From assembly GCF_900774055.1 (NCBI RefSeq), contig NZ_CAAGSW010000005.1, forward strand, positions 124,001 to 188,000: 64,000 nucleotides of DNA. The letters run 5' to 3'. Made by a program: the position numbers and the translations under genes. The DNA comes from Methanococcoides sp. AM1. Its GTDB lineage: Archaea; Halobacteriota; Methanosarcinia; Methanosarcinales; Methanosarcinaceae. This document shows positions 1 to 64,000 of the stretch, in pieces. Position 1 is the first letter of the stretch. The number at the start of each line of letters is the position of its first letter. The notes under the pieces are model-generated. The model was not told the DNA's origin. It saw only the letters and a list, made by a program, of their open reading frames with translations, and ran no database searches.

Positions 1-177
1 GAAATACTCTTTTTTTGCATAATGTGCATGAAATTTGACAATTATGTATAAATTAAAATACAAAAAGATGTGACGATCTTAAATATAATAATTCTATTAG
101 TAATATTAAAATTAGAAAATTAAATATTTTTTCAGTAACGTTAATATCGCATTATCCGCTTTTAAGATTGGAGTCAT

Positions 178-2349
178 ATGAATTGGATGCAGATCCCATT
201 AAGATCTAAACTTGTTCTTGCTGCTGTTGCAGGAGTTCTTCTTGTAATGGTACTGACAACTACTATCACGATAACAACTCAGATCTCAGTGCAGGAAGAG
301 CTTGCTCATCAGCAAGCCATTGAGATCACAAAGAGCTATGCGAACAAGTTCGATGGAGACATGCGTTCCGACCTTGCGATCGCTCGTTCGATCAGCTCCA
401 CGCTGAGTGAATACGAGTCATCGGACAGGGATGAGATTAACAGGATACTATACGCGATCCTGGAAGATAACCCACATCTTTTGGGAACCTATGTGTGCTA
501 TGAGCCAAATGCTTTTGATAGCAAGGATACTGATTTTGCAAACTTTGAAGGTTATGACAGCACCGGCAGGTTTGCACCATACTGGCACAAGATCAATGAA
601 AGCATTGGACAGGACTATTTGCAGGATTGCGAAAGTTATGATTACTACCTCTATCCAAAGGTCTTCAAAGAGGCTGTGATCACCGATCCATACTTCTACG
701 ACGGAATATTTATGGTCAGCTATGCATCGCCCATAATAAAAGACGGAGAATTCATAGGTGTCGGAGGAGTTGACGTCTCATTGGACTATATGGATGAGAT
801 CGTAAGTCAGGTCACAGCATTCGACACAGGGTATGCCATCATGACCGGCAGTTCCGGGCTTATACTCTCCCAGCCACATAATAAGGACTGGATCGGATAC
901 AAGACGATCTATGATTATGGAAATGATGAACTCTCCAAGGCTGCAGAGGATATCAAACATAAGAAAAGTGGTTACGTCAATACGATCGATCCGGTCACCG
1001 GCAAAGAGATCGTAGTTTTCTACGAGCCAATAGAGTCTAAGAACTATGGTTTTTTCCTCGTAATACCAAAAGAGGAAATGCTTGAAGGTACTTTTGCAAT
1101 CAGGGATAAGCTGATAGCGATCGGAATCCTTTCGATTTTCTTTACAAGTATTGCAGCATACCTTGCTTCACGAACTGTAACCGGATCTATAGACGATATT
1201 GTAAATGATTTTAAGGAAATGGCGGATTCCGTAGCTGATGGAGAATTGAACATCAGGGCTAACACGCATATCGACGAGGATTTCAAGAAGATACCGGAAG
1301 GTCTCAACCATATCCTCGATGGAGTAGTGGTGCCGATACATGAAACTACAAGAGTTGCAGTTGAACTTTCAAAAGGGCATTTAGATGCCCGGTTCGAAGG
1401 TGAAACTGAAGGAGAATTCAATCAACTCGCCCAATCGATCAATTATTTCGCTAAACTTTTAGATGTCATCATAAATGAGTCTAATGAAGTTCTTTCAGCA
1501 ATGGAAAAGGAGGATTTCTCCCGGAGAGTACATTTCCACGGTCATGGCGACCTGAAATTACTTACAGAAGGTATCGAACAGACACGCCTGTCACTACAAC
1601 AGGCAAGTATCGATCGCCAGATAGCGGAACAGGAACTTAAAGAGTATGCACGGAAGCTAGAACAGTCCAATGAGCTTAAAGACATGTTCACAGACATTAT
1701 GCGTCACGATCTGTTAAACCCTGCAAGTGTCATAAAAGGATTTACAGAACTGCTTCTTATGACCGAGGAGAATGAGCAGACAAAACGGTTCCTCGAAAGG
1801 ATATGGAATAACAATAATAATCTCATTGAAATGATCCACTCCGCTGCAGAGTTTGCTAAAGTGGAAAGCTCCGATGAACTTGAACTCAAGTTACAGGATA
1901 TAACAAATATCATCGAACATTCAATGGAGATACTGACCACACAAGCCAGTAACAAAGAGATGGTCATCGAATTCAATGAAAAGGAACCACATTATGTGCT
2001 GGCCAACCCGATCATTGAAACTGTGTTCACTAACCTGATCTCAAATGCGATCAAATACAGTCCTGAAAAAAGCGAAGTTGTCATCGAGATCAAAGAAAGC
2101 GGGGAATTCACAGAAATCACGGTCACTGACTTTGGCGAGGGTATCAAGGATGAACATAAAACAACTGTCTTTGATCGCTTCAAGAGAGTGAACAAAACAG
2201 GAGTAAAGGGATCAGGACTTGGGCTTGCCATCGTCAAGAGAACCATTGAGCTCCATGGAGGAGATGTTGGCGTGAGAGATAATCCTTCAGGAAAAGGTTC
2301 TGTATTCTTTGTGAAGTTGAAAAGATATACCGATGAGCTCGAAGATTAA
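178..2349 (+). CDS. Membrane sensor histidine kinase (dCache-HAMP-HisKA-HATPase)
   Basis: Sensor kinase of 723 residues that should bind a small extracellular ligand and phosphorylate a response regulator. A first membrane helix lies near residues 11-31 and a second near 311-331. Between them is a dCache-type sensor with the typical stretch DPYFYDG followed by SYASPI (about 160-185). HAMP-like helices follow. The HisKA box RHDLLNP places the phospho-acceptor at His510. The ATPase domain shows the N box (NLISNAIKYSP), VTDFGEGI and GSGLGLAIVK. GGAG 4 bases before the ATG fixes the start. No response regulator gene is adjacent, so it is an orphan kinase; the ligand cannot be read from sequence. 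Confidence 0.92.
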   Translation: MNWMQIPLRSKLVLAAVAGVLLVMVLTTTITITTQISVQEELAHQQAIEITKSYANKFDGDMRSDLAIARSISSTLSEYESSDRDEINRILYAILEDNPHLLGTYVCYEPNAFDSKDTDFANFEGYDSTGRFAPYWHKINESIGQDYLQDCESYDYYLYPKVFKEAVITDPYFYDGIFMVSYASPIIKDGEFIGVGGVDVSLDYMDEIVSQVTAFDTGYAIMTGSSGLILSQPHNKDWIGYKTIYDYGNDELSKAAEDIKHKKSGYVNTIDPVTGKEIVVFYEPIESKNYGFFLVIPKEEMLEGTFAIRDKLIAIGILSIFFTSIAAYLASRTVTGSIDDIVNDFKEMADSVADGELNIRANTHIDEDFKKIPEGLNHILDGVVVPIHETTRVAVELSKGHLDARFEGETEGEFNQLAQSINYFAKLLDVIINESNEVLSAMEKEDFSRRVHFHGHGDLKLLTEGIEQTRLSLQQASIDRQIAEQELKEYARKLEQSNELKDMFTDIMRHDLLNPASVIKGFTELLLMTEENEQTKRFLERIWNNNNNLIEMIHSAAEFAKVESSDELELKLQDITNIIEHSMEILTTQASNKEMVIEFNEKEPHYVLANPIIETVFTNLISNAIKYSPEKSEVVIEIKESGEFTEITVTDFGEGIKDEHKTTVFDRFKRVNKTGVKGSGLGLAIVKRTIELHGGDVGVRDNPSGKGSVFFVKLKRYTDELED

Positions 2350-2513
2350 ACTGGCAAAACTTATTAATTCGAACAAGATCAATTTAATTATGGGATAAGT
2401 TGTAGCTATTCAAGCGGATATCCACATAATATGATCATTGCCTACGAAGATTGATGTCCCATACCCACTAGCAGTAGCTTCAATAAGTAACTGAATATGT
2501 GCGGGGAGATTTT

Positions 2514-4409
2514 ATGAAAGGTTTGCCAGACAAACTGCTTAATAGCCTGTATAAAGGAATCTGGGCTGTTGATATCAACAACAAATTCATCTATTTCAAT
2601 GAAGGAATGGAAGAAATAACCGGCCTTTCACGAAATAAGATCATTGGAAAGGATCTTAAATACTTCATGGAGCTGGCACAGCTCAGTGTGGGGGATGAAG
2701 GACATTTCAGGGAATTGGCAGTTCGTGTAAAAGATACGCTGAAACCTTCCCGTTACCACTCATTACAATTTCTGACACCCGAAGGGAAGCTTAGCATCCA
2801 GAGCGGGCATATTTTCCCGATGATAAACAGGGATGACAAGTACTCCGGAATAATATGTACTGTGGAGAGCTTTTCAGAGCAGAAGATCCGTGAAAAGACC
2901 TTCAAGGATATGTTAAGCTCAAAGAAAAAACTTGAAGATATCTACAAGAACAGTCCCGTGGTTGCATTCCTCTGTACAGCAGAAAAGGACTGGCCGATTG
3001 AATTCATTTCAGATAACATATCCCAATTTGGATACACACCCGAAGATTTTACATCAGGGCGACTTATATTCGGAGATTTAATCCATCCGGATGATCTTGA
3101 TCTTGTACGCATGGATGTCTCAAAACTTGAAGGTGAAGGAAAGCAGTTCTTTTCAATGGAATATCGCATGCTGACCAAGTCCAGTGAGATAAGATGGGTA
3201 GTTGAAAGATCGCTACTTGGATTTGATGAGGAGAAGAGGCCATCCTATTACCAGGGCATCTTCATAGACATTACCGAACGTAAACTGGCCGAAGAAGCCC
3301 TTCTTGAAAGTGAGAAAAAGTACAGGTTCATTTTCGAGAACTCGCCACTTGGAATACTCAATTTCGACGATAATGCAAACATAAGCCATTGTAATGATAA
3401 TATTGTAAAAATCATGGGTATTCCAAAGGACAGGGTCATCGGTATGAACATGATAAGAGACATCGATGATAGGGAGATGAAAGAAGCTGTCAAGGCGATT
3501 TTCTCGAGAAAGTCCGGGCATTACGAGGGAAAGTACAGGAACCCCTTAAGCGGAAAGGTCACGCCTATAAAAGCCGATTACAGTCCGAACATCTCAGATG
3601 ATGGAAAACTGCTGGGTGGTGTAGGGATCGTTGAGGATATCACAGCCCGCATAGAAGCAGAAGAAGCACTGAAGAAGTATGCAGAGGAACTTGCAGCTGC
3701 CAATGAGGAACTCAAGACCCTCGACAGGATGAAGGACCAGTTCCTGTCCAATGTAAGCCATGAGCTGAAAACGCCTCTTACATCGATCAAAGGTTATACC
3801 GAACTTATCTCCGAAGAATCTCTCGGACCTCTGACCGATAAGCAGAAAGAAGTGGAAACCACCGTACTTCGAAATGCTGAAAGACTTAAGAGACTTGTGG
3901 AATCGCTGTTATTCATAAGCAGGGTACAGTCCGGCAATGTGAAATACGTGTTTGAGCCAACCTCGATTGCAGAGATCATCGACATGACACTCCTTGACCT
4001 TAAGATACAGATCGATCAGAATAAACTCAATGTGAAGAGGAGGATCCCGGACAATCTACCGTTAATAAACGGTGATAAGGACAAGCTCACAGACATGATC
4101 ACCAATATCGTGGACAATTCCATCAAATTCACACCCGAAGGCGGAACACTTACCTGCACTGTTATAGAGGAAGAGGAATACCTGCACATTATCCTGAAAG
4201 ATACAGGCATCGGAATACCCCCCGACCTCATCCCCATGCTCTTCCAGCGTTTCTACCAGATAGATGCCACCAGAACACGCAAATATGGTGGTACAGGTCT
4301 TGGGCTATATATTTGTAAGGAGATCGTTACAGCCCACAAAGGCAAGGTGTGGGCAAAAAGCGAAGGTGAGAACAAAGGAACGGAGATCCATATCCAGTTG
4401 CCTAAATAA
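2514..4409 (+). CDS. Cytoplasmic PAS-domain sensor histidine kinase
   Basis: Soluble sensor kinase without membrane helices. Three PAS-type segments are visible: about residues 5-115, 120-255 (ending GIFIDITERK) and 265-385 (ending GIVEDITAR). A coiled linker leads to a HisKA box VSHELKTPL with the phospho-acceptor at about His416, then an ATPase domain with NIVDNSIKFTPEGG, LKDTGIGIP and GGTGLGLYICKE. An in-frame GTG lies 15 bases upstream, but GGGGAG ends 5 bases before the ATG at 2514, so I chose that start (631 residues). It follows another orphan kinase on the same strand, about 165 bases away, and no receiver-domain gene is near. The signal sensed is unknown. Confidence 0.9.
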   Translation: MKGLPDKLLNSLYKGIWAVDINNKFIYFNEGMEEITGLSRNKIIGKDLKYFMELAQLSVGDEGHFRELAVRVKDTLKPSRYHSLQFLTPEGKLSIQSGHIFPMINRDDKYSGIICTVESFSEQKIREKTFKDMLSSKKKLEDIYKNSPVVAFLCTAEKDWPIEFISDNISQFGYTPEDFTSGRLIFGDLIHPDDLDLVRMDVSKLEGEGKQFFSMEYRMLTKSSEIRWVVERSLLGFDEEKRPSYYQGIFIDITERKLAEEALLESEKKYRFIFENSPLGILNFDDNANISHCNDNIVKIMGIPKDRVIGMNMIRDIDDREMKEAVKAIFSRKSGHYEGKYRNPLSGKVTPIKADYSPNISDDGKLLGGVGIVEDITARIEAEEALKKYAEELAAANEELKTLDRMKDQFLSNVSHELKTPLTSIKGYTELISEESLGPLTDKQKEVETTVLRNAERLKRLVESLLFISRVQSGNVKYVFEPTSIAEIIDMTLLDLKIQIDQNKLNVKRRIPDNLPLINGDKDKLTDMITNIVDNSIKFTPEGGTLTCTVIEEEEYLHIILKDTGIGIPPDLIPMLFQRFYQIDATRTRKYGGTGLGLYICKEIVTAHKGKVWAKSEGENKGTEIHIQLPK

Positions 4410-4588
4410 GTAGGATTTCCTGGCTTCTGCTAAAGCTTCCCCTTTTTTCATTTAATACCCATTTATCCCTGGTTTCATCAATAGACACCGGGATGTTAAA
4501 GGAAACCGATTCGTTTTTAAGTCTTTGTGGCATACCACGCTACATAACCTGATAAATATGTAGGTATTAGATAATCCCGAGGTATTTA

Positions 4589-6064
4589 ATGAGCGATATT
4601 TTAAGAAGAGGACGACTGGCGTCCGTCCCTGATGAAGAGATCATAGAGTACACCTCATCAATGAGCGCTGACAGGTGGATATTCAATTCTGATATCCTTG
4701 TAGATCTTGCACACACGGTCATGCTCAAAGAGAGAAATGTGATAAAGGCAGAGGACTGCCGGAAGATACTGGAAGGTCTCCTTAAGATCAGAGAGGAAGG
4801 CATCGAGAAGCTCGACCACACTTATGAGGATATTCACATTTCACTTGAATCAAGGCTCATTGACATGGTAGGAGAAGATACCGGGGGACGTATGCACTCC
4901 GGAAGGTCACGCAACGACGAGGTTGCTACCTGCATCAGGCTTACGCTCAGGGATGAACTCTTATTGATCATGGAAGACCTGATCGGACTGCGCAACACGC
5001 TGATAGATGTAGCTTCGGAAAACGTCGAAACGCTCATGCCGGGATTCACACACCTGCAACACGCACAGCCAACCACACTGGCGCACCACCTTACAGCACA
5101 TGCAAATGCCATCGGTCGTGACTTTGAGCGCACAAGGGACTGCTACTCACGCGTGAACAGAAGCCCGCTTGGTGCTGCTGCTTTTGCATCCACAGGCTTT
5201 GACCTTGACAGGGAGAGGACAAGAACACTTCTAGGTTTCGACGGTATCGTTGAGAACTCCATGGATGCCGTAAGCTCCCGGGATTTCCTGATAGAGACAG
5301 CATCGGTTTTCGCAAATCTCATGATAAACCTTAGCAAAATGGCCGAAGAGCTTGTGATCTGGTCCACATCCGAATTCGCGTTCATTGAACTGGATGACAG
5401 GTATGCATCCACTTCATCCATAATGCCTCAGAAGAAAAATCCTGATACTGCTGAACTGTTGAGAGGAAAGAGCGGTGTTGCCATAGGTTCATTGATGTCG
5501 CTGATATCAATCTGCAAGGGATTGCCATTAAGCTATAACCGCGACCTGCAGGAAGCAACGCCGAACATCTGGCGCTCCTTGAAGACAACGAGGACATCGG
5601 TCAGGGTCATGAGCGGAATGATAGCAACTATGAATATCAACAAGGAAAACATGGCAGGCCTGGCAACAGCAGGTTTTACAACTGCAACCGAACTTGCAGA
5701 TACCATGGTGCGTGTCTGTGACATTCCATTCAGGACAGCACATCAGATCGTTGGCGTGCTTGCACGTGGAAATGGAGAACCGACACTTGGTGAGATAGAT
5801 GCAGTCGCCCACAATGTCATTGGAGAGAGCTTAAGCGGAAGAGGACTTACCGAGCAGATGGTCACCGAGGCGCTTGACCCGATACTGAACGTCAGGAAGC
5901 GAACTGTGACCGGCGGACCATCCCCTGATGCCATGCAGCAGTTGATCAGCAATTGCAAGGCAAGATCAACAGAGGATGAGGACAGCCTCAATGAACTGAA
6001 AACTAATGTTGACAGCGCTATGGAAACACTGTTCGGCGTCGTAGATGACTGCAGGAATACCTGA
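4589..6064 (+). CDS. argH: Argininosuccinate lyase
   Basis: Last step of arginine synthesis: cleaves argininosuccinate to arginine and fumarate in the cytoplasm. The 491-residue length and the sequence fit the fumarase/aspartase superfamily. The signature loop SSIMPQKKNPD lies near residue 275-285 and supplies the catalytic Ser. Other conserved segments are GRSRNDEVAT (about 104-113) and TPGFTHLQ-like MPGFTHLQHAQP (about 151-162). GAGGT 5-9 bases before the ATG supports the start. gatD follows 40 bases downstream and may be co-transcribed. argF, an earlier arginine gene, lies far away at 34.8 kb, so the pathway is dispersed. Confidence 0.96.
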   Translation: MSDILRRGRLASVPDEEIIEYTSSMSADRWIFNSDILVDLAHTVMLKERNVIKAEDCRKILEGLLKIREEGIEKLDHTYEDIHISLESRLIDMVGEDTGGRMHSGRSRNDEVATCIRLTLRDELLLIMEDLIGLRNTLIDVASENVETLMPGFTHLQHAQPTTLAHHLTAHANAIGRDFERTRDCYSRVNRSPLGAAAFASTGFDLDRERTRTLLGFDGIVENSMDAVSSRDFLIETASVFANLMINLSKMAEELVIWSTSEFAFIELDDRYASTSSIMPQKKNPDTAELLRGKSGVAIGSLMSLISICKGLPLSYNRDLQEATPNIWRSLKTTRTSVRVMSGMIATMNINKENMAGLATAGFTTATELADTMVRVCDIPFRTAHQIVGVLARGNGEPTLGEIDAVAHNVIGESLSGRGLTEQMVTEALDPILNVRKRTVTGGPSPDAMQQLISNCKARSTEDEDSLNELKTNVDSAMETLFGVVDDCRNT

Positions 6065-6104
6065 GAAGTGTGAAAATTACGAACGATCATATTGATGAGG
6101 GATT

Positions 6105-7358
6105 ATGATGGATTTTGAACTTGGCGACAGGATAAGGATAGAGAAGGACAGAAATGTTTACGAAGGCATCGTGATGCCAACAACGACCGATCATGTTGTG
6201 ATCAAGATGGTCAGTGGATACAATGCAGGTATCAACCCCGAAGGCGCAACGATAACACTGCTTGAGAAAGCTGATCCGAAAAAAGCATCGAAGAAAGAGA
6301 AAGAAGGAAAAGTCAAACCATCAAAGAAACTCCCAAAGGTCACCATCCTTTCCACCGGCGGAACGATAGCCAGTAAAGTGGACTACCGCACAGGCGCTGT
6401 TACCGCACAATTCTCTGCTGACGATATCGTTGATGCCATCCCGGAGATCACAGAGATCGCAAACATCAGCGGAAGGGTTGTTTACAACATCCTGTCCGAG
6501 AACATGAAGACCGAATACTGGACAGAACTCGCCCGCGCTGTCGCCGAAGAGATCGAGAACGGTGCTGACGGCATCATCGTTGCCCACGGAACTGACACCA
6601 TGATGTACTCCGCAGCAGCCCTGTCGTTTATGCTCAAGACCCCGGTACCCATCGTCTTCGTGGGCTCCCAGCGCAGTGCTGACAGACCAAGCAGCGATAA
6701 CGCTATGAATGCCATTTGTGCCACAAAGGTCGCTGTCAGTGACATTGCCGAAGTATGCGTGGTCATGCACGACACCGCCTGTGACGACAGGTGTGCCATC
6801 CATTACGGTACAAAGGTCAGGAAGATGCACACATCCAGAAGAGATGCATTCCGTTCCATCAATTCCGACCCTATCGGCTATGTGGACTATTCCACAAAAA
6901 GAATCGAGACGGTCATGCCATACACAAAACGCGGCACCCATGAACTGGAAGTTAAAGCCACCCTTGAACCAAAATGCGCCCTGGTAAAATTCGTACCCGG
7001 TGCAGACCCGGACATCCTCTCGTACTACATCGACTCCGGCTACAAGGGACTCGTCATAGAAGGAACCGGACTGGGCCATGTATCCACCGACTGGATCCCG
7101 AATATCAGGCGCGCTACAGAAGCAGGACTCCCAGTGGTCATGACATCACAGTGCCTCAACGGGCGTGTATGCGACCGCGTCTACGACACTGGAAGAGATA
7201 TCCTGAAAGCCGGTGCAATAGAAGGAGAAGATATGCTTCCAGAGGTCGCTTTGGTGAAGCTTATGTGGGCACTTGGACAAGACAGAGATGCTAGTGAAAT
7301 CGCTGCGGCTATGGGGACAAGTGTTGAGAACGAGATAACAGAATGTACGTTGAAGTGA
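6105..7358 (+). CDS. gatD: Glutamyl-tRNA(Gln) amidotransferase subunit D
   Basis: Asparaginase-like subunit of the archaeal GatDE complex, which releases ammonia from glutamine or asparagine so that GatE can convert Glu-tRNA(Gln) to Gln-tRNA(Gln). An N-terminal small beta domain (residues 1-60) and a Lys-rich linker precede the asparaginase fold. The two catalytic threonine motifs are STGGTIAS (about 83-90) and AHGTDTM (about 160-166). The 417-residue length is normal. GAGGG lies before the paired ATG codons at 6105 and 6108; either could be used. gatE is not in this window. Downstream genes are on the other strand. Confidence 0.95.
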
Positions 7359-7480
7359 GGGAATTGCTTCAACTGATTCTTTTTTTAAGTAAATTGAATT
7401 AAAAAGAGAGTATTCGGTGCAGTTATGCACCATTATTTTCTAAATTTTAGAATATTCGACTGTGGCACTACATCGAGTGC

Positions 7481-7597
7481 TCACATTCCAAGTGCGTACG
7501 CTGCAAGAACAGCAGCAACAATTATACCAATCGCAAGCATCGTGATCTCAGCAATAGCTAAAGATGCTGCATTTTCGTTATTTATTATTTTAAACAT
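7481..7597 (-). pseudogene. Truncated type IV pilin (38-residue remnant or micro-pilin)
   Basis: A 38-codon frame starts MFKIINNENAASLAIAEITM and continues as a hydrophobic helix to a TGA. It matches the N-terminal signal and helix of the two pilins just upstream (MFNINVNEDAVSPVV and MFKMNRNEDAVSPVI). After the TGA the same frame reads ALDVVPQSNILKF, which still aligns with the PSEMAPQSSVRA segment of the full pilins, then stops again. A GGAGGA ribosome site lies 6-7 bases before the ATG. I infer a pilin gene cut short by a stop (one base change from GGA would do) and loss of its 3' part. The intact ribosome site and open helix leave room for an expressed micro-pilin. Confidence 0.7.
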
Positions 7598-7909
7598 TTT
7601 ATGTCCTCCAATATGTGTACAATGTATAATTCCCATTTAAACATTGGCACATCTTCAGAAATTAATAATTCATTTCTAATTGTCATTAGATGTAAGCTAA
7701 GAACAAATCGTGTAAAAATCCAGATAGATAATGGGAAAAATAGAAATTATTTCAGTTATTAGACATCAAATTATGAATCTCAAAAAAGACCCGACGGTTT
7801 GGAGTGGTTCATTTATTCAAACAGAGCACATCAATAAATCGATGAAAGCATGTTGTTGCGGCATTAAGCTGGAATTAAAGAAAAAGGATGATGCATGACT
7901 GCACCATAC

Positions 7910-8410
7910 TTAGAACCTGACATCGATGTCAGTTATCATCTGCTGACTGGAAACGTCAACGAACTTAACCGTTCCAGTTTCCCCAAAGGCAACGATATCA
8001 GCCAGATCCCCTTCAGCATTTTCATTAGTAAGGTGCGTAGCGGTACCAATTGCAAACCCACCAATCTCATCGACCTCATTGAAAATGTACAGGGATTCAC
8101 CGGCTTTGAATTCCAGATCATCGTCAGTTGTCAACAGGGTCACATCAACCACTTCACCGTCAACAACCATCTTTGTGTTTGAGGAAGCGAGGTAAAGTTC
8201 ATCACCGCCCTGATGTTCGAGCATGATGACAGAATGGTCACCCATACTGTACGAACTTGCCCTGACACCTGCCTGAGGTGCCACATCGCCGGTACCCAAT
8301 CCGAGAGAGAATGCTATGATGATAGTAGCAACGATGATTCCTACTGCAACCATCATGATTTCAGCGACTACTGGTGACACTGCGTCTTCATTTACATTAA
8401 TGTTGAACAT
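7910..8410 (-). CDS. Archaeal type IV pilin (DUF1628-type)
   Basis: Pilin subunit of 166 residues with the archaeal prepilin start MFNINVNEDAVSPVVAEIMM: a short charged leader, the SPVV motif at the cleavage region, and a hydrophobic assembly helix of about 20 residues. A PibD-type prepilin peptidase would process it. The C-terminal part is a soluble domain ending SQQMITDIDVRF, closely like the neighbour at 8652. In-frame codons reach further upstream, but the ATG at 8410 gives the family-typical start with GGAGA about 8 bases ahead. The neighbouring paralogue and the remnant at 7481 point to tandem duplication of pilin genes. Secretion ATPase genes are not in the window. Confidence 0.9.
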   Translation of the reverse strand: MFNINVNEDAVSPVVAEIMMVAVGIIVATIIIAFSLGLGTGDVAPQAGVRASSYSMGDHSVIMLEHQGGDELYLASSNTKMVVDGEVVDVTLLTTDDDLEFKAGESLYIFNEVDEIGGFAIGTATHLTNENAEGDLADIVAFGETGTVKFVDVSSQQMITDIDVRF

Positions 8411-8605
8411 TTGGAGATTCTCCGATATTATATAGAATATATGTATAAATAGGAATATAAGTATTTGTAGGTTGTTTCTTTTACTCAATTATATGAAGAT
8501 TCATTTAGAAATCAAAACAATTGTTGAGTAAGAATGAAGAAGGGTGAAATTAATTAAAACAATCGATTTTAATGATTAGTTTATTTTTGGAAATTAATAA
8601 AATTT

Positions 8606-8638
8606 AAAAAAAAAGAATGGTGCTAATTTTAGCACCAT
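8606..8638 (-). terminator. Hairpin terminator after the pilin gene at 8652
   Basis: A perfect 10-base inverted repeat, ATGGTGCTAA with TTAGCACCAT (8617-8638), lies 14 bases past the stop of the pilin gene. On the minus strand it is followed by nine T (A tract 8606-8614). This is the clearest terminator in the pilin cluster and would separate the two pilin transcripts. Confidence 0.75.
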
Positions 8639-8651
8639 GGTTTCATTGAAT

Positions 8652-9131
8652 TTAGAACCTGACATCAAGGTCAGCAATCATCTGCTGGCTGGCAACATCG
8701 ATGAACTTTACGTTAATTGTATCACCAGAGGCTGCAACATCAGCTGGCGTTCCAATTGCGGCAAAAGTAGTGCTGTTTCCTAAAACATCAGCAGTACCAT
8801 TATTATACAGATATAGAGTTTCTCCAGCTTCAAAAGTCAAAGAATCATCGCTTACAAGATCAAGACCTACAACATCACCAGCAATGCTAACTCTTGTGTT
8901 TGATGAAGCAAGATTAATTTCATCTCCACCCTGGTGCTCAATAAGTACGACACTAGTACTGTTATCAACTTCTGCACTTGCCCTTACACTTGACTGTGGT
9001 GCCATCTCGGATGGTCCCATTCCAAACACGAATGCTGCGATAACAGCAGCAAGGATCACAGTGATTGCGACCATCAGGATTACACCGATGACCGGAGACA
9101 CTGCATCTTCATTTCTGTTCATTTTAAACAA
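8652..9131 (-). CDS. Archaeal type IV pilin (DUF1628-type), TTG start
   Basis: Second full-length pilin, paralogous to the one at 7910. The prepilin start is MFKMNRNEDAVSPVIGVILM with a long hydrophobic helix, then a soluble domain sharing SSNT, AGETLYLYN and the end SQQMIADLDVRF. The start is decided by sequence: GGAGG lies 8 bases before a TTG at 9131. That TTG gives the same MFK-type start as the other two pilins, while a GTG at 9146 overlaps the ribosome site and an ATG at 9122 is too far in. Length 159 residues. Its own hairpin terminator follows. Function in adhesion or surface filaments is inferred from the family. Confidence 0.88.
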   Translation of the reverse strand: MFKMNRNEDAVSPVIGVILMVAITVILAAVIAAFVFGMGPSEMAPQSSVRASAEVDNSTSVVLIEHQGGDEINLASSNTRVSIAGDVVGLDLVSDDSLTFEAGETLYLYNNGTADVLGNSTTFAAIGTPADVAASGDTINVKFIDVASQQMIADLDVRF

Positions 9132-9163
9132 ATTATATTCCTCCACTTTTATATAGGCTTAGT

Positions 9164-9370
9164 TTAATTAATACTTTTCTGTTGCTTCTTCTGTACTACT
9201 TTCTCTAGCTTGTGAGTCCACATCTCATCACTCATTTCAGTGTACTCGCACTCAAGATAGTGCTGAACCGCTGTACTCAGGGCATCCTTTGTAGAGGGTT
9301 CTTTGGTCTTTTTCTTAAGTTCTTCAAGCTGATCCTCAGTAAGCACAGTTTGTGCATGTACTATTTTCAT
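9164..9370 (-). CDS. Small conserved archaeal protein, DUF5371-like
   Basis: A 68-residue protein starting MKIVHAQTVLTEDQLEELKK, rich in charged residues and predicted mostly helical, with one Cys (LECEYTE). I recognise it as the DUF5371-type protein of Methanosarcinales, whose function is unknown. The pattern of a short N-terminal strand followed by helices, with STKDALSTAVQHYLEC, resembles a ribbon-helix-helix DNA-binding fold, but this is inference. GGAGA lies about 9 bases before the ATG. It sits 32 bases upstream of a pilin gene on the same strand, so it may be co-transcribed with it and could regulate it. Confidence 0.75.
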   Translation of the reverse strand: MKIVHAQTVLTEDQLEELKKKTKEPSTKDALSTAVQHYLECEYTEMSDEMWTHKLEKVVQKKQQKSIN

Positions 9371-9631
9371 GAGAACTGTCTCCTGATAAGATAATCATGA
9401 GAACATACACATCATAGCTCTCATCATAATAATAATAATGATAATATAAGTATAAAACTATTTCGCCAAACAAAATCAGACAAATAAAATCCAATTAATA
9501 GATATGAAGAATAAATATAATAACTATTGCATACTGACAAACGTACATATATTCAAAAACAGTGTCAATCGAACGAATTTAGGAGTAGGACAAGTAATAA
9601 TAGAACTGTCAATAAATAAAACACAGCAACC

Positions 9632-9666
9632 AAAAAAATAGAAAAGCTCCTTAGAAAGGAGCTTTT
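9632..9666 (-). terminator. Hairpin terminator after purP
   Basis: An 11-base perfect stem, AAAAGCTCCTT with AAGGAGCTTTT and a 3-base loop (9642-9666), lies 17 bases past the purP stop. On the minus strand it is followed by seven T (9632-9638). A strong terminator by archaeal standards. Confidence 0.8.
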
Positions 9667-9683
9667 GATCTGATGTAATGAAC

Positions 9684-10841
9684 TTATGTAATGATCTTAT
9701 CGAGCTGACCGGATTCGATGGCGCGGCGGATCTCGAAAGCCACACGCCTTCCGGTGCTCATTGGCTTGCGCCAGAGGGTGTTGCCGTATGGATGACCTAC
9801 GGACATGTGAACATTGGTGCCGCCACCCACTCTTGGGGCAACATCATATATGTAGAAGTTCAGGTCCTTGTCAATGCAGGTCTGGAGACAGAACGGACCG
9901 ATAACTCCAGGGTCATAGTATTCCTTGGATGCTTTTATGTATGCCTCTGAGAGCTTGAAGACTTCCTCGAGGAGAGATTCACGAAGTGTTGCAGAATTGT
10001 GTCCGCAGACTGTATACTCAGGAGTAAGCTGGTGCTCTGCGAGGGTCATCTGCTGTGGTGCAGGGAGCCTGACATGACCGTCAAGGCTTGTCTCGAACCT
10101 CCAGTCAATACCGAGCAGTTCTGTCTTGTTCATCTCTTCTTCTATAGGGGAGTAGAACAGGTCGAAATTGAACACAGGACCAATGATGTAGCGCTCGATC
10201 CTCGCATCTTTGAGAGCTTCTCTTGTGATTACGCCCTGCTTGATCAGGGACTCGGATTTCTCCACATATTCGCTATAGGTTCCTGCTGTGAAGAAACCGC
10301 GCTCAAGCTTTTTAACTGCGTGAGGGAGCTTTACCATCACAAGCTCGTCGATGTCTTCAGGATCGTTGATGCGCTCAGGGAAGGGGAGACCTGCCTTTTC
10401 CAGAAGCCAGTAGTAATCCTGGTCAAGACCTCTTTCCTCACTGCGGAGCATATTCCTGCTACCGACCATCGGTACACGGAAATCGTCCTCCACCGCATCG
10501 ATGTCACAGTATGATGTGAATGACCTGTTAGGAACGAAAAGAATGTTGTCATCCACGAGTTTCTGCTGGTTCTCAGGACGCAGTATCTCATCGAACCTGT
10601 CATATACAGCATAATCATCAACAATGCCGCGTACAACATTATTGTCAGCGTCCCTCTTGGACTTGAAGTAATCAGTATATGTCTTCTCACGGCCGGACTG
10701 GCATATCGCGAAGGTCTCAAACCCTTCCTCGATAGCGCCGTCATAAACATCCAGCCCTGAATGGGAAGCAACTGCTCCGATCTTGATATTATCAGTGTAA
10801 TAGCTTTCAGCAATCTCAATAATCTCTTTCCTGTCGATCAT
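9684..10841 (-). CDS. purP: FAICAR synthetase PurP (ATP-grasp, formate-dependent)
   Basis: Archaeal enzyme of purine synthesis that makes formyl-AICAR from AICAR with formate and ATP, replacing the folate-dependent PurH step. The 385 residues open with the PurP-type segment IGAVASHSGLDVYDGA (about 22-37). They contain VPNRSFTSYC, the ATP-grasp part with MVKLPHAVKKLERGFF, and the late motif FYIYDVAPRVGGGTNVHM. The gene stands alone between a small-gene cluster and membrane protein genes, with its own terminator. The start ATG at 10841 has GGAG about 10 bases ahead. purD is elsewhere in the window (33.4 kb). Confidence 0.93.
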   Translation of the reverse strand: MIDRKEIIEIAESYYTDNIKIGAVASHSGLDVYDGAIEEGFETFAICQSGREKTYTDYFKSKRDADNNVVRGIVDDYAVYDRFDEILRPENQQKLVDDNILFVPNRSFTSYCDIDAVEDDFRVPMVGSRNMLRSEERGLDQDYYWLLEKAGLPFPERINDPEDIDELVMVKLPHAVKKLERGFFTAGTYSEYVEKSESLIKQGVITREALKDARIERYIIGPVFNFDLFYSPIEEEMNKTELLGIDWRFETSLDGHVRLPAPQQMTLAEHQLTPEYTVCGHNSATLRESLLEEVFKLSEAYIKASKEYYDPGVIGPFCLQTCIDKDLNFYIYDVAPRVGGGTNVHMSVGHPYGNTLWRKPMSTGRRVAFEIRRAIESGQLDKIIT

Positions 10842-10970
10842 CCTTTGTTCTCCGGGTTTTTGTGATACAATAGTTAAGTGGTTATAAAAGACTTATTCTT
10901 GCATATCAGATAAAGCACTGCATTCCAATACAAAAATAACAAAAAGAGAAGATCACAAAGACGGGTCATC

Positions 10971-10992
10971 CAAATTGTGATCAAATTGTGAT
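10971..10992. repeat. Tandem 11-bp repeat
   Basis: CAAATTGTGAT occurs twice in direct succession, ending at the stop codon of the SpoIIM-like gene. Probably a small slippage duplication; no function is evident. Confidence 0.6.
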
Positions 10993-11723
10993 CAGATAGT
11001 GCCGGTATATAGACCGATCACAACAGGCGTAATAAAAGTCTCAATTCCGGCTGCCAGCAAAAGCATAGGCATGATAAAACGGAAGAACACATTTATCCCC
11101 TGCTTAAATTCATCTTTAATATCGACATACCTACCTGCCAGAGCTTTCAGGACATTGATCCCCATCCTCAAACCCATAGCTGCGGAGATCAGTATCATCG
11201 GAAGCTCGATGATACCATGAGGCATGATCCCCAGTAATATGTAGGTAAACCCGTTCTCCTGAGATTCAAGATAGGTCACGACCCCAAGGATATAGCCATT
11301 GGAGATAACGAACAACAAGGGAATCAGACCAAAACCCAACCCCAGTACAAAGGCCATCAGGCTCTTGATCGCATTGTTAAAGAAAATGAACAGCATGATC
11401 TCTAAAGGCGTCATGCTCATGATAAGTTCAACAAGCCCCTCCAGACCTTCCAGCGCAATATCAGAAGATGCAGGGTTCAATGCAGTGTAGAAATAGCCGG
11501 CAATACCAGATAATACGAAAAGCACGACAACTGCAGAGATCTCAGGTATCAATCCGGAAAGGTAGTTACCTACATTGCACAAACCTCTTGCACATATCTG
11601 CCCATCCTCAAAAGCCAAATTTTCAGCATCTTTCACTGCAGCATCGTCCATCACGACCTCATCAATTGTAGTGTCGTCCATTGCCATCATATCCCAAGAG
11701 CCATACGAATAGTGTTCCTGCAT
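10992..11723 (-). CDS. Stage II sporulation M-like membrane protein (DUF95)
   Basis: Integral membrane protein of up to 243 residues. After an acidic, Met-rich N-terminal tail of about 50 residues there are five or six hydrophobic segments. The family-typical stretch IMPHGIIELPMILISAAMGL (about 168-187) identifies the SpoIIM/DUF95 family, which is widespread in archaea outside any sporulation role. Biochemical function is unknown. The start at 11723 overlaps the end of the DUF63 gene by 37 bases. No clear ribosome site exists there, so the start may instead be one of the ATG codons near 11690. The overlap suggests translational coupling with the DUF63 protein. Confidence 0.8.
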   Translation of the reverse strand: MQEHYSYGSWDMMAMDDTTIDEVVMDDAAVKDAENLAFEDGQICARGLCNVGNYLSGLIPEISAVVVLFVLSGIAGYFYTALNPASSDIALEGLEGLVELIMSMTPLEIMLFIFFNNAIKSLMAFVLGLGFGLIPLLFVISNGYILGVVTYLESQENGFTYILLGIMPHGIIELPMILISAAMGLRMGINVLKALAGRYVDIKDEFKQGINVFFRFIMPMLLLAAGIETFITPVVIGLYTGTI

Positions 11724-12538
11724 GCAGGAGAAAGGCCCAGTATTATTATCACCATTTTTACAAATGTCCTCAGATTCCTTGACTCTTCGTCTGCAGTGAA
11801 CTGTGTGTCCAGAATATAGATCACTGGCAGGAATATAGCCAGTTTCAGAGGATACATCACCAGAGCGGTCCCTGTCAGATCAATAAGATAGGCAGGTACG
11901 ACATGTTTCTCATAATAACCAAGGGTGTCAACTCCAATAAAGGTTGAGGATGCATCAAGCAGATGTGCCCAGATGATCATCAGATTGAGATGGTCATTTA
12001 TGTAAGGCCAGCCGACCTTTTCCAATAGGAAATAGATCGCTCCGGCAAACAGTGTTCCTGAGGAAACAATTGCAATAAGACTGAACGGACGCTCCATATC
12101 TTCTACAACAAGAAGAGCTATTATGTTCAGTACGAACCAGCCAAGTCCCAGTAATGCAAAGGACCTGTTCCAGTCAGTGACCCTGCCTGATGAATAAAGC
12201 CATCTTGAAAAAAGAAGGCATATAACAGTACCAACGAACACCACGAAATAGATGTTCGGGGTTATGAACAGGTAACTAAAAGGAGGGTCAAAGATACCGG
12301 CATCCTCCATGACCCTTAGTGAAGACCCTGCTAGCACAAAGGGAACAATGGAGAAGACGAATCTTTCATCCACCTTAACATTCCATTTGTCGAGCAGTTT
12401 TGCCACTGCAAATACACAGATACCAAGGATCAGTGCCCATGTAAGAGTATTTACCGGATTATATCCACTATCCTGAAAAATGGGATCAAGATAGTACTCG
12501 TTAACAAATTGCATAATTTTATCTACGAACGGACACAT
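11687..12538 (-). CDS. DUF63 family membrane protein
   Basis: Archaeal membrane protein of 283 residues with about seven to eight hydrophobic helices. Family-like segments are FVLAGSSLRVMEDAG (about 67-81), IWAHLLDASSTFIGVD (about 188-203) and a C-terminal PACRNTIRMALG (about 271-282). DUF63 proteins are found almost only in archaea and have no assigned function. Conserved His and Asp in the HLLDASST segment sit within the membrane and could bind a ligand (inference). It overlaps the SpoIIM-like gene downstream and is divergent from egsA, 58 bases away, so one short region must hold both promoters. Confidence 0.85.
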   Translation of the reverse strand: MCPFVDKIMQFVNEYYLDPIFQDSGYNPVNTLTWALILGICVFAVAKLLDKWNVKVDERFVFSIVPFVLAGSSLRVMEDAGIFDPPFSYLFITPNIYFVVFVGTVICLLFSRWLYSSGRVTDWNRSFALLGLGWFVLNIIALLVVEDMERPFSLIAIVSSGTLFAGAIYFLLEKVGWPYINDHLNLMIIWAHLLDASSTFIGVDTLGYYEKHVVPAYLIDLTGTALVMYPLKLAIFLPVIYILDTQFTADEESRNLRTFVKMVIIILGLSPACRNTIRMALGI

Positions 12539-12596
12539 TGGTTATCACTTGACAGAGTTATAGGAACAACCTAATAACACTAATACTTATTAATAT

Positions 12597-13703
12597 ATGG
12601 TTTCAGGAATATCAGAAAACCATATACATATGGACGTGACGCAGGATATGAACGCACAGAAGAAATGGATGCAGCTCCCAAGGGATGTCGTGATCGGACA
12701 TGGTGTCATCGATGATGTTAAGAATGTCTGCGCAGACCTCAAACTTACTGACAATGCATTGATAGTAACAGGCAAGAGCACCAGAAAGATAGCAGGCGAC
12801 ATTGTCCATGATTCATTGGTAGACAGCGGACAGAATGTGGAAATGATCGTTTCTGAATCTGCTTCCATGAAAGAAGTTGACAGAGTAAGAAAACAGGCGA
12901 TCGATTCCGACGTGAAATACCTTCTTGGAGTTGGCAGCGGCAAATCCATTGATGTTGCAAAACTGGCAGCAACTGAGATCGAAGTACCATTCATAAGTGT
13001 GCCAACAGCTGCATCACACGATGGTATAGTCTCATCCAGAGCATCCATAAAAGATGGGACAAAAACAGCATCCATCCAGGCAAATGCACCCATGGCGGTC
13101 ATAGCTGATACAGAGATCATTGCAAATGCACCCTACCGGCTGCTGGCATCCGGGTGCGGAGATATTATTTCCAACTGTACAGCAGTTCTGGACTGGCAAC
13201 TTGCAAATCGCCTGCAAAATGTGCCATTCAGCGAATATGCTGCAGCACTCTCAAGCATGACAGCACAGATACTGATCGATTCTGCAGATACCATAAAACC
13301 GGAACTTGAAAGTTCTGTTCGCATGGTGGTCAAAGCACTTGTTTCGAGTGGTGTTGCAATGAGCATTGCAGGTTCTTCAAGACCTGCATCTGGATCCGAG
13401 CACATGTTCAGCCATGCACTTAACAAGGTAGCACCCATACCGGCACTTCACGGCGAACAGTGTGGTGTTGGAACCATAATGATGATGTACCTGCATGGTG
13501 GTGACTGGAAAAGGATACGGGATGCACTTAAGATCATAAACGCCCCGGTAAGCGCAGAGGAGATGGGAATTGAAGATAAGTATATATTAGAAGCACTTGT
13601 ACTCTCACATACCATCCGTCCCGAAAGATATACGATACTTGCCACAGGCCTGACACCTGATGCTGCCGAGATCGTTGCGAGGAAAACAAAGGTAATATCC
13701 TAA
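12597..13703 (+). CDS. egsA: sn-Glycerol-1-phosphate dehydrogenase
   Basis: Makes the sn-glycerol-1-phosphate backbone of archaeal ether lipids from dihydroxyacetone phosphate with NAD(P)H. It belongs to the iron-alcohol/glycerol dehydrogenase superfamily. Visible are the nucleotide-binding [12 protein letters not shown] (about 104-115), [16 protein letters not shown] (about 127-142), and the expected metal ligands Asp in SGCGDIISN, His in SEHMFSHAL and His in LHGEQCGVG. The listed start gives 368 residues, about 10-20 more than usual. ATG codons at 12630 and 12648 are alternatives, and the TATA-like TTATTAATATAT just upstream of 12600 argues for a later start. carS, another lipid gene, is at 25.3 kb. 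Confidence 0.94.
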
Positions 13704-13824
13704 AGCGCTACGATAAGCAGAGAAGACAGGATAAGCAATATTATCGGAACATGGGACATAATACTTACAATAAACATCATACTTACATACATTATTACAG
13801 TTTCATAATACACAAGGTGATTAA

Positions 13825-14277
13825 ATGGAGGACATGGATACCGCTATAACACTCATTGGAACCAGGCTTGCAAAGGAAGGCGAAGAGTTCTTTTTCGAAG
13901 GTGAGACACCCGAATGCGAACATTGCAAGTTGAAGAACACCTGCATGGGTCTTGAAAAAGGAAGAAAGTACAGGATAGTCAATGTAAGGAACCAGACCAC
14001 CCATGAGTGCTTTGTCCATGATACCGGCGCATTGGTAGTGGATGTCATTAAAGCACCCATAATTGCAGCAATTGATTCCAAAAAGGCGGTTAAGGGCGCA
14101 ACTATCCGATACCAAGCCCCTAATTGCGATGGTGAACTGGATTCTGAGACATATGACCTCTGTTATCCAAAAGGCCTTCGTAATGGGGACAAATGCACCA
14201 TCAACAAAGTGATGGAGAGTGTGGATATCGAATCAGAACAACCGGGTTCACTTAAAAAAGTAGAACTACTACTTTGA
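13825..14277 (+). CDS. UPF0179 family protein
   Basis: A 150-residue cytoplasmic protein conserved across methanogens and other Euryarchaeota, with no established function. Cys residues cluster in CEHCKLKNTC (about 32-41), with further Cys in ECFVH, APNCDGE, DLCYP and DKCT. It may bind zinc or an iron-sulfur cluster (inference). The start is supported by AAGGTGATTAA directly ahead of the ATG. It stands between egsA and a DUF2150 gene on the same strand, with gaps of 121 and 81 bases. Confidence 0.88.
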   Translation: MEDMDTAITLIGTRLAKEGEEFFFEGETPECEHCKLKNTCMGLEKGRKYRIVNVRNQTTHECFVHDTGALVVDVIKAPIIAAIDSKKAVKGATIRYQAPNCDGELDSETYDLCYPKGLRNGDKCTINKVMESVDIESEQPGSLKKVELLL

Positions 14278-14358
14278 AACGATTCGAATGTCTTTTATAT
14301 GAATACTGGAAACATGTCCTACATAAACCTATAAGTGACAATAAAACGAGGTATCAAG

Positions 14359-14979
14359 ATGCCAGAATCTCATGAAAAGATCGATCATGAATTTTATACA
14401 ACCGACCGCTGGAACAACTGGCTTGGCCAGGTAAAGGAAAGCGGATTCGAATTTAAGGAAGAAGAAAGCTCTGAAAAGGAAGGTGCTGTTTTTGTGAACA
14501 TGACAGATGATATAATTCTGGCATGTCTCAAAGTAATTGCAAAGTATGAAAGCAATGCACTCCCTGCAGAAGATGCCATGGCAATACTTGATGATATCAA
14601 GGAGATAGCACTGACAGAGGTCGAACCAATATCCGAAGATATTGACCTAATGATCGAATCTCTTCAGACATCGCTCATGGGAAGTTTTGCTGGATTTGAA
14701 TGTTACATTAGCAAAGACTTCGACAAGGAAACAGATATCGGCGAACTTATCAACGCAGCAGTGGAATCAGAAGAAGCAGAAGAAATTGATTCTGCGATTT
14801 ACTGTGTAGCCCAGGTAGGAGCACTTGTACTTGACGGTAAAAAACTCCCCGAATCTTCAATGGAAGAGCTACCATACGGACTTGTTGCAGAATGGCTCGA
14901 TGGTATTGATTCTATCGAAGCCGCCATGATAGGGTCTGACAGCTATAAAGAAGATGATGGCAAATACGACGACGCCTGA
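14359..14979 (+). CDS. DUF2150 family protein
   Basis: Acidic archaeal protein of 206 residues, family DUF2150, function unknown. The N-terminal YTTDRWNNWLGQVKESGFEF and the helical MTDDIILACLKVIAKYE are family-typical. No membrane helix or signal peptide is seen, and the composition is strongly acidic (E and D rich). An in-frame GTG exists at 14335, but GAGGT 6-10 bases before the ATG at 14359 decides the start. T-rich runs just past the stop (14983-15020) probably end transcription. Confidence 0.82.
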   Translation: MPESHEKIDHEFYTTDRWNNWLGQVKESGFEFKEEESSEKEGAVFVNMTDDIILACLKVIAKYESNALPAEDAMAILDDIKEIALTEVEPISEDIDLMIESLQTSLMGSFAGFECYISKDFDKETDIGELINAAVESEEAEEIDSAIYCVAQVGALVLDGKKLPESSMEELPYGLVAEWLDGIDSIEAAMIGSDSYKEDDGKYDDA

Positions 14980-15110
14980 TCTTTTTTAATCTTTTATTTT
15001 TTATGTTTTTTTAAGTGATCCTTTTGTTGGTTGTTTCTTTTTTCGTTGTTTACTTACTTATTTGCATAGTTATATTTCGTTCAGTTTAACAATTGAACAA
15101 TAATCGATAG

Positions 15111-15173
<63 letters not shown>

Positions 15174-15304
15174 GTTTCCCAGATATTCAGCGAATAAAAT
15201 CCGAATTGTTTTTATGTAATTAAATTATCTATGGAGTAACACAAATGGTGTACAAACGTATGAACACCGTTAACATCAAAATTAAAATATCAGAGGTAAT
15301 AAAA

Positions 15305-15700
15305 ATGAGCGAAAAAATCGGAATCTTAGCTATTGGACACGGAAGCAGACTGCCTTACAACAAGGAAGTTGTTACAGAGATCGCAGAAACAATTGCAAAG
15401 AAGCACCCTGAATATGTCATCAAAACAGGCTTCATGGAGAACTGCGGCCCATCCGTAGAAGAAGGACTTGCATCTTTTGAAGGTACAGGTGTTACAAAGA
15501 TCGCAGCAGTACCAATATTCCTTGCATCAGGCGTACACATCACAGAAGATATCCCTGAGATCCTTAAGCTTGACCCTGAAACAAACGAAGGTAAATTTGC
15601 AGTAGATGGAAAGGAAGTTCCTGTCGTCTATGGTAAACCACTGGGTCACCACGAACTCCTTGCAGACCTTGTGTTCGATAGAGCATCAGAAGTGCTATAA
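15305..15700 (+). CDS. cfbA: Sirohydrochlorin nickelochelatase CfbA
   Basis: First step of coenzyme F430 synthesis: inserts nickel into sirohydrochlorin. It is the small single-domain CbiX-type chelatase, 131 residues, which works as a homodimer. The metal-site motif [12 protein letters not shown] is near the start (about 11-22) and the second His region is [21 protein letters not shown] ahead of the ATG at 15305 and the family-typical start [14 protein letters not shown] set the start. An in-frame ATG at 15245 also has GGAG before it and would add 20 residues of unusual sequence. First gene of cfbAEDCB; cfbE starts 16 bases after the stop. Confidence 0.95.
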
Positions 15701-15716
15701 TTTCAACATACAGAAT

Positions 15717-17114
15717 ATGACTGCAGGTCAGAGGGATGCTGTCGTGCTCGACCTGACGCACGCCGGCATACCAATTGCAAAAGAAATGGTGCGACTTGGA
15801 TACAATGTTCGTGCCATTGATGTCTATGACACACTGGACAAATCAACAATTTCTGACCTGCAGCAGATATTCCCTGTTCTTTCTTCAAATGAAACTTTTG
15901 AACTTAAACCTGCAGAAATAGTAGTTGCACCTGTGCATCTCAATCCCGAATACCATGTACTGAAAAGTGCAAAGGAAAAAGGGAACAATGTCATTACCCA
16001 TCATACGATGGTAGGAAAGCTTATTCTGGAAAGTGGCAGGCTTTCGGGTTCAAAGGTCATCGAACTTACCGGTACAAAAGCCAAGACAAGTACAGCTTCG
16101 ATCCTTGCAGACATCCTTTCACTAAGTATGGATGTTGTGCTCCACACATCAAGAGGACTGGAACACTGGAAGGACGGTGTTGCGACCATCATTCATAAAG
16201 GCTTAAGCATAGCTCCCGGAAGTATTCTTTCTGCCATCGAAAAGATCGAGGAAGCTAAGATCAGACCGGAAGTATTCATTTTTGAGACGTCCATAGGCGG
16301 CACAGGATGTGCTGATATAGGCATCATAACATCTCTTGAACAGGATTATGGAATCGCAAATAATACTGCCCTTGCAAGCGATGCTAAACTACAAATGTTG
16401 GACAATGCGAAGGATGAGAGTATAGCCATCATCAACCTCAGTGCTGAAAAAGCACTCAAAAGGGCAGCGGAGAAAGATCTTAAGACGATCACATTTCGTG
16501 ATGGAAAGCGATCTAGTGATACTAGCAAGACAACTTCAGATGTGAATCTTGAGATCGAGGACGATCGTGTTGTCATTACCACAGAGGATCGGACAATAGA
16601 CGCGACCATGGAGGACGGATTCGACATCTCCGCATATACAACCGCACTTTCCGCCGCTGCTGCCACATCAATTTCAATAGGAATTGAGGAAAAAGATATC
16701 ATTGATACTTTCCGGAGTTTCAGGGGCCTTACAGGAAGAATGGTGAAAGGAGAGCTCGAAGGCAGGATATTGATAGATAATTCAAATTCGGGTATGGACA
16801 TCCGATCTGTAAAAAGAGCCCTTGATTATGCTTTCAGCATTTCTTCAGATAATAACAACAATAGAAACGTCATCATGGTGCTTGGAGAAGAAGCTGAACA
16901 GGTATGCGAAGGACTTCCACCTGAAGATGTATCGGACTTCCTACTGAAAAACGGAAAGTCACTGGACATGATCACCCTAGTAGGAAGGCGGATGCTTGAT
17001 ATAAAATATGATGGCGCATGTTATGCGAGAACTTTTGAGGATGGACTGTCCGCAGCTTTACAACATACCAAATTTGGCGATATCATTATATTATGTGTTA
17101 AATGTTTCAGATAA
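15717..17114 (+). CDS. cfbE: Coenzyme F430 synthetase CfbE (Mur ligase-like)
   Basis: Last step of F430 synthesis: ATP-driven closing of the lactam-derived carbocyclic ring (ring F) on seco-F430. It is a Mur ligase relative of 465 residues. Visible are LDLTHAGIPIAKEMVRLGY at the N-terminus, the nucleotide-binding loop ELTGTKAKTSTASIL (the family's GTxGKT variant), FETSIGGTGCADIGI, and the Mur-type late segment LIDNSNSGMD. The ATG at 15717 gives the family-like start although no strong ribosome site is seen; the frame is open further upstream inside cfbA. The order cfbA-E-D-C-B is the one known in Methanosarcinales. Confidence 0.92.
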   Translation: MTAGQRDAVVLDLTHAGIPIAKEMVRLGYNVRAIDVYDTLDKSTISDLQQIFPVLSSNETFELKPAEIVVAPVHLNPEYHVLKSAKEKGNNVITHHTMVGKLILESGRLSGSKVIELTGTKAKTSTASILADILSLSMDVVLHTSRGLEHWKDGVATIIHKGLSIAPGSILSAIEKIEEAKIRPEVFIFETSIGGTGCADIGIITSLEQDYGIANNTALASDAKLQMLDNAKDESIAIINLSAEKALKRAAEKDLKTITFRDGKRSSDTSKTTSDVNLEIEDDRVVITTEDRTIDATMEDGFDISAYTTALSAAAATSISIGIEEKDIIDTFRSFRGLTGRMVKGELEGRILIDNSNSGMDIRSVKRALDYAFSISSDNNNNRNVIMVLGEEAEQVCEGLPPEDVSDFLLKNGKSLDMITLVGRRMLDIKYDGACYARTFEDGLSAALQHTKFGDIIILCVKCFR

Positions 17115-17143
17115 AACGAATCAATGAAAAATGAGGACCTGTC

Positions 17144-18259
17144 ATGGATAACAAGAATATTTCGATCATACACCCACGGCCAAGCTCTATTGTGGCTGCA
17201 TTGTATACTTTGAGGGACCTGAACGTTGATGTTGCAATACTTCACGGCCCGCCAGGATGCTCTTTCAAGCACGCAAGATTGCTGGAAGAGGATGGAATAC
17301 ATGTTGTAACAACAGCACTTGATGAGAGTGGCTTCGTTTTCGGAGGACATGATGCACTTGTCAACATCCTCCACAAGGTAAACGACATGTTCCACCCCAA
17401 GCTCATCGGAGTTGTGGGAACCTGTGCAAGCATGATCATAGGCGAAGAAATGCGCGAACCTGTAATGGAAGCAAATCTTGACGTGCCTGTCATTGAAGTG
17501 GAAGTTCATGCAGGATACAGGAACAACACCAAGGGTGTACTCTTTGCACTGGAATCTGCTCTTGATGCAGGTATAATCGACAGGGAGGAGTTCAAAAGAC
17601 AGCAGCACCTTCTGGAAGAAGCCACCAATGTCGAACTGCGCCACGGTGCTGCAAGTAAGGAATACCTTGCACCATCCCGCGGTGATGTGAAATACAAAGT
17701 TGCACAAAGGATCATCGAGCTTCTCAAAGAGGGGAAGCGCGGAATTACAATCATGAACGCCAAGAAAGAGACCGGATACATGTTCGCAGATATCACACTC
17801 GCTGTGAACGAGGTCGCTGAACAACTTGGCAAAGCTGACAATATAATAAATATGTCCAACACTGACGTTGATCTTGGACTTCCAAGGGTGCGCCACCATG
17901 CAGAATGCATCATGAAGGACTTTAAGGAAAAGGAACTGAAGGTCCATGAGATCATCGGCGGACTTGACGAGTATCCGATCACAGGAGCTATAATTAATCA
18001 ACTGATAGAGGAGAAATACAGCGACTATGACTTTGCGGTCATTACCGGAGTTCCACACGCCATACCAATGGACCATCTCTCCGGCATGGAGATCATCTCC
18101 GTCACCAATGGTCCAAGGCAGGTACTTCCTCTCAAGGAACTGGGACACGACCATGTGCTTGTTGAGATCGACCTTCATCCGAAGACACTTGGTGTTAACC
18201 ATATCGTAGAATCAGAGTTTGGAGCCACATTAAGGGAAGTTGCAAAGGAATCACTTTAA
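17144..18259 (+). CDS. cfbD: Ni-sirohydrochlorin a,c-diamide reductive cyclase, CfbD
   Basis: NifD/BchN-like catalytic component that, with the CfbC reductase, reduces Ni-sirohydrochlorin a,c-diamide and cyclises ring E. The 371 residues show the cluster region [11 protein letters not shown] (about 35-45) and [13 protein letters not shown] (about 89-101), whose Cys residues are the likely Fe-S ligands. It is a shortened nitrogenase-type subunit acting as a homodimer (family knowledge). GAGGACC lies 5 bases before the ATG. cfbC starts directly after the stop codon, so the two components are translated together. Confidence 0.95.
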
Positions 18260-19069
18260 ATGGAGCATTCACAGATGAACGTACATAAAAGAATAGCCAT
18301 CTATGGAAAAGGCGGTATCGGCAAATCCAGCACCGCATCCAACGTTGCAGCTGCCTGTGCAGATGAAGGATACAAAGTAATGATCATCGGCTGTGACCCA
18401 AAGAGCGATTCATCCATCACATTGCTTGGAGGCAAGCGCATACCAACGATCCTTGACCTTCTGCGTGACGGGGTCGATGTGAAAGAAGAAGATGTGATCT
18501 ATGAAGGTTACAAAGGCGTGAAATGCGTAGAGGTCGGTGGCCCTGAACCAGGAATAGGATGCGCAGGACGCGGTATTATCGTTGCTATCCAGACACTTAA
18601 GAAGATCTCAAAGTCACTTAACGAAATGGACCTCATCATCTATGACGTTCCCGGAGATATCGTATGTGGCGGCTTTGTCGCACCTATACGCAAAGGACTT
18701 GTGAAAGAAGCCTACGTGCTGACATCCGGCGAATACATGCCCCTCTATGCAGCGAACAACATCTGCAGGGGACTTGCAAAGATCAATACACCGCTTAGCG
18801 GCATCATCTGCAACTCTCGCAGTGTCAGCCGTGAAGAAGAGATCGTCACAAAGTTCGCAGCAGAGATCGGAAGCGAGCTTATGGCATTCATCCCGAAGGA
18901 ACAGATCGTGCAGGACTGTGAGAGAGATGGTTTCTCTGTTATGGAAAAAGCACCTGATTCTAATGTAGCACAGGTCTATCGCAAACTCGCAAAGACCATC
19001 ATGGAGAGGGACAGTTCGGTCATGCCGGAAGCCCTTGACGATGAGCGCCTGAGAGAACTTACAAAGTAA
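18260..19069 (+). CDS. cfbC: Ni-sirohydrochlorin a,c-diamide reductive cyclase reductase, CfbC
   Basis: NifH-like iron protein that feeds electrons to CfbD at the cost of ATP. It has the P-loop [10 protein letters not shown] (about 15-24), the switch region CDPKSDSS, and the two Cys that bridge the [4Fe-4S] cluster in a homodimer, Cys101 (GIGCAGRG) and Cys136 (GDIVCGGF). The ATG at 18260 abuts the cfbD stop. A second ATG at 18275 has GGAG 9 bases ahead and may be the true start, removing five residues. Length about 270 is normal for the family. Confidence 0.95.
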
Positions 19070-19083
19070 AAAGAGAACAGCTC

Positions 19084-20556
19084 ATGCCAGCAGAAACATC
19101 AGACAGAAAAATGGACATGCCAAGAATTCTCCTGGCAGCCGACAGGTCATCCTCAGGCAAGACCACCATCACAGCAGGACTTCTTGCATCCCTCACTTCA
19201 AGAGGCTACAGCGTTCAGCCATTCAAGGTCGCCCTTGACTACATTGATCCCAGTTATCATTCAGAGATCACCGGCCGACGGGCACGCAACCTTGACGGCT
19301 ACCTCATGGAAGAGGAAGGCGTGCTTGACGTATTCACACATGCCTGCGAAGTTGACGGGAAAGCTGATATTGCTGTTATAGAAGGTGTGAGAGGACTTTT
19401 TGAAGGGCTGGAAAGCCTTGGAGATACGGGAAGCACTGCCCAGATCGCCAAGATGCTGAACTGCCCGGTCATACTGATAATTAATGCCCGCAGTATAACA
19501 CGTTCTGCCGCTGCTCTTGTCAACGGATACAAGAACTTCGATCCCGACGTTAACATCGTTGGTGTGATACTGAACAACATCGGCGGCATGAGACATGCCA
19601 GCAAAGCAAAGGAAGCTGTGGAACACTTCACAGGCCTCCCTGTGCTGGGAATAATCCCAAGGGACAATGCAATGCAGATATCCATGCGTCATCTGGGACT
19701 TGTTCCGGCCATTGAAGAGAGACGCCGGATAAATGACCTTGATGAGCGTATCGCTGCCATTGAAAAGAGGGTATCTGAAGGCATAGACATCGATAAAGTG
19801 CTGGAGCTTGCAAGACAGGCTGAAGCCGTGGAAAGACCGGAAACTTCCGTATTCACATCGCGCAAACCGAAAGGCGAATCACCGGTTATCGGTATTGCAC
19901 TTGATGAAGCATTCAACTTTTACTATCACAACAATCTTGAACTCCTAGAGCTTGCCGGAGCCAGGATCGAGTATTTCAGTCCTATTCATGACAGTCACCT
20001 GCCGAAAGTAGATGCCCTCTATCTTGGAGGCGGCTATCCTGAACTGTTCGCGTCCGAGCTGGAAGCTAACGAAAGCATGAGAAAGGATATCAAACAGGCA
20101 TCCGAGAACGGACTCCCCATATACGGAGAATGCGGTGGCCTGATGTACCTCACAGAGCGCATCACCACCGGAGTAAAGGGGAAAGGCACATACCACATGG
20201 CAGAGATGCCTGAGTCCACGCATGAGATGGTGGGAGCACTTCCGGGACACTCGCTCATGGGCCACAAGCGTGTGGTCAGCTACAATATCGGAGCGCTTGA
20301 TGTGGATACGATCATCGGCAAGTCCGGAAATTCTTTTATCGGGCATGAGTTCCACCATTCTGAGATAACTGAGATACCATCCGACGCAAAGTTCGCGATA
20401 AAGCTTTCACGGGGAACCGGGATAAAAGACGGATGGGACGGATTGATCACAAATAATACGCTTGGAGCATATGCCCATCTGGAAGCAGTTTCATACAGGG
20501 AATTTGCTACATCTTTTGTAGATTCCGCAGCAAAATACAGGAGTGAAAAAGCTTGA
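19084..20556 (+). CDS. cfbB: Ni-sirohydrochlorin a,c-diamide synthase CfbB
   Basis: CobB/CbiA-type amidotransferase that amidates the a and c acetates of Ni-sirohydrochlorin with glutamine and ATP. The N-terminal ATPase domain has the P-loop ADRSSSGKTTITAGL (about 19-33) and DYIDPSYH. The C-terminal class I glutaminase domain has the Cys nucleophile in YGECGGLMYL (about 353-362) and a His near the C-terminus in GAYAHLEA. 490 residues is normal. cfbB ends within the start of endA: the TTG of endA and the TGA of cfbB overlap by four bases, so endA is probably read from the same transcript. Confidence 0.95.
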   Translation: MPAETSDRKMDMPRILLAADRSSSGKTTITAGLLASLTSRGYSVQPFKVALDYIDPSYHSEITGRRARNLDGYLMEEEGVLDVFTHACEVDGKADIAVIEGVRGLFEGLESLGDTGSTAQIAKMLNCPVILIINARSITRSAAALVNGYKNFDPDVNIVGVILNNIGGMRHASKAKEAVEHFTGLPVLGIIPRDNAMQISMRHLGLVPAIEERRRINDLDERIAAIEKRVSEGIDIDKVLELARQAEAVERPETSVFTSRKPKGESPVIGIALDEAFNFYYHNNLELLELAGARIEYFSPIHDSHLPKVDALYLGGGYPELFASELEANESMRKDIKQASENGLPIYGECGGLMYLTERITTGVKGKGTYHMAEMPESTHEMVGALPGHSLMGHKRVVSYNIGALDVDTIIGKSGNSFIGHEFHHSEITEIPSDAKFAIKLSRGTGIKDGWDGLITNNTLGAYAHLEAVSYREFATSFVDSAAKYRSEKA

Positions 20557-21608
20557 GAGCAGAGATAATCAAAGACCGTGTACTTGTAGAGAAAAAGGCA
20601 ATAAACGAACTTTACAATACAGGTTACTACGGCAGGCCCAAGGACAACGGGCTGGAACTTACACTTATTGAAGCTGCATATCTTGCATACCGCGGGAAGA
20701 TCGAAGTGGAGAATGAGGGCAAAGTGCTTGATTTTGCCGAATTTTTCAAAAAGGCTTCAACCCTGCAACCAGCATTCGAGCTAAAATATATTGTTTACAA
20801 GGATATAAGGGAAAGAGGATTCTACGTCCAGCCCGGAGTTACTGATTTCCGTGTCTACCCACGTGGAAGCCATCCTGGAAAAGGAGCTGCAAAACAGTTC
20901 GTCTACGTCCGATCTGAGAGGGTACCAATGCCACTCAAAGACCTCCTCCGATCGCTGAATGCAGCAGAAAATGTTCGCAAACAGATGATACTCGCGATCG
21001 TGGATGAAGAGAGTGACATCACTTTCTACGAGGTAAAGAGACCTAGAATAAAAGGAGGGATGGGAGATACACTTTACCCGGACATCACTACCGATGCCAC
21101 GTTCCTCGAGGACAGGGTCATTATCTGGGATGAAGATGCATCCAACACACTCTTTGAAAATGGCTTCTATGGAAAGCCACTTGATAATCAAAGGCTCCAG
21201 CTTTCACTTGTGGAATCACGATACCTGATGGAGAACGGTGTCATTAATATCACAGACCGCCAGGATAATGCTCTGGATAGCGAGTCATTCACAGAGATCG
21301 CTTCGAAGATAGAACCGGAATTCCTCCTGAAGAGCAGTGTGTACACTGACCTTCGTGAGAAAGGAGTCGTGCCTAAAACCGGATTCAAGTTCGGCAGTCA
21401 TTTCCGTGTTTATGCACAGGTGGAGTCCCCTTCAAAGATACCTCACTCGGAATATCTGGTACATTCAATTCCGTCAGACCATGAATTCAGACTACCTGTA
21501 ATGTCAAGGGCTATCCGCCTTGCGAACAGTGTCAGGAAAAGTATGCTATATGCGATCCCTACTGATGATGGTATTGACTACATCGATATCGGAAGAGTGA
21601 AGATGTGA
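20553..21608 (+). CDS. endA: tRNA-splicing endonuclease EndA (duplicated, homodimeric type)
   Basis: Cuts the bulge-helix-bulge at intron ends in archaeal pre-tRNA. The 351 residues hold two repeats of the EndA fold. The C-terminal repeat (about 180-351) keeps the full triad: Tyr in FRVYAQ, His in HSEYLV and Lys in SVRKSML. In the N-terminal repeat Tyr (FRVYPR) and Lys (NVRKQMI) remain, but the His position reads AKQFVYV, so that copy is presumably structural, as known for two-repeat enzymes. The start is a TTG at 20553 overlapping the cfbB stop, with GGAG 9 bases upstream. Linkage to cfb genes looks like operon sharing rather than a functional tie. Confidence 0.93.
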   Translation: MRAEIIKDRVLVEKKAINELYNTGYYGRPKDNGLELTLIEAAYLAYRGKIEVENEGKVLDFAEFFKKASTLQPAFELKYIVYKDIRERGFYVQPGVTDFRVYPRGSHPGKGAAKQFVYVRSERVPMPLKDLLRSLNAAENVRKQMILAIVDEESDITFYEVKRPRIKGGMGDTLYPDITTDATFLEDRVIIWDEDASNTLFENGFYGKPLDNQRLQLSLVESRYLMENGVINITDRQDNALDSESFTEIASKIEPEFLLKSSVYTDLREKGVVPKTGFKFGSHFRVYAQVESPSKIPHSEYLVHSIPSDHEFRLPVMSRAIRLANSVRKSMLYAIPTDDGIDYIDIGRVKM

Positions 21609-21630
21609 TCCTGCCCGGGATCACTTTTCT
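21605..21630 (+). terminator. Hairpin terminator at the endA stop
   Basis: GTGATCC and GGATCAC form a 7-bp stem overlapping the endA stop codon, followed by TTTTCT. It would end the cfb-endA transcript. Confidence 0.6.
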
Positions 21631-21669
21631 AAAATAACATTTATTAACTACCTTTTTGAATTATTTAGC

Positions 21670-22374
21670 ATGGAAGCACTTTATCTGAAAGACTGTTACA
21701 TCAAAGAATTCGAAGCTACTGTCATGAGTGTGAAGGATGACAAATTCGTGGTCCTTGACAGAACTGCATTCTATCCAAAATCCGGTGGCCAGCCACATGA
21801 TACCGGAGTTCTGATCAATGAGGGGAAGGAATACAAAGTTGTCTTCGTCGGGAAGTTCGACAAGCAGATCAGCCATGAGGTCAGTGAACCGGGACTAAAA
21901 GAGGGAGATAAGGTAAAGGGCATCATCGACTGGGACAGGCGTACCCTGTTCATGAACTACCATACCGCATCCCACATCCTCAGTGCCATCATACACAATG
22001 AGACCGGTGCGAAGATCTCAGGAAACCAGATCGCAGAAGATAAGACACGTGTGGATTTCAATCTGGAGAACTTCGACAGGGAGCTGATCGGCTCATACGA
22101 AGCAAAGGTCAACGAAGTGATCGACAGAGTACTGGATGTAAAAATAGACATCCTTCCAAGAGAAGAAGCACTTACAATACCTTCTGTGGTCAAGCTCAAG
22201 GATGCTTTCCCCCCGGAGATAGAGGAAATACGTGTTATCAGGATCCCTGATGTTGATGACCAGGCATGTGGTGGAACACATGTAAAAAATACAGGAGAGA
22301 TCCCACACATCGAGATCTTCAAGGCAGAGAACAAAGGGAAGAACAACAGGCGAATCTATTTTAGATTTACCTGA
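21670..22374 (+). CDS. alaX: Alanyl-tRNA editing protein AlaX
   Basis: Free-standing editing domain related to AlaRS that hydrolyses mischarged tRNA(Ala), typically Ser- or Gly-tRNA(Ala). The 234-residue length fits the medium AlaX type. The zinc site is complete: HTASH (about 97-101) and CGGTH (about 198-202). The N-terminal part carries the family motif TAFYPKSGGQPHDTG (about 32-46), which includes the SGGQ segment. It has its own gap after the endA terminator. Convergent with the ccmF genes; 57 bases separate the stops. Confidence 0.94.
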   Translation: MEALYLKDCYIKEFEATVMSVKDDKFVVLDRTAFYPKSGGQPHDTGVLINEGKEYKVVFVGKFDKQISHEVSEPGLKEGDKVKGIIDWDRRTLFMNYHTASHILSAIIHNETGAKISGNQIAEDKTRVDFNLENFDRELIGSYEAKVNEVIDRVLDVKIDILPREEALTIPSVVKLKDAFPPEIEEIRVIRIPDVDDQACGGTHVKNTGEIPHIEIFKAENKGKNNRRIYFRFT

Positions 22375-22431
22375 ACATCTTTTCGAAATTTGTCACTTCA
22401 TTTTTTATATTGACATTATTTTTGTATTGGA

Positions 22432-23499
22432 TTAATCTTCATTTTCCTCGAAGTATCTCCTTACAAGCAGTACAAGACTTGAACCAAGCAGTACCAGCAG
22501 GAAGATCGCGATGATCATACCTTCGAGGGTGAAGTCCTGCCAGGAGTGGACCGAGACCCACATCCCGCTGCGGGTAACGAATGTTGCGAATATGACCAGT
22601 ATGAAAGATGCCACTGCAAGCATCGGTGCAAGGAATCTGTATTCACCATGTTTGACCCTTGTCTGAGAATGCAAGTAAGCAGTCGCAGTTATCCATGGGA
22701 TCAATGATGATGTCTCCACAGGGTCCCATGTCCAGTACCATGCACCCCATCCAAGGACCTCGTATGCCCAAAAGCCGCCAAGGCCAATACCTGCTGTAAG
22801 GAAAAGCCATGCCATTCTCATCCAGTCACGCGAGATCTTTACCCACCTCTCATCATCGATGAGGAGAGTAGCAAGAGCAGCTGCAAATGGAAGGGTGAAA
22901 GCTGCATATCCAAGGAACAGTACCGGAGGATGGACTGCCATCCAGGGGTTTCTCAGAAGCGGGTTCATACCCTGCCCGTCCACAAGCGGGTATGCTGATA
23001 CAAATGGATTCCAGTTGGAAATTTCGACGTATGCGCCCACATCTCCGTAATACATGGAGAACGGGTTCTTCAATACCAGCAACATAAGGAAAACTGTAAC
23101 GATGCACAGGCATATTGCACGCGTGATGTTCATTAGCCTTGTGTCGGACAGCTCTTTTGTGTGCCCTGTATACTGCATTGCCAGAAGCATCAGCAGGGTG
23201 AACCATGTCCAGAGCAGGAACGAGCCTTCCTGACCTGCCCACAATGCGGAAAGACGATAGACAAATTCAAGGTCGATGCTTGAATGCATATAAACATAAA
23301 CATAGGATGCTGATACCGTGAGCAGATAGTAGGTAAGCATCAGAATTGCTAGTGTGATGACTGCGGCACAACCAAGCTCAAGGTTTCTGGAAAGTGAACC
23401 GGCATGAGCACTATTTGTACGCAGGTGGATGACGGAATATATCGTTGAGACGGTGCCCAGGATAAAGGCTATCCATATGAGGATCATTCCAAAGTTCAT
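22432..23499 (-). CDS. Cytochrome c heme lyase, CcmF N-terminal part (CcsA-like, WWD)
   Basis: Integral membrane protein of 355 residues with about nine or ten helices that should present heme for attachment to c-type cytochromes on the outer face of the membrane. The tryptophan-rich WWD-type segment LGWGAWYWTWDPVETSSLIP lies near residues 229-248, with flanking His such as HPPVLFLGY and VKHGEYR. It corresponds to the N-terminal half of bacterial CcmF; the C-terminal half is encoded by the gene just upstream. Start ATG and the TGA of that gene overlap by four bases (ATGA), with a G-rich ribosome site, so the two halves are translated together. Confidence 0.88.
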   Translation of the reverse strand: MNFGMILIWIAFILGTVSTIYSVIHLRTNSAHAGSLSRNLELGCAAVITLAILMLTYYLLTVSASYVYVYMHSSIDLEFVYRLSALWAGQEGSFLLWTWFTLLMLLAMQYTGHTKELSDTRLMNITRAICLCIVTVFLMLLVLKNPFSMYYGDVGAYVEISNWNPFVSAYPLVDGQGMNPLLRNPWMAVHPPVLFLGYAAFTLPFAAALATLLIDDERWVKISRDWMRMAWLFLTAGIGLGGFWAYEVLGWGAWYWTWDPVETSSLIPWITATAYLHSQTRVKHGEYRFLAPMLAVASFILVIFATFVTRSGMWVSVHSWQDFTLEGMIIAIFLLVLLGSSLVLLVRRYFEENED

Positions 23500-24491
23500 T
23501 TATTTCCCCCCTTCCGGCTTTCTGAAGCCTTGTTTCTTTTTCCTTTTATCTTAGCCACAGGAGTTGTACCCTTTCCGTCAGCTGAATAATCTATCAATCC
23601 AAGTACGATTATACCGGCGAGCATCAGGAACAGGCCACCCCAGATAAATGTGATGAAAGGCACGGTCCTCACATATATGCTTACCTCTCCACTGGTTTCG
23701 TTAAGTGCTTTAGGGGCGATGAACAGTTCTTCGAAAATACCACGATGTACATAGGTAGTTGTGTACGTCTGCCCCCATTTGAAATCAGTTATGTATTTGA
23801 TCTGTCCGCTATCAAAATAAGTGCCCTTTTTGTAGACATCGAAATCCACATATGTTGCATAAGAAGAACCGTGATACTCCTTATAGTGAGAGCCTTCGAA
23901 AGTGGAATCCATTCCAGTAACAGATATCATATAGTTCTGCCCTTCGAACTAGCCGGCAGAATCCATTGAAACCACAGCAGAACCATCTACCTTCAAATTA
24001 CTACTGGCAACGATCCCTATGAGGATCAGAATGATCCCCAGATGGATCACATGTGCACTGACACCACGCAGTTTCATTGCACGTGAATCCCTTTGCAGAG
24101 ACATATATATCTTATAGGATGTCGCGACCAGAGCCATACTTACCAGAGGCACGGTCACATCAAGAGGAAGGTTTCCAAAAGGAGATAGAAAAGCAAATGC
24201 AATGGAGATCGCCACAGTAAGACCACCAACGAACAATGTTTTCTTAGCACCGAAATAACCATACAGCAAACCCATCGTAAGCAGTATTACCAACGCTGCT
24301 GTGGGAAGAGCACTCCTATTGTTGAAATATTCGGCAGTCATGCCCATCTCAACACCCGTGGTCAGCCTGACGATCAGTGGAGTCAGCATACCCACCGTTA
24401 TAAGAGCAGCAAGGAGCAGCATGGTCAAAACCGCTGCCAGCATAATGTTACTGCTGTTTACGAGGTCTTTGCTTTTTTTCATGAAATTCAC
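23496..24491 (-). CDS. CcmF C-terminal part with an in-frame TAG codon
   Basis: Two reading frames of 180 and 144 codons lie in the same frame, separated only by TAG (23949-23951) and six further sense codons. Together they make one 331-residue protein matching the C-terminal half of CcmF: four N-terminal helices with MLTPLIVRLTTG, the His-bearing VSAHVIHLGIILILIGIV (about 148-165), an external beta domain, and a last helix TFIWGGLFLMLAGIIVL. The TAG falls in the beta domain between VVSMDSAG and FEGQNYMISV, where no domain border is expected. I read it as one gene, with TAG decoded as pyrrolysine or a recent nonsense mutation. A separate start at 23930 would begin mid-domain. Confidence 0.75.
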
Positions 24492-24596
24492 AATCGTTAT
24501 GTCTGTTCAAATATGTATCGGTACTGACATTAAAAATGCAGGATCAATAATGATAGAATATTGCCGAGATAATTGTTTCTGGAAAAGAAAGGTTGA

Positions 24597-24616
24597 AAGG
24601 CGGCATGGCCCGCCTT
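24597..24616 (-). terminator. Hairpin after the rubrerythrin gene
   Basis: AAGGCGG and CCGCCTT form a 7-bp GC-rich stem 18 bases past the rubrerythrin stop, followed on the minus strand by a T-rich stretch. Likely terminator. Confidence 0.55.
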
Positions 24617-24634
24617 AGAGAAATTTCCTGTTGT

Positions 24635-25126
24635 TCACTCCACCTTGCTGAACTTTGAATGAACAGCACCACAGACAGGACACCTTTCTGGCGCTTCGCC
24701 TTCCACGGTATAACCACAGACCTCACAGACATAGTAATCTGCATCTTCATTATCATCCATGTCGTCCAGTGCTTTCTGGTAAAGCTCAGCATGGACCTTT
24801 TCGACCTGGTTTGCAAGATCAAAGCTGCGTACAGCCTTCTTGTTGCCTTCCTTTTCTGCTTCCTCGATGAAGGCAGGGTACATCTCGTTGAATTCCATGG
24901 TTTCACCGGCTATTGCTTCCTGAAGGTTCTCCTCAGTGCTTTTTACCTCTCCCAGTACCCTCAGGTGATTGTGAGCATGTACTGTTTCTGCATATGCTGC
25001 AGCCCGGAATAGTTTGGCGATCTTCGCGAAACCCTCTTTATCAGCCATTTTTGCAAAAGCAAGGTACTTCCTGTTTGCCATTGATTCACCGGCAAACGCT
25101 TCATTTAGATTTTCGATGGTACTCAT
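24635..25126 (-). CDS. Rubrerythrin
   Basis: Peroxide-reducing diiron protein of anaerobes, 163 residues. The N-terminal four-helix bundle carries the metal ligands in NEAFAGESMANRKYL (Glu), AYAETVHAHNHLRV (ExxH), AIAGETMEFNEMYP and a final Glu-x-x-His in VEKVHAELYQ. A rubredoxin domain follows with CEVCGY and CPVCGAVH (about 134-155). GGAGG lies 6 bases before the ATG at 25126, which decides against longer in-frame starts. It is a single gene with its own terminator. Hcp (30.7 kb) is another oxidative or nitrosative stress protein in the window. Confidence 0.94.
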   Translation of the reverse strand: MSTIENLNEAFAGESMANRKYLAFAKMADKEGFAKIAKLFRAAAYAETVHAHNHLRVLGEVKSTEENLQEAIAGETMEFNEMYPAFIEEAEKEGNKKAVRSFDLANQVEKVHAELYQKALDDMDDNEDADYYVCEVCGYTVEGEAPERCPVCGAVHSKFSKVE

Positions 25127-25348
25127 GAGATTCCTCCATTTTTTATTATATTGTAAGATAACTGGGTACATATCAAATATATGATTAATGGAAGGAAGGA
25201 TATGAGGAAGAGCATGTTAAAGAGAACTAATCGATGAAAGGATGAAAGGCAATGGTTTGAGTTGGTTTTATATATCAATGAAGCAGATTAGAGCAAAATC
25301 TAATGAGTTGATAACACGATCGAGCTAATTGTTCTTGCAATATGGTTA

Positions 25349-25876
25349 ATGCTTCCTGCATATCTTCCGAATCCTTTTGCAGCTGTCTTTGGAGGCGGCA
25401 GGCCTATCGACGGAGGAAAAACAATGTCTGATGGCAGGCGCATCCTTGGAGATGGAAAGACCTTCCGTGGTTTCTTTGCAGGCCTTATATGCGGTACTCT
25501 TGCAGGACTATTACAGATGCGACTGATCGAAAGCTATCCTGTAATATTGGGAGCACAACTACCAACATTCGGAACAGGTGGACTGAACTCGACCATCGTT
25601 GTATTCGCGCTTGCTTTTGGCTCCCTTTTCGGAGATATGTTCATGAGCTTCTTCAAGCGGCGTATGGGATTAAAACGCGGAGCTCCGCTACCTGTTGTAG
25701 ACCAGCTTGATTTCGTCATGGGAGCACTGTTATTTGCCTACCTTGCATCCCCATACTGGTTCTCCGAACAATTCACATTCACGATCATATTAGTTATACT
25801 GATCATCACACCCCTGCTTCACCTTGTGACAAATGTTATAGGATATTTCATGGGTGTCAAGAAAGAACCATGGTAA
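25349..25876 (+). CDS. carS: CDP-archaeol synthase CarS
   Basis: Membrane enzyme that activates unsaturated archaetidic acid with CTP in ether phospholipid synthesis. The motif FGGGRPIDGGKTMSDGRRIL (15-34), the segment GDGKTFRG, then SLFGDMFMSFFKRRMGLKRG (about 92-111) and PVVDQLDFVMGAL identify the family. From the first ATG the protein is 175 residues, but the codons just upstream (25319-25348) read IELIVLAIWL, the usual first membrane helix, and no ATG, GTG or TTG lies in that frame before a TGA at 25304. The true start may be a non-standard codon such as ATC or ATT, or there is a frameshift near 25312. pyrE follows 24 bases downstream. Confidence 0.88.
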   Translation: MLPAYLPNPFAAVFGGGRPIDGGKTMSDGRRILGDGKTFRGFFAGLICGTLAGLLQMRLIESYPVILGAQLPTFGTGGLNSTIVVFALAFGSLFGDMFMSFFKRRMGLKRGAPLPVVDQLDFVMGALLFAYLASPYWFSEQFTFTIILVILIITPLLHLVTNVIGYFMGVKKEPW

Positions 25877-25900
25877 TACCAGAAAAAGGAAAGGATCACA

Positions 25901-26446
25901 ATGACAACATCATCAAATGACAAAGAAGAGATTATAGATGCACTCAAAGCCTGCGGAGCTGTTAAGTTCGGGGATTTTACCCTCGCATCAGGAAAGAAGA
26001 GCAAATATTACATCGACATCAAAAAGGCCAGTTCCGACCCCGGCACATTGAAGATCATTGCAAAACAGGCAGCTTCACTGATCAAGGCAATGGACATCGA
26101 TATCGTCGGAGGTGTTGCACTGGGTGGTGTCCCAATTGCCACAGCCGTATCCCTTGAGACAAACATGCCACTCCTGTTGATACGTAAATCTGCCAAAGAG
26201 TATGGTACCGGCGGAAGGTTCGTAGGTGATGCTGAAGAAGGTGACAGGATCATCCTGCTGGAAGATGTGACCACCAGTGGCGGTTCTGTCCTAGAAGCGA
26301 TAGGTGCCATACGTGAAGCTGGATGCATCATTGATAAAGTGATCACCGTTGTTGACCGTGAAGATGGTGCAACAGAGAACCTCGGTGAGATCGATGTTAA
26401 GCTGGTACCTCTTGTACGTGCAAGCGATCTGCTTGCTGATAAGTGA
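25901..26446 (+). CDS. pyrE: Orotate phosphoribosyltransferase
   Basis: Makes orotidine 5'-phosphate from orotate and PRPP in pyrimidine synthesis. 181 residues. The PRPP loop is IILLEDVTTSGGSVLEAI (about 113-130), and the N-terminal FTLASGKKSKYYIDIKK (about 26-42) and IRKSAKEYGTGG carry the orotate and pyrophosphate contacts. It follows carS closely, so both may be on one transcript. A hairpin terminator follows. Confidence 0.94.
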   Translation: MTTSSNDKEEIIDALKACGAVKFGDFTLASGKKSKYYIDIKKASSDPGTLKIIAKQAASLIKAMDIDIVGGVALGGVPIATAVSLETNMPLLLIRKSAKEYGTGGRFVGDAEEGDRIILLEDVTTSGGSVLEAIGAIREAGCIIDKVITVVDREDGATENLGEIDVKLVPLVRASDLLADK

Positions 26447-26455
26447 AAATATAAC

Positions 26456-26494
26456 TGCAGCAGTGATTTTGTACTGCTGCAACGAACTTTTTTT
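26456..26494 (+). terminator. Hairpin terminator after pyrE
   Basis: TGCAGCAGT (26456-26464) and ACTGCTGCA (26473-26481) form a perfect 9-bp stem with an 8-base loop, followed 6 bases later by seven T. This marks the end of the conserved carS-pyrE unit just before the accessory island. Confidence 0.8.
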
Positions 26495-26540
26495 ACTCAC
26501 GTTGTAAATGGCTGTACCCACATGGCCTGCACAGAATTGG

Positions 26541-26580
26541 GGTTTAGTAGCATTCGTTTTGAAGTACCAAAGTGGAAACT
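26541..26580 (+). repeat. Left copy of a 40-bp direct repeat flanking the accessory island
   Basis: This 40-base stretch ends AAGTGGAAACT and matches the stretch at 30542-30581 at 35 of 40 positions by eye, in the same orientation. The two copies bracket the AT-rich island. The rest of the 410-base gap between pyrE and the next gene shows only AT-rich sequence and a TATA-like ACTTTATAATG near 26650; I see no gene in it. Confidence 0.75.
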
Positions 26581-26856
26581 TTGATCGATGAAGGCATTGA
26601 AAAGACGTTATGAAAGGTAAAGCTTGGGGATTCAGATTAAAAAAGTAAAACTTTATAATGTATTAGATAGCTTGCCTGTATTGAGATGAAGGCAGAAAAC
26701 ATTAAACACTTTTGGATTAATGGTTTGAATGTGTCATAAAATCGATTTGCCGTGTTTATTGTTATTGTCTTATAACAGATCTGAATTGGCCCTATTCTGT
26801 GATACAATTATCAGCGTTTTCTGCCAGAGTACAAATTAATAGGGGAATGGTTTCTA

Positions 26857-28182
26857 ATGAACAGTCGGAAAATAGGCTTGAAGTTAATTGTTTTTTTACT
26901 AATTTTACTTTTTACTTACTCGATTGCTGCTACAGGTCAATATTGTTCCTTTGAAGGAACTACTGGTAATTTTGAATTAATAGCAGAAGAAGGTGTAGTC
27001 GAACTTAATGCCAGTAGTTTCAGGCTAAATGTGAATCAAACCGTTTTTAGGAACATCAACAATATAATCGTAACAGAAAGGGATGGAACCACATATAATG
27101 CAAAGGCGGCAGAGATTCAAGTGAACTATCGAGAAAAATATAGCTGGAGCTTTCCCGGTACACACTTAGAAGCTACATTTAACAATATCACTTTTGAAAA
27201 ACCAAATGAATATAATACTATAATAATTAAAGGTGAGTCGGATAACATCGGATACAATACTATAACATCAATTAACGAAAATATCATAATACCTTCACAT
27301 ATAACGAGTTCTGTTTTTTTCAATGGAAGAAAAATATATGATTTTCAAACCATTGAACTTGTAGTAGATGATGACAGCTATGTCGAGTTACATTCAGCTC
27401 AAATAGGTTTGAGTGCTTATCAAAGTTCTAATTATCTCATCTACTCTACTTCCTTAAAAAAAGCAACAATTAATTCAGAGGGCACATTAAGATTGGATGA
27501 TCACAAATATTTTGTTGAAACTGTAGATAAAATTGAAATATCCAACTCACATGCATCTTTATTCCGAGTGACTGATGAAGAAATAAGGTTTAATGGAGAG
27601 ATAGAATCTGCATTTTTGAATGATGAAGACATAATGGTTAATTTCATTTCATATTGGTTCGATCAACAAACTGACAAAATAAATGCTATTTCTAGTTTTA
27701 TTATTGCAGTTGCTACAGCAGTACTTGTGGGTGTCACATGGAGACAAGTAAAATATAGTAGTAAAGTGACAGAACAGAATGATAAAAATATTAAACTTAT
27801 TTCAAGTTCCCAACAAATTGCTTTGTTACAAAGGAAGCTAGAGTTATTCTATTATCCACTATTTGATTTTCTAAAAACATATACGACCCTCACAGAAGAA
27901 AAAGAAAAAAACAATAAGAAAATAATGATGTTCCATGTCAATTTTCATCTTGATAATTCTGAAAAGAGGGAGCTTACCTCGTACAATAAAATAATAAGCC
28001 ACCAGTATTTGGCAGAAAATAAAACAAAACCTCTATTTGAGGAGTTCATTCGTAAACTACACGCTACTCCAAGCTCAACAAATACTGAATTAATAGCAAT
28101 TTATAAAAAATTAGTTGATTCTCTAGATAGAGACATTGAAGAGATAAACAATAAGTTGGAATCGCTAATGGACTTGGAATAA
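26857..28182 (+). CDS. Membrane protein with large external domain and a cytosolic R-LE-FY-PL module
   Basis: Not a family I can name. 441 residues: a signal peptide or anchor helix (about 8-27), an external, beta-rich, Asn- and Ile-rich domain (about 28-270), a second helix FIIAVATAVLVGVTW (about 278-294), and a cytosolic tail with LQRKLELFYYPLFDFL near 323-338, ending in a helical region. The tail motif recurs in the small membrane protein at 29294. GGGG ahead of the ATG supports the start. Base composition is much more AT-rich than the flanking housekeeping genes. The layout, outside domain plus helix plus conserved inside module, suggests a sensor or signal relay (inference). Confidence 0.7.
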   Translation: MNSRKIGLKLIVFLLILLFTYSIAATGQYCSFEGTTGNFELIAEEGVVELNASSFRLNVNQTVFRNINNIIVTERDGTTYNAKAAEIQVNYREKYSWSFPGTHLEATFNNITFEKPNEYNTIIIKGESDNIGYNTITSINENIIIPSHITSSVFFNGRKIYDFQTIELVVDDDSYVELHSAQIGLSAYQSSNYLIYSTSLKKATINSEGTLRLDDHKYFVETVDKIEISNSHASLFRVTDEEIRFNGEIESAFLNDEDIMVNFISYWFDQQTDKINAISSFIIAVATAVLVGVTWRQVKYSSKVTEQNDKNIKLISSSQQIALLQRKLELFYYPLFDFLKTYTTLTEEKEKNNKKIMMFHVNFHLDNSEKRELTSYNKIISHQYLAENKTKPLFEEFIRKLHATPSSTNTELIAIYKKLVDSLDRDIEEINNKLESLMDLE

Positions 28183-28296
28183 CTCGCATACCTTGTGAAT
28201 ATCGGCGCAGCGAAGAATCACACTGATGCAATCGAAAAAGCAGTTGAGAATATGGCAACTGAAGAACACACTAAAGAGAAACTGAAACAAAGCTGA
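28183..28296 (+). pseudogene. Open remnant in frame after the membrane protein stop
   Basis: Directly after the TAA at 28180-28182 the same frame stays open for 37 codons (LAYLVNIGAAKNHTDAIEKA onward) to a TGA. It has no start codon or ribosome site of its own near its beginning. The composition is protein-like (amphipathic, Ala, Glu and Lys rich). It may be the C-terminal end of another gene cut by the insertion or rearrangement that built the island, or a lost extension of the preceding gene. No identity can be given. Confidence 0.4.
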
Positions 28297-28344
28297 AACG
28301 GGTTCGGGAAATAATTGAATTTTGATAGAAAATGAGGTGATTTT

Positions 28345-29232
28345 ATGGTTATTTTGTCCGATATTACAAATGAAGATGAGAACAAAAATTGTTTTGTTAT
28401 ATGTCCCATAGGCAACGAAGATAGCGATACTCGAAAAAGGTCTGATATAACGTTCGAGCACATTATTAAGCCAGTTGTTGAAAAACATGGATACACTCCG
28501 ATCCGTGCCGATCACATAAGCGAATCAGGAATGATAAGTACTCAGATAATTGATCACATTATTAATTCAGCGCTTGTTATTGCGGATTTAACCGACAGTA
28601 ATCCAAATGTATACTATGAGCTAGCTCTACGTCACTCTGTACAAAAACCCTATATACAGATGATAAATTTAAATCAAACAATTCCTTTTGATATCAGTGG
28701 CATGAGAACGATCTTTTTTGATCTCAGAATGGATCACGGTAACGATGCAAAAGATGAGCTTTATAAACAAATAGAATCAATACAATCGGGTAAATTTAAT
28801 GCTGCAAACCCCATTACACTTGCACATAACTTTTCTGCCGTTCAAAGGATTTTGAGTGAAAAGGTGGATACTGAAAGTGACAATGTAACAACCATTCTTC
28901 TTGAATCGGTTTCAGAATTAATGACGATGATGGATGGCATGAAGGCAGATATTTCTAATCTGAAACGATCATCAGATTTTCCAAAGTCTCTTAAAGGCCC
29001 CGGCCCAGAAAGAGCCAGTTTGGAATTGGAGGAACATATTGATTATTTAATGGAAAAGTATCAGAAATATCGTGAATTGCTTGATGAAATGGAACAGAAT
29101 GGGGCCAGTGGAGAAGAGTTATCACAGATTGCTAAGAAAACTCAACATTTGAAGACTCAGCTTGAGTTTTTAGAGGATAAAAGACGCTCTGTAGCGAGAA
29201 ATGTATACCAATTTAGATTAACAGATATATGA
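28345..29232 (+). CDS. Nucleoside deoxyribosyltransferase-like (DrHyd-like) protein with coiled coil
   Basis: 295 residues. The N-terminal half has the Rossmann-like pattern of nucleoside 2-deoxyribosyltransferase relatives: CFVICPIG (16-23), SGMISTQIIDHI (61-72), ALVIADLTDSNPNVYYELAL (76-95) and RH, then DISGMRTIFFDL. In this superfamily the Asp of ADLT and the Glu of YYEL are key active-site residues. Related domains have been proposed as nucleotide- or NAD-hydrolysing effectors in conflict systems (family knowledge; the substrate here is unknown). The C-terminal part (about 225-285) is a charged coiled coil. GAGGTGATTTT before the ATG is a strong ribosome site. It lies 160 bases after the large membrane protein gene. 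Confidence 0.72.
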   Translation: MVILSDITNEDENKNCFVICPIGNEDSDTRKRSDITFEHIIKPVVEKHGYTPIRADHISESGMISTQIIDHIINSALVIADLTDSNPNVYYELALRHSVQKPYIQMINLNQTIPFDISGMRTIFFDLRMDHGNDAKDELYKQIESIQSGKFNAANPITLAHNFSAVQRILSEKVDTESDNVTTILLESVSELMTMMDGMKADISNLKRSSDFPKSLKGPGPERASLELEEHIDYLMEKYQKYRELLDEMEQNGASGEELSQIAKKTQHLKTQLEFLEDKRRSVARNVYQFRLTDI

Positions 29233-29293
29233 TTCATAACCCCTGATTTCCAACTTTCCTTTTCATGAGCGGTGGGTCGGGAGTTTGATTTTT

Positions 29294-29785
29294 TCAGTTA
29301 TTTAAATGTTTTAAATCCTTTTTTAGTTCTGTAACATCTGATGCCACCATTTTCTTCAAATCGTTAATACATTCCTCCAAATAGTCGCCTTTAGCGGTTT
29401 CCCATGGATTTTCTTTTCTCACTATTTCTAGAAAATCATTAAGGGTACTTTCTAAGTGGGCACTAGCGAGGTGTTGGTACTTGACTAGATCATCAGCACT
29501 ATGCCATTTCGTACTAGCATTATAAAGGCCATCGTATTCACCAGAGATATAGGCATCGGGGTGGGTGAAGAAATGCAAGTCGGATGAATTTAAAACATCA
29601 TTTAATGGGTTGTAAAACTTCTCAAGTCGCTTTTCGATATATGACGCCTTTTGTTGCTTCTTTGATTGTTCAACGGTTTTATGAGTTAACCACGCATACA
29701 CTCCTGTGATAATTACAAGCACTACTGTGGCGATTGCGGTTATTAACCCAGAGTTAGCATTTAATATTGATATCAAATTTGACAT
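29294..29785 (-). CDS. Small membrane protein with the R-LE-FY-PL module
   Basis: 163 residues from the ATG at 29785; an upstream in-frame ATG at 29872 would add 29 residues that look non-coding. One helix (about 12-33, GLITAIATVVLVIITGVYAW) is followed by a basic juxtamembrane stretch and EKRLEKFYNPLNDVL (51-65). The rest is a soluble, acidic, helical domain with His residues. The helix-plus-motif arrangement is the same as in the 441-residue protein at 26857, although the rest differs. It converges with the DrHyd-like gene, 61 bases apart. Function is unknown; AT-rich like the rest of the island. Confidence 0.7.
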   Translation of the reverse strand: MSNLISILNANSGLITAIATVVLVIITGVYAWLTHKTVEQSKKQQKASYIEKRLEKFYNPLNDVLNSSDLHFFTHPDAYISGEYDGLYNASTKWHSADDLVKYQHLASAHLESTLNDFLEIVRKENPWETAKGDYLEECINDLKKMVASDVTELKKDLKHLNN

Positions 29786-29819
29786 GTTGTCTCGTTTCCT
29801 GTCCGCCTTAAATAAGATA

Positions 29820-30071
29820 TTATCGTCTGCTGAAACCTCTACCGAAAGCAGGCAGGTTCCCGATAATCTCAATTACTGCCCACCAAAAAACTGCGACAAT
29901 TAATGGAATGATTATACAGAGAATCAAGAATACAGAGGTTTGATGACTTTCTGGAATAAGTTGCAGGACCCATGTGATGAATTTTAGACCATAAATGAAC
30001 ATTGTCAATATTGAAAGTATTATTTCAACTTTGTAATATTCAATAAGGCCATCGATTATTCCATATCTCAT
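29820..30071 (-). CDS. Small two-helix membrane protein
   Basis: About 83 residues from the ATG at 30071 (in-frame GTG and TTG codons extend it to 30089). Two hydrophobic helices are visible, KVEIILSILTMFIYGLKFI and VFLILCIIIPLIVAVFWWAV, and the C-terminus is basic (GRGFSRR). It lies 34 bases upstream of the next minus-strand gene and may form an operon with it. No family is recognised. Confidence 0.5.
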   Translation of the reverse strand: MRYGIIDGLIEYYKVEIILSILTMFIYGLKFITWVLQLIPESHQTSVFLILCIIIPLIVAVFWWAVIEIIGNLPAFGRGFSRR

Positions 30072-30189
30072 CCCTATCACCACAAGCAAAATTACGATGT
30101 TTATGAAGTTGCAGCTAATGTATTATAACGTTTTGTGATTATGTACAATTCAACTTTCCTTTTTATAACTCGATGTGACAGCTTATGCT

Positions 30190-30432
30190 ATGTCACAAAT
30201 TCAGTCTACTCTTCTTTCTGAAAAGTCGGTCATCGAAGGCAATTCTGTTACAATCCCCATCGTCAAAGTAGATACAAAGACCTATAGTGCAGATGGGAAC
30301 GAGTTCACACTCACGAAAAGCGCACTGGAATCCGCTGCAGAATCATGGAAAGGCAAAATCACAACACTCAATCATCAGATCAAAGAGAAAGATATCGCTC
30401 TGAGGCGGGGGCAGAAGCGAAGCGGGGTGTAA
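30190..30432 (+). pseudogene. Gene fragment, possibly from a provirus structural gene
   Basis: The frame reads MSQIQSTLLSEKSVIEGNSV, then IPIVKVDTKTYSADGNEFTL and a helix ending in ITTLNHQIKEK, after which it turns into a short basic tail RRGQKRSGV and stops. The first 65 residues look like the N-terminus of a larger protein with a beta-strand core, of the kind seen at the start of viral prohead protease or capsid-associated proteins (inference, weak). The tail looks like a junction. Another frame over 30400-30548 reads KRFLERYFVRTHNRLAKNFF, which could be a transposase end but is too short to call. I regard the region 30190-30548 as debris at the island edge. Confidence 0.4.
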
Positions 30433-30541
30433 AACGTTTTTTGGAGAGGTACTTTGTCAGAACTCACAACAGATTGGCAAAGAATTTCTTCGCTACCACT
30501 CACATTATAAATAGGTTTAAAAACATAGCCTATAGAGGAGC

Positions 30542-30581
30542 GGGTTAGAAGTATTCATTTTGAAGTATCAAAGTGGAAACT
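30542..30581 (+). repeat. Right copy of the 40-bp direct repeat flanking the island
   Basis: Matches 26541-26580 at 35 of 40 positions in direct orientation, both ending GAAGTA(C/T)CAAAGTGGAAACT. It lies 120 bases before hcp, in a gap that also contains the hcp ribosome site AAGGTGATAAA. Confidence 0.75.
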
Positions 30582-30699
30582 ACCTCTATAAGTAGCAGTA
30601 TCCCGGATATACCAGTGTTAACTAGAGATGCTAACTACAATTTCAGACAGATAGATACCTGCATAAATACACATCATACCTAAAGATCAAGGTGATAAA

Positions 30700-32319
30700 A
30701 TGTTCTGTTACCAGTGTGAAGAAACAATGAACGGGGAAGGCTGCACAAAGAACGGCATGTGTGGTAAAAAAGGTGAGGTCTCTGACCTTCAGGACGATCT
30801 CATCTATGTGCTTAAGAGCATTTCATTTTACAACCAGAAAGCAAGAAATGCAAAAATTTCAGAAGAAAGCACTGATGATTTTATGCTCGATGCACTGTTC
30901 TCCACCATAACGAATACCGATTTCAGAGCGAGCGGAATTCAGGAACGCATTGACAGAGGCTTCGAGCTTCAGAATGAGATCAGGCAGAAACTTCTGGACA
31001 ACAATGCACTTGATGAGAGCGATCTTCCCGAGATCGCAACCTTAAGCCCGGAAAACCTCAAAGACAGGGATACCGGCATACTTGCAACAGAGAACGAAGA
31101 TATCCGATCATTAAGAGAACTGCTGATCTTTGGTATCAAAGGAATTGCAGCATATGCACATCATGCCATGATGCTTGGACAGACCAATAAAAAAGTCAAT
31201 TCATTCATAGAAGAGGGGCTTGTGGCAACTACGGATGACAGCCTGACCGATAAGAACCTCGTCTCACTTGTCCTGAAATGCGGGGAAAAAGGCTTTGATG
31301 CAATGGCAGCACTTGATACGGCAAATACCACTGCATTTGGAAATCCGGAACCTACAGAGGTTAATATTGGAACAAGGGACAAGCCGGGAATACTCATCAG
31401 CGGACATGACCTGAATGACCTGAAACAACTATTGGATCAGACTGAAGGGACAGGCGTCGATGTCTATACTCACGGTGAGATGCTTCCTGCAAACTCATAT
31501 CCTGAATTTAAGAAATACGAACACCTTGTCGGAAACTACGGTGGATCCTGGTGGCACCAGAAACAGGAATTCGAAAGCTTCAACGGACCTATACTGATGA
31601 CAAGCAACTGTATAGTCCCTCCAAAGAAAACCTACACTGACAGAATATACACTACCGGTTCTGTTGGATTTGATGGCGTCACACACCTCGTAGCTAAAGA
31701 TGGTAAGAAAGATTTCTCGGCTATCATCGAGCAGGCAAAGACCTGTGAACCTCCGGTACAACTTGAAGAAGGTACCATCATGGGCGGCTTTGCTTACAAC
31801 TCTGTACTATCCAATGCAGACAAGATCGTTGATGCCGTCAAAGCAGGCAAGATAAAGAAGTTCATTGTCATGGCAGGATGTGACGGTCGCCACAAGGACA
31901 GGCAGTACTACACGGATTTTGCAGAAGCACTGCCAAAGGATACTGTCATACTTACCGCAGGCTGTGCAAAATATCGTTACAATAAACTTAACCTTGGAGA
32001 CATTGATGGAATTCCAAGAGTACTGGATGCAGGACAGTGTAATGATTCATTTTCACTTGTCATCATTGCACAAGGACTTATGGCCAGACTTGGATTTATA
32101 GATGTTAACGAAGCACCGATATCGTACAATATCGCATGGTACGAACAAAAAGCAGTCCTTGTGTTGCTTGCCCTCCTGAGGATGGGAATACAGGATATTA
32201 CCCTTGGCCCGAAACTTCCGGCATTTGTCTCACCGAATGTACTCAAAGTACTGGTTGAGGAGTTCAACATAACACCTAACACCACAGTAGAAGAGGACAT
32301 GGAGAGACTGTTAAAATAA
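30700..32319 (+). CDS. hcp: Hybrid-cluster protein (hydroxylamine reductase / NO-stress protein)
   Basis: Iron-sulfur protein that reduces hydroxylamine or nitric oxide and acts in nitrosative stress. 539 residues. The N-terminal cluster motif is Cys3, Cys6, Cys15 and Cys21 (C-x2-C-x8-C-x5-C), the strict-anaerobe type. The C-terminal hybrid-cluster region contains [36 protein letters not shown] and [10 protein letters not shown], supplying further Cys. AAGGTGATAAA precedes the ATG. A small cupin gene follows 27 bases downstream and is probably co-transcribed. Confidence 0.95.
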
Positions 32320-32346
32320 ACATTCATCAATGGAGACGAGAAAACC

Positions 32347-32661
32347 ATGAAGATCATAGAATTAGATAAAGCACCTGAGAAAGAGAACCCTCACAATGTA
32401 CTTGCAAAAGGACTTTTCGACACAGAGCAAGTACAGGTCGTACACCTTGAACTTAAACCCGGAGAGTCACTTAAGTTACACAAGACACCAATGAACGTGT
32501 TCTTCTACGTTCTCGAAGGAACCGGCATTGTTGTGATCGGAGATGAGGAAGAGACTGTTTCAAAGGACATGCTCATCGAAAGCCCTAAAGCCATTCCCCA
32601 CTTGCTGAGAAATGAAAGTGACAGCCTTTTCCGTTTCCTCGTTGTGAAACTGAAAGAGTGA
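32347..32661 (+). CDS. Small cupin-domain protein
   Basis: Single-domain cupin of 104 residues. The pattern is HLELKPGESLKLHKTPMNVF followed by YVLEGTGIVVIGDEE and SPKAIPHLLRN, which gives His in motif 1 and His in motif 2, so a metal site is possible but reduced compared with classic cupins. The position directly after hcp suggests a role beside it in stress response or metal handling (inference). Confidence 0.85.
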   Translation: MKIIELDKAPEKENPHNVLAKGLFDTEQVQVVHLELKPGESLKLHKTPMNVFFYVLEGTGIVVIGDEEETVSKDMLIESPKAIPHLLRNESDSLFRFLVVKLKE

Positions 32662-32675
32662 AGAAATCATCTGGT

Positions 32676-32718
32676 AGAGGTCAGTCTTGAATTTAAGAAG
32701 ACCTCTGGATCTTTTTTT
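32676..32718 (+). terminator. Hairpin terminator after hcp-cupin
   Basis: AGAGGTC (32676-32682) and GACCTCT (32700-32706) form a 7-bp stem with an inner TCTT/AAGA pair, followed by seven T (32712-32718). Confidence 0.65.
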
Positions 32719-32759
32719 GTTGAATCTATGATCGGATTCGTTTTTATAATTTTTTAATA

Positions 32760-33164
32760 TCAGACCGTTATCTCTCCTATGCTCATATTGCCATTATAGA
32801 TATGTATGCCAGGATCGTTCCATAGATGATAATTTATTGTCATATTTTTGGTGGTATTGTTATCCAACGTAGCATAGACCGTGTATTTGTCCTCCGCCCA
32901 AGCAAAAAACGACCTGGGCACCATCCATAGCGGTTTTTTATGTGACCAGTGCTCACCCGGACCTAAGGTCCTGGAATCATTAAAGATCGATTTGTTATCA
33001 GGTCCGACGATATCAACACCTACTGTATGTGAAATCGGATCGGAATTGTATACTGTAAATAGAGGAGTAGGAGAACCTGCGATAAAAAAAGTGAACCAGA
33101 AAGGGAACAGTAAGATCAACAATGCAACCAGAATACCTATGACCAGTGTTTTGCGGGAAACCAT
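32760..33164 (-). CDS. Small membrane-anchored extracytoplasmic protein
   Basis: 134 residues with an N-terminal helix (about 7-29, LVIGILVALLILLFPFWFTF) and an external beta-rich domain with possible glycosylation sites (NKS, NDS, NTT, NMT, NMS). No family is recognised. The domain begins PLFTVYNSDPISHTVGV, reminiscent of small Ig-like domains. Convergent with the hcp-cupin unit. Confidence 0.65.
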   Translation of the reverse strand: MVSRKTLVIGILVALLILLFPFWFTFFIAGSPTPLFTVYNSDPISHTVGVDIVGPDNKSIFNDSRTLGPGEHWSHKKPLWMVPRSFFAWAEDKYTVYATLDNNTTKNMTINYHLWNDPGIHIYNGNMSIGEITV

Positions 33165-33377
33165 TTTGTGTCCAGTCCGGAACTAATTGGAAAGCTATTG
33201 GACATCATTTAATAAAAATGTACTGCAAATCATTCTTTTTTTGTAATGAAACATGAATGTCAGCTAAAAACGACAAAATATCTGCATTAACAAAGCAACC
33301 ATGTCGGAAACTATTTATTTAATACAAAGAAAACTAGCTCCCTTAACATATCTAAATAAACAGATCAACGTTATTTT

Positions 33378-33409
33378 TTAATAATATAATAAAATAAATT
33401 TATTATTAA
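33378..33409. promoter_or_regulatory. AT-rich inverted repeat upstream of purD
   Basis: TTAATAATA (33378-33386) is mirrored by TATTATTAA (33401-33409), a perfect 9-bp inverted repeat with a 14-base AT spacer, ending 36 bases before the purD start. It overlaps where TATA and transcription start would be expected. It could be an operator or only AT-rich promoter sequence. Confidence 0.4.
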
Positions 33410-33445
33410 CATCAATACATTTTTTGATCAAATGAGGTTATACAG

Positions 33446-34747
33446 ATGAATGTTCTAATCGTTGGTGGCGGCGGCAGAGAAAATGCTATTGCAGATGCTG
33501 TTGCAAGAAGTGAACGCAAACCCACTATTTTCTCAGTTATGGCAAAGAAGAATCCGGGAATTGCCGGCTTGTGTGAAGATGTCCTTCTGGTTAAAGAGAC
33601 AGAAGTTGAAAAGGTAGTCGAGTACGCAATATCAAAGAACATAGAAGTCGCTTTTATCGGACCGGAAGCACCTCTTGCAGCCGGTCTTGCCGATGCCCTT
33701 GAGGATGCAGGGATCGGAGCGGTCGGTCCAAGGAAAGATGTCGCACGCATCGAGTTCGACAAGGCATGGGCACGCAATTTCATGAAGGACAACAACATCG
33801 ATGGCTGTCCTGCATTCAAGGTGTTCTCCAGTGAAGAAGGACTTGAGGACTACATTGAGGAATTGGGCAATGTTGCCATCAAACCAGCAGGACTTACAGG
33901 CGGAAAGGGGGTCAAGGTCATGGGTGACCAGTTACCTGACACAAAGGCTGCTTTTGAATATTCAAGATCATTACTCGATGGTGACAATGTCGTTGTTGAA
34001 GAGAACCTGATCGGTGAGGAGTTCACGTTACAGGCATTTGTCGATGGAAAGAACCTTGCATTCACACCATGCGTGCAGGACCACAAGCGTGCCTTTGAGA
34101 ACGACCTCGGACCAAACACCGGTGGAATGGGATCATATTCCAGCTCCGACGAGCTTCTTCCTTTCATGAACGTCGATGACATCGAACCTGCAAGGGAGAT
34201 CATGAAGGCAACCGTGAAAGCTCTCCATGAAGCAACAGGCACACCATTCAAGGGAATCCTTTACGGGCAGTTCATCCTTACAAAGGACGGAGCAAAAGTC
34301 ATCGAGTTCAATGCAAGATTTGGTGACCCTGAAGCAATGAACGTACTTCCACTGCTTGATACCGACATGGTTGATGTCATGTCCGCAGTTGCCAATGGAA
34401 CACTTGATGAGCTGGATGTGAAGTTCGCTCACAAGGCAACCGTTTGCAAGTATGCAGTACCTGCAGGCTATCCTGACGAACCTACAAAGGACAAGGAAGT
34501 CATCGTTGGCGATATTGGCGATGCGCTATTATTCTATTCAAGCGTATATGAGAAAGACGGAAAGGTCTATACTACCGGTTCAAGGGCTGTAGCTGTTGTT
34601 GGTATCGAGAATACCATCGATGAAGCTGAGAAGATCGCCCAGAACGCACTTGAGAACATTATTGGAGACCTCCATTTCAGAAGTGATATTGGAAAGCCTG
34701 AGCTTATCCAGAGAAGAATAGACCACATGGAAGAGATCCGTGGTTAA
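33446..34747 (+). CDS. purD: Phosphoribosylamine-glycine ligase
   Basis: Second step of purine synthesis, an ATP-grasp enzyme. 433 residues. Visible are [14 protein letters not shown] (about 5-18), [12 protein letters not shown], the ATP-grasp core [17 protein letters not shown] (about 147-163), [12 protein letters not shown] and [17 protein letters not shown] (about 290-306), which carries the metal ligands. GAGGT about 8 bases before the ATG supports the start. argF follows after 22 bases, so purine and arginine genes share a transcript here. Confidence 0.96.
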
Positions 34748-34769
34748 TTCTCAAACCTGAGTTGATAAC

Positions 34770-35675
34770 ATGAAACATTTACTATCAATGACCGACCTGA
34801 CATCCGATGAGATCATCGAGATCCTTGATATGGCAGAAGACCTCAAGGAGAAGAGGGTACGCGGAAAGGTCACAGACCTGCTTAAGAACAAAAGCCTTGC
34901 GATGATATTCGAAAAGTCATCCACAAGAACAAGGGTTTCATTCGAGGTTGCCATGAGCGATCTTGGCGGACACTCAATTTACCTTAATTCAAGGGATATA
35001 CAGATCGGACGCGGTGAAACTGTTTCAGACACTGCCCAGGTGCTTTCCCGCTATGTTGCCGGAATTACTGCAAGGGTGAACAGCCATAAGACCGTAGAGG
35101 AACTGGCTGAACATTCACAGGTGCCGGTCATTAATGCACTTTCCGACCTTGAGCACCCATGCCAGATCCTGGCAGATTTCCTTACCATCCGCGAATACAA
35201 GAACAGCCTTAAAGGATTGAAGTTCGCATGGATAGGTGACGGTAACAACGTATGTAATTCACTTATACTCGGCTGTGCTCTCGTTGGCATGGAGATCGCT
35301 GTTGCATGCCCTGAAGGATATGAACCAAATGCAGATATCGTAGCAAAGGGCAGGGAACTGGGTGGGCATATCAACGTCACGAACGATCCACAGGAAGCTG
35401 CAAGGGATGCAGATGTGTTGTATACCGATGTATGGGTATCCATGGGCGATGAGGAAGAGAGGGAAAAAAGGCTAAGCGACCTTGCAGACTATCAGATCAA
35501 TTCCAAACTGGTTGGCCTCTCAAAACACAATGTGATCGTAATGCACTGTCTTCCTGCACATAGAGGCGAGGAGATCTCAGCAGATGTCATGGAAGGACCA
35601 CATTCCGTGGTATTTGACCAGGCAGAGAACCGCCTGCACGCACAGAAGGCCCTTATCCTTAAACTGATGGCATAA
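34770..35675 (+). CDS. argF: Ornithine carbamoyltransferase
   Basis: Makes citrulline from ornithine and carbamoyl phosphate. 301 residues. The carbamoyl-phosphate loop is [14 protein letters not shown] (about 50-63), the second motif is HPCQILADF (about 129-137), and the ornithine side shows SMGDEEE and [11 protein letters not shown] (about 260-270). A T-rich run shortly past the stop (35691-35699) probably ends transcription. Confidence 0.96.
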
Positions 35676-36069
35676 TATGCCATCCACCTTCTTTTTTTCA
35701 GGCCATTCAAAAGGCTTTGTACAATTTTAAAGCCGTTGTCCATTTTGAGACCGCATTCCATTTTACGCATCGGTAGCCGATTAGAAGTGGATTATACTAT
35801 ATATTAACGACAACAATCTATAAATTAGATCAAGAGTTCCTGTTTCTTCTTCTCTTGATCGACTCCTTTGTTGACTCTTTCGAAGACCGGGGCACTCAAG
35901 ACAACCTCCAAACTTCTTTTGATAAGGCCCCATTACTTCTTTTTTGACATATAAAACTGTTACTTGTAATCTTTTTAACATATAATAATATTGTTAACAA
36001 CGATAACTGTCTAAAATGAGGGAAATAATTATTAGTAAGAAAGGCAATATATAGTGAATGGTGATAGAT
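35676..36069. other. Gap between argF and the next small gene
   Basis: Apart from the argF terminator T-run and AT-rich, TATA-like stretches (35796-35806 and near 35980), I see no gene. The region near 35980-36000 (AACATATAATAATATTG) is a plausible promoter for the small gene at 36070. Confidence 0.5.
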
Positions 36070-36264
36070 ATGTGGACATTCTCAAAATTAAGTAAAGAAA
36101 ATATGGATGCAATTAGCGCTGCAGAAGGAAAGTTGGGCGTAACCCTCATTGCTTTTTCTGATGAGGATATCAAATATGCAGCTCTCGCCGATGACGCTGT
36201 CAAAGAAGTAAAAGAGCTGGAAAAAAAATTAGGCCTTTCTCTTGTAGCTCTTGAAACAGACTAA
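36070..36264 (+). CDS. Conserved small acidic protein
   Basis: 64 residues starting MWTFSKLSKENMDAISAAEG and ending in a charged helix KEVKELEKKLGLSLVAL. An in-frame GTG at 36058 exists, but GGTGAT 5-10 bases before the ATG at 36070 sets the start. Two amphipathic helices are predicted by eye and no motif is recognised. Codon use and ribosome site make it a real gene; function unknown. Confidence 0.65.
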   Translation: MWTFSKLSKENMDAISAAEGKLGVTLIAFSDEDIKYAALADDAVKEVKELEKKLGLSLVALETD

Positions 36265-36454
36265 AAATGGATGTAACACCTTACACCCACCTTTTTTCTT
36301 ATTTTTCCAACATCAAAGGCCTATTTCTCCAGATAATAAAGAAAAGAGCAGTTGTTCATATTCTATCGCTGTTCCAGACAATCAAATTAAGCCAACAGGT
36401 CCCCATAACCACAACGCTTAATAATGAAAAACACTACTATTGGCTAACCGCGTT

Positions 36455-36542
36455 GCGAGGGTTGCCCAGCCAGGCCAAAGGCGCTAGGTTCAGAGCCTAG
36501 TCTCGTAGGAGTACAAGGGTTCGAATCCCTTCTCTCGCACCA
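36455..36542 (+). tRNA. tRNA-Leu (anticodon CAG), CCA encoded
   Basis: The acceptor stem GCGAGGG pairs with CTCTCGC (36532-36538). The anticodon arm is CTAGG-TTCAGAG-CCTAG, giving anticodon CAG, which reads CUG (Leu). The variable arm is long (around CTCGTAGGAG), as in class II tRNAs. The T arm is AAGGG-TTCGAAT-CCCTT. The discriminator A is followed by an encoded CCA (36540-36542). No intron. A run of seven T follows at 36547-36553, a likely terminator. Confidence 0.95.
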
Positions 36543-36779
36543 AATCTTTTTTTGGACATAGTGATCTTGACAAGTTTTACCCTGCATCCTGTCTTCATGA
36601 GAATGGTATTGAGCAAACTTTGTTTTAACATTGGTACTTTCAGGAAGAGAACGTCTTATAGTAGTTTTAAACAGAAGTGCTCAACATCGCAAAGGCAAGA
36701 GCAAAAATGTGGAAGTTGCCTTCTGGACAAGTAACCCCACATAGTAATAATTTTCAAAATTTCCGCAGGAGTATAGTAA

Positions 36780-36902
36780 TTACTTTTTCTCCTTTTCCTC
36801 TTTAGCAAGTTCTAGCTTCTTACCGCAAAGATCACATTTTCCTTCATCTGTAACACTTGGCTGTCTTGGTGCTTCTCCCCCACAAATTCCACATTTTACC
36901 AT
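36780..36902 (-). CDS. 40-residue zinc-ribbon protein
   Basis: A short frame starts MVKCGICGGEAPRQ, contains KCDLCGKK and ends in a Lys/Glu-rich helix. The two Cys pairs, CGIC (4-7) and CDLC (23-26), form a classic zinc-ribbon or rubredoxin-knuckle pair. A near-perfect archaeal ribosome site, GGAGGTGA, lies 5 bases before the ATG. That makes a real gene likely despite its size. It stands alone between tRNA-Leu and the cas1 remnant. Function unknown. Confidence 0.75.
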   Translation of the reverse strand: MVKCGICGGEAPRQPSVTDEGKCDLCGKKLELAKEEKEKK

Positions 36903-37152
36903 CACTTTCACCTCCTGTTCACATTTATCAGAGTATAGCTCCCCAATATTGTTCCAATTATTCCGGAAGCCTAGTTACCCTTTAAATATAAGCGATACAA
37001 TTATTAAAATCTTGTGAATCTGAGGTTTTATTTTAGTTTCTGACGATCAAACTGATCGCATGATTCTATCATGAGGAGATGAATTAAGGGAATCCATTTG
37101 AAAAGCAGATAGAACAATTTAAGTTCCATGCTTGTTGGAAATGTTGCATCCG

Positions 37153-37272
37153 TCAATGAGAGAACACATACTCCTGAGGATAATCAATTGCTGAGAATCT
37201 AACATCTTTGATGTGGAGTTTGTAACCATCAGTATCCATGTTGATTCCATGACCATTTAAGAAAAGCAACAT
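37153..37272 (-). pseudogene. Remnant resembling the N-terminus of Cas1
   Basis: The frame reads MLLFLNGHGINMDTDGYKLH followed by IKDVRF and DYPQEYVFSH, then a TGA. The order NGHGI, L-x-IKD-x-R, P-x-EYVF is what I know from the N-terminal beta domain of one group of archaeal Cas1 proteins, where the text would go on PK, I-D, S-I-V-I-YG. Here it breaks off, and a shifted frame gives LIDGCNISNK. There is no ribosome site in front of the ATG. No CRISPR repeats or other cas genes are nearby. The surrounding 36.9-37.3 kb contains nothing else I can identify. I read it as the debris of a lost CRISPR locus. Confidence 0.6.
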
Positions 37273-37337
37273 GCATATGATTATATAAAGGAGGATAGTA
37301 CTAGTGAATTCTTCAAAAACGAAAATGAGTGAACTAA

Positions 37338-37871
37338 ATGGTAAAAATAAAAGGACACGAGATCGATCCCATCATAATAAAGAGTGCTGGCAATCGAAGA
37401 GCTATGCAATTTAAGAATAATATTATTACTGTATTAAGAAAGATCGGTATTAACGAAAATGATGTTGATATTCCTCTCGAACGTGTCGCGATGAAAAAGG
37501 CTAAAGCTTCTGCAACCTGGTACCTATCGGACCATCGAATGCACTACAGCCATAATCTCCAAAGTAGATACGTAGAAAATCTTCATATGTTATTCAAGGT
37601 AATCGAGATCGAAGCAAATCGTGTCATTTCCGGGGACATCACATTATCCGATTTTATATTAGAGTTCAAAGAGGATTCCGATGTTTATGATAAGCGCAAA
37701 GAGGCGCGGGAATTTTTTGAATGTGACCATGATGAGAGCGATTTTGAGGTCATTAATAAAAAATATAAGTTGATGGCAAAAGAGTTGCACCCGGATATGC
37801 CAACCGGAGACACTGAGAAATTCAAGAAGCTAAATATTGCACATAAGATACTGAAGAGAGAATTGACATAA
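37338..37871 (+). CDS. J-domain protein with a conserved archaeal N-terminal region
   Basis: 177 residues. The C-terminal third is a J domain with helix II KKYKLMAKEL, the HPD motif (HPDMPTGDT, about 153-161) and helix III KFKKLNIAHKILKREL, so it should stimulate an Hsp70 ATPase. The N-terminal part (MVKIKGHEIDPIIIKSAGNR onward) is not a known chaperone domain. The J domain sits at the C-terminus rather than the N-terminus of DnaJ. A GGAGG at 37290 fits a different, overlapping short GTG frame (37303), so the start used by this gene is not certain. Confidence 0.8.
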   Translation: MVKIKGHEIDPIIIKSAGNRRAMQFKNNIITVLRKIGINENDVDIPLERVAMKKAKASATWYLSDHRMHYSHNLQSRYVENLHMLFKVIEIEANRVISGDITLSDFILEFKEDSDVYDKRKEAREFFECDHDESDFEVINKKYKLMAKELHPDMPTGDTEKFKKLNIAHKILKRELT

Positions 37872-38288
37872 TATCTCTTCATATCCCAAGGCATTGAAAC
37901 TTATTTCAATGCTTCATTTTCTAATTATGTGGTTACTTCTAATTTTGCTGTTTTGATGGGTACAAAATCGGTCAATAACTTTCTCACCCCAACATATCTG
38001 TCTTGGAATCTTCCAATAGATATATATTAAATTACACACCTTTTTTTAGCGGGGAAATACAATTTGGAGTATTGCAGATTTTCTGTATCAATACAGTACT
38101 GATGTTCATATTTATACTTAAATTAACAAATGAACATGATGCAGAGATCAGTGTCTGGCAGAGCGATCGTGGCCATCATATGCGTTATTACCAACATATT
38201 GCACCCTGCAAGCAAATTTAATAATTAGTTCCAATAAAATATTGAATGAGATTAAATTTTTCATAAATAACAATGGGAGTGAAAATAT
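37872..38288. other. Gap with no recognisable gene
   Basis: 417 bases. Open frames here (for example 38003-38221) lack a ribosome site and protein-like composition. GGGAGTGA at 38276-38283 is the ribosome site of the next gene, and AT-rich TATA-like stretches occur near 38240. I see no repeats or RNA genes. Confidence 0.5.
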
Positions 38289-38630
38289 ATGGACAAGATG
38301 AAGAAAGTAGGTCTATTAGGGGCAACAGCTTTGATCGGTGCAGGACTGGCAGCATTATCTGAAGACAGGATCAAGGAGTGCGTTAAGGAAAAGATCGAAC
38401 AGGGTGCAATGAGCAAAGAAGAAGGAAAGATCCTTGTTGAAGACCTTGTGAGTGAAACGAAGAAGCAGAGGCTTAATCTGGAGAAGAATATCATTGAAAA
38501 GCTCCACGGCACTATCCAGATGGCTGATAAGGAACTGGAAAATCTTTCAGATAAGATCGATGAGATGAAGATCCAGGAACTTGAATCTGAGCTTGAAAAA
38601 ATGAAATCTATGAGGAAGGCAAAAAATTAA
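38289..38630 (+). CDS. Phasin-like coiled-coil protein
   Basis: 113 residues. A hydrophobic N-terminus (KVGLLGATALIGAGLAALSE) is followed by a helical, charged region, with EQGAMSKEEGKILVEDLVSE and a heptad-like C-terminal coiled coil up to the end. The pattern resembles the small phasin-like or polyhydroxyalkanoate-regulator-like proteins found widely in bacteria and methanogens; the role here is unknown. GGGAGTGA before the ATG is a good ribosome site. Confidence 0.7.
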   Translation: MDKMKKVGLLGATALIGAGLAALSEDRIKECVKEKIEQGAMSKEEGKILVEDLVSETKKQRLNLEKNIIEKLHGTIQMADKELENLSDKIDEMKIQELESELEKMKSMRKAKN

Positions 38631-38760
38631 ATTATCAATCTACTGATAGTAGATCTATAGTAAAATCACTTACTTTTCCTTTTTTTATTGATCCTATTTA
38701 ATATCAATATTTTCTTACCATATTGTAAATTCCATTCATTCAGAAAAGTGGAGGATAATC

Positions 38761-39336
38761 ATGAAAGTTGTTGCATTCAATGGAAGTCCCAGAAAAGAAG
38801 GGAATACATCACGCCTTATCGGACATGTACTGGAAGAACTTGAGAAGGAAGGAATTGAGACTGAAATGATCCAGCTTGGTGGTAGTGCTATTCGTGGCTG
38901 TACCGCCTGCATGAAATGTTTTGATAAAAAGGACAAGCGTTGTGTCATTGAGAATGATATTATCAATGAATGTATTGAAAAGATGATCGAAGCCGATGGC
39001 ATCATCATTGCAACACCTACATATTTTGCAGACCTGAGTGCAGAAACAAAAGCCCTGGTCGAAAGAGCCGGATTTGTTGGTAAAGCAAATGGAGAGCTTT
39101 TCAAACGCAAGGTCGGAGCAGCTGTAGTGGCTGTAAGGAGAGCAGGGGGAATCCATGCTTTTGATTCCATCAACCATTTCTTCACGATCTCTGAAATGAT
39201 TATTCCGGGTTCAAGTTACTGGAACGTAGGAATAGGACTCACGCCGGGAGATGTTGAGTCAGACGGAGAAGGCATGCAGACCATGGAAACCCTTGGTAAG
39301 AACATGGCGTGGCTGATGGAAAAGATCAGGGATTGA
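38761..39336 (+). CDS. Iron-sulfur flavoprotein (Isf family)
   Basis: 191 residues of flavodoxin-like fold with the FMN loop [14 protein letters not shown] (about 6-19) and [10 protein letters not shown]. The compact Cys motif CTACMKC then a Cys eight positions on (C-x2-C-x2-C-x7-C, about 47-61) is the hallmark of methanogen Isf, which binds a [4Fe-4S] cluster near FMN and reduces oxygen or peroxide with ferredoxin electrons (family knowledge). GGAGGATAATC lies before the ATG. A single gene. Confidence 0.9.
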
Positions 39337-39598
39337 AGTCTGGAAAAGCAGGCATACAGATTGTTTAAGCAGGGGAAATGCCTCCCCATCATCTTTTTGA
39401 AAGCATTTGTTGAAATTTATACTAACAGTCACCATGTTTATATGTTAATAAAAATATAAATTTAAAGATTATTATCCCTATTTACAGGGAGGAAAACAGG
39501 GTACTTATATATGCTGTAATTTATCGTTTCAATTTGTAGTTCTACAGAAGATTTGTATCGTATTCTGTAGATATATCATAGAACAGGAGGAAAATATT

Positions 39599-41320
39599 AT
39601 GGATTGGGGAAAAGCTTTTGATATTACTGCGGGTGTTTGCACAGGCGGCCTGTACACTATTGGAAAATCTATATACGATTCTTCGGAGTCTGCCGGAGAT
39701 GCAGCCGAAAAGGCAGGACTGGCAATCGCTGTAATTGGTTCGACGATCGAAGCTGTGGGCGAACAGCTTGAATCAACACTTCAGGAAGCAGAAGAACTGC
39801 TGGTAATAACAAGAATGACCCCAAGGGATGAAGAGGATCTTTGGGATGAGGAAAAGGACAGGTTGAATGGACTTAGGCAGGAAGAGACACGCCTTTTGAA
39901 CAAACTTTCTGAAATGGGAGTCGAAGACGTAAACGATTTCAGCGTTGATTTCTGGGACATGATCAATGATATTCAGGATGTCCTGGAGAAATTCCAGATA
40001 ATGGCAAGGCTTGCAACTGTCAGGAAAGAGATCCATGACATATTCTATCAGGAGCCGGGCGTCCTTTCAAATACTATCTACAATGCCAAAGAATCACTTG
40101 AGCGGTTCAATACCATTGAGCAGCCAATGATCGAGGACATACTGGACTCCCTTGATGATAACCTGGAAATCAGTGAGGAAGTGCTTCAGGAGGTCAAGAA
40201 GCTTTTCATTACGAAAAAGAAGGTCCCGGTTTCAATAGCCGATCTCAGTCCCGGCATACAGGCTCACCTGGAAATGCTCCAGAAGGACAAGCTGTATTAT
40301 CAGGGCCTGATCACGAGGAAGGACACAGTCACTGCCCAGCTTGCAAATGTCATCGAAAAGTTCCCTGAGAAGAAGTTCGATATAAACATGGGGTCCATTG
40401 GTATCGCCGGAGCACACATCAATGCAGGGGATATTGTACATGAAGGGACCCATGTCGGAAATGTAGGAAATATCGGAGACATCGTGGCAGAAAGACCCCA
40501 CAAGGACGATATTGTCAGGGAAGAAGATCGAACCGATATCATAAGAGCAGATTTGGATATCAGGCATGAAAGAATAACTGACGAGGATCTCATCGAAAAG
40601 GAAGAACCACACCGAGCCGAGATCGAAAGAGCGGGGACCGCGATCAGGCATGAAAAGATAACTGATAATCATTTCATCAAGAGAGCAGAAAGCATCACCG
40701 GAACGGACATTGACAGGGAGATCTCAAGGGACATGGCCGTTGAAGACCGCGAAATGCGTTCAGCATCAGCCGCTTACACCCCCGAAACAGCAAAACCCAG
40801 CATGGAAGCTATTTCAAGCATGAAAAGGGCTGTTGTGAAGGGTCCTAAATACTCAATGCTCACAATGCAGCCACACGGTGCCAGGATATCTGCATCCTTA
40901 AGCACAAAATTCGATGGCTACCAGAGAAACTATGATTTACTAAAAGCCCAGAAGACCTTCTACTACAGGCAGTCCCTGAAGCTTGAAAGGAAGTACGAAC
41001 TCCTATCAAATAAGTGGGTGGAAGAGCCCGGAATAATCCCAAAGACACTGGATGAGCTTCACGGAGTGCTGGAGAACGTCAGGACAGAAGAACAACCACG
41101 CATAGACCAGCTCCTTGACAACCTGAACGCGAACCTGACCGAATCCCAGGAGACCCTTTCAAAAGCAAATAACACAATGGATTCCGTCCAGAACGCCCTG
41201 TCCTTCATGGACATGGATACCGGAAAGATCAAGCTGGGTGCCATGGTGATCGGCGGATTGGTCGTGCTCAACCTGCTGGTCGGACTGATAGTGCTGATCC
41301 GGATGGCACTCGGGTACTAA
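39599..41320 (+). CDS. Large coiled-coil protein with internal duplication and C-terminal membrane anchor
   Basis: 573 residues, family not recognised. Two related modules are visible. Around 151 the text is EPGVLSNTIYNAKESLERF then EQPMIEDILDSLDDNL, and around 475 it is EPGIIPKTLDELHGVLENV then EQPRIDQLLDNLNANL, each followed by a helix. Between them is a hydrophilic, repetitive region (about 255-400) rich in His, Asp, Glu, Arg and Ile, with near-repeats such as DIRHERITDEDLI and AIRHEKITDNHFI. The C-terminus is a membrane helix (about 546-570). The N-terminus is weakly hydrophobic (AGLAIAVIGSTI). A tail-anchored, rod-like protein is the likely form. GGAGG stands before the ATG. Confidence 0.75.
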   Translation: MDWGKAFDITAGVCTGGLYTIGKSIYDSSESAGDAAEKAGLAIAVIGSTIEAVGEQLESTLQEAEELLVITRMTPRDEEDLWDEEKDRLNGLRQEETRLLNKLSEMGVEDVNDFSVDFWDMINDIQDVLEKFQIMARLATVRKEIHDIFYQEPGVLSNTIYNAKESLERFNTIEQPMIEDILDSLDDNLEISEEVLQEVKKLFITKKKVPVSIADLSPGIQAHLEMLQKDKLYYQGLITRKDTVTAQLANVIEKFPEKKFDINMGSIGIAGAHINAGDIVHEGTHVGNVGNIGDIVAERPHKDDIVREEDRTDIIRADLDIRHERITDEDLIEKEEPHRAEIERAGTAIRHEKITDNHFIKRAESITGTDIDREISRDMAVEDREMRSASAAYTPETAKPSMEAISSMKRAVVKGPKYSMLTMQPHGARISASLSTKFDGYQRNYDLLKAQKTFYYRQSLKLERKYELLSNKWVEEPGIIPKTLDELHGVLENVRTEEQPRIDQLLDNLNANLTESQETLSKANNTMDSVQNALSFMDMDTGKIKLGAMVIGGLVVLNLLVGLIVLIRMALGY

Positions 41321-41388
41321 GGATTTTTGTGAATTAATGCTGGGTGGTTCTTTGGCCATCCGGTTTCTTTTTTAGTTGTGCTGGTTAG

Positions 41389-41667
41389 CAACAAGAGATT
41401 GAGATTCTTGAAAGAAAGCATGTTTGTGCTGATTCTGTGGTTTATATTGGGAAAGAAGCTAACAATATTGATGAACAGGAATTGGAAAGCAACCATGTTG
41501 AGATGTATCATGATATTGAAAAGCTGAGGGAATTTGTTCTGGAGCTTACTCCTGCTGAAGCTAGGAAGATTGGGATTAAGTACAGGAGTACATTGAGTAA
41601 ATTAAAAAAGAGGGGAAGGGAAAGGGAGTTTAACCTGAATACGAAGGAGATGAGGAAGATATTATAA
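41389..41667 (+). pseudogene. Remnant resembling the C-terminus of Cas1
   Basis: The frame is open from 41389 to a TAA at 41665 but has no good start (GTG at 41437 without a ribosome site). It ends in DIEKLREFVLELTPAEARKI, then GIKYRSTLSKLKKRG and FNLNTKEMRKIL. The order L-R-x3-L-x-L-T-x2-EARK-x-GI, STL-x2-LKK, F-x-LN is what I know from the C-terminal tail of archaeal Cas1 proteins, and the preceding GKEANNID fits the segment before it. Upstream of 41389 the frame hits a TAG and no longer resembles Cas1. It lies on the strand opposite to the N-terminal-like remnant at 37153. Confidence 0.5.
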
Positions 41668-41722
41668 CAAGTCTTTTGATACTCATTTTTTAGTGAAAAT
41701 ATGGGATTTTGTGAAATAAACT

Positions 41723-42808
41723 TTATATTTTTTCTCTAAGCATTTTATCGTGAAGAATGATATATGATAACAAATCGAGCAAAATTAAGTACTTTAACGA
41801 AATCTCTTCGCATTCAAATCCTTTAAAGTTTCCATGTGCTATGCCATGACGATTTATGGTAGTTGAAGGATTTTTTATTTTATAGGAGTTTTCCCAGAAT
41901 GAACCCGTGTTAAGATACTCAAATGCCGTATCAAAAACCTGTTTAGGAAACATCAAGATTTTTCTTGAGAAAATCAACTCTTTAAAGGTTTCAATCTTGT
42001 CTTTAAAAGTACCACCAGTTCTTTGATTACATTCACTTAAGTAATCTACAATTATTCCTTCAAATTGGGGAACAAGAACATAGATTGAGGCAATGTAATC
42101 CTTAGAAAAATGGGCATCCACAGCTTTTTTTATATAAAGTAGCCTTTCTGGAAAAAAATTAGTTTCTTCCCAAAAAGCAAATCGTCTTTCCCAATAAGAC
42201 GTTCCGTAAGCATCAGAAACAATTTCAAGAAGCTCGGGATTATCAATTACACATGAGTCTTTATGTAATTCTAATAAAACATGTGGATAATATCCCGGTG
42301 CAGGAGGCCAGTTATTTTTAGAGAGATTTTCTATTTTTTCAATTGGTTTTATATCCTTATATAATTTTATATTGTTAATAAAATCTAGTATGGGATAGGC
42401 ATTTTTCATTTCTTGAAAATCTTCTGTGATATCTGGAAAGTTTGGACGACAGTCAAATGTCAAAAAATAATCAAAGAATGAAGATTGACATAAAAAATAT
42501 GCTGCTGGCTTTCCATCATAAACAGGTGGAACAATATAACTTTGATCAGGATCAATATCATTTAAAGTTACAATTTCACCTGGAATGGTTTTTCTTTTAG
42601 CTGTTACATTAACTACGACGTTGACTTCTTCGTTAATTTCAACAATTGGAGATACTTTATCTTCAGATATCTTCTTTAGAATTATTCTAAATTGAAAAAC
42701 ATTAAAGGGTAATTCATTTTCTTCAATAGTACCTTCATCAATTCGTTTTTCAATTTCAGGCAAAATATACAAATTTAAAAGTTGTCCAATTGTACGAAAT
42801 TTAAGCAT
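41723..42808 (-). CDS. Unknown protein with a HEPN-like RHGIAH motif
   Basis: 361 residues from the ATG at 42808, where GGGAGGA 8 bases upstream decides the start. The N-terminal part (about 1-160) is not recognisable. The C-terminal half is helical, with VLVPQFEGIIVDYL (about 248-261) and INRHGIAHGNF (about 325-335) followed by a helix. The R-H-x3-H element matches the HEPN ribonuclease consensus and also resembles the C-terminus of DUF4209-type proteins. The gene is clearly more AT-rich than its neighbours and is isolated, which suggests transfer. A role in defence or RNA cleavage is inference only. Confidence 0.65.
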   Translation of the reverse strand: MLKFRTIGQLLNLYILPEIEKRIDEGTIEENELPFNVFQFRIILKKISEDKVSPIVEINEEVNVVVNVTAKRKTIPGEIVTLNDIDPDQSYIVPPVYDGKPAAYFLCQSSFFDYFLTFDCRPNFPDITEDFQEMKNAYPILDFINNIKLYKDIKPIEKIENLSKNNWPPAPGYYPHVLLELHKDSCVIDNPELLEIVSDAYGTSYWERRFAFWEETNFFPERLLYIKKAVDAHFSKDYIASIYVLVPQFEGIIVDYLSECNQRTGGTFKDKIETFKELIFSRKILMFPKQVFDTAFEYLNTGSFWENSYKIKNPSTTINRHGIAHGNFKGFECEEISLKYLILLDLLSYIILHDKMLREKI

Positions 42809-43020
42809 ATTGTTTCCTCCCACCAATCGCAAATAATTAATTTATACGTAAATAAATTTTTCTAAAGGTTTCTGGTATAAGATTGACATAAAAAATAGCG
42901 TACACTTTTTTAGAGTTACCTATATCCCCGACTTGCTGTGAGAAGGATAATATTTGAACCTCCCGACTCACTCCCATTAACCAATACACCCATAGAATAA
43001 AATCAAAACCTTTATGTATA

Positions 43021-43040
43021 TTATGCATTATAATGCATAA
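43021..43040. promoter_or_regulatory. Perfect 20-bp palindrome at the DUF134 gene start
   Basis: TTATGCATTA is followed directly by its exact reverse complement, two bases before the ATG of the DUF134 gene. A TATA-like TTTATGTATATT lies just upstream (about 43010-43021), so transcription should begin within the palindrome. A dimeric regulator bound here would block initiation. Since the gene encodes an HTH protein, self-regulation is the simplest idea. Confidence 0.75.
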
Positions 43041-43042
43041 CT

Positions 43043-43564
43043 ATGGGACGCCCTAGAAAAAGAAGAATGGTTAATTTCGACCACAATGTAAGGCATTTCA
43101 AACCATCAGGCACTTGCCTGAAAGATCTGGAAGAGGTCAACATAACTATTGATGAACTGGAAACCCTCAGGCTGAGCTATCTTGAAAAGATGAAACAGGA
43201 AAATGCAGCTCAGACGATGGAAATACACCAGTCTACCTTTCAAAGGACGCTCCAGAGAACACTGCAGAAGATCGCAGATGCTCTTGTAAATGGAAAATCA
43301 ATTCGAGTAGAAGGAGGAGACTATACAATGCCAGGAAAGGACGGAACAGGACCGATGGGTCAGGGACCAGCTGGAGGACAGAGCCAGGGTCAGGGTCAGG
43401 GTAGAGGACAGAGAGGATTCCGCGGAGGTAAAGGAGCAGGAACTGCCGGGCCCGGTGGAGAATGCAAGTGTACGAGCTGTGGTTATGAACAAGCTCACCA
43501 GCCAGGAGTTCCCTGTGCCCAGATGACCTGTCCGGAATGCGGGAAACCTATGGTCAGGAAATGA
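43043..43564 (+). CDS. DUF134 HTH protein fused to a Gly/Gln-rich linker and zinc ribbon
   Basis: 173 residues. The N-terminal DUF134 domain starts MGRPRKRRMVNFDHNVRHFK and holds the HTH ENAAQTMEIHQSTFQRTLQ (about 54-72). A second part begins MPGKDGTGPMGQGPAGG (about 95-111), typical of small Gly-rich proteins usually encoded beside DUF134 genes, here joined to it. A run of Gly-Gln-Arg repeats leads to a C-terminal ribbon with CKCTSC and CPECGKP. Such proteins occur with Mrp, NifX/NifB-like and radical SAM genes (family knowledge), and a radical SAM gene follows 67 bases later. It probably has a leaderless mRNA. Confidence 0.85.
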   Translation: MGRPRKRRMVNFDHNVRHFKPSGTCLKDLEEVNITIDELETLRLSYLEKMKQENAAQTMEIHQSTFQRTLQRTLQKIADALVNGKSIRVEGGDYTMPGKDGTGPMGQGPAGGQSQGQGQGRGQRGFRGGKGAGTAGPGGECKCTSCGYEQAHQPGVPCAQMTCPECGKPMVRK

Positions 43565-43631
43565 TCAGGCAGACAAGTAAACTGCAGAATCATATTAAAA
43601 AAACAGAATGCCATCAACAAATGTGATCAAA

Positions 43632-44612
43632 ATGAAGTCAAGGATCATCTACGGACCAATTCTTTCAAGAAGACTTGGAAGGTCACTTGGAATTGATATT
43701 ATCAAAAAGGGCGAGTTCAGGAAGAACTGCAATTTCGATTGTGTCTACTGTCAACTTGGGCATGTGGACTGGAAGATATCAAACCCAACGGAAGTTGCAG
43801 ATCCTGTAACAACTGAAGAAGTGATCGATGGCATCACCAACTACCACAAGAAAGTGGATGATCTTGATTACATAACATTTTCAGGAACATGTGAACCAAC
43901 ACTGAACCTGGAACTGGGTAACATGATCGGACAGATAAGAAAGATCAGCGATGTTCCCATTTGTGTGATCACCAACTCATCCCTCGTGAGCAGGGAGGAT
44001 GTCAGAGAAAACCTTTCAAAAGCAGATCTTGTGGTTGCTACACTGGTGTCAGGAAATGAAGATACATTTCAGGCCATCAACAGACCTGCACCCGGGATCG
44101 AACTTCAGGATATAATCAAAGGACTTCGGGAACTGCAGAAAATGAAAGGTCCGAAGGTCGCCATAGAGGTCATGCTGCTTGATTCGAACAACGGCTATCC
44201 TACTAATTCAAGCGATGAGGAGGTCACTAAGCTGGCTGAAGTCCTCAAGTACATCGATCCGGATGAGATCGAAGTGCTGACCACCAGCCGACCTCCGGCA
44301 GAGGATTTTACTGTACCTGTTCCTGAAACAAGGCTCAAGGAGATCGCAAAAAGGTTCGACGAGGAACTTGGAATGGAGAGGGTCAGACTTGTGCTTAAGG
44401 GACTGAAACGAAAGAGGTCGAACATAAAGCATGAGAACATTGTGGACGAGGTCTATGACCTCATACTTCGCAGGCCCTGCACATTTGAGCAGGTGGTGCA
44501 GTCACTGGATATCAATAAGGTGGAACTCACCCCGATAATTGAAGGGCTGGTCGGGGAACAGAAGATCACTGAGATCTTGTCTGAGAACAGGACTTATTAC
44601 CGTGCAGCATAA
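43632..44612 (+). CDS. Radical SAM protein with C-terminal winged helix
   Basis: 326 residues from the ATG at 43632 (an in-frame ATG at 43608 adds eight). The start YGPILSRRLGRSLGIDI is typical of this COG0731-like group. The radical SAM cluster motif is CNFDCVYCQ (about 34-42), followed by the SAM-binding FSGTCEPTL. The C-terminal 70 residues look like a winged helix (RRPCTFEQVVQSLDINKVEL). The substrate is unknown. Placement behind the DUF134 regulator suggests shared control. Confidence 0.85.
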   Translation: MKSRIIYGPILSRRLGRSLGIDIIKKGEFRKNCNFDCVYCQLGHVDWKISNPTEVADPVTTEEVIDGITNYHKKVDDLDYITFSGTCEPTLNLELGNMIGQIRKISDVPICVITNSSLVSREDVRENLSKADLVVATLVSGNEDTFQAINRPAPGIELQDIIKGLRELQKMKGPKVAIEVMLLDSNNGYPTNSSDEEVTKLAEVLKYIDPDEIEVLTTSRPPAEDFTVPVPETRLKEIAKRFDEELGMERVRLVLKGLKRKRSNIKHENIVDEVYDLILRRPCTFEQVVQSLDINKVELTPIIEGLVGEQKITEILSENRTYYRAA

Positions 44613-44640
44613 CTAAAAAAGATTTTTAAAGGGATGAACA

Positions 44641-44823
44641 TTACATCCCAAGCTGTTCTTTTTCAAAACCACGTATGCAATAGTATCCGTGCTTAATACC
44701 CAGTTTTTCGGTCATGGGACAAACACCACAGATACAACCATTTTCCTCGTTAATAAAGCCACATTTACCGATCGTATGGAAACAATATCCGCCCGATTCG
44801 TTTCTTCCTATTTTATCATTCAT
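44641..44823 (-). pseudogene. Truncated copy of the DUF2769 gene
   Basis: 60 codons, ending GCICGVCPMTEKLGIKHGYY then CIRGFE, nearly the same as the gene at 47679. Compared with that copy it lacks the first Cys-rich part (CVCANCPSWKEC). The leader, which still shows CGTATGAATGA, is joined directly to a later point of the gene, so the ribosome site and about 35 codons are deleted. The frame that remains starts at an ATG from the old leader. I regard it as a decaying duplicate. Confidence 0.6.
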
Positions 44824-44940
44824 ACGATCCCTGGACTATTCATAGGAATCTCCTCAGGTCCTGCTACACTAAAATGCTGTGGAAAACTGCAGCCCATCCG
44901 GTAAATATCTGCCAAATATCTGTAGAGATCCGCTACAAGA
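44824..44940 (-). repeat. Copy A of a duplicated leader region (DUF2769 gene)
   Basis: The stretch including TTCATAGGAAT, CCTCAG, CTGCTA-ACTAAAATG and GGAAAACTGCAGCCCATCC recurs at 47960-48075 with few changes. Together with the coding copies it marks a segmental duplication of about 300-400 bases on either side of the surface protein gene. Confidence 0.7.
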
Positions 44941-45009
44941 ATGGCGGAGTTCTGTTCTACCATCAAAAGACCAAACAACTTCATAAAAAAGAAAAGGGGA
45001 AGTGAAGTA

Positions 45010-47616
45010 TTAACTTCTCTTCCTCATTAGCAGATGAACTCCAACCAGTATCATTACCAATGATCCTGTTGAGATCCAGGGTATTCCATTGGACTCTGTT
45101 TGTGTATCTTCATCCCCTACTTCAGATATATCATCCTCTGAGGGAGATGTACCATCTTGTATGGATACACTTTCATCCTCTTCTGCAAAACCGACTATCG
45201 CAAATGGCGAGAATCCCGGAGTTTTTGCCTCGAAGTAGAGATATGAATCATCTTCTCCAACCTTCATGGTATTGAGGGCATTCCATTTGCCTTCACTGTG
45301 TCGATATAATGCTATTGAATTCTCATCAATACCATTCTCTACCAACCAGTCTTTTGCTACGCTGAAACTTATTACAGGATCAGCAATATTGTCTTCAGTA
45401 GCAAATCCTGACATACCAACCCAGATGTTAAGATTGCTATAGACAATGCCCGGAGCACTATTATTAACCATTGCAGATTTGTTCTTAAGAACTTCGATCG
45501 TTGTTGAAATCCTTCCATAATTTCTCAGTGCAGAGAAGTTAATGTTCTCAATTGCATTCTGCTCAGCATCGAATTTGTAACTAATTTCAAGTCCACCTAC
45601 GATGTTCTCTGTTTTCACTTCTTTAAACATGATGTTCTCAAAAGCTTCGCCGGTTGCTCCACTTCCACCACCGCCTCCACTACTTCCACCACTGCTTCCA
45701 CCTCTGGAGGATGAAGAAGTTCGTGTAACATTCACAGATGTTGTGTTGGTGTTTCCAGCGGCATCGGTAACATTTGCATAAATGGTGTTAGCACCTATGG
45801 CCAGAGGTACCGTTGCCGTGAAAGTGCCGTTGAAATCTATGATTGTGGTTTCTGCATTAATGTCATTCACTGTAACCAATGGCAGAGATCCGGTTCCATT
45901 GACAAGGCCTGAGACAGTAACAGAACTTGCCGTTGTGGATGATCCATCTGCCGGTGAGGTTATACTGATCACTGGCATGAGAGTGTCAACGACAATGGTA
46001 AGTGGCAGGTGATCAGATTCATTTACTGAAAGATTATATTGCTCATCGCAGATCCCATCCTTGTTAATATCTACTGGGTTAACACTGAATCCTGTTCCAT
46101 CAGGATGTACCCAGTAGTTTCCACCAAGGAGATGACCTCCAACAATGTTTGTTCCAGCAGTCATGGTGATGTTCCAGATGTTGCCGGTATTGTTGCCACT
46201 GTATCTAGTGTTATTTGTATTGTTGAAGTAATTGTTATAGAGGAGACTGTTGTTGGAATTTTCAAAATAAATACCATCAGAGTTATTCGACACGATGTTA
46301 CTGCTCAGCGTGTTGTCAATAGAATTCAACAGACCGATACCTATGTCAGCGTTCGAGTTTGCAGTATTATTGCTCAGCGTGTTTATAGTGCTGGACTGTC
46401 GCAGACTGATACCTACATGGCTGTTCCAATTTGCAGTGTTATTGACCAGGTCGTTGTAGCTGGACTGTAGTATTCTGATGCCGTAAAAAGTGTTCCAGGT
46501 CGCAGTGTTATTGACCAGGTCGTTGTAGCTGGAATTCTCTAAATAAATACCATCATCGAGGTTATACGACAAAATGTTACTGTTCAGCGTGTTGCCGCTG
46601 GAATTCAACAGACCAATGCCTGTGTCGTCGTTCCAGTTTGCAGTGTTACTACTCAGCGTGTTGTTAATGGACTGTACCAGCTTGATACCTGCATAGTGAG
46701 CGGCAAGGTCGCTTTCGTCACCGTTCCAGTTTGCAATGTTATTGACCAGCTCGTTGTCGTTGGAATTCCCAAGATAAATACCATCATCGAGGTTATATGA
46801 CACAATGTTACCATTCAGCGTGTTGCCGCTGGAAATTTCAAAATTAATACCTTCAGAGTTATTCGACACACTGTTACTGCTCAGCGTGTTGCCGCTGGAA
46901 ATTTCAAAATCAATACCTTCAGAGTTATTCGACACAATGTTACTGCTCAACGTGTTGATGTCGGAGTTCAACAGACCGATGCCCATTTCGATGTTCGAGT
47001 TTGCAGTATTGTTGCTCAGAGTGTTGTTATCGGAAGAAGATAGCCAGATACCCACATCGAGGTTCGAGTTTGCAATGTTATTACTCAGAGTGTTGTAGCT
47101 GGAATTCAACAGACCGATCCCGGTGTCGTTGTTCGAACTTGCAGTGTTACTGCTCAGGATATTGTTGCTGGACCAATCCAACCTGATGCCATCAGAATTG
47201 TTAGATAAGCTATTATCACTAATATTACATCCATTAGCTTCATTGAGAAGTATCCCAACGTTATCATTTAAGCCTGTCACAGTAAATCCGCTAATATTGA
47301 CGTTGTTTGCATTCACTAAAATTACGTAATTGTTTGGATCGATAATCTGGACAATGGTATCGCTCGGATTACCAGACTGTGAATTGATTGTCAGTTCCTT
47401 GTTCACAGTCACGTTCTCTGTATAGGTTCCCTGATAGACAAGGATCGTATCCCCATCCCGTGTATTTATATCATCTATAGCAGCCTGTATTGATGTATAA
47501 TTTGCATCATTTCCAGTGCTGTTGTTCACCGTGATTGTATCTGCAGATGCTGTTCCAATGGTCATTAATACTAAAGCCATTCCAAAACAGATCATCATAT
47601 TCCTTTTGCTTCTCAT
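45010..47616 (-). CDS. Beta-helix surface protein with PGF-pre-PGF domain
   Basis: 868 residues exported to the cell surface. Signal peptide about 1-25. Then a right-handed parallel beta-helix (about 40-530, NosD/pectate lyase-like) made of many 22-24 residue turns such as NTLSNNTANSN. An Ig-like domain starts near ITSPADGSSTTASSVTVSG (about 545-628). Next come a Ser/Gly linker, a PGF-pre-PGF domain (about 659-809, ending FAKTPGFSPFAIVGF-like text), an acidic stretch (about 812-842) and a membrane helix with MRKRS at the end. Many N-x-T/S sites allow glycosylation. Adhesion or S-layer association is inferred. A G-rich ribosome site stands before the ATG. The DUF2769 gene copies flank it. Confidence 0.9.
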   Translation of the reverse strand: MRSKRNMMICFGMALVLMTIGTASADTITVNNSTGNDANYTSIQAAIDDINTRDGDTILVYQGTYTENVTVNKELTINSQSGNPSDTIVQIIDPNNYVILVNANNVNISGFTVTGLNDNVGILLNEANGCNISDNSLSNNSDGIRLDWSSNNILSSNTASSNNDTGIGLLNSSYNTLSNNIANSNLDVGIWLSSSDNNTLSNNTANSNIEMGIGLLNSDINTLSSNIVSNNSEGIDFEISSGNTLSSNSVSNNSEGINFEISSGNTLNGNIVSYNLDDGIYLGNSNDNELVNNIANWNGDESDLAAHYAGIKLVQSINNTLSSNTANWNDDTGIGLLNSSGNTLNSNILSYNLDDGIYLENSSYNDLVNNTATWNTFYGIRILQSSYNDLVNNTANWNSHVGISLRQSSTINTLSNNTANSNADIGIGLLNSIDNTLSSNIVSNNSDGIYFENSNNSLLYNNYFNNTNNTRYSGNNTGNIWNITMTAGTNIVGGHLLGGNYWVHPDGTGFSVNPVDINKDGICDEQYNLSVNESDHLPLTIVVDTLMPVISITSPADGSSTTASSVTVSGLVNGTGSLPLVTVNDINAETTIIDFNGTFTATVPLAIGANTIYANVTDAAGNTNTTSVNVTRTSSSSRGGSSGGSSGGGGGSGATGEAFENIMFKEVKTENIVGGLEISYKFDAEQNAIENINFSALRNYGRISTTIEVLKNKSAMVNNSAPGIVYSNLNIWVGMSGFATEDNIADPVISFSVAKDWLVENGIDENSIALYRHSEGKWNALNTMKVGEDDSYLYFEAKTPGFSPFAIVGFAEEDESVSIQDGTSPSEDDISEVGDEDTQTESNGIPWISTGSLVMILVGVHLLMRKRS
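46240..47190 (-). repeat. Intragenic tandem repeats (about 69 bases each) in the surface gene
   Basis: The beta-helix part repeats at the DNA level in units of 66-72 bases. Each contains GTTACTGCTCAGCGTGTTG-like text and GTTATTCGACAC on the plus strand. Two units near 46850-46950 are almost identical. Such repeats can gain or lose units by recombination. Confidence 0.7.
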
Positions 47617-47678
47617 TTATAATCCCCACAGAACCACTTATGTGTCACCTATTTAATTAATTACAACCAAAAATCCAT

Positions 47679-47924
47679 TTACAACTGTTCATTTTCAGAA
47701 CCGCGTGTGCAGTAGTATCCGTGCTTAAGGCCTAATTTCTCGGTCACCGGGCAACCACCACAGATACAACCATTTTCCTCGTTTATACAGCTGCTTTTAC
47801 CAATAGTAAGGAAACAGTATCCACCCTTTTCCCCACATTCTTTCCACGAAGGACAGTTGGCACAAACACACATCGACAATACCATTTCCTTTTTGTTCTG
47901 CATTTCTTCCGGGCTCATTTCCAT
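47679..47924 (-). CDS. DUF2769-type Cys-rich small protein
   Basis: 81 residues with about ten Cys: CVCANCPSWKEC (19-30), YCF, SCINEENGCICGGCP and YYCTRG. This Cys pattern is that of DUF2769 proteins of methanogens, probably metal or Fe-S binding; function unknown. GGAGGAAATATCT before the ATG is a strong ribosome site. A damaged duplicate lies at 44641, on the far side of the surface protein gene. Confidence 0.8.
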   Translation of the reverse strand: MEMSPEEMQNKKEMVLSMCVCANCPSWKECGEKGGYCFLTIGKSSCINEENGCICGGCPVTEKLGLKHGYYCTRGSENEQL

Positions 47925-47944
47925 AGATATTTCCTCCTATTTCC

Positions 47945-48075
47945 CCTTATTTTCTCATTCATACGATCAACCATTCATAGGAATATCCTCAGACCCTGCT
48001 AAACTAAAATGTCGTGGAAAACTGCAGCCCATCCAGTAGAGAACAGATAATAATCTGTAAAGATCCACTACAATA
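47945..48075 (-). repeat. Copy B of the duplicated leader region
   Basis: Matches 44824-44940 (see there). It includes the leader of the intact DUF2769 gene. The rest of the gap up to 48312 is AT-rich and shows no gene. Confidence 0.65.
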
Positions 48076-48312
48076 TCCCATCCCAGATATGACTTTTCAG
48101 ATCATCATATAAACAGTTAATGTAAATTGAACATTGGATATCGCTCGAGAAGAACTCATATTGGAATCTGACCACTATGGAACATATATTAACAGACAGA
48201 AAATGGTTTCAAAGAGATAAGTTCATATAATAGTTATTAAACGAGTTTACTCAAGTTATGAAAAATATCGACATTCCATAGATGAAACAAACAATATAAT
48301 CAGGCGATACAC

Positions 48313-48825
48313 ATGCTATCAAAATTCAAGGACAAGGTGCCTCTTGTCGATGAAACTGCTTTCGTTGCCGATTCTGCTGAAATCATAGGAGATGTTGTTG
48401 TCGGTGAACACTCAAGCATCTGGTTCAATGCGGTTCTCCGGGGAGACATGGACAAAATACAGATCGGGAAACGCACAAGTATTCAGGATAATTCAGTGAT
48501 CCACACCGACCCCCCACTGGCAACCGAGATCGGTGACGATGTGACCGTGGGTCATGGAGCAGTACTGCATAGCTGCAAGATCGGGAACAATGTCCTCATA
48601 GGAATGAATTCCACAGTGCTTGACGGGGTCGAGATCGGAGAGAATTCCATCGTTGGTGCCAATGCACTAGTTCCTCCGGGAAAGAAATTCCCGCCTAACA
48701 GCGTTATCACAGGAGTTCCCGGTAAAGTAAGAAGGGAAGCCACACCTGAGGATGTTGCAATGATAAGGGAAAATGCAGCAGAATATGTGAAGCTGACAGC
48801 GGAATATAGGAAGCATCAGAACTGA
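48313..48825 (+). CDS. Gamma-class carbonic anhydrase family protein
   Basis: 170 residues of left-handed beta-helix with hexapeptide repeats. The metal-binding His residues are seen in VIHTDPP (about 63-69) and VGHGAVLHSC (about 78-87), the three-His pattern of the family. It lacks the acidic loop of the archetype Cam and is the shorter CamH/YrdA-like form, so activity is not certain. A C-terminal helix with EYRKHQ follows. A QueG-like gene starts 45 bases downstream. Confidence 0.9.
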   Translation: MLSKFKDKVPLVDETAFVADSAEIIGDVVVGEHSSIWFNAVLRGDMDKIQIGKRTSIQDNSVIHTDPPLATEIGDDVTVGHGAVLHSCKIGNNVLIGMNSTVLDGVEIGENSIVGANALVPPGKKFPPNSVITGVPGKVRREATPEDVAMIRENAAEYVKLTAEYRKHQN

Positions 48826-48870
48826 TCGATCATCACATATTCGTTAATTGATCCAAAGGAATGAGGTACT

Positions 48871-49680
48871 ATGGAACAACAACAACAACTGAAAGAAGCC
48901 CTTCTGGAAAAATGCAGGGAAATGGAGATCCCTCTGGTCGGAGTGGCAAATATCGAACGCTGGGAAAAGCCCCTGTTCCAGCCCTGGATACCGGAAGAAT
49001 TCCACCCGCATTCCATCTACCCGGAAGCAAGGTCTGTGATAGTCATCGGACTACCAGTCACTCTTCCAGTGCTGGAGACCTCCCCGTCGATATATTACAG
49101 GGAACTCTACAAGACAGTGAACAGCCTGCTGGACCAGTACACTTACCGGCTGTCAAATTTTCTTACTGAGAAAGGACACCCTTCAGTTTTCGTTCCAAGA
49201 GACGGGTACGGTTCTATCAAAGTACTTCTGGAAAATCCCGTTGCTTTCTTTTCACACCGTCATGCTGCATTCCTTGCCGGGCTTGGGACCTTCGGAATCA
49301 ACAACATGATACTTACTCCGGAATACGGACCACGCATACGCTTCGGTACAATTCTCACTACTGCGGAACTTAAACCAGACGACATCATGGAAGAGCAGCT
49401 ATGCAACCATTGCATGCGTTGCGTTAGGATGTGTCCATCGAATGCACTTGAGGAAAAGGACTATCCTCAGGGAATAACCGATAAGAAATCCTGTGCATCT
49501 TTTAGTGATGAGCTGAACAGCCGGTATATTTCTCCCTGCGGGATATGCATAAAGGTCTGTCCGATCGGCGAGGACCGCAGGATTTTCGGAAGGGAAGATG
49601 CTTCAATGTATGAAAAGAAGGACAAGTTCAAAAAGTACCACAATTCATGGGAACATATCCGCTCTTATGGCGGAAAATAA
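48871..49680 (+). CDS. QueG-like iron-sulfur oxidoreductase
   Basis: 269 residues. The N-terminal two thirds resemble epoxyqueuosine reductase-type proteins (LVGVANIERW, ARSVIVIGLPV, FLAGLGTFGINNMILTPEYG). A double-cluster ferredoxin part follows: CNHCMRCVRMCP (about 177-188) and CGICIKVCP (about 227-235) with an earlier Cys in KKSCASF. Archaea do not make queuosine, so the substrate must differ; the cobalamin-binding role in QueG suggests a corrinoid-linked reduction (inference). It probably shares a transcript with the carbonic anhydrase gene. Confidence 0.85.
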   Translation: MEQQQQLKEALLEKCREMEIPLVGVANIERWEKPLFQPWIPEEFHPHSIYPEARSVIVIGLPVTLPVLETSPSIYYRELYKTVNSLLDQYTYRLSNFLTEKGHPSVFVPRDGYGSIKVLLENPVAFFSHRHAAFLAGLGTFGINNMILTPEYGPRIRFGTILTTAELKPDDIMEEQLCNHCMRCVRMCPSNALEEKDYPQGITDKKSCASFSDELNSRYISPCGICIKVCPIGEDRRIFGREDASMYEKKDKFKKYHNSWEHIRSYGGK

Positions 49681-49728
49681 CTAGAACGAAAGAACGAAAC
49701 CGGTGAGAAAAGAAAAATGAAAAAAGGA

Positions 49729-50028
49729 TCAAAGGACATCCTTTAAAGCGTTTGCAGCAACATAGACACTTCCCACACCGCAGATGTAATGTGTGACCTT
49801 TACTGCCTGCATGACCTCTTCTTTTGTGGCTCCTGCTTCCATTGCCTGTACTGCAAGGGATGTTACGCCATTCACAGCACCTTTTGATGCATCAAGTGCC
49901 ATTGCCATAAGAAGTTTGTATTTTAGGGGAATGCCATCTTCCTCAAAAGAGGTTACTCGTGTATCCTCAAGAAGCTGGAAAAAGTCTGCATCTGAATCGA
50001 TAATTACCTGAAGTGGATTTTCTGACAT
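49729..50028 (-). CDS. Carboxymuconolactone decarboxylase (AhpD-like) family protein
   Basis: 99 residues, all helical, with KYKLLMAMALDASKGAVNGV and AGATKEEVMQAVKVTHYICG typical of the CMD fold. The redox pair C-x2-C plus His of AhpD is missing from the usual place (DASKGAVNGVT), leaving a single Cys near the C-terminus. It is therefore not a standard peroxidase partner. Function unknown. Divergent from the M23-like gene at 50093. Confidence 0.85.
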   Translation of the reverse strand: MSENPLQVIIDSDADFFQLLEDTRVTSFEEDGIPLKYKLLMAMALDASKGAVNGVTSLAVQAMEAGATKEEVMQAVKVTHYICGVGSVYVAANALKDVL

Positions 50029-50092
50029 TTTATGATCACCTTCATTTTAAGACTGACAGGAATATATATGAATTTGTTCATAATTAACATGG

Positions 50093-50635
50093 ATGAGAGC
50101 ATTTCCTTTACCTGAAAAGTCAAAGAACATCTTACGTGAGAACGAGGAAAGCGGAGCTTTCTGGGAAGACAGGAAAGACCGCCACCATTGTGGTATCGAT
50201 CTTTATGCACCTGAAGGTGAAGCTGTTATTTCTATTGAGAATGGAGAAGTTATCGACGTAGGCATAATGACATCTCCCGAAATGATCTCTTACTGGAATG
50301 ATACCTATTATATAATCATCAGGAACCAGTCAGGACTTTTCTGCAAATATGGTGAGCTTGGTTCCTCGAATGTAAAGTTAGGAGATACTGTTGAAGCGGG
50401 CAAGGTAATTGGACACGTTGGAATTGTGCTAAACAGTAAGAAGGTCGATGAAAATGCTCCCGAATATATCCAAAAACTAAAAGATAAGAATCCCAGCATG
50501 CTCCATTTTGAGTTGTGGGAAGCCGACCCTATCGTTGAAGACAGCGATTATCTCGGTGGAAACTGGTTCGGAGATAAACGACCCAAAAAGCTTCTTGACC
50601 CTACTGAATACCTGAGGTCAATTGAAAGCAATTAA
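50093..50635 (+). CDS. M23-type peptidase-like protein with altered active site
   Basis: 180 residues without signal peptide or membrane helix. The LytM fold is seen in HCGIDLYAPEGEAVISIENG (H-x3-D, His and Asp as zinc ligands), GLFCKYGEL, GKVIGHVG and SMLHFELWE. The last motif is normally H-x-H; here the first His is Met, so the zinc ligand remains but the catalytic base is lost. Activity is doubtful. No ribosome site is seen, and AATATATATG lies about 28 bases before the ATG, so a leaderless mRNA is likely. Methanogens of this group have no murein, which fits a changed role. Confidence 0.8.
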   Translation: MRAFPLPEKSKNILRENEESGAFWEDRKDRHHCGIDLYAPEGEAVISIENGEVIDVGIMTSPEMISYWNDTYYIIIRNQSGLFCKYGELGSSNVKLGDTVEAGKVIGHVGIVLNSKKVDENAPEYIQKLKDKNPSMLHFELWEADPIVEDSDYLGGNWFGDKRPKKLLDPTEYLRSIESN

Positions 50636-50655
50636 AACTAATTAAAGAAAAATGA

Positions 50656-52194
50656 TCACAGAACCCTGACCTTAAGGTCAAGGGTCTGTTCATATCCTGT
50701 AAGGTTCACTTCTGGCTGCATGTATATTGCAGAGATGTTCTGTTCACCGGCTGCAATTGCCTCTATCTCCCACGCATGCTGCCCATAAAGGGATCCCTCA
50801 GATTGCGGGATAAATTCATCCCCTCTTACCTGGAGACCGTCCGTCAACGTCATATTCCAGGAATAGGTGTCAGCTGTGGATTCGAACAGCCTGATAAGCA
50901 TCCAGTCACCCTCTTTGATCTTAATCGCATCTCCAGAATAGTACCCATCCAGGATGAAGGAAGGATAAAGCTCATTATCCCCCTCAACTATCAACATCAT
51001 TTCGAAATCTTCCGGAACGGAAGACTGGCCATTCCATGAGTTATATTCTACCATAATGGATTTCTCACCAATGGACAGTGTTTCAAAGGTCCATCCATAG
51101 ACAGAATCATCCTCCACAGGACTGTATGTTGAGGAGTATCCATATCCTTCTTCCATTATGGAGAGGTCAGTTCCATCTGAAAGAGACCAGTAGCCTTCCG
51201 ACGGTCTATCCAGATCGATGCGTACAATGCTTCCGGCTTGAACCGATACTGTAGTGCCATTGTCCTCTTCAGTGAAGACATGATCCGCAGGCATCTTCTC
51301 GATCACAGGGAAAGCGAACTGGTCATCTTCCGCCGGAGCCATTCCCACAGAAAGTGCAGCTATCACCACACCAACAAGCATTAACGGAAGAAGATAGCGT
51401 TTTACGGACCTCTTTGTAGAACTGCTGGCATTGTCATAATACCGTCCTTTTAACACCATTAGCAAGACAGCAAAAAGACATCCCAGGAAGAACCAGAGAC
51501 CAATGTTATCGGAAAAGTTCGAAAAGAACGTATGAACGCTGTCCAGGATCTGGGGAGCGGCTTCTTCAGGAACTGCCTTTACAACTTCTCCTCCAGCTTC
51601 ATCAGCAGCAAGTGAAGGTGCCATATCCATAGGTGCTTCACGCAAGACTTCCTCTTCCACATCATACGCCACCATTGCAGGTGCTGTGAAAGCATCTCCA
51701 TTCCCTATGGAAACCGGTCTTGATAGATATTGAAGCCCTGCAGCACCAAGGAATGCAGCACCGATAACACCGATATACTGCTGCAACATGCTGATTATGG
51801 AAGCCCTGTTGACATTCATATTCCCGGGAGCCACTACGATCAGTTTCTGCACAGGCTCGTAGATCTTGACCTCACGGCCTTTCTCACTCCATTTGATCCT
51901 GTGAACTTTGATAAGATCAGCTTCCAGCAAGCTGTCAATGTTGTACTTGATAGTGGTAATTGAAAGACCGAGCTTTTTAGAGATATCCGTTGCAGACATC
52001 GGCTCTTCGGAAAGAAGGTCCAGGATCTTCAGGGACTTCTCATTGGAAAGCGTCTGTGTGATCTTCTTTGAATCCTCGTTGAGCGGAAGTACAACTACAT
52101 TGTCCGAACTGTCCTGATCTGTATCTTCAGTTTCAGCCTTGTTCTTATTTTCAACGTCTTTAGTGACCATGTTCGCACCAGAGGTTGATCTCAT
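50656..52194 (-). CDS. Membrane HTH regulator with two external chagasin-like domains
   Basis: 512 residues (or 504 from an ATG at 52170). The N-terminal cytosolic part has a winged HTH of ArsR type, EEPMSATDISKKLGLSITTI (about 63-82) with a wing around KVHRIKWSEKG. Three membrane helices follow (about 130-153, 231-248, 265-283), putting the C-terminus outside. Outside are two domains like the chagasin/I42 cysteine-protease inhibitors. The first starts VSVQAGSIVRIDL with EGYWSLSDGTDL and YGWTFETLSIGEKSI (about 315-400); the second starts IKIKEGDWMLIRL with DTYSWNMTLTD and HAWEIEAIAAGEQNI (about 420-512). A one-component system linking an outside signal to transcription is inferred. Confidence 0.78.
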   Translation of the reverse strand: MRSTSGANMVTKDVENKNKAETEDTDQDSSDNVVVLPLNEDSKKITQTLSNEKSLKILDLLSEEPMSATDISKKLGLSITTIKYNIDSLLEADLIKVHRIKWSEKGREVKIYEPVQKLIVVAPGNMNVNRASIISMLQQYIGVIGAAFLGAAGLQYLSRPVSIGNGDAFTAPAMVAYDVEEEVLREAPMDMAPSLAADEAGGEVVKAVPEEAAPQILDSVHTFFSNFSDNIGLWFFLGCLFAVLLMVLKGRYYDNASSSTKRSVKRYLLPLMLVGVVIAALSVGMAPAEDDQFAFPVIEKMPADHVFTEEDNGTTVSVQAGSIVRIDLDRPSEGYWSLSDGTDLSIMEEGYGYSSTYSPVEDDSVYGWTFETLSIGEKSIMVEYNSWNGQSSVPEDFEMMLIVEGDNELYPSFILDGYYSGDAIKIKEGDWMLIRLFESTADTYSWNMTLTDGLQVRGDEFIPQSEGSLYGQHAWEIEAIAAGEQNISAIYMQPEVNLTGYEQTLDLKVRVL

Positions 52195-52520
52195 ACAACC
52201 ATGCTTTTGTCTTCAGAAGAGAATGCTACAAACCTTTTAGCAGGTCCGTAGATATCTTCTTTCCCCTCCAGACCGGAGGAAGTGCTCTTTATCTCTACAA
52301 GATCGGAATCCATAAGGGCCATGACCTTATCTTCAACATCCACAAAAGGAAGACCGGTCCTGCGGGAAATTTCCCGAACAGAAAGTGGATATTCCGAAAG
52401 CACTTCCAGTATCGTGAAAGAACCTTCTCTTGAAAGCACTTCAGTTACATTCCTTGATCCTTCAGCAATAGGGAGGATCAGGAATTTATCGATGTTTACG
52501 GGATTTGATGCACATTCCAT
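52191..52520 (-). CDS. Winged-HTH regulator (ArsR-like)
   Basis: 109 residues with one HTH, EYPLSVREISRRTGLPFVDV (about 43-62), and a wing-like end IYGPAKRFVAFSSEDK. It resembles the N-terminal part of the following gene (LPxxExSxxxxxxLSxExSxxILxxLSExPxS), so the two arose by duplication. The stop overlaps the start of the chagasin-HTH gene by four bases (ATGA). A G-rich ribosome site precedes the ATG. The two HTH proteins may form a hetero-pair on DNA (inference). Confidence 0.82.
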   Translation of the reverse strand: MECASNPVNIDKFLILPIAEGSRNVTEVLSREGSFTILEVLSEYPLSVREISRRTGLPFVDVEDKVMALMDSDLVEIKSTSSGLEGKEDIYGPAKRFVAFSSEDKSMVV

Positions 52521-52551
52521 AACGATTGTCCCCTTTTTTTAAACGCAATTA

Positions 52552-53079
52552 TCAGATAAGTTCCACATGAACATCAAGATCATGTACTCCGGGATCTGTA
52601 GGTACAGGGTTGTGCCAGGTACTATAATAGTCACCATTTGAAAGTCTTCCATCTCCATCCACATCCACATGTACTGAAAGTGAATAGGTCATTCTTTCGT
52701 CAAGATCAGGATGATTTATCATGTATAGCAATGGCTCAATGTTACCAGCATCCATAGAAACATCATCAATAGTATCTTCTGAAATAACAACTGATGCAAC
52801 GTCCTGAAGGCTCACATCCTCAACTTTCAGGTAGATAGTCGCATTAGAGAATGACTCAACAGGTTCGTCAAATATGACCATCCCCTGAACACTATTTTCT
52901 TCTGAAACCTGATCATCAGTATCTTCGCCTTCTTCATGATCTGTTTCTTCATCTACTACTTCATCAGTTCCACTGACCTCGTCTGCCAACCCATCTGAAG
53001 TGGTTTCAGTACAGCCCATTGAAAATGCAGCGGCCATTACTAACAAAAGTGTCAGGCCGAATGCAAAATATTTGTTCAT
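52552..53079 (-). CDS. Lipoprotein with a YbaY/YscW-like domain
   Basis: 175 residues from the ATG at 53079, chosen because GAGGA lies 9 bases upstream (an ATG at 53088 is too close). A signal peptide ends in the lipobox FSMGC, then comes a very acidic linker (about 26-62), then a beta domain starting VQGMVIFDEPVESFSNATIY with KVEDVSLQDVASVVISED. This matches the YbaY-type lipoprotein domain. First gene of the three-gene minus-strand unit with the two HTH genes; 31 bases separate it from the next. Confidence 0.8.
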   Translation of the reverse strand: MNKYFAFGLTLLLVMAAAFSMGCTETTSDGLADEVSGTDEVVDEETDHEEGEDTDDQVSEENSVQGMVIFDEPVESFSNATIYLKVEDVSLQDVASVVISEDTIDDVSMDAGNIEPLLYMINHPDLDERMTYSLSVHVDVDGDGRLSNGDYYSTWHNPVPTDPGVHDLDVHVELI

Positions 53080-53210
53080 GTTGATCATTCCTCAGTATTA
53101 ACTAAATGAACAAATGATCCGTAGATATAAATCATTTATTTAAGCTACAAAATAATTCGTAGTCTTGGGATCAGGAAATTTAGTGATAAAAAGAGAAGGA
53201 AATATCCAGA

Positions 53211-54008
53211 TTATGCTTTTGTTGACCTGAAGATATCTTCCTTAAGGATACCATAATCATCGAAACTTGAACGCATGGTCATAAATATACCAATGGCAAC
53301 CGTCATCACGGTGGAAACATAGATACCGACCATTATGGCCATCTGATATTTGATAGCGAGGATCGGACTGGAACCTGCTATTATCTGACCGGTCATCATC
53401 CCCGGCAGTGAGACGATACCAATCGTGGACATGCTTGCTATCGAGGGCTTCAATGCAAGGTTAAGACTTTTTCTGGCATAGGGAAGAATAGCTTCATGTT
53501 TCTTTGCACCCAGTGACAGACTGTAGAGGTAACGATTCTCGTTCCTCCGTATCGTATCATAGAAGTTGCTGATGCTTACGAGATTTCCCCTCAGGGAATT
53601 ACCAAGGAACATGCCGAATATGGGTATCAGGTATCGGGCATCAAAGAGGTTCTCAAGATCTACAACAAACGCATTGAAGTAAATTATTATCAGGAAGTTT
53701 CCTACTATAAATGAAGCAAGTGTCGGCAGTAGCAATTTTTTCAGGTCAAGCCCGACATCATTTATCGTGGAATGGGTTGCTGCAAGGACCATTATCATTA
53801 ACCACAAAAGGTTCACAAATGAATTGTTCAGGTCAAAAAGCACTGTGAGGAAAAAACCCACAAAAGCAAGTTGTACGACCATTCTTGAAGCCGAAACAAC
53901 TGTGTCATGGATTATCCCGAGCTTAAGATAATGACTTACAAACAGAGGAATTGCAAGTAAAAGGAAACATGCTATGAGGGATAGATAGCTAATATCAACA
54001 GCTTCCAT
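53211..54008 (-). CDS. ABC exporter permease, FetB/UPF0014 family
   Basis: 265 residues with seven hydrophobic helices. The family segments VSASRMVVQLAFVGFFLTV (about 37-55), PIFGMFLGNSLRGNLVSIS (about 131-149) and GIVSLPGMMTGQIIAGSSP (about 198-216) identify UPF0014. In E. coli FetAB has been linked to iron export and oxidative stress resistance; the substrate here is unknown. The start codon follows the stop of the ATPase gene directly. Confidence 0.9.
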   Translation of the reverse strand: MEAVDISYLSLIACFLLLAIPLFVSHYLKLGIIHDTVVSASRMVVQLAFVGFFLTVLFDLNNSFVNLLWLMIMVLAATHSTINDVGLDLKKLLLPTLASFIVGNFLIIIYFNAFVVDLENLFDARYLIPIFGMFLGNSLRGNLVSISNFYDTIRRNENRYLYSLSLGAKKHEAILPYARKSLNLALKPSIASMSTIGIVSLPGMMTGQIIAGSSPILAIKYQMAIMVGIYVSTVMTVAIGIFMTMRSSFDDYGILKEDIFRSTKA

Positions 54009-54638
54009 TCAAACACCCACCGGCACGATTCTTACATTTTGCTTTTCCCAGACATCATCATGGGATATCACCACGAGTGTCCATTCCTTACGCTCCAGGA
54101 AATAATTGGCCACCTTTTCTTTCAGTGCAGCATCAAGGGACGAAGTAATCTCATCGAGCAGGTAGACATCCTTTCCAATCAGCACTGACATAATTATGCC
54201 GATTCTCTGCTTCTCGCCCCCGGACAGATCCTCGAAATCCATTTCAAGAACGTCTTTTTCAAAACCAAGATAAACAAGAAGCCTTCTGAGCTTGGTCCTG
54301 TCAAGTTTTCCTTCATTGAAAGAATAGGAGAATACTTCCTCGATAAATTCATTCACCGAACCTTCATAGATATCAAGGTCCTGGGAAACATAAGCGATCC
54401 TTTTTCTTGCATCCCATACAGTATTGCTGTCAAGTAGCTGGTTGTTAAAATAAAGACTACCACTTGTGGGATGGCCAAAACCCATCGGCATCTTCAAAAG
54501 TGTGGACTTGCCTGAACCAGACCTGCCTTTCAGCAAGATGCGGTCCCCTTTTTTAATATCAAGATCGAAATGAGATAATACTTCCTTCTCACCATAACGA
54601 ATAGAGACATCTTTGTACTTCAAAAGTTCCTGACTCAT
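54009..54638 (-). CDS. ABC exporter ATPase, FetA-like
   Basis: 209 residues. Walker A LKGRSGSGKSTLLKM (about 34-48), Q loop AYVSQDLDIYEG, signature LSGGEKQRIGI (about 139-149), Walker B DVYLLDEITSSLD and H loop VVISHDD. Coupled with the permease gene, with no gap (TGA then ATG). GGTGAACAAAAGCTC lies before its ATG. Confidence 0.92.
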   Translation of the reverse strand: MSQELLKYKDVSIRYGEKEVLSHFDLDIKKGDRILLKGRSGSGKSTLLKMPMGFGHPTSGSLYFNNQLLDSNTVWDARKRIAYVSQDLDIYEGSVNEFIEEVFSYSFNEGKLDRTKLRRLLVYLGFEKDVLEMDFEDLSGGEKQRIGIIMSVLIGKDVYLLDEITSSLDAALKEKVANYFLERKEWTLVVISHDDVWEKQNVRIVPVGV

Positions 54639-54995
54639 GAGCTTTTGTTCACCTTATTATTTGAGATATTATGATAAGATCCATAGAATCCAACAAGATA
54701 ATATATCAATTGTTGTTGGTAAAGGATTTAAATGCTAGTGCCCCTGAATATTATATGAAAGTATTTATCCGAAAATAACGTTTTTTACACATCCATTAAT
54801 ACATATTTCAAATTTCATGTTATTTTAGTTAAATCAAGATTATAGTAGTAACATTAGCTCATCAGCTTGTTATTTGACAGAAATGAAGAACAATAAGCTT
54901 ATCCAAATCCTGCTGAAAGATCAATTTATCAGTGTTTTTGAAATGAATTTACCCTGACGTTACTTATATATCCCATCTTCTCAATACTTTTTACT
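54639..54995. other. Divergent gap between fetA and the TfoX-like gene
   Basis: 357 bases, strongly AT-rich. CTTATATATCC (about 54963-54973) lies some 25 bases before the ATG at 54996 and is a good TATA box for a leaderless mRNA. No gene or repeat is seen. Confidence 0.6.
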
Positions 54996-55394
54996 ATGAC
55001 AGCGTGGAAGAAAGCTTCAGAGGAACTTGGAGAACTGATAGGGGAATCCGTATCCGACTATGATGTTGAGTTTCGTAAGATGTTCGGCAGCCCTGTCTAT
55101 TTTGTGAACGGGAACATGTTCATCGGTGTTCATGGTGACGGGATCATGATGCGCCTGCAGGAGGAAGACCAGCAGAATCTCTATGAAGAATACGATGAAG
55201 CAGCTCCTTTTACACCAAACGGCAGGCGCATGAAGGAATATGCCCTGATTCCACCGGCAGTATATGATGATGAGATCGAGTTCAGAAAATGGTTGGACAT
55301 ATCGTACAGCTATGTGAGTTCCCTTCCGAAGAAAGAGAAAAAGGAAAAGAAGAAAAAAGCAACTTCCGGGAAAACAAAAAAGAGCGAGAAATGA
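54996..55394 (+). CDS. TfoX N-terminal domain protein
   Basis: 132 residues. The TfoX-like N-terminal domain is seen in VEFRKMFGSPVYFVNGNMFI (about 25-44), GDGIMMRL and the helical LDISYSYVSSLP. The last 25 residues are almost only Lys, Glu and Ser, a disordered tail that could bind nucleic acid or protein. The C-terminal TfoX domain is absent. Function unknown in archaea; no competence genes are nearby. Confidence 0.85.
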   Translation: MTAWKKASEELGELIGESVSDYDVEFRKMFGSPVYFVNGNMFIGVHGDGIMMRLQEEDQQNLYEEYDEAAPFTPNGRRMKEYALIPPAVYDDEIEFRKWLDISYSYVSSLPKKEKKEKKKKATSGKTKKSEK

Positions 55395-55439
55395 TGCTAA
55401 GAGGCATCTTTCCCACACCTATTTTCATTTCATTTCGTA

Positions 55440-58400
55440 TTACATATCTTCCTTGATGTACTTGATCATCCTCGGCGTAAGCAGTGGAATGATCTGCGGA
55501 AGCATGTTCGGCATCAGATTCTCCATTGACTGTGGCATGAGATCAGGCATCTGTTCCTTCATATCATCGGACATCTGCACACGTTTCTCGACAGCCTTGA
55601 GCATGTCAGGCATGACCTTTGGCATTATGCCTGGCAAAAGCATTGGCATCATGATCGGCATCATTGGCTTCATCATGAGGTCCATGCCCGGGACGTACTT
55701 GACCATCTTCATCATACCACGCAGTGGAGCAGGCATTGCAGCCATCATCTGAGGCAACAGTTCCACCATCAGGTCAGTCATGTTCTCGGGCTTAAGGAGT
55801 GCGATCATCTGGTCGAATGTCACCCATGCTGTAAGTGCGGTGTTCGTCGTATCAGGAATATCATACCCCATACTGCGAGCTACTGTTGCTGAAAGGTCTT
55901 GGACGTCCACCGGACTGCCACTCTTCTCTGCAGCTATCCTCAGCTGTACCTGACAGCACGGACAGGCAGCAACCATAATGTCAGCACCAATATCCTCAGC
56001 TTCCTTAAGCCTCATGTTACCGACGACGTTAGCAATAGCCGGATCTGCGACCAGTGTCAGGACTGAACCACAGCAGTGACCTTCTGCCCTGTTGTGCTCC
56101 ATTTCACGCAGTTCGACGCCCGGAACCGACTTGATAAGATCCCTTGGAGGCTCATAGATACCACCTGCACGACCCATGTGACATGCATCGTGAACTGTTA
56201 CGACCTTGTCAAGAGGTGTGACGAACTTCTCAGACAGTACATCGAGCTTGTCCTGAAGTACCTGTGAGTAGTGCTTTGCCTCAAAGTCGTACTCGATACC
56301 GAGCTTCTCTGCCCACTGGCGATAGAAGGTATCCCATACCAACCAGCATGCAGGACAGGATGTGATTACGGTCTTTACACCTTTCTTCTTCATGTTCTCG
56401 ATGTTCATTCTCATGATCTTCTCGAAAACATCCCACTTACCGGCAGCAAGCATCGGGATACCACAGCAGGACTCTTCTTTGCCGAGGTATGTGATCTCCA
56501 TACCTGCATCTGTCAGCAGACGTACTGAAGCTTCAGCGATGTCCTTCTCGACAAATGATGCAGTACAGCCTGCAAAGTAAGCATATTCAGCCTTGTCCTT
56601 GATCTTGGGCTTAAGGTCCTCAGGGATCCATTCTTCCCTGTTCTTGAGGTACTCTCCCCAGATGTTCCTTTCCTTGAGCAGGCTGGAAGCCATGATCTCG
56701 AAAGGTGGGATGGTCATCATACCACGTTCTACGACCAGCTCTTCTCTCATGGTCATCCAGGAATCGTTGATCGGAAGATCAAGCTGGCACCTGTGATCAC
56801 AAAGCTCGCAGGTCGTACAGGCAAGGAAAGTGTCTACCTGCTCCTGTGTCATCTTATCCCTGCCGGCAAGGTATTCCTTGATAAAGAACCACTTACCTCT
56901 CGGGGACTGGGATTCCCAACCGCGACCGTAGTACTGGTCACACTCTTCAACACAGTAACCACACTGTGCACAGGTGTATGCATGGGAAACGATGTCTGCA
57001 GGGATATCCTTCTGCTTCCTGAAGGTCTCTTCCCCGACACCACTCCTGTTTCCGACAAATCTCATCATCGGTTCGAATGCCTTGGACATTGATATCCCGG
57101 CTTTGAGAATGCCTTTACCTGAAATGGTCTCAGGGTTCATGATGTCATCCGGATCGACCTGCTGCTTCAGGGCCAGCATCTTCTTCAGGCGGTCACCATA
57201 GACCTTCTCTGCTTCCTTTGCAAAATAGAGACCTGAAGCGTATATCCTTCCGCCATTCTCCTCGGCGATCTTTATGATACTGATACCGAGTGTGAATGCA
57301 AGGTTGAACTTGAATGATCTCTCAGAGTGAGGGATAAAACAGAGGAGGATAACATTACCGTCCTTTGCCACCATACCTTCGATGAGCACAGGAAGGTCGA
57401 TCTTCGCTTTGATCTCATTGAAGACCTTGCCGACCTTGTCAACAGGAACAATGATCTCCGCAGGAATGAACGAAGGACCAAGCCTCTTGACCTTCATGGA
57501 ACGGAACCATTCACTGGCTTCGTGTCTGGAAATATCTTCAGAAAGGATCTTGCCACCATTGCTGGTTATGATATTTTCAAGGGCACTAACATCCCTTGAC
57601 TCAGGATAAATAAAGTTACAAATATATGACTTAGGCAATTCCGGTCTGTCCTCGACGACCGTTTCGCCATGGTGGGTGGAAAATGGCATTTCATTCTTCA
57701 TGCCTGCCCAATCGGGATTTATAAATGAGATAGACCATAGTGGCACTTTTTCTGCAGCTACTGACTGAAGGGCTTTCTGCATGGACTCGGAATCAGCAAA
57801 TTCTGCAGAGATGGATGCTGTATCTTCCTTATTGCGTATATTCAGGGTGATCTGGGTAATGATACCGACAGTACCCATACTTCCGATGAGGCTGTCCATT
57901 TCATCGCCTGTGAAATCCCTGATCTCGCCGTTTGGAAGCACTGCTCTTGCAGAGACCATGGTGTCTTGGGACCAGCCGTATTCATAGCTGCCGTAACCAA
58001 TACCGTTCTGTGCAAGCCACCCACCTACTGTTGCTGCAGGGGCACTTGAAGGCATGGCACAGACAGAAAGGTCCTTTTCATTGAGCTTTTTCTCAAGGCG
58101 CTCCCATACGATACCTGCTCCGACCGTGACGGTCATGTTCTCAGCATCGATGGAGATTATATCATTCATCAGGTTAACATCTGCAATGATACCACCCTTT
58201 GTAGGAATGACACCACCGTAACCGGATGATGCTCCGGCACGGGGAACAATAGGAATAGAATGTTTACGTGAGAAATCCATCAGTTTGACAATATCGTCCT
58301 CTGTGCGAAGTTTTACGATCGCTGCAGGGTCAGTGTTGCCTAACATCATCTTTGCCATTGACGGAAGTGCTCCGACATCATGACTGTAGAAGTGTCTTTC

Positions 58401-58487
58401 ACGTTTGCTGAAATTCACGCGGTCGCCAAATATACCGCCGAGTTCTTCCTCCTGAGAGGAGGTGAGGTTTGCTGTGTTTTTTGCCAT
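55440..58487 (-). CDS. FAD/Fe-S oxidoreductase: GlcD-like, ferredoxin, CCG domains and Met-rich tail
   Basis: 1015 residues, a fusion of a 2-hydroxyacid dehydrogenase flavoprotein with a GlcF/HdrD-like part. Residues about 50-235 are the FAD-binding PCMH fold (PRAGASSGYGGVIPTKGG); about 240-465 the FAD-oxidase C domain. The ferredoxin part has CAQCGYCVEEC and CTTCELCDHRC (about 505-575). Two CCG domains follow, with EESCCGIP and GHCCGSV. The last 130 residues are unusual: more than 25 Met in Pro-Met repeats such as PMMPIMMPMLLPGIMPKVMP. A lactate or related hydroxyacid dehydrogenase feeding heterodisulfide-type or membrane electron carriers is likely. GGGGGATC precedes the ATG. Confidence 0.88.
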   Translation of the reverse strand: MAKNTANLTSSQEEELGGIFGDRVNFSKRERHFYSHDVGALPSMAKMMLGNTDPAAIVKLRTEDDIVKLMDFSRKHSIPIVPRAGASSGYGGVIPTKGGIIADVNLMNDIISIDAENMTVTVGAGIVWERLEKKLNEKDLSVCAMPSSAPAATVGGWLAQNGIGYGSYEYGWSQDTMVSARAVLPNGEIRDFTGDEMDSLIGSMGTVGIITQITLNIRNKEDTASISAEFADSESMQKALQSVAAEKVPLWSISFINPDWAGMKNEMPFSTHHGETVVEDRPELPKSYICNFIYPESRDVSALENIITSNGGKILSEDISRHEASEWFRSMKVKRLGPSFIPAEIIVPVDKVGKVFNEIKAKIDLPVLIEGMVAKDGNVILLCFIPHSERSFKFNLAFTLGISIIKIAEENGGRIYASGLYFAKEAEKVYGDRLKKMLALKQQVDPDDIMNPETISGKGILKAGISMSKAFEPMMRFVGNRSGVGEETFRKQKDIPADIVSHAYTCAQCGYCVEECDQYYGRGWESQSPRGKWFFIKEYLAGRDKMTQEQVDTFLACTTCELCDHRCQLDLPINDSWMTMREELVVERGMMTIPPFEIMASSLLKERNIWGEYLKNREEWIPEDLKPKIKDKAEYAYFAGCTASFVEKDIAEASVRLLTDAGMEITYLGKEESCCGIPMLAAGKWDVFEKIMRMNIENMKKKGVKTVITSCPACWLVWDTFYRQWAEKLGIEYDFEAKHYSQVLQDKLDVLSEKFVTPLDKVVTVHDACHMGRAGGIYEPPRDLIKSVPGVELREMEHNRAEGHCCGSVLTLVADPAIANVVGNMRLKEAEDIGADIMVAACPCCQVQLRIAAEKSGSPVDVQDLSATVARSMGYDIPDTTNTALTAWVTFDQMIALLKPENMTDLMVELLPQMMAAMPAPLRGMMKMVKYVPGMDLMMKPMMPIMMPMLLPGIMPKVMPDMLKAVEKRVQMSDDMKEQMPDLMPQSMENLMPNMLPQIIPLLTPRMIKYIKEDM

Positions 58488-58596
58488 ATTAGATCCCCCT
58501 TAGAAATTGGGTCGTTTTTCAATATAAACTTTTAAGTTATTTTTTGAGTAATGTCCAATTTAAAAAAGGAAAAATTGGAAACAAATTTTCTCCATT

Positions 58597-59214
58597 TTAG
58601 AATGATAGTGAATCTTTCGGACATTTCTCAATACATCGTCCACATTTGATACAGTCCGGGTTGTTGCCGATATCACGAACTTTAAGTTCCATCGGACAGA
58701 CCTTCTCACAAAGTTTGCAGTCAACACATGAATCATGGTCCATCTGAAGCTGGTACTTGTTACCGCCGATGATCCTCTGCATTGTTCCCATTGGGCAGGC
58801 GTTACACCAGGACCTTGTGTTGAAGTAGCTTCCAAGCATTGTGCCAATGATTGTTGTCATAAGACACATCGAGACAAGGATGGTACCGATGAGCTCAAAG
58901 GTGTTCTGTGCAGCAAATGTTACCGAGATGCGGTACATCATCAGAGCCATCATAGCTGTGAATGCAGGGATCCTGAGCCACATGCTTGAGAGGATCTTTG
59001 GGATCTTCCTTTTCTTTGAGATCTTTATGATACCGTAATCGAAGTAACTGCCACGTGGACAGAGATTACCACAGAACCAGCGCCCTCTGATGAGGCTGGT
59101 GATGAACAGTGTCCCCATGACAGCGAGCATGAAGTAACCAAGGATCGGATACCAGAGACCTCCAATGGAGACTATGACTACCAGAGAGCCAAGATAAGGT
59201 GTTATCTTAAGCAT
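58597..59214 (-). CDS. Membrane 4Fe-4S protein (NapH/CcoG-like)
   Basis: 205 residues with four membrane helices. The NapH-type motifs GRWFCGNLCPRGSYFDYG (about 46-63) and WCNACPMGTMQ (about 136-146) each give a Cys pair. A C-terminal double-cluster ferredoxin follows, CVDCKLCEKVCP (about 163-174) and CIKCGRCIEKCP (about 189-200). It should carry electrons between membrane carriers and soluble partners, plausibly the oxidoreductase at 55440, 109 bases downstream. The start follows the stop of the regulator gene directly. Confidence 0.88.
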   Translation of the reverse strand: MLKITPYLGSLVVIVSIGGLWYPILGYFMLAVMGTLFITSLIRGRWFCGNLCPRGSYFDYGIIKISKKRKIPKILSSMWLRIPAFTAMMALMMYRISVTFAAQNTFELIGTILVSMCLMTTIIGTMLGSYFNTRSWCNACPMGTMQRIIGGNKYQLQMDHDSCVDCKLCEKVCPMELKVRDIGNNPDCIKCGRCIEKCPKDSLSF

Positions 59215-59562
59215 TTACCAATCCTCCAGTTCCTGTTCGACCTTCGCTACCCATTTGCTGACAATTCCCATGATCAGCTCTTTGATCTCTGCTTTGTCTT
59301 TTATCCTGTAAATGAATGAATATCCGCCTCCATCGAGGTTATTTTGTGATTTTGTGAGTATGCCTTTTTCATGCAGCTTCTTAACAGACCTCTGGACGGT
59401 TGAAAGGTCGAGTTCTGTAAGAGTTGCTATATGCTCCGTTTTGCTCCAAATATCAGGCTCTTCAAAGAAGTACTCCAACACTTTCATATCAGCCCGTGTC
59501 AGGTTCAGAGCACATTTTATCACATCTTTAATTTTGAATTCCTTACATGCGAAATCGATCAT
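59215..59562 (-). CDS. Winged-helix transcription regulator (TrmB/MarR-like)
   Basis: 115 residues: NLTRADMKVLEYFFEEPDIW, then the HTH TEHIATLTELDLSTVQRSVK with recognition helix (about 44-63), a wing with NLDGGGYSFIYRI and a C-terminal helix for dimerisation. First gene of the unit with the membrane ferredoxin (no gap) and the FAD/Fe-S protein, so it probably controls that unit. One N-terminal Cys could sense redox state (inference). Confidence 0.85.
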   Translation of the reverse strand: MIDFACKEFKIKDVIKCALNLTRADMKVLEYFFEEPDIWSKTEHIATLTELDLSTVQRSVKKLHEKGILTKSQNNLDGGGYSFIYRIKDKAEIKELIMGIVSKWVAKVEQELEDW

Positions 59563-59855
59563 TGAATCACCTTCATTATTTGTCAGTACTGCTACATTGT
59601 TACAGTTGCATATAAACGTGGTTAAGTACTGAAGGAAGATGCAAGGTTTTGGCAGTACCGTGGGTAACTGTGATGATATGGCAGTAATATATTGTAGGAA
59701 ATAAAAAATGGAATGATCAGAAAAATAATACCCGATTTATAAACAATAATATACACCAACGTACAACACAATACATTCCAAAAAACAACCACCTGCCGGA
59801 TTTTACCTACATATTTATCAATGATGGACTATTATCAAAACGGCAGGAGATTAAC
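59563..59855. promoter_or_regulatory. Divergent promoter region between the regulator gene and iorA
   Basis: AT-rich gap of 293 bases. TTTATAAACAATAATATA (59734-59751) and ACATATTTATC (59810-59820) are TATA-like for iorA; TATAAACG at about 59611-59618 may serve the minus-strand unit. No gene is seen. Confidence 0.45.
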
Positions 59856-61661
59856 ATGAGCACACGCGAGTATATGCTTGGAAACGTGGCGATCGCACGC
59901 GGTATCGTGGAAGGAGGAGGTAAAGTTATCTCCGGGTATCCCGGTACGCCTTCTTCTGAGATCGTTGATACGTTATCTGCAATGAAAGAACGTGATTTTT
60001 ACGTTGAATGGTCAGTTAATGAAAAAGTTGCTATGGAGGTTGCTGCAGGAGCTGCCATGACAGGTGTGCGTTCTGTGGTGACAATGAAACACGTTGGTCT
60101 CAACGTTGCAGCAGACCCTCTTATGACACTTGCTTACATGGGTGTAAAGGGCGGAATGATCATCATTGTCGCTGACGACCCTGCATGTCATTCATCACAG
60201 AATGAACAGGACACACGCAAGTATTCCGAATTCTCACTTATGCCATGTCTTGACCCTTCCACACCACAGGAAGCAAAGGACATGATCCCATACGCATTCG
60301 AACTTTCCGAGAAGTTCGAGATCCCTGTGATATTCAGGCCAACAACAAGGATCTCACACGGTAAGTCCGAGATCGAGCTTGGAACTATCACCGACCACAG
60401 GGTCGAGGCAAAGTTCGAGAAGGACACCTCACGCTGGGTAATGGTACCAAGCAATGCGGTAATTCGTCACCCACACCTTCTTGGAATACAGGAAGGCATC
60501 ATGGAAGAGCTTGAGAGCTCACCATGGAACGAGCTTACAATCAACGAGAGCACAAAGATCGGTGTCATCGCATCAGGTCTGGCCTCAGTATATGCCAGGG
60601 AAGCAATGGAGAACCTCGGACTGGAAGCATCCTTCCTGAAGATCGGAGCATACCCTGTTCCTGAAGGTCTTATCAAGAAGATGTACGAGCAGTGTGACAC
60701 CGTGCTTGTAATCGAAGAGCTTGAACCAATAGTCGAAGACCGCTGCAAGGTTCTCGCAAAGGATATCGAGAGCCCTGTAAAGATACTCGGCAAGACTGGC
60801 GGATATATCCCAAGGGTCAGCGAACTCAATACCGATGCCTGCGTAAGGGCAATTGGAAAAGCATTCGACATCGAAGTCGATGTTCCGGAAATAGCTGAAG
60901 CAGAACTTGAACTTCCACCAAGGCCACCTGCACTCTGTGCGGGATGTTCACACCGTGCTACCTATCATGCCATGAAGAAAGTGTTCGGCAAGAACGCTGT
61001 GTTCCCAAGTGACATCGGTTGTTACACACTCGGAGTTCAGAACGGAACAGTCGATACAACACTCTGTATGGGTGGCAGTATCACCGTTGCATCAGGTATC
61101 TACGATGCAGGCGAGAAGCAGCCTATCTGCTGTTCAATTGGAGATTCCACATTCTTCCACACAGGTATCAACGGACTGCTCAACGCTGTCTACAACAAGT
61201 CAAACATCACAATAGCCATCCTTGACAACCGTATCACCGCAATGACAGGCCACCAGCCAAACCCTGGTATGGGATTCACATCTACAGGCGAGCCTACAAA
61301 GGAGATCGACATGGAACTCCTCTGCCGTGGACTCGGTGCTGAGTTCGTGGAAACGGTCGATCCATACGATGTCAAGGCTACCGAAGAAGTATTCAAGCGT
61401 GCAAAGGACTTCGAAGGTCCTTCCGTGGTCATCACAAGACAGGCATGTGTCATCCACGCACGCAGAGCAGGTGTCAGGCGCATACCATTCCAGGTCGATA
61501 CAGAGAAATGTATCGGATGCAGAATGTGTGTCAACCTCGGATGTCCTGCTATCGAGTTCGATAAAGAAACAAAGAAAGCACATATCAATGCAATGTGTAC
61601 AGGCTGTGGACTCTGCAGTGTTGTCTGCAAGTTCGATGCTATCGTGGAGGTGCAGAAATGA
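59856..61661 (+). CDS. iorA: Indolepyruvate ferredoxin oxidoreductase, alpha subunit
   Basis: Oxidises aryl pyruvates from aromatic amino acid breakdown to aryl-acetyl-CoA with ferredoxin; in methanogens it can also run in reverse to make aromatic amino acids from aryl acids. 601 residues: N-terminal pyrimidine-binding domain (VISGYPGTPSSEIVDTL), TPP-binding part with GDSTFFHTGINGL and LDNRITAMTGHQ (about 428-475), and a C-terminal ferredoxin with CIGCRMCVNLGCP and CTGCGLCSVVC. AGGAGAT before the ATG. iorB overlaps by four bases. Confidence 0.96.
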   Translation: MSTREYMLGNVAIARGIVEGGGKVISGYPGTPSSEIVDTLSAMKERDFYVEWSVNEKVAMEVAAGAAMTGVRSVVTMKHVGLNVAADPLMTLAYMGVKGGMIIIVADDPACHSSQNEQDTRKYSEFSLMPCLDPSTPQEAKDMIPYAFELSEKFEIPVIFRPTTRISHGKSEIELGTITDHRVEAKFEKDTSRWVMVPSNAVIRHPHLLGIQEGIMEELESSPWNELTINESTKIGVIASGLASVYAREAMENLGLEASFLKIGAYPVPEGLIKKMYEQCDTVLVIEELEPIVEDRCKVLAKDIESPVKILGKTGGYIPRVSELNTDACVRAIGKAFDIEVDVPEIAEAELELPPRPPALCAGCSHRATYHAMKKVFGKNAVFPSDIGCYTLGVQNGTVDTTLCMGGSITVASGIYDAGEKQPICCSIGDSTFFHTGINGLLNAVYNKSNITIAILDNRITAMTGHQPNPGMGFTSTGEPTKEIDMELLCRGLGAEFVETVDPYDVKATEEVFKRAKDFEGPSVVITRQACVIHARRAGVRRIPFQVDTEKCIGCRMCVNLGCPAIEFDKETKKAHINAMCTGCGLCSVVCKFDAIVEVQK

Positions 61662-62248
61662 GCAGCAAAGCTTCTGAATTCGATCTTGTGATCTCAGGTG
61701 TCGGCGGGCAGGGAACCATTCTTGCATCAGACATCATCGGCAGATCAGCAGTCCTTGAAGGAAAAGGTGTAAGGGCAGCAGAGACCCACGGAATGGCACA
61801 GCGTGGCGGTTCAGTTGTCAACCACGTCCGTATCGGATGTAAGCTTGGTTCCATGATCCCGCTTAAAGGAGCAGATTGCCTGCTCGCGCTTGAGCCTGTG
61901 GAAGCCCTCCGTTACATCGATTACCTCTCAGATGACGGTGTCATAATCATGAACACCGAATCAGTTTACCCGATCACGGTCACAACAGGAAAGGCAACTT
62001 ACCCGTCTATTGACAGCATCGTAGAAAAGCTGAAGGAAACGCACCGTGTCATCGCTTTCAATGCAAGCGAAAAGGCAGCAGAGGCCGGAAGCAGACAGGC
62101 AATGAACGTTGTTCTTGTCGGAGCTGTCTCCAACTTCCTGCCTATAAAGACAGAAACCCTGCTTGAACGCGTTAAAGAGATGGTTCCTCCAAAGACCATT
62201 GACACGAACGTAAAAGCTTTTGAAATGGGAAGAAGCATGGCCGAATAA
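61658..62248 (+). CDS. iorB: Indolepyruvate ferredoxin oxidoreductase, beta subunit
   Basis: 196 residues, the gamma-type (POR-like) subunit: LVISGVGGQGTILASDIIG (about 10-28) and ETHGMAQRGGSVVNHVRIG (about 44-62). The start ATG overlaps the iorA TGA (ATGA), with GGAGGTG 5 bases ahead, which rules out the longer frame from 61595 inside iorA. It completes the IorAB enzyme. Confidence 0.96.
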   Translation: MSSKASEFDLVISGVGGQGTILASDIIGRSAVLEGKGVRAAETHGMAQRGGSVVNHVRIGCKLGSMIPLKGADCLLALEPVEALRYIDYLSDDGVIIMNTESVYPITVTTGKATYPSIDSIVEKLKETHRVIAFNASEKAAEAGSRQAMNVVLVGAVSNFLPIKTETLLERVKEMVPPKTIDTNVKAFEMGRSMAE

Positions 62249-62286
62249 GACCATACTTCAATTTCTTTTTGTTTTCAAGACCAGAG

Positions 62287-63126
62287 ATGTACACCATCAG
62301 GACAGAAGATTTCGACCTGGATTATACGCTTGACTGCGGTCAGGTGTTCCGCTGGGATAAGGACGGAGACTTGTGGACAGGCGTGGTCAACGGTACCGTT
62401 GCCCGCATAAGCCAGAACCCTGATACAGGTGAACTTCTGGTCGATTCATCTCTTGATGAGGAATTCTTTTATCATTACTTCAAGCTCGACGACGACCTGC
62501 CGGCAATTTTCGAGCAAATCAACAAGGACGAGCACATGGATATCGCGATCAATAAATATCGCGGACTACGCCTGATCCGCCAGGATCCCTGGGAATGCCT
62601 GATCTCCTACATGCTTGCCACCGCTTCGAACATCCCGAGGATAAAGAAGAACATATCCATGCTTTCAGCAATGTTCGGAGAAGAACTGGAAGAGGGACTC
62701 TACAGCTTCCCGAAACCAGAAGACCTTGCAGCAACCTGCTGTGATGAACTTTGCGAATGCAAGATGGGATTCAGAACAGCCAGAATAATCAAAGCAGCGA
62801 ATGTTGTTGTCACCGGAGACATTGTCCTTAATGAACTGTTCAGGCTTGAATATCAGGCTGCAAAGAAGGAGCTGATGTCACTGGAGGGTATCGGTGAGAA
62901 GGTCGCAGACTGCATCCTGCTGTTCGCATTCGATAAGATGGAAGGCTTCCCTGTGGATACCCATGTGGAGAAGATCGTCAGAACCTACTACGGCGATGAC
63001 CCGTTCTTTGAAGGCAAAGCCACCAAGACAAAAATAGGAAACTGGGGCAGGCACTATTTCGGGAAGTACTGCGGCTATGCCCAGCAATATCTGTTCTACC
63101 AGAAGCGGCTTGAGGGGCTTATCTAA
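62287..63126 (+). CDS. 8-Oxoguanine DNA glycosylase (Ogg1-like)
   Basis: 279 residues from the ATG at 62287 (a TTG at 62269 is possible). OGG family: N-terminal LDCGQVFRWDKDGD, then QDPWECLISYMLATASNIPR, and the helix-hairpin-helix LMSLEGIGEKVADCILLF (about 200-217) with catalytic Lys in EKVADC and Asp in FPVDTHVEK. Removes oxidised guanine and cuts the strand. It lies 38 bases after iorB with weak start signals, so it may be carried on that transcript. Confidence 0.92.
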   Translation: MYTIRTEDFDLDYTLDCGQVFRWDKDGDLWTGVVNGTVARISQNPDTGELLVDSSLDEEFFYHYFKLDDDLPAIFEQINKDEHMDIAINKYRGLRLIRQDPWECLISYMLATASNIPRIKKNISMLSAMFGEELEEGLYSFPKPEDLAATCCDELCECKMGFRTARIIKAANVVVTGDIVLNELFRLEYQAAKKELMSLEGIGEKVADCILLFAFDKMEGFPVDTHVEKIVRTYYGDDPFFEGKATKTKIGNWGRHYFGKYCGYAQQYLFYQKRLEGLI

Positions 63127-63694
63127 TTCTACTCAGCATATCATTCCACGCTGTTCAAATACTTTGGTTAAAAAATATCCCAATTCTTAAGGCTTGGTGT
63201 ACTATTCTAAACAAAAACGAGAAGGTACGAATGCCTCCTCCTGTATAACAAGTCGGGGATATATACAAAGAAAAATATGGCAACGGGGTTTTGTATGTAT
63301 AACACACGACCACAATTCAAACATCTGAGAAAAAACCGAACTCCCAATATTTACTGCTGACATGAACTGAAGTTAAATAATTAAAAAGTGAATTATTAAT
63401 TAATTTCTAGAATACTTGGTTTGCATACCATCAAGATTTAACTAAAGGATAAGCTTGATATCTTTATTCTTTTCTTTTTTATAAAAAAACCAAGAGCAAT
63501 AAAAACAATTTCTGATACGATTCTTGTACGAAAATTAAAGATTTATGTAGAAATTGATAATGAAATGAAGAAAACAATAGCAATAGGAAGAATTTCTTGT
63601 ATGAGCTTTATACGAAAGATAAAGAAAATGATAGAAAATGAAACAAGGTATTCTAAGTAATAATATTTATATATTGGTAATTAAAGCCTTACTT
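63127..63694. other. AT-rich gap before the last gene
   Basis: 568 bases with no gene I can support. Near-repeats TTCTTGTACGAAAATTAAAG (63521-63540) and TTCTTGTATGAGC then TTATACGAAAGATAAAG (63595-63622) share a motif around TGTACGAAA/TATACGAAA and could be protein-binding sites. TTTATATATT (about 63666-63675) is a good TATA box about 25 bases before the ATG at 63695. Confidence 0.45.
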
Positions 63695-64000
63695 ATGCCC
63701 GTTTGGTTAAAGACTTTACTCAAAAGCTTGGATGATAACCTGGATGAAAAGACAAAAATTACAATCATGAAGGCATGTGGTGAAAATTGTCCATTCACTC
63801 ACCTCACAGATGAACGATTGTTAGCAATCAAGGATGCTTCCAATGATGAACATGATTTTTTGGAAAAGTTGTCTCAACAATGGCGAGTCAAAATAGAGGG
63901 TAATGATGTCTATGTTGTCTTTGACAAATGTTATTGCCCTCTTGTCAACGAGAATATTGATGATGCTTCAGCAACTCTCTGTTATTGTACTCTGGGAAAT
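63695..64000 (+). CDS. Partial Cys-rich protein, cut by the window end
   Basis: Open from the ATG at 63695 to the last base (102 codons, no stop). It reads MPVWLKTLLKSLDDNLDEKT, then KACGENCPFTHLTDER, DVYVVFDKCYCPLVNENI and TLCYCTLGN. The Cys pairs CGENC, CYC and CYC suggest metal or Fe-S binding. It looks like a known family of small Cys-rich proteins, but I cannot name it with certainty. The TATA box 25 bases upstream indicates a leaderless mRNA. Confidence 0.7.
   Translation, partial: MPVWLKTLLKSLDDNLDEKTKITIMKACGENCPFTHLTDERLLAIKDASNDEHDFLEKLSQQWRVKIEGNDVYVVFDKCYCPLVNENIDDASATLCYCTLGN

What the first reader, a model, noticed from the sequence alone, without database searches (positions are those of the whole stretch)
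23496..24491. In-frame TAG in a ccmF-like gene: candidate pyrrolysine codon outside the methylamine methyltransferases
The frames on either side of TAG (23949-23951) belong to one CcmF C-terminal half. The TAG lies inside the external beta domain, and the six codons after it (FEGQNY) lead straight into the next part. All other intact genes in the window whose stops I read end in TAA or TGA, as expected where TAG is reassigned. Methanococcoides, Methanolobus and Methanosarcina relatives decode TAG as pyrrolysine (established). If read, c-type cytochrome assembly would depend on the pyrrolysine supply; if not, this strain may have lost it or makes a split protein.
Basis: partly seen in the sequence, partly recalled or inferred. 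Interest (0 to 1): 0.82.

Follow-up and report, generated by a model that had tools for sequence, protein, structure and literature searches.

The report
Pyrrolysine codon in CcmF1 cytochrome gene
A methane-making archaeon has a normal "stop" codon in the middle of a gene for assembling heme proteins; comparison with its relatives shows that the gene is intact and that the codon is almost certainly read as the rare 22nd amino acid, pyrrolysine, at a site where the same codon also arose independently in another genus.

Summary
On the minus strand, 24491→23496, one CcmF C-terminal-half gene (ccmF1) is interrupted by TAG at 23951-23949 (codon 181 of 331) and runs into ccmF2 through a 4-base ATGA overlap. 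The genome carries the complete pylTSBCD set with tRNA-Pyl(CTA). TAG sits at the same ungapped codon in 7 of 10 Methanococcoides species that have the gene; three sisters have CAT, and other genera have varied sense codons. Codons on both sides of the TAG are under equally strong purifying selection (dN/dS about 0.04-0.13), so this is neither decay nor a sequencing error. In 481 kb of this genome only 6 of 417 called genes end in TAG, and 4 of those continue as coding sequence. New here: a genus g9 genome (probably Methanohalophilus) has TAG at exactly the same codon while its congeners have Ser, Thr or Ala, so the site gained TAG at least twice. The most likely reading is ordinary pyrrolysine decoding giving full-length CcmF1, at a tolerant site and probably near-neutral, like Thg1 of Methanosarcina acetivorans. 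It is a new member of a known kind. Incorporation itself has not been shown.

The parts
23496..24491 (-). ccmF1 (CcmF C-terminal half), one gene of 331 codons read through TAG, TGA stop at 23498-23496
   Evidence: PF16327 across the TAG; orthologues in 79 family genomes; AF2 model resembles CcmF 6ZMQ residues 341-630, Z 13.8
23949..23951 (-). in-frame TAG, codon 181, predicted pyrrolysine; external beta domain, predicted strand 179-181
   Evidence: same codon TAG in 7 Methanococcoides species and G032
23496..23948 (-). post-TAG part: the rest of the external beta domain and the last transmembrane helix, under purifying selection
   Evidence: dN/dS 0.04-0.13; secondary structure
24480..24482 (-). 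alternative ATG start (codon 4), more likely the real start
   Evidence: matches in most other genera begin at about query residue 4; inference
23496..23499 (-). ATGA overlap of the ccmF1 stop and the ccmF2 start, a likely translational coupling point
   Evidence: the same junction is seen in all 10 Methanococcoides loci
22432..23499 (-). ccmF2 (CcmF N-terminal half), Cytochrom_C_asm domain
   Evidence: PF01578 E 1e-32

Best explanation
This is an intact ccmF1 gene in a pyrrolysine-decoding Methanococcoides. UAG at codon 181 is read by tRNA-Pyl(CUA), charged by PylS with pyrrolysine made by PylBCD, in competition with the release factor, and the ribosome continues to the TGA and into ccmF2 through the ATGA overlap. 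The residue sits on a short strand at the start of the extracytoplasmic beta domain, at a position that tolerates almost any residue. TAG was therefore probably acquired and kept as a near-neutral sense codon rather than for pyrrolysine chemistry. A consequence (inferred) is that full-length CcmF1, and through coupling possibly CcmF2, depends on charged tRNA-Pyl. Shown here: the sequence, the pyl genes, conservation, purifying selection and TAG scarcity. Inferred: incorporation, its efficiency, the coupling and the neutrality of the site.
For: Complete pyl operon on G000 contig C2: tRNA-Pyl(cta) 254326-254397, then pylS, pylB, pylC, pylD, all on the minus strand. PylS in 11 of 11 Methanococcoides genomes and in all 8 genomes of genus g9, G032 included. 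TAG at the same ungapped codon in 7 of 10 Methanococcoides and in G032; CAT in three sisters and sense codons elsewhere. Among 134 matched genomes of the order, internal stops in orthologues are TAG only; three TGA rows were listed, and the two of these read out in full align past the true end of the gene. dN/dS after TAG is 0.04-0.13 in carriers, as in non-carrier sisters and as before the TAG. TAG ends only 6 of 417 called genes, 4 of them with a coding extension including dimethylamine methyltransferase. Other TAG-interrupted genes seen in the clade include ThiI, HerA-like ATPase, GNAT and a PEP synthase-like enzyme. Neutrality: the column ranks 17th of 309 in variability.
Against: No peptide or readthrough measurement is available here. 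Published readthrough of an introduced amber codon in M. acetivorans is only 20-30% (PMC2933860), so termination at this TAG could be substantial. No stimulatory RNA structure stands out after the TAG (z -0.99). TAG still seems to terminate a few genes, for example pylB. Against pure neutrality: TAG arose at the same codon in two genera; given column tolerance the chance of that is about 0.6-1.4%.
Confidence: 0.9

Rival explanations
1. Selected pyrrolysine: the side chain (an electrophilic imine) does something in the heme-handling beta domain, or ties cytochrome c assembly to methylamine metabolism, which is why TAG was gained repeatedly and kept.
For: TAG at the identical codon in two genera with independent ancestry; kept in 7 Methanococcoides species although synonymous sites are saturated; other non-methyltransferase TAGs tested were single-species: ThiI in 1 of 11 genomes and the L048 ORF in 1.
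Against: The column accepts T, H, S, Q, E, K, I, N, Y, A and F. Three Methanococcoides species have His instead, so pyrrolysine is dispensable. 16 of 39 similarly variable columns are equally invariant among the 7 carriers, so retention is not exceptional.
Confidence: 0.1
2. Split protein: translation ends at TAG and a second product starts downstream (ATG at 23930), the two parts working together.
For: A downstream ATG-started frame of 144 codons exists, and CcmF is already split into ccmF1 and ccmF2 in this family (PMC9084895).
Against: The same downstream residues are present and conserved in species without TAG; the cut would fall inside a predicted beta domain and leave the second part without its leading helix; no TAA or TGA is ever found there; tRNA-Pyl is present.
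Confidence: 0.04
3. Regulated dual output: a mixture of truncated and full-length CcmF1 whose ratio reports pyrrolysine supply, with ATGA coupling passing the signal to ccmF2.
For: UAG competes with release factor in Methanosarcina (20-30% readthrough of a reporter, PMC2933860); ATGA overlap in all 10 Methanococcoides loci.
Against: The overlap is equally present in non-TAG species, so it did not arise for this purpose; a truncated membrane fragment has no obvious role; no conserved RNA element was detected.
Confidence: 0.08
4. Pseudogene or sequencing error.
For: A stop codon in a reading frame is the usual sign.
Against: Same codon in 7 species and a further genus, no other lesion, dN/dS far below 1, 993 bp without indels.
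Confidence: 0.01

Closest known systems
Thg1 (tRNA-His guanylyltransferase) of Methanosarcina acetivorans
   Different: Thg1 has the codon in one species only; ccmF1 has it in 7 of 10 Methanococcoides and again in a second genus at the same codon; ccmF1 encodes a membrane protein with the residue outside the cytoplasm (predicted)
MtmB, MtbB and MttB methylamine methyltransferases
   Same: In-frame TAG decoded by pylTSBCD, conserved across species
   Different: There pyrrolysine is catalytic and conserved; in ccmF1 the column is among the most variable and pyrrolysine is replaced by His in sister species
Methanosarcina acetivorans CcmF1/CcmF2 (MA3305/MA3304)
   Same: CcmF split into C-half and N-half genes in one operon, C-half first (PMC9084895)
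   Different: Outside Methanococcoides, the only in-frame TAG found among the family's orthologues was in genus g9
Archaeal 'Pyl code' (TAG as sense codon genome-wide; Kivenson et al., Science 2025, recalled from memory, not held in the library)
   Same: TAG nearly absent as a stop, many non-methyltransferase genes with in-frame TAG; M. burtonii is, as I recall, one of the organisms studied
   Different: I could not check whether its list of pyrrolysine proteins already contains ccmF1; the repeated gain at one codon is described here from the sequences

Membership tests
CcmF1 (archaeal CcmF C-terminal half) | CcmF_C domain along the whole protein | tested here: met
   PF16327 residues 15-295, E 3.2e-15, above cutoff
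CcmF1 (archaeal CcmF C-terminal half) | Adjacent ccmF2 with the Cytochrom_C_asm (WWD) domain in one operon | tested here: met
   PF01578 in 22432-23499, ATGA overlap
CcmF1 (archaeal CcmF C-terminal half) | Fold of the C-terminal part of CcmF | tested here: met
   6ZMQ chain residues 341-630, Z 13.8, 267 aligned, rmsd 4.8; Foldseek E 5e-11; the model read TAG as Lys
CcmF1 (archaeal CcmF C-terminal half) | Needed for holo-cytochrome c formation | not testable with these tools
   Shown only for M. acetivorans (PMC9084895)
Pyrrolysine-containing protein | Complete pylTSBCD in the same genome | tested here: met
Pyrrolysine-containing protein | In-frame TAG with homologues aligning through it without a gap | tested here: met
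Pyrrolysine-containing protein | Selection on codons after the TAG | tested here: met
   dN/dS 0.04-0.13
Pyrrolysine-containing protein | Pyrrolysine seen in the protein by mass spectrometry | not testable with these tools
   No proteomic data here
Genome with TAG as sense codon (Pyl code) | TAG hardly used as terminator | tested here: met
   2 of 417 called genes end in TAG without a coding extension, in a 481 kb sample; not the whole genome
Methylamine methyltransferase type of pyrrolysine use (catalytic, conserved residue) | Pyrrolysine conserved in the family | tested here: not met
   The column is 17th of 309 in variability; His in three congeners

The most novel reading that the evidence does not exclude
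Pyrrolysine has been recruited more than once, by selection, to one position in the extracytoplasmic beta domain of CcmF1, giving it a functional role outside methylamine methyltransferases and linking cytochrome c maturation to pyrrolysine supply.
Probability: 0.1. Interest if true: 0.8.

Novelty: new member of a known kind. Interest (0 to 1): 0.45.

Why it matters
If confirmed, a core energy-metabolism maturation factor carries pyrrolysine across most of a methanogen genus, so the 22nd amino acid is part of membrane biology and not only of methylamine enzymes. The natural contrast (7 TAG species, 3 His species, and a second genus with TAG at the same codon) makes it a ready test of neutral drift against use in an expanded genetic code. 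Practically, automatic annotation is liable to cut this gene in two and score c-type cytochrome assembly as broken.

Tried and rejected
A stimulatory RNA element after TAG (PYLIS-like): folding the stretch around and after the TAG gives z -0.99, nothing unusual (the second sequence in that call was a wrong stretch of L009 and is not used). Selection to keep TAG within the genus: compared with 39 similarly variable columns its retention is unexceptional. One gain plus one loss versus two gains inside Methanococcoides: unresolved, as the ccmF1 protein tree and the pylS-locus tree put the M. burtonii-like genome at the base of its clade, while the ccmF locus DNA tree pairs it with G009. The Science 2025 Pyl-code paper is not held, and no held paper mentions pyrrolysine together with CcmF. 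A split product from the downstream ATG was considered and rejected for the reasons given under rivals. TGA listed inside three homologue rows (G064, G046, G116): for G064 and G046 the alignments run past the true stop; G116 is a distant homologue and was not followed.

Full report
What is there. The flagged gene lies on the minus strand. Read from 24491 to 23496 it is one frame of 331 codons with a single TAG at codon 181 (23951-23949) and a TGA end. Its last bases, ATGA at 23499-23496, are also the start of ccmF2 (22432-23499). The joined product is CcmF_C (PF16327, residues 15-295, E 3.2e-15) and ccmF2 is Cytochrom_C_asm (PF01578, E 1e-32). This is the archaeal arrangement described for M. 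acetivorans, where ccmF1 is the C-half and ccmF2 the N-half (PMC9084895). The GTG at codon 1 may not be the true start; most other genera align from the ATG at codon 4.

Can the genome decode TAG? Yes. Contig C2 of the same assembly carries tRNA-Pyl with a CTA anticodon followed by pylS, pylB, pylC and pylD. All 11 Methanococcoides genomes have the PylS N-terminal domain. The assignment of the pylB, pylC and pylD frames rests on their order and on my knowledge of these proteins; only pylS and the tRNA were matched to a model.

Is it one gene? In the 10 Methanococcoides genomes with the gene, the codon is TAG in seven (this genome, G002-G006 and G010) and CAT in three (G007, G008, G009); there is no gap in any of them. 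G010 is M. vulcani (same contig size as the named record). G002 is a single 2,575,032-base contig, which from memory is M. burtonii. In other genera the same column holds Thr, Ser, Gln, His, Glu, Lys, Ile, Asn, Tyr, Ala or Phe. Between TAG carriers dN/dS is 0.04-0.12 before the TAG and 0.04-0.13 after it, with dS up to saturation, and the non-carrier sisters give the same values. A dead or truncated gene would not look like this.

Is TAG special here? In a 481-kb sample of this genome, 417 called genes end in TAA 188, TGA 223 and TAG 6 times. Four of the six TAG cases continue as coding sequence: ccmF1, a dimethylamine methyltransferase, a PAS histidine kinase and an ORF of unknown family. In similar 160-kb samples, G002 has TAG inside a ThiI gene, a HerA-like ATPase and a GNAT gene, and G032 inside a PEP-synthase-like gene and a TSP3-repeat gene. 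So TAG is mostly a sense codon in these genomes. Across 186 genomes of the order (134 with a match), internal stops of ccmF1 orthologues are TAG only, in 8 genomes; two of the three TGA rows were checked and run past the true gene end.

The unexpected part. The eighth genome, G032, belongs to another genus, g9; a member, G033, is 2,012,424 bases, which from memory is Methanohalophilus mahii. Its TAG is at exactly the same alignment column, while its congeners have TCA, ACA or GCA there. G032's nearest relative, G037, has TCA, so this gain is independent of the Methanococcoides one; within Methanococcoides one gain with one loss, or two gains, cannot be told apart. TCA to TAG takes two substitutions, so a single-base error does not explain it. 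Weighting columns by tolerance, the chance that two independent gains share a column is about 0.6-1.4%. By contrast, two other in-frame TAGs I checked occur in one genome each of 11.

Where the residue sits. AlphaFold2 with 34 orthologues (pLDDT 83.6) gives four helices, a beta domain (168-278) and a last helix; residue 181 is in a short strand right at the start of the beta domain. The model matches the C-terminal part of CcmF in 6ZMQ (Z 13.8). The column ranks 17th of 309 for variability, so a bulky residue is plausibly tolerated. The model contains Lys, not pyrrolysine, so nothing can be said about contacts.

Mechanism. I think Pyl-tRNA(CUA) reads the UAG, gives full-length CcmF1 and carries ribosomes on to the ATGA junction. 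The efficiency is unknown; an introduced amber codon in M. acetivorans was read at 20-30% (PMC2933860). In M. acetivorans loss of ccmF1 nearly but not fully abolishes holo-MmcA, whereas ccmF2 is indispensable, so poor decoding should impair cytochrome c assembly rather than abolish it, unless coupling to ccmF2 is strong.

Neutral or selected? Tolerance of the column, His in sister species and unexceptional retention favour near-neutral acquisition, as argued in the literature for Thg1 (cited in PMC2933860). The repeated gain is the one observation pulling the other way; it is suggestive, not proof.

Known or new? Pyrrolysine outside the methyltransferases is known or proposed (Thg1; CobN, TetR and transposase candidates), and I recall a 2025 Science paper describing archaea with TAG as pyrrolysine genome-wide, which the library does not hold. 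I found no held paper connecting pyrrolysine with CcmF. I therefore file it as a new member of a known kind, unusual for its age across the genus and for the repeated gain.

Noticed in passing
L035 6913-8046 (-), and the same junction in L116, L117, L118, L119: pylB ends in TAG in all five Methanococcoides genomes looked at, one base before the ATG of pylC; it is one of the few TAGs here that acts as a terminator. Already noted for M. burtonii, M. mazei and M. acetivorans in PMC2933860. Readthrough would alter the pylB/pylC junction, a possible feedback.
   Followed up: partly
L093 (G032), codon 180 of ccmF1: Independent TAG at the same ccmF1 codon in genus g9 (probably Methanohalophilus).
   Followed up: yes
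L125 15211-17616 (-), genome G032: PEP-synthase/PPDK-like gene (802 codons) with an in-frame TAG after codon 450; candidate pyrrolysine in a central metabolic enzyme.
   Followed up: no
L132 4526-5698 (-), genome G002: ThiI-like gene with an in-frame TAG in this genome only; the 10 other Methanococcoides genomes have an open frame.
   Followed up: partly
L052 13803-17555 (+): PAS-domain histidine kinase of 1251 codons with an in-frame TAG at codon 588 in the window's own genome.
   Followed up: no
L048 5753-7048 (+): 432-codon ORF without a Pfam match, in-frame TAG in this genome only; the Methanococcoides relatives with close matches lack the TAG.
   Followed up: partly
L023 and L066 codon 350 of ccmF1; L034 codon 326: TAG a few codons before a TAA or TGA at the very end of ccmF1 in two other lineages; either a terminator or a pyrrolysine near the C-terminus.
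   Followed up: no
L133 7748-9031 (+) and L130 8035-8580 (+), genome G002: HerA-like ATPase and GNAT acetyltransferase genes interrupted by TAG with coding sequence continuing; further pyrrolysine candidates.
   Followed up: no
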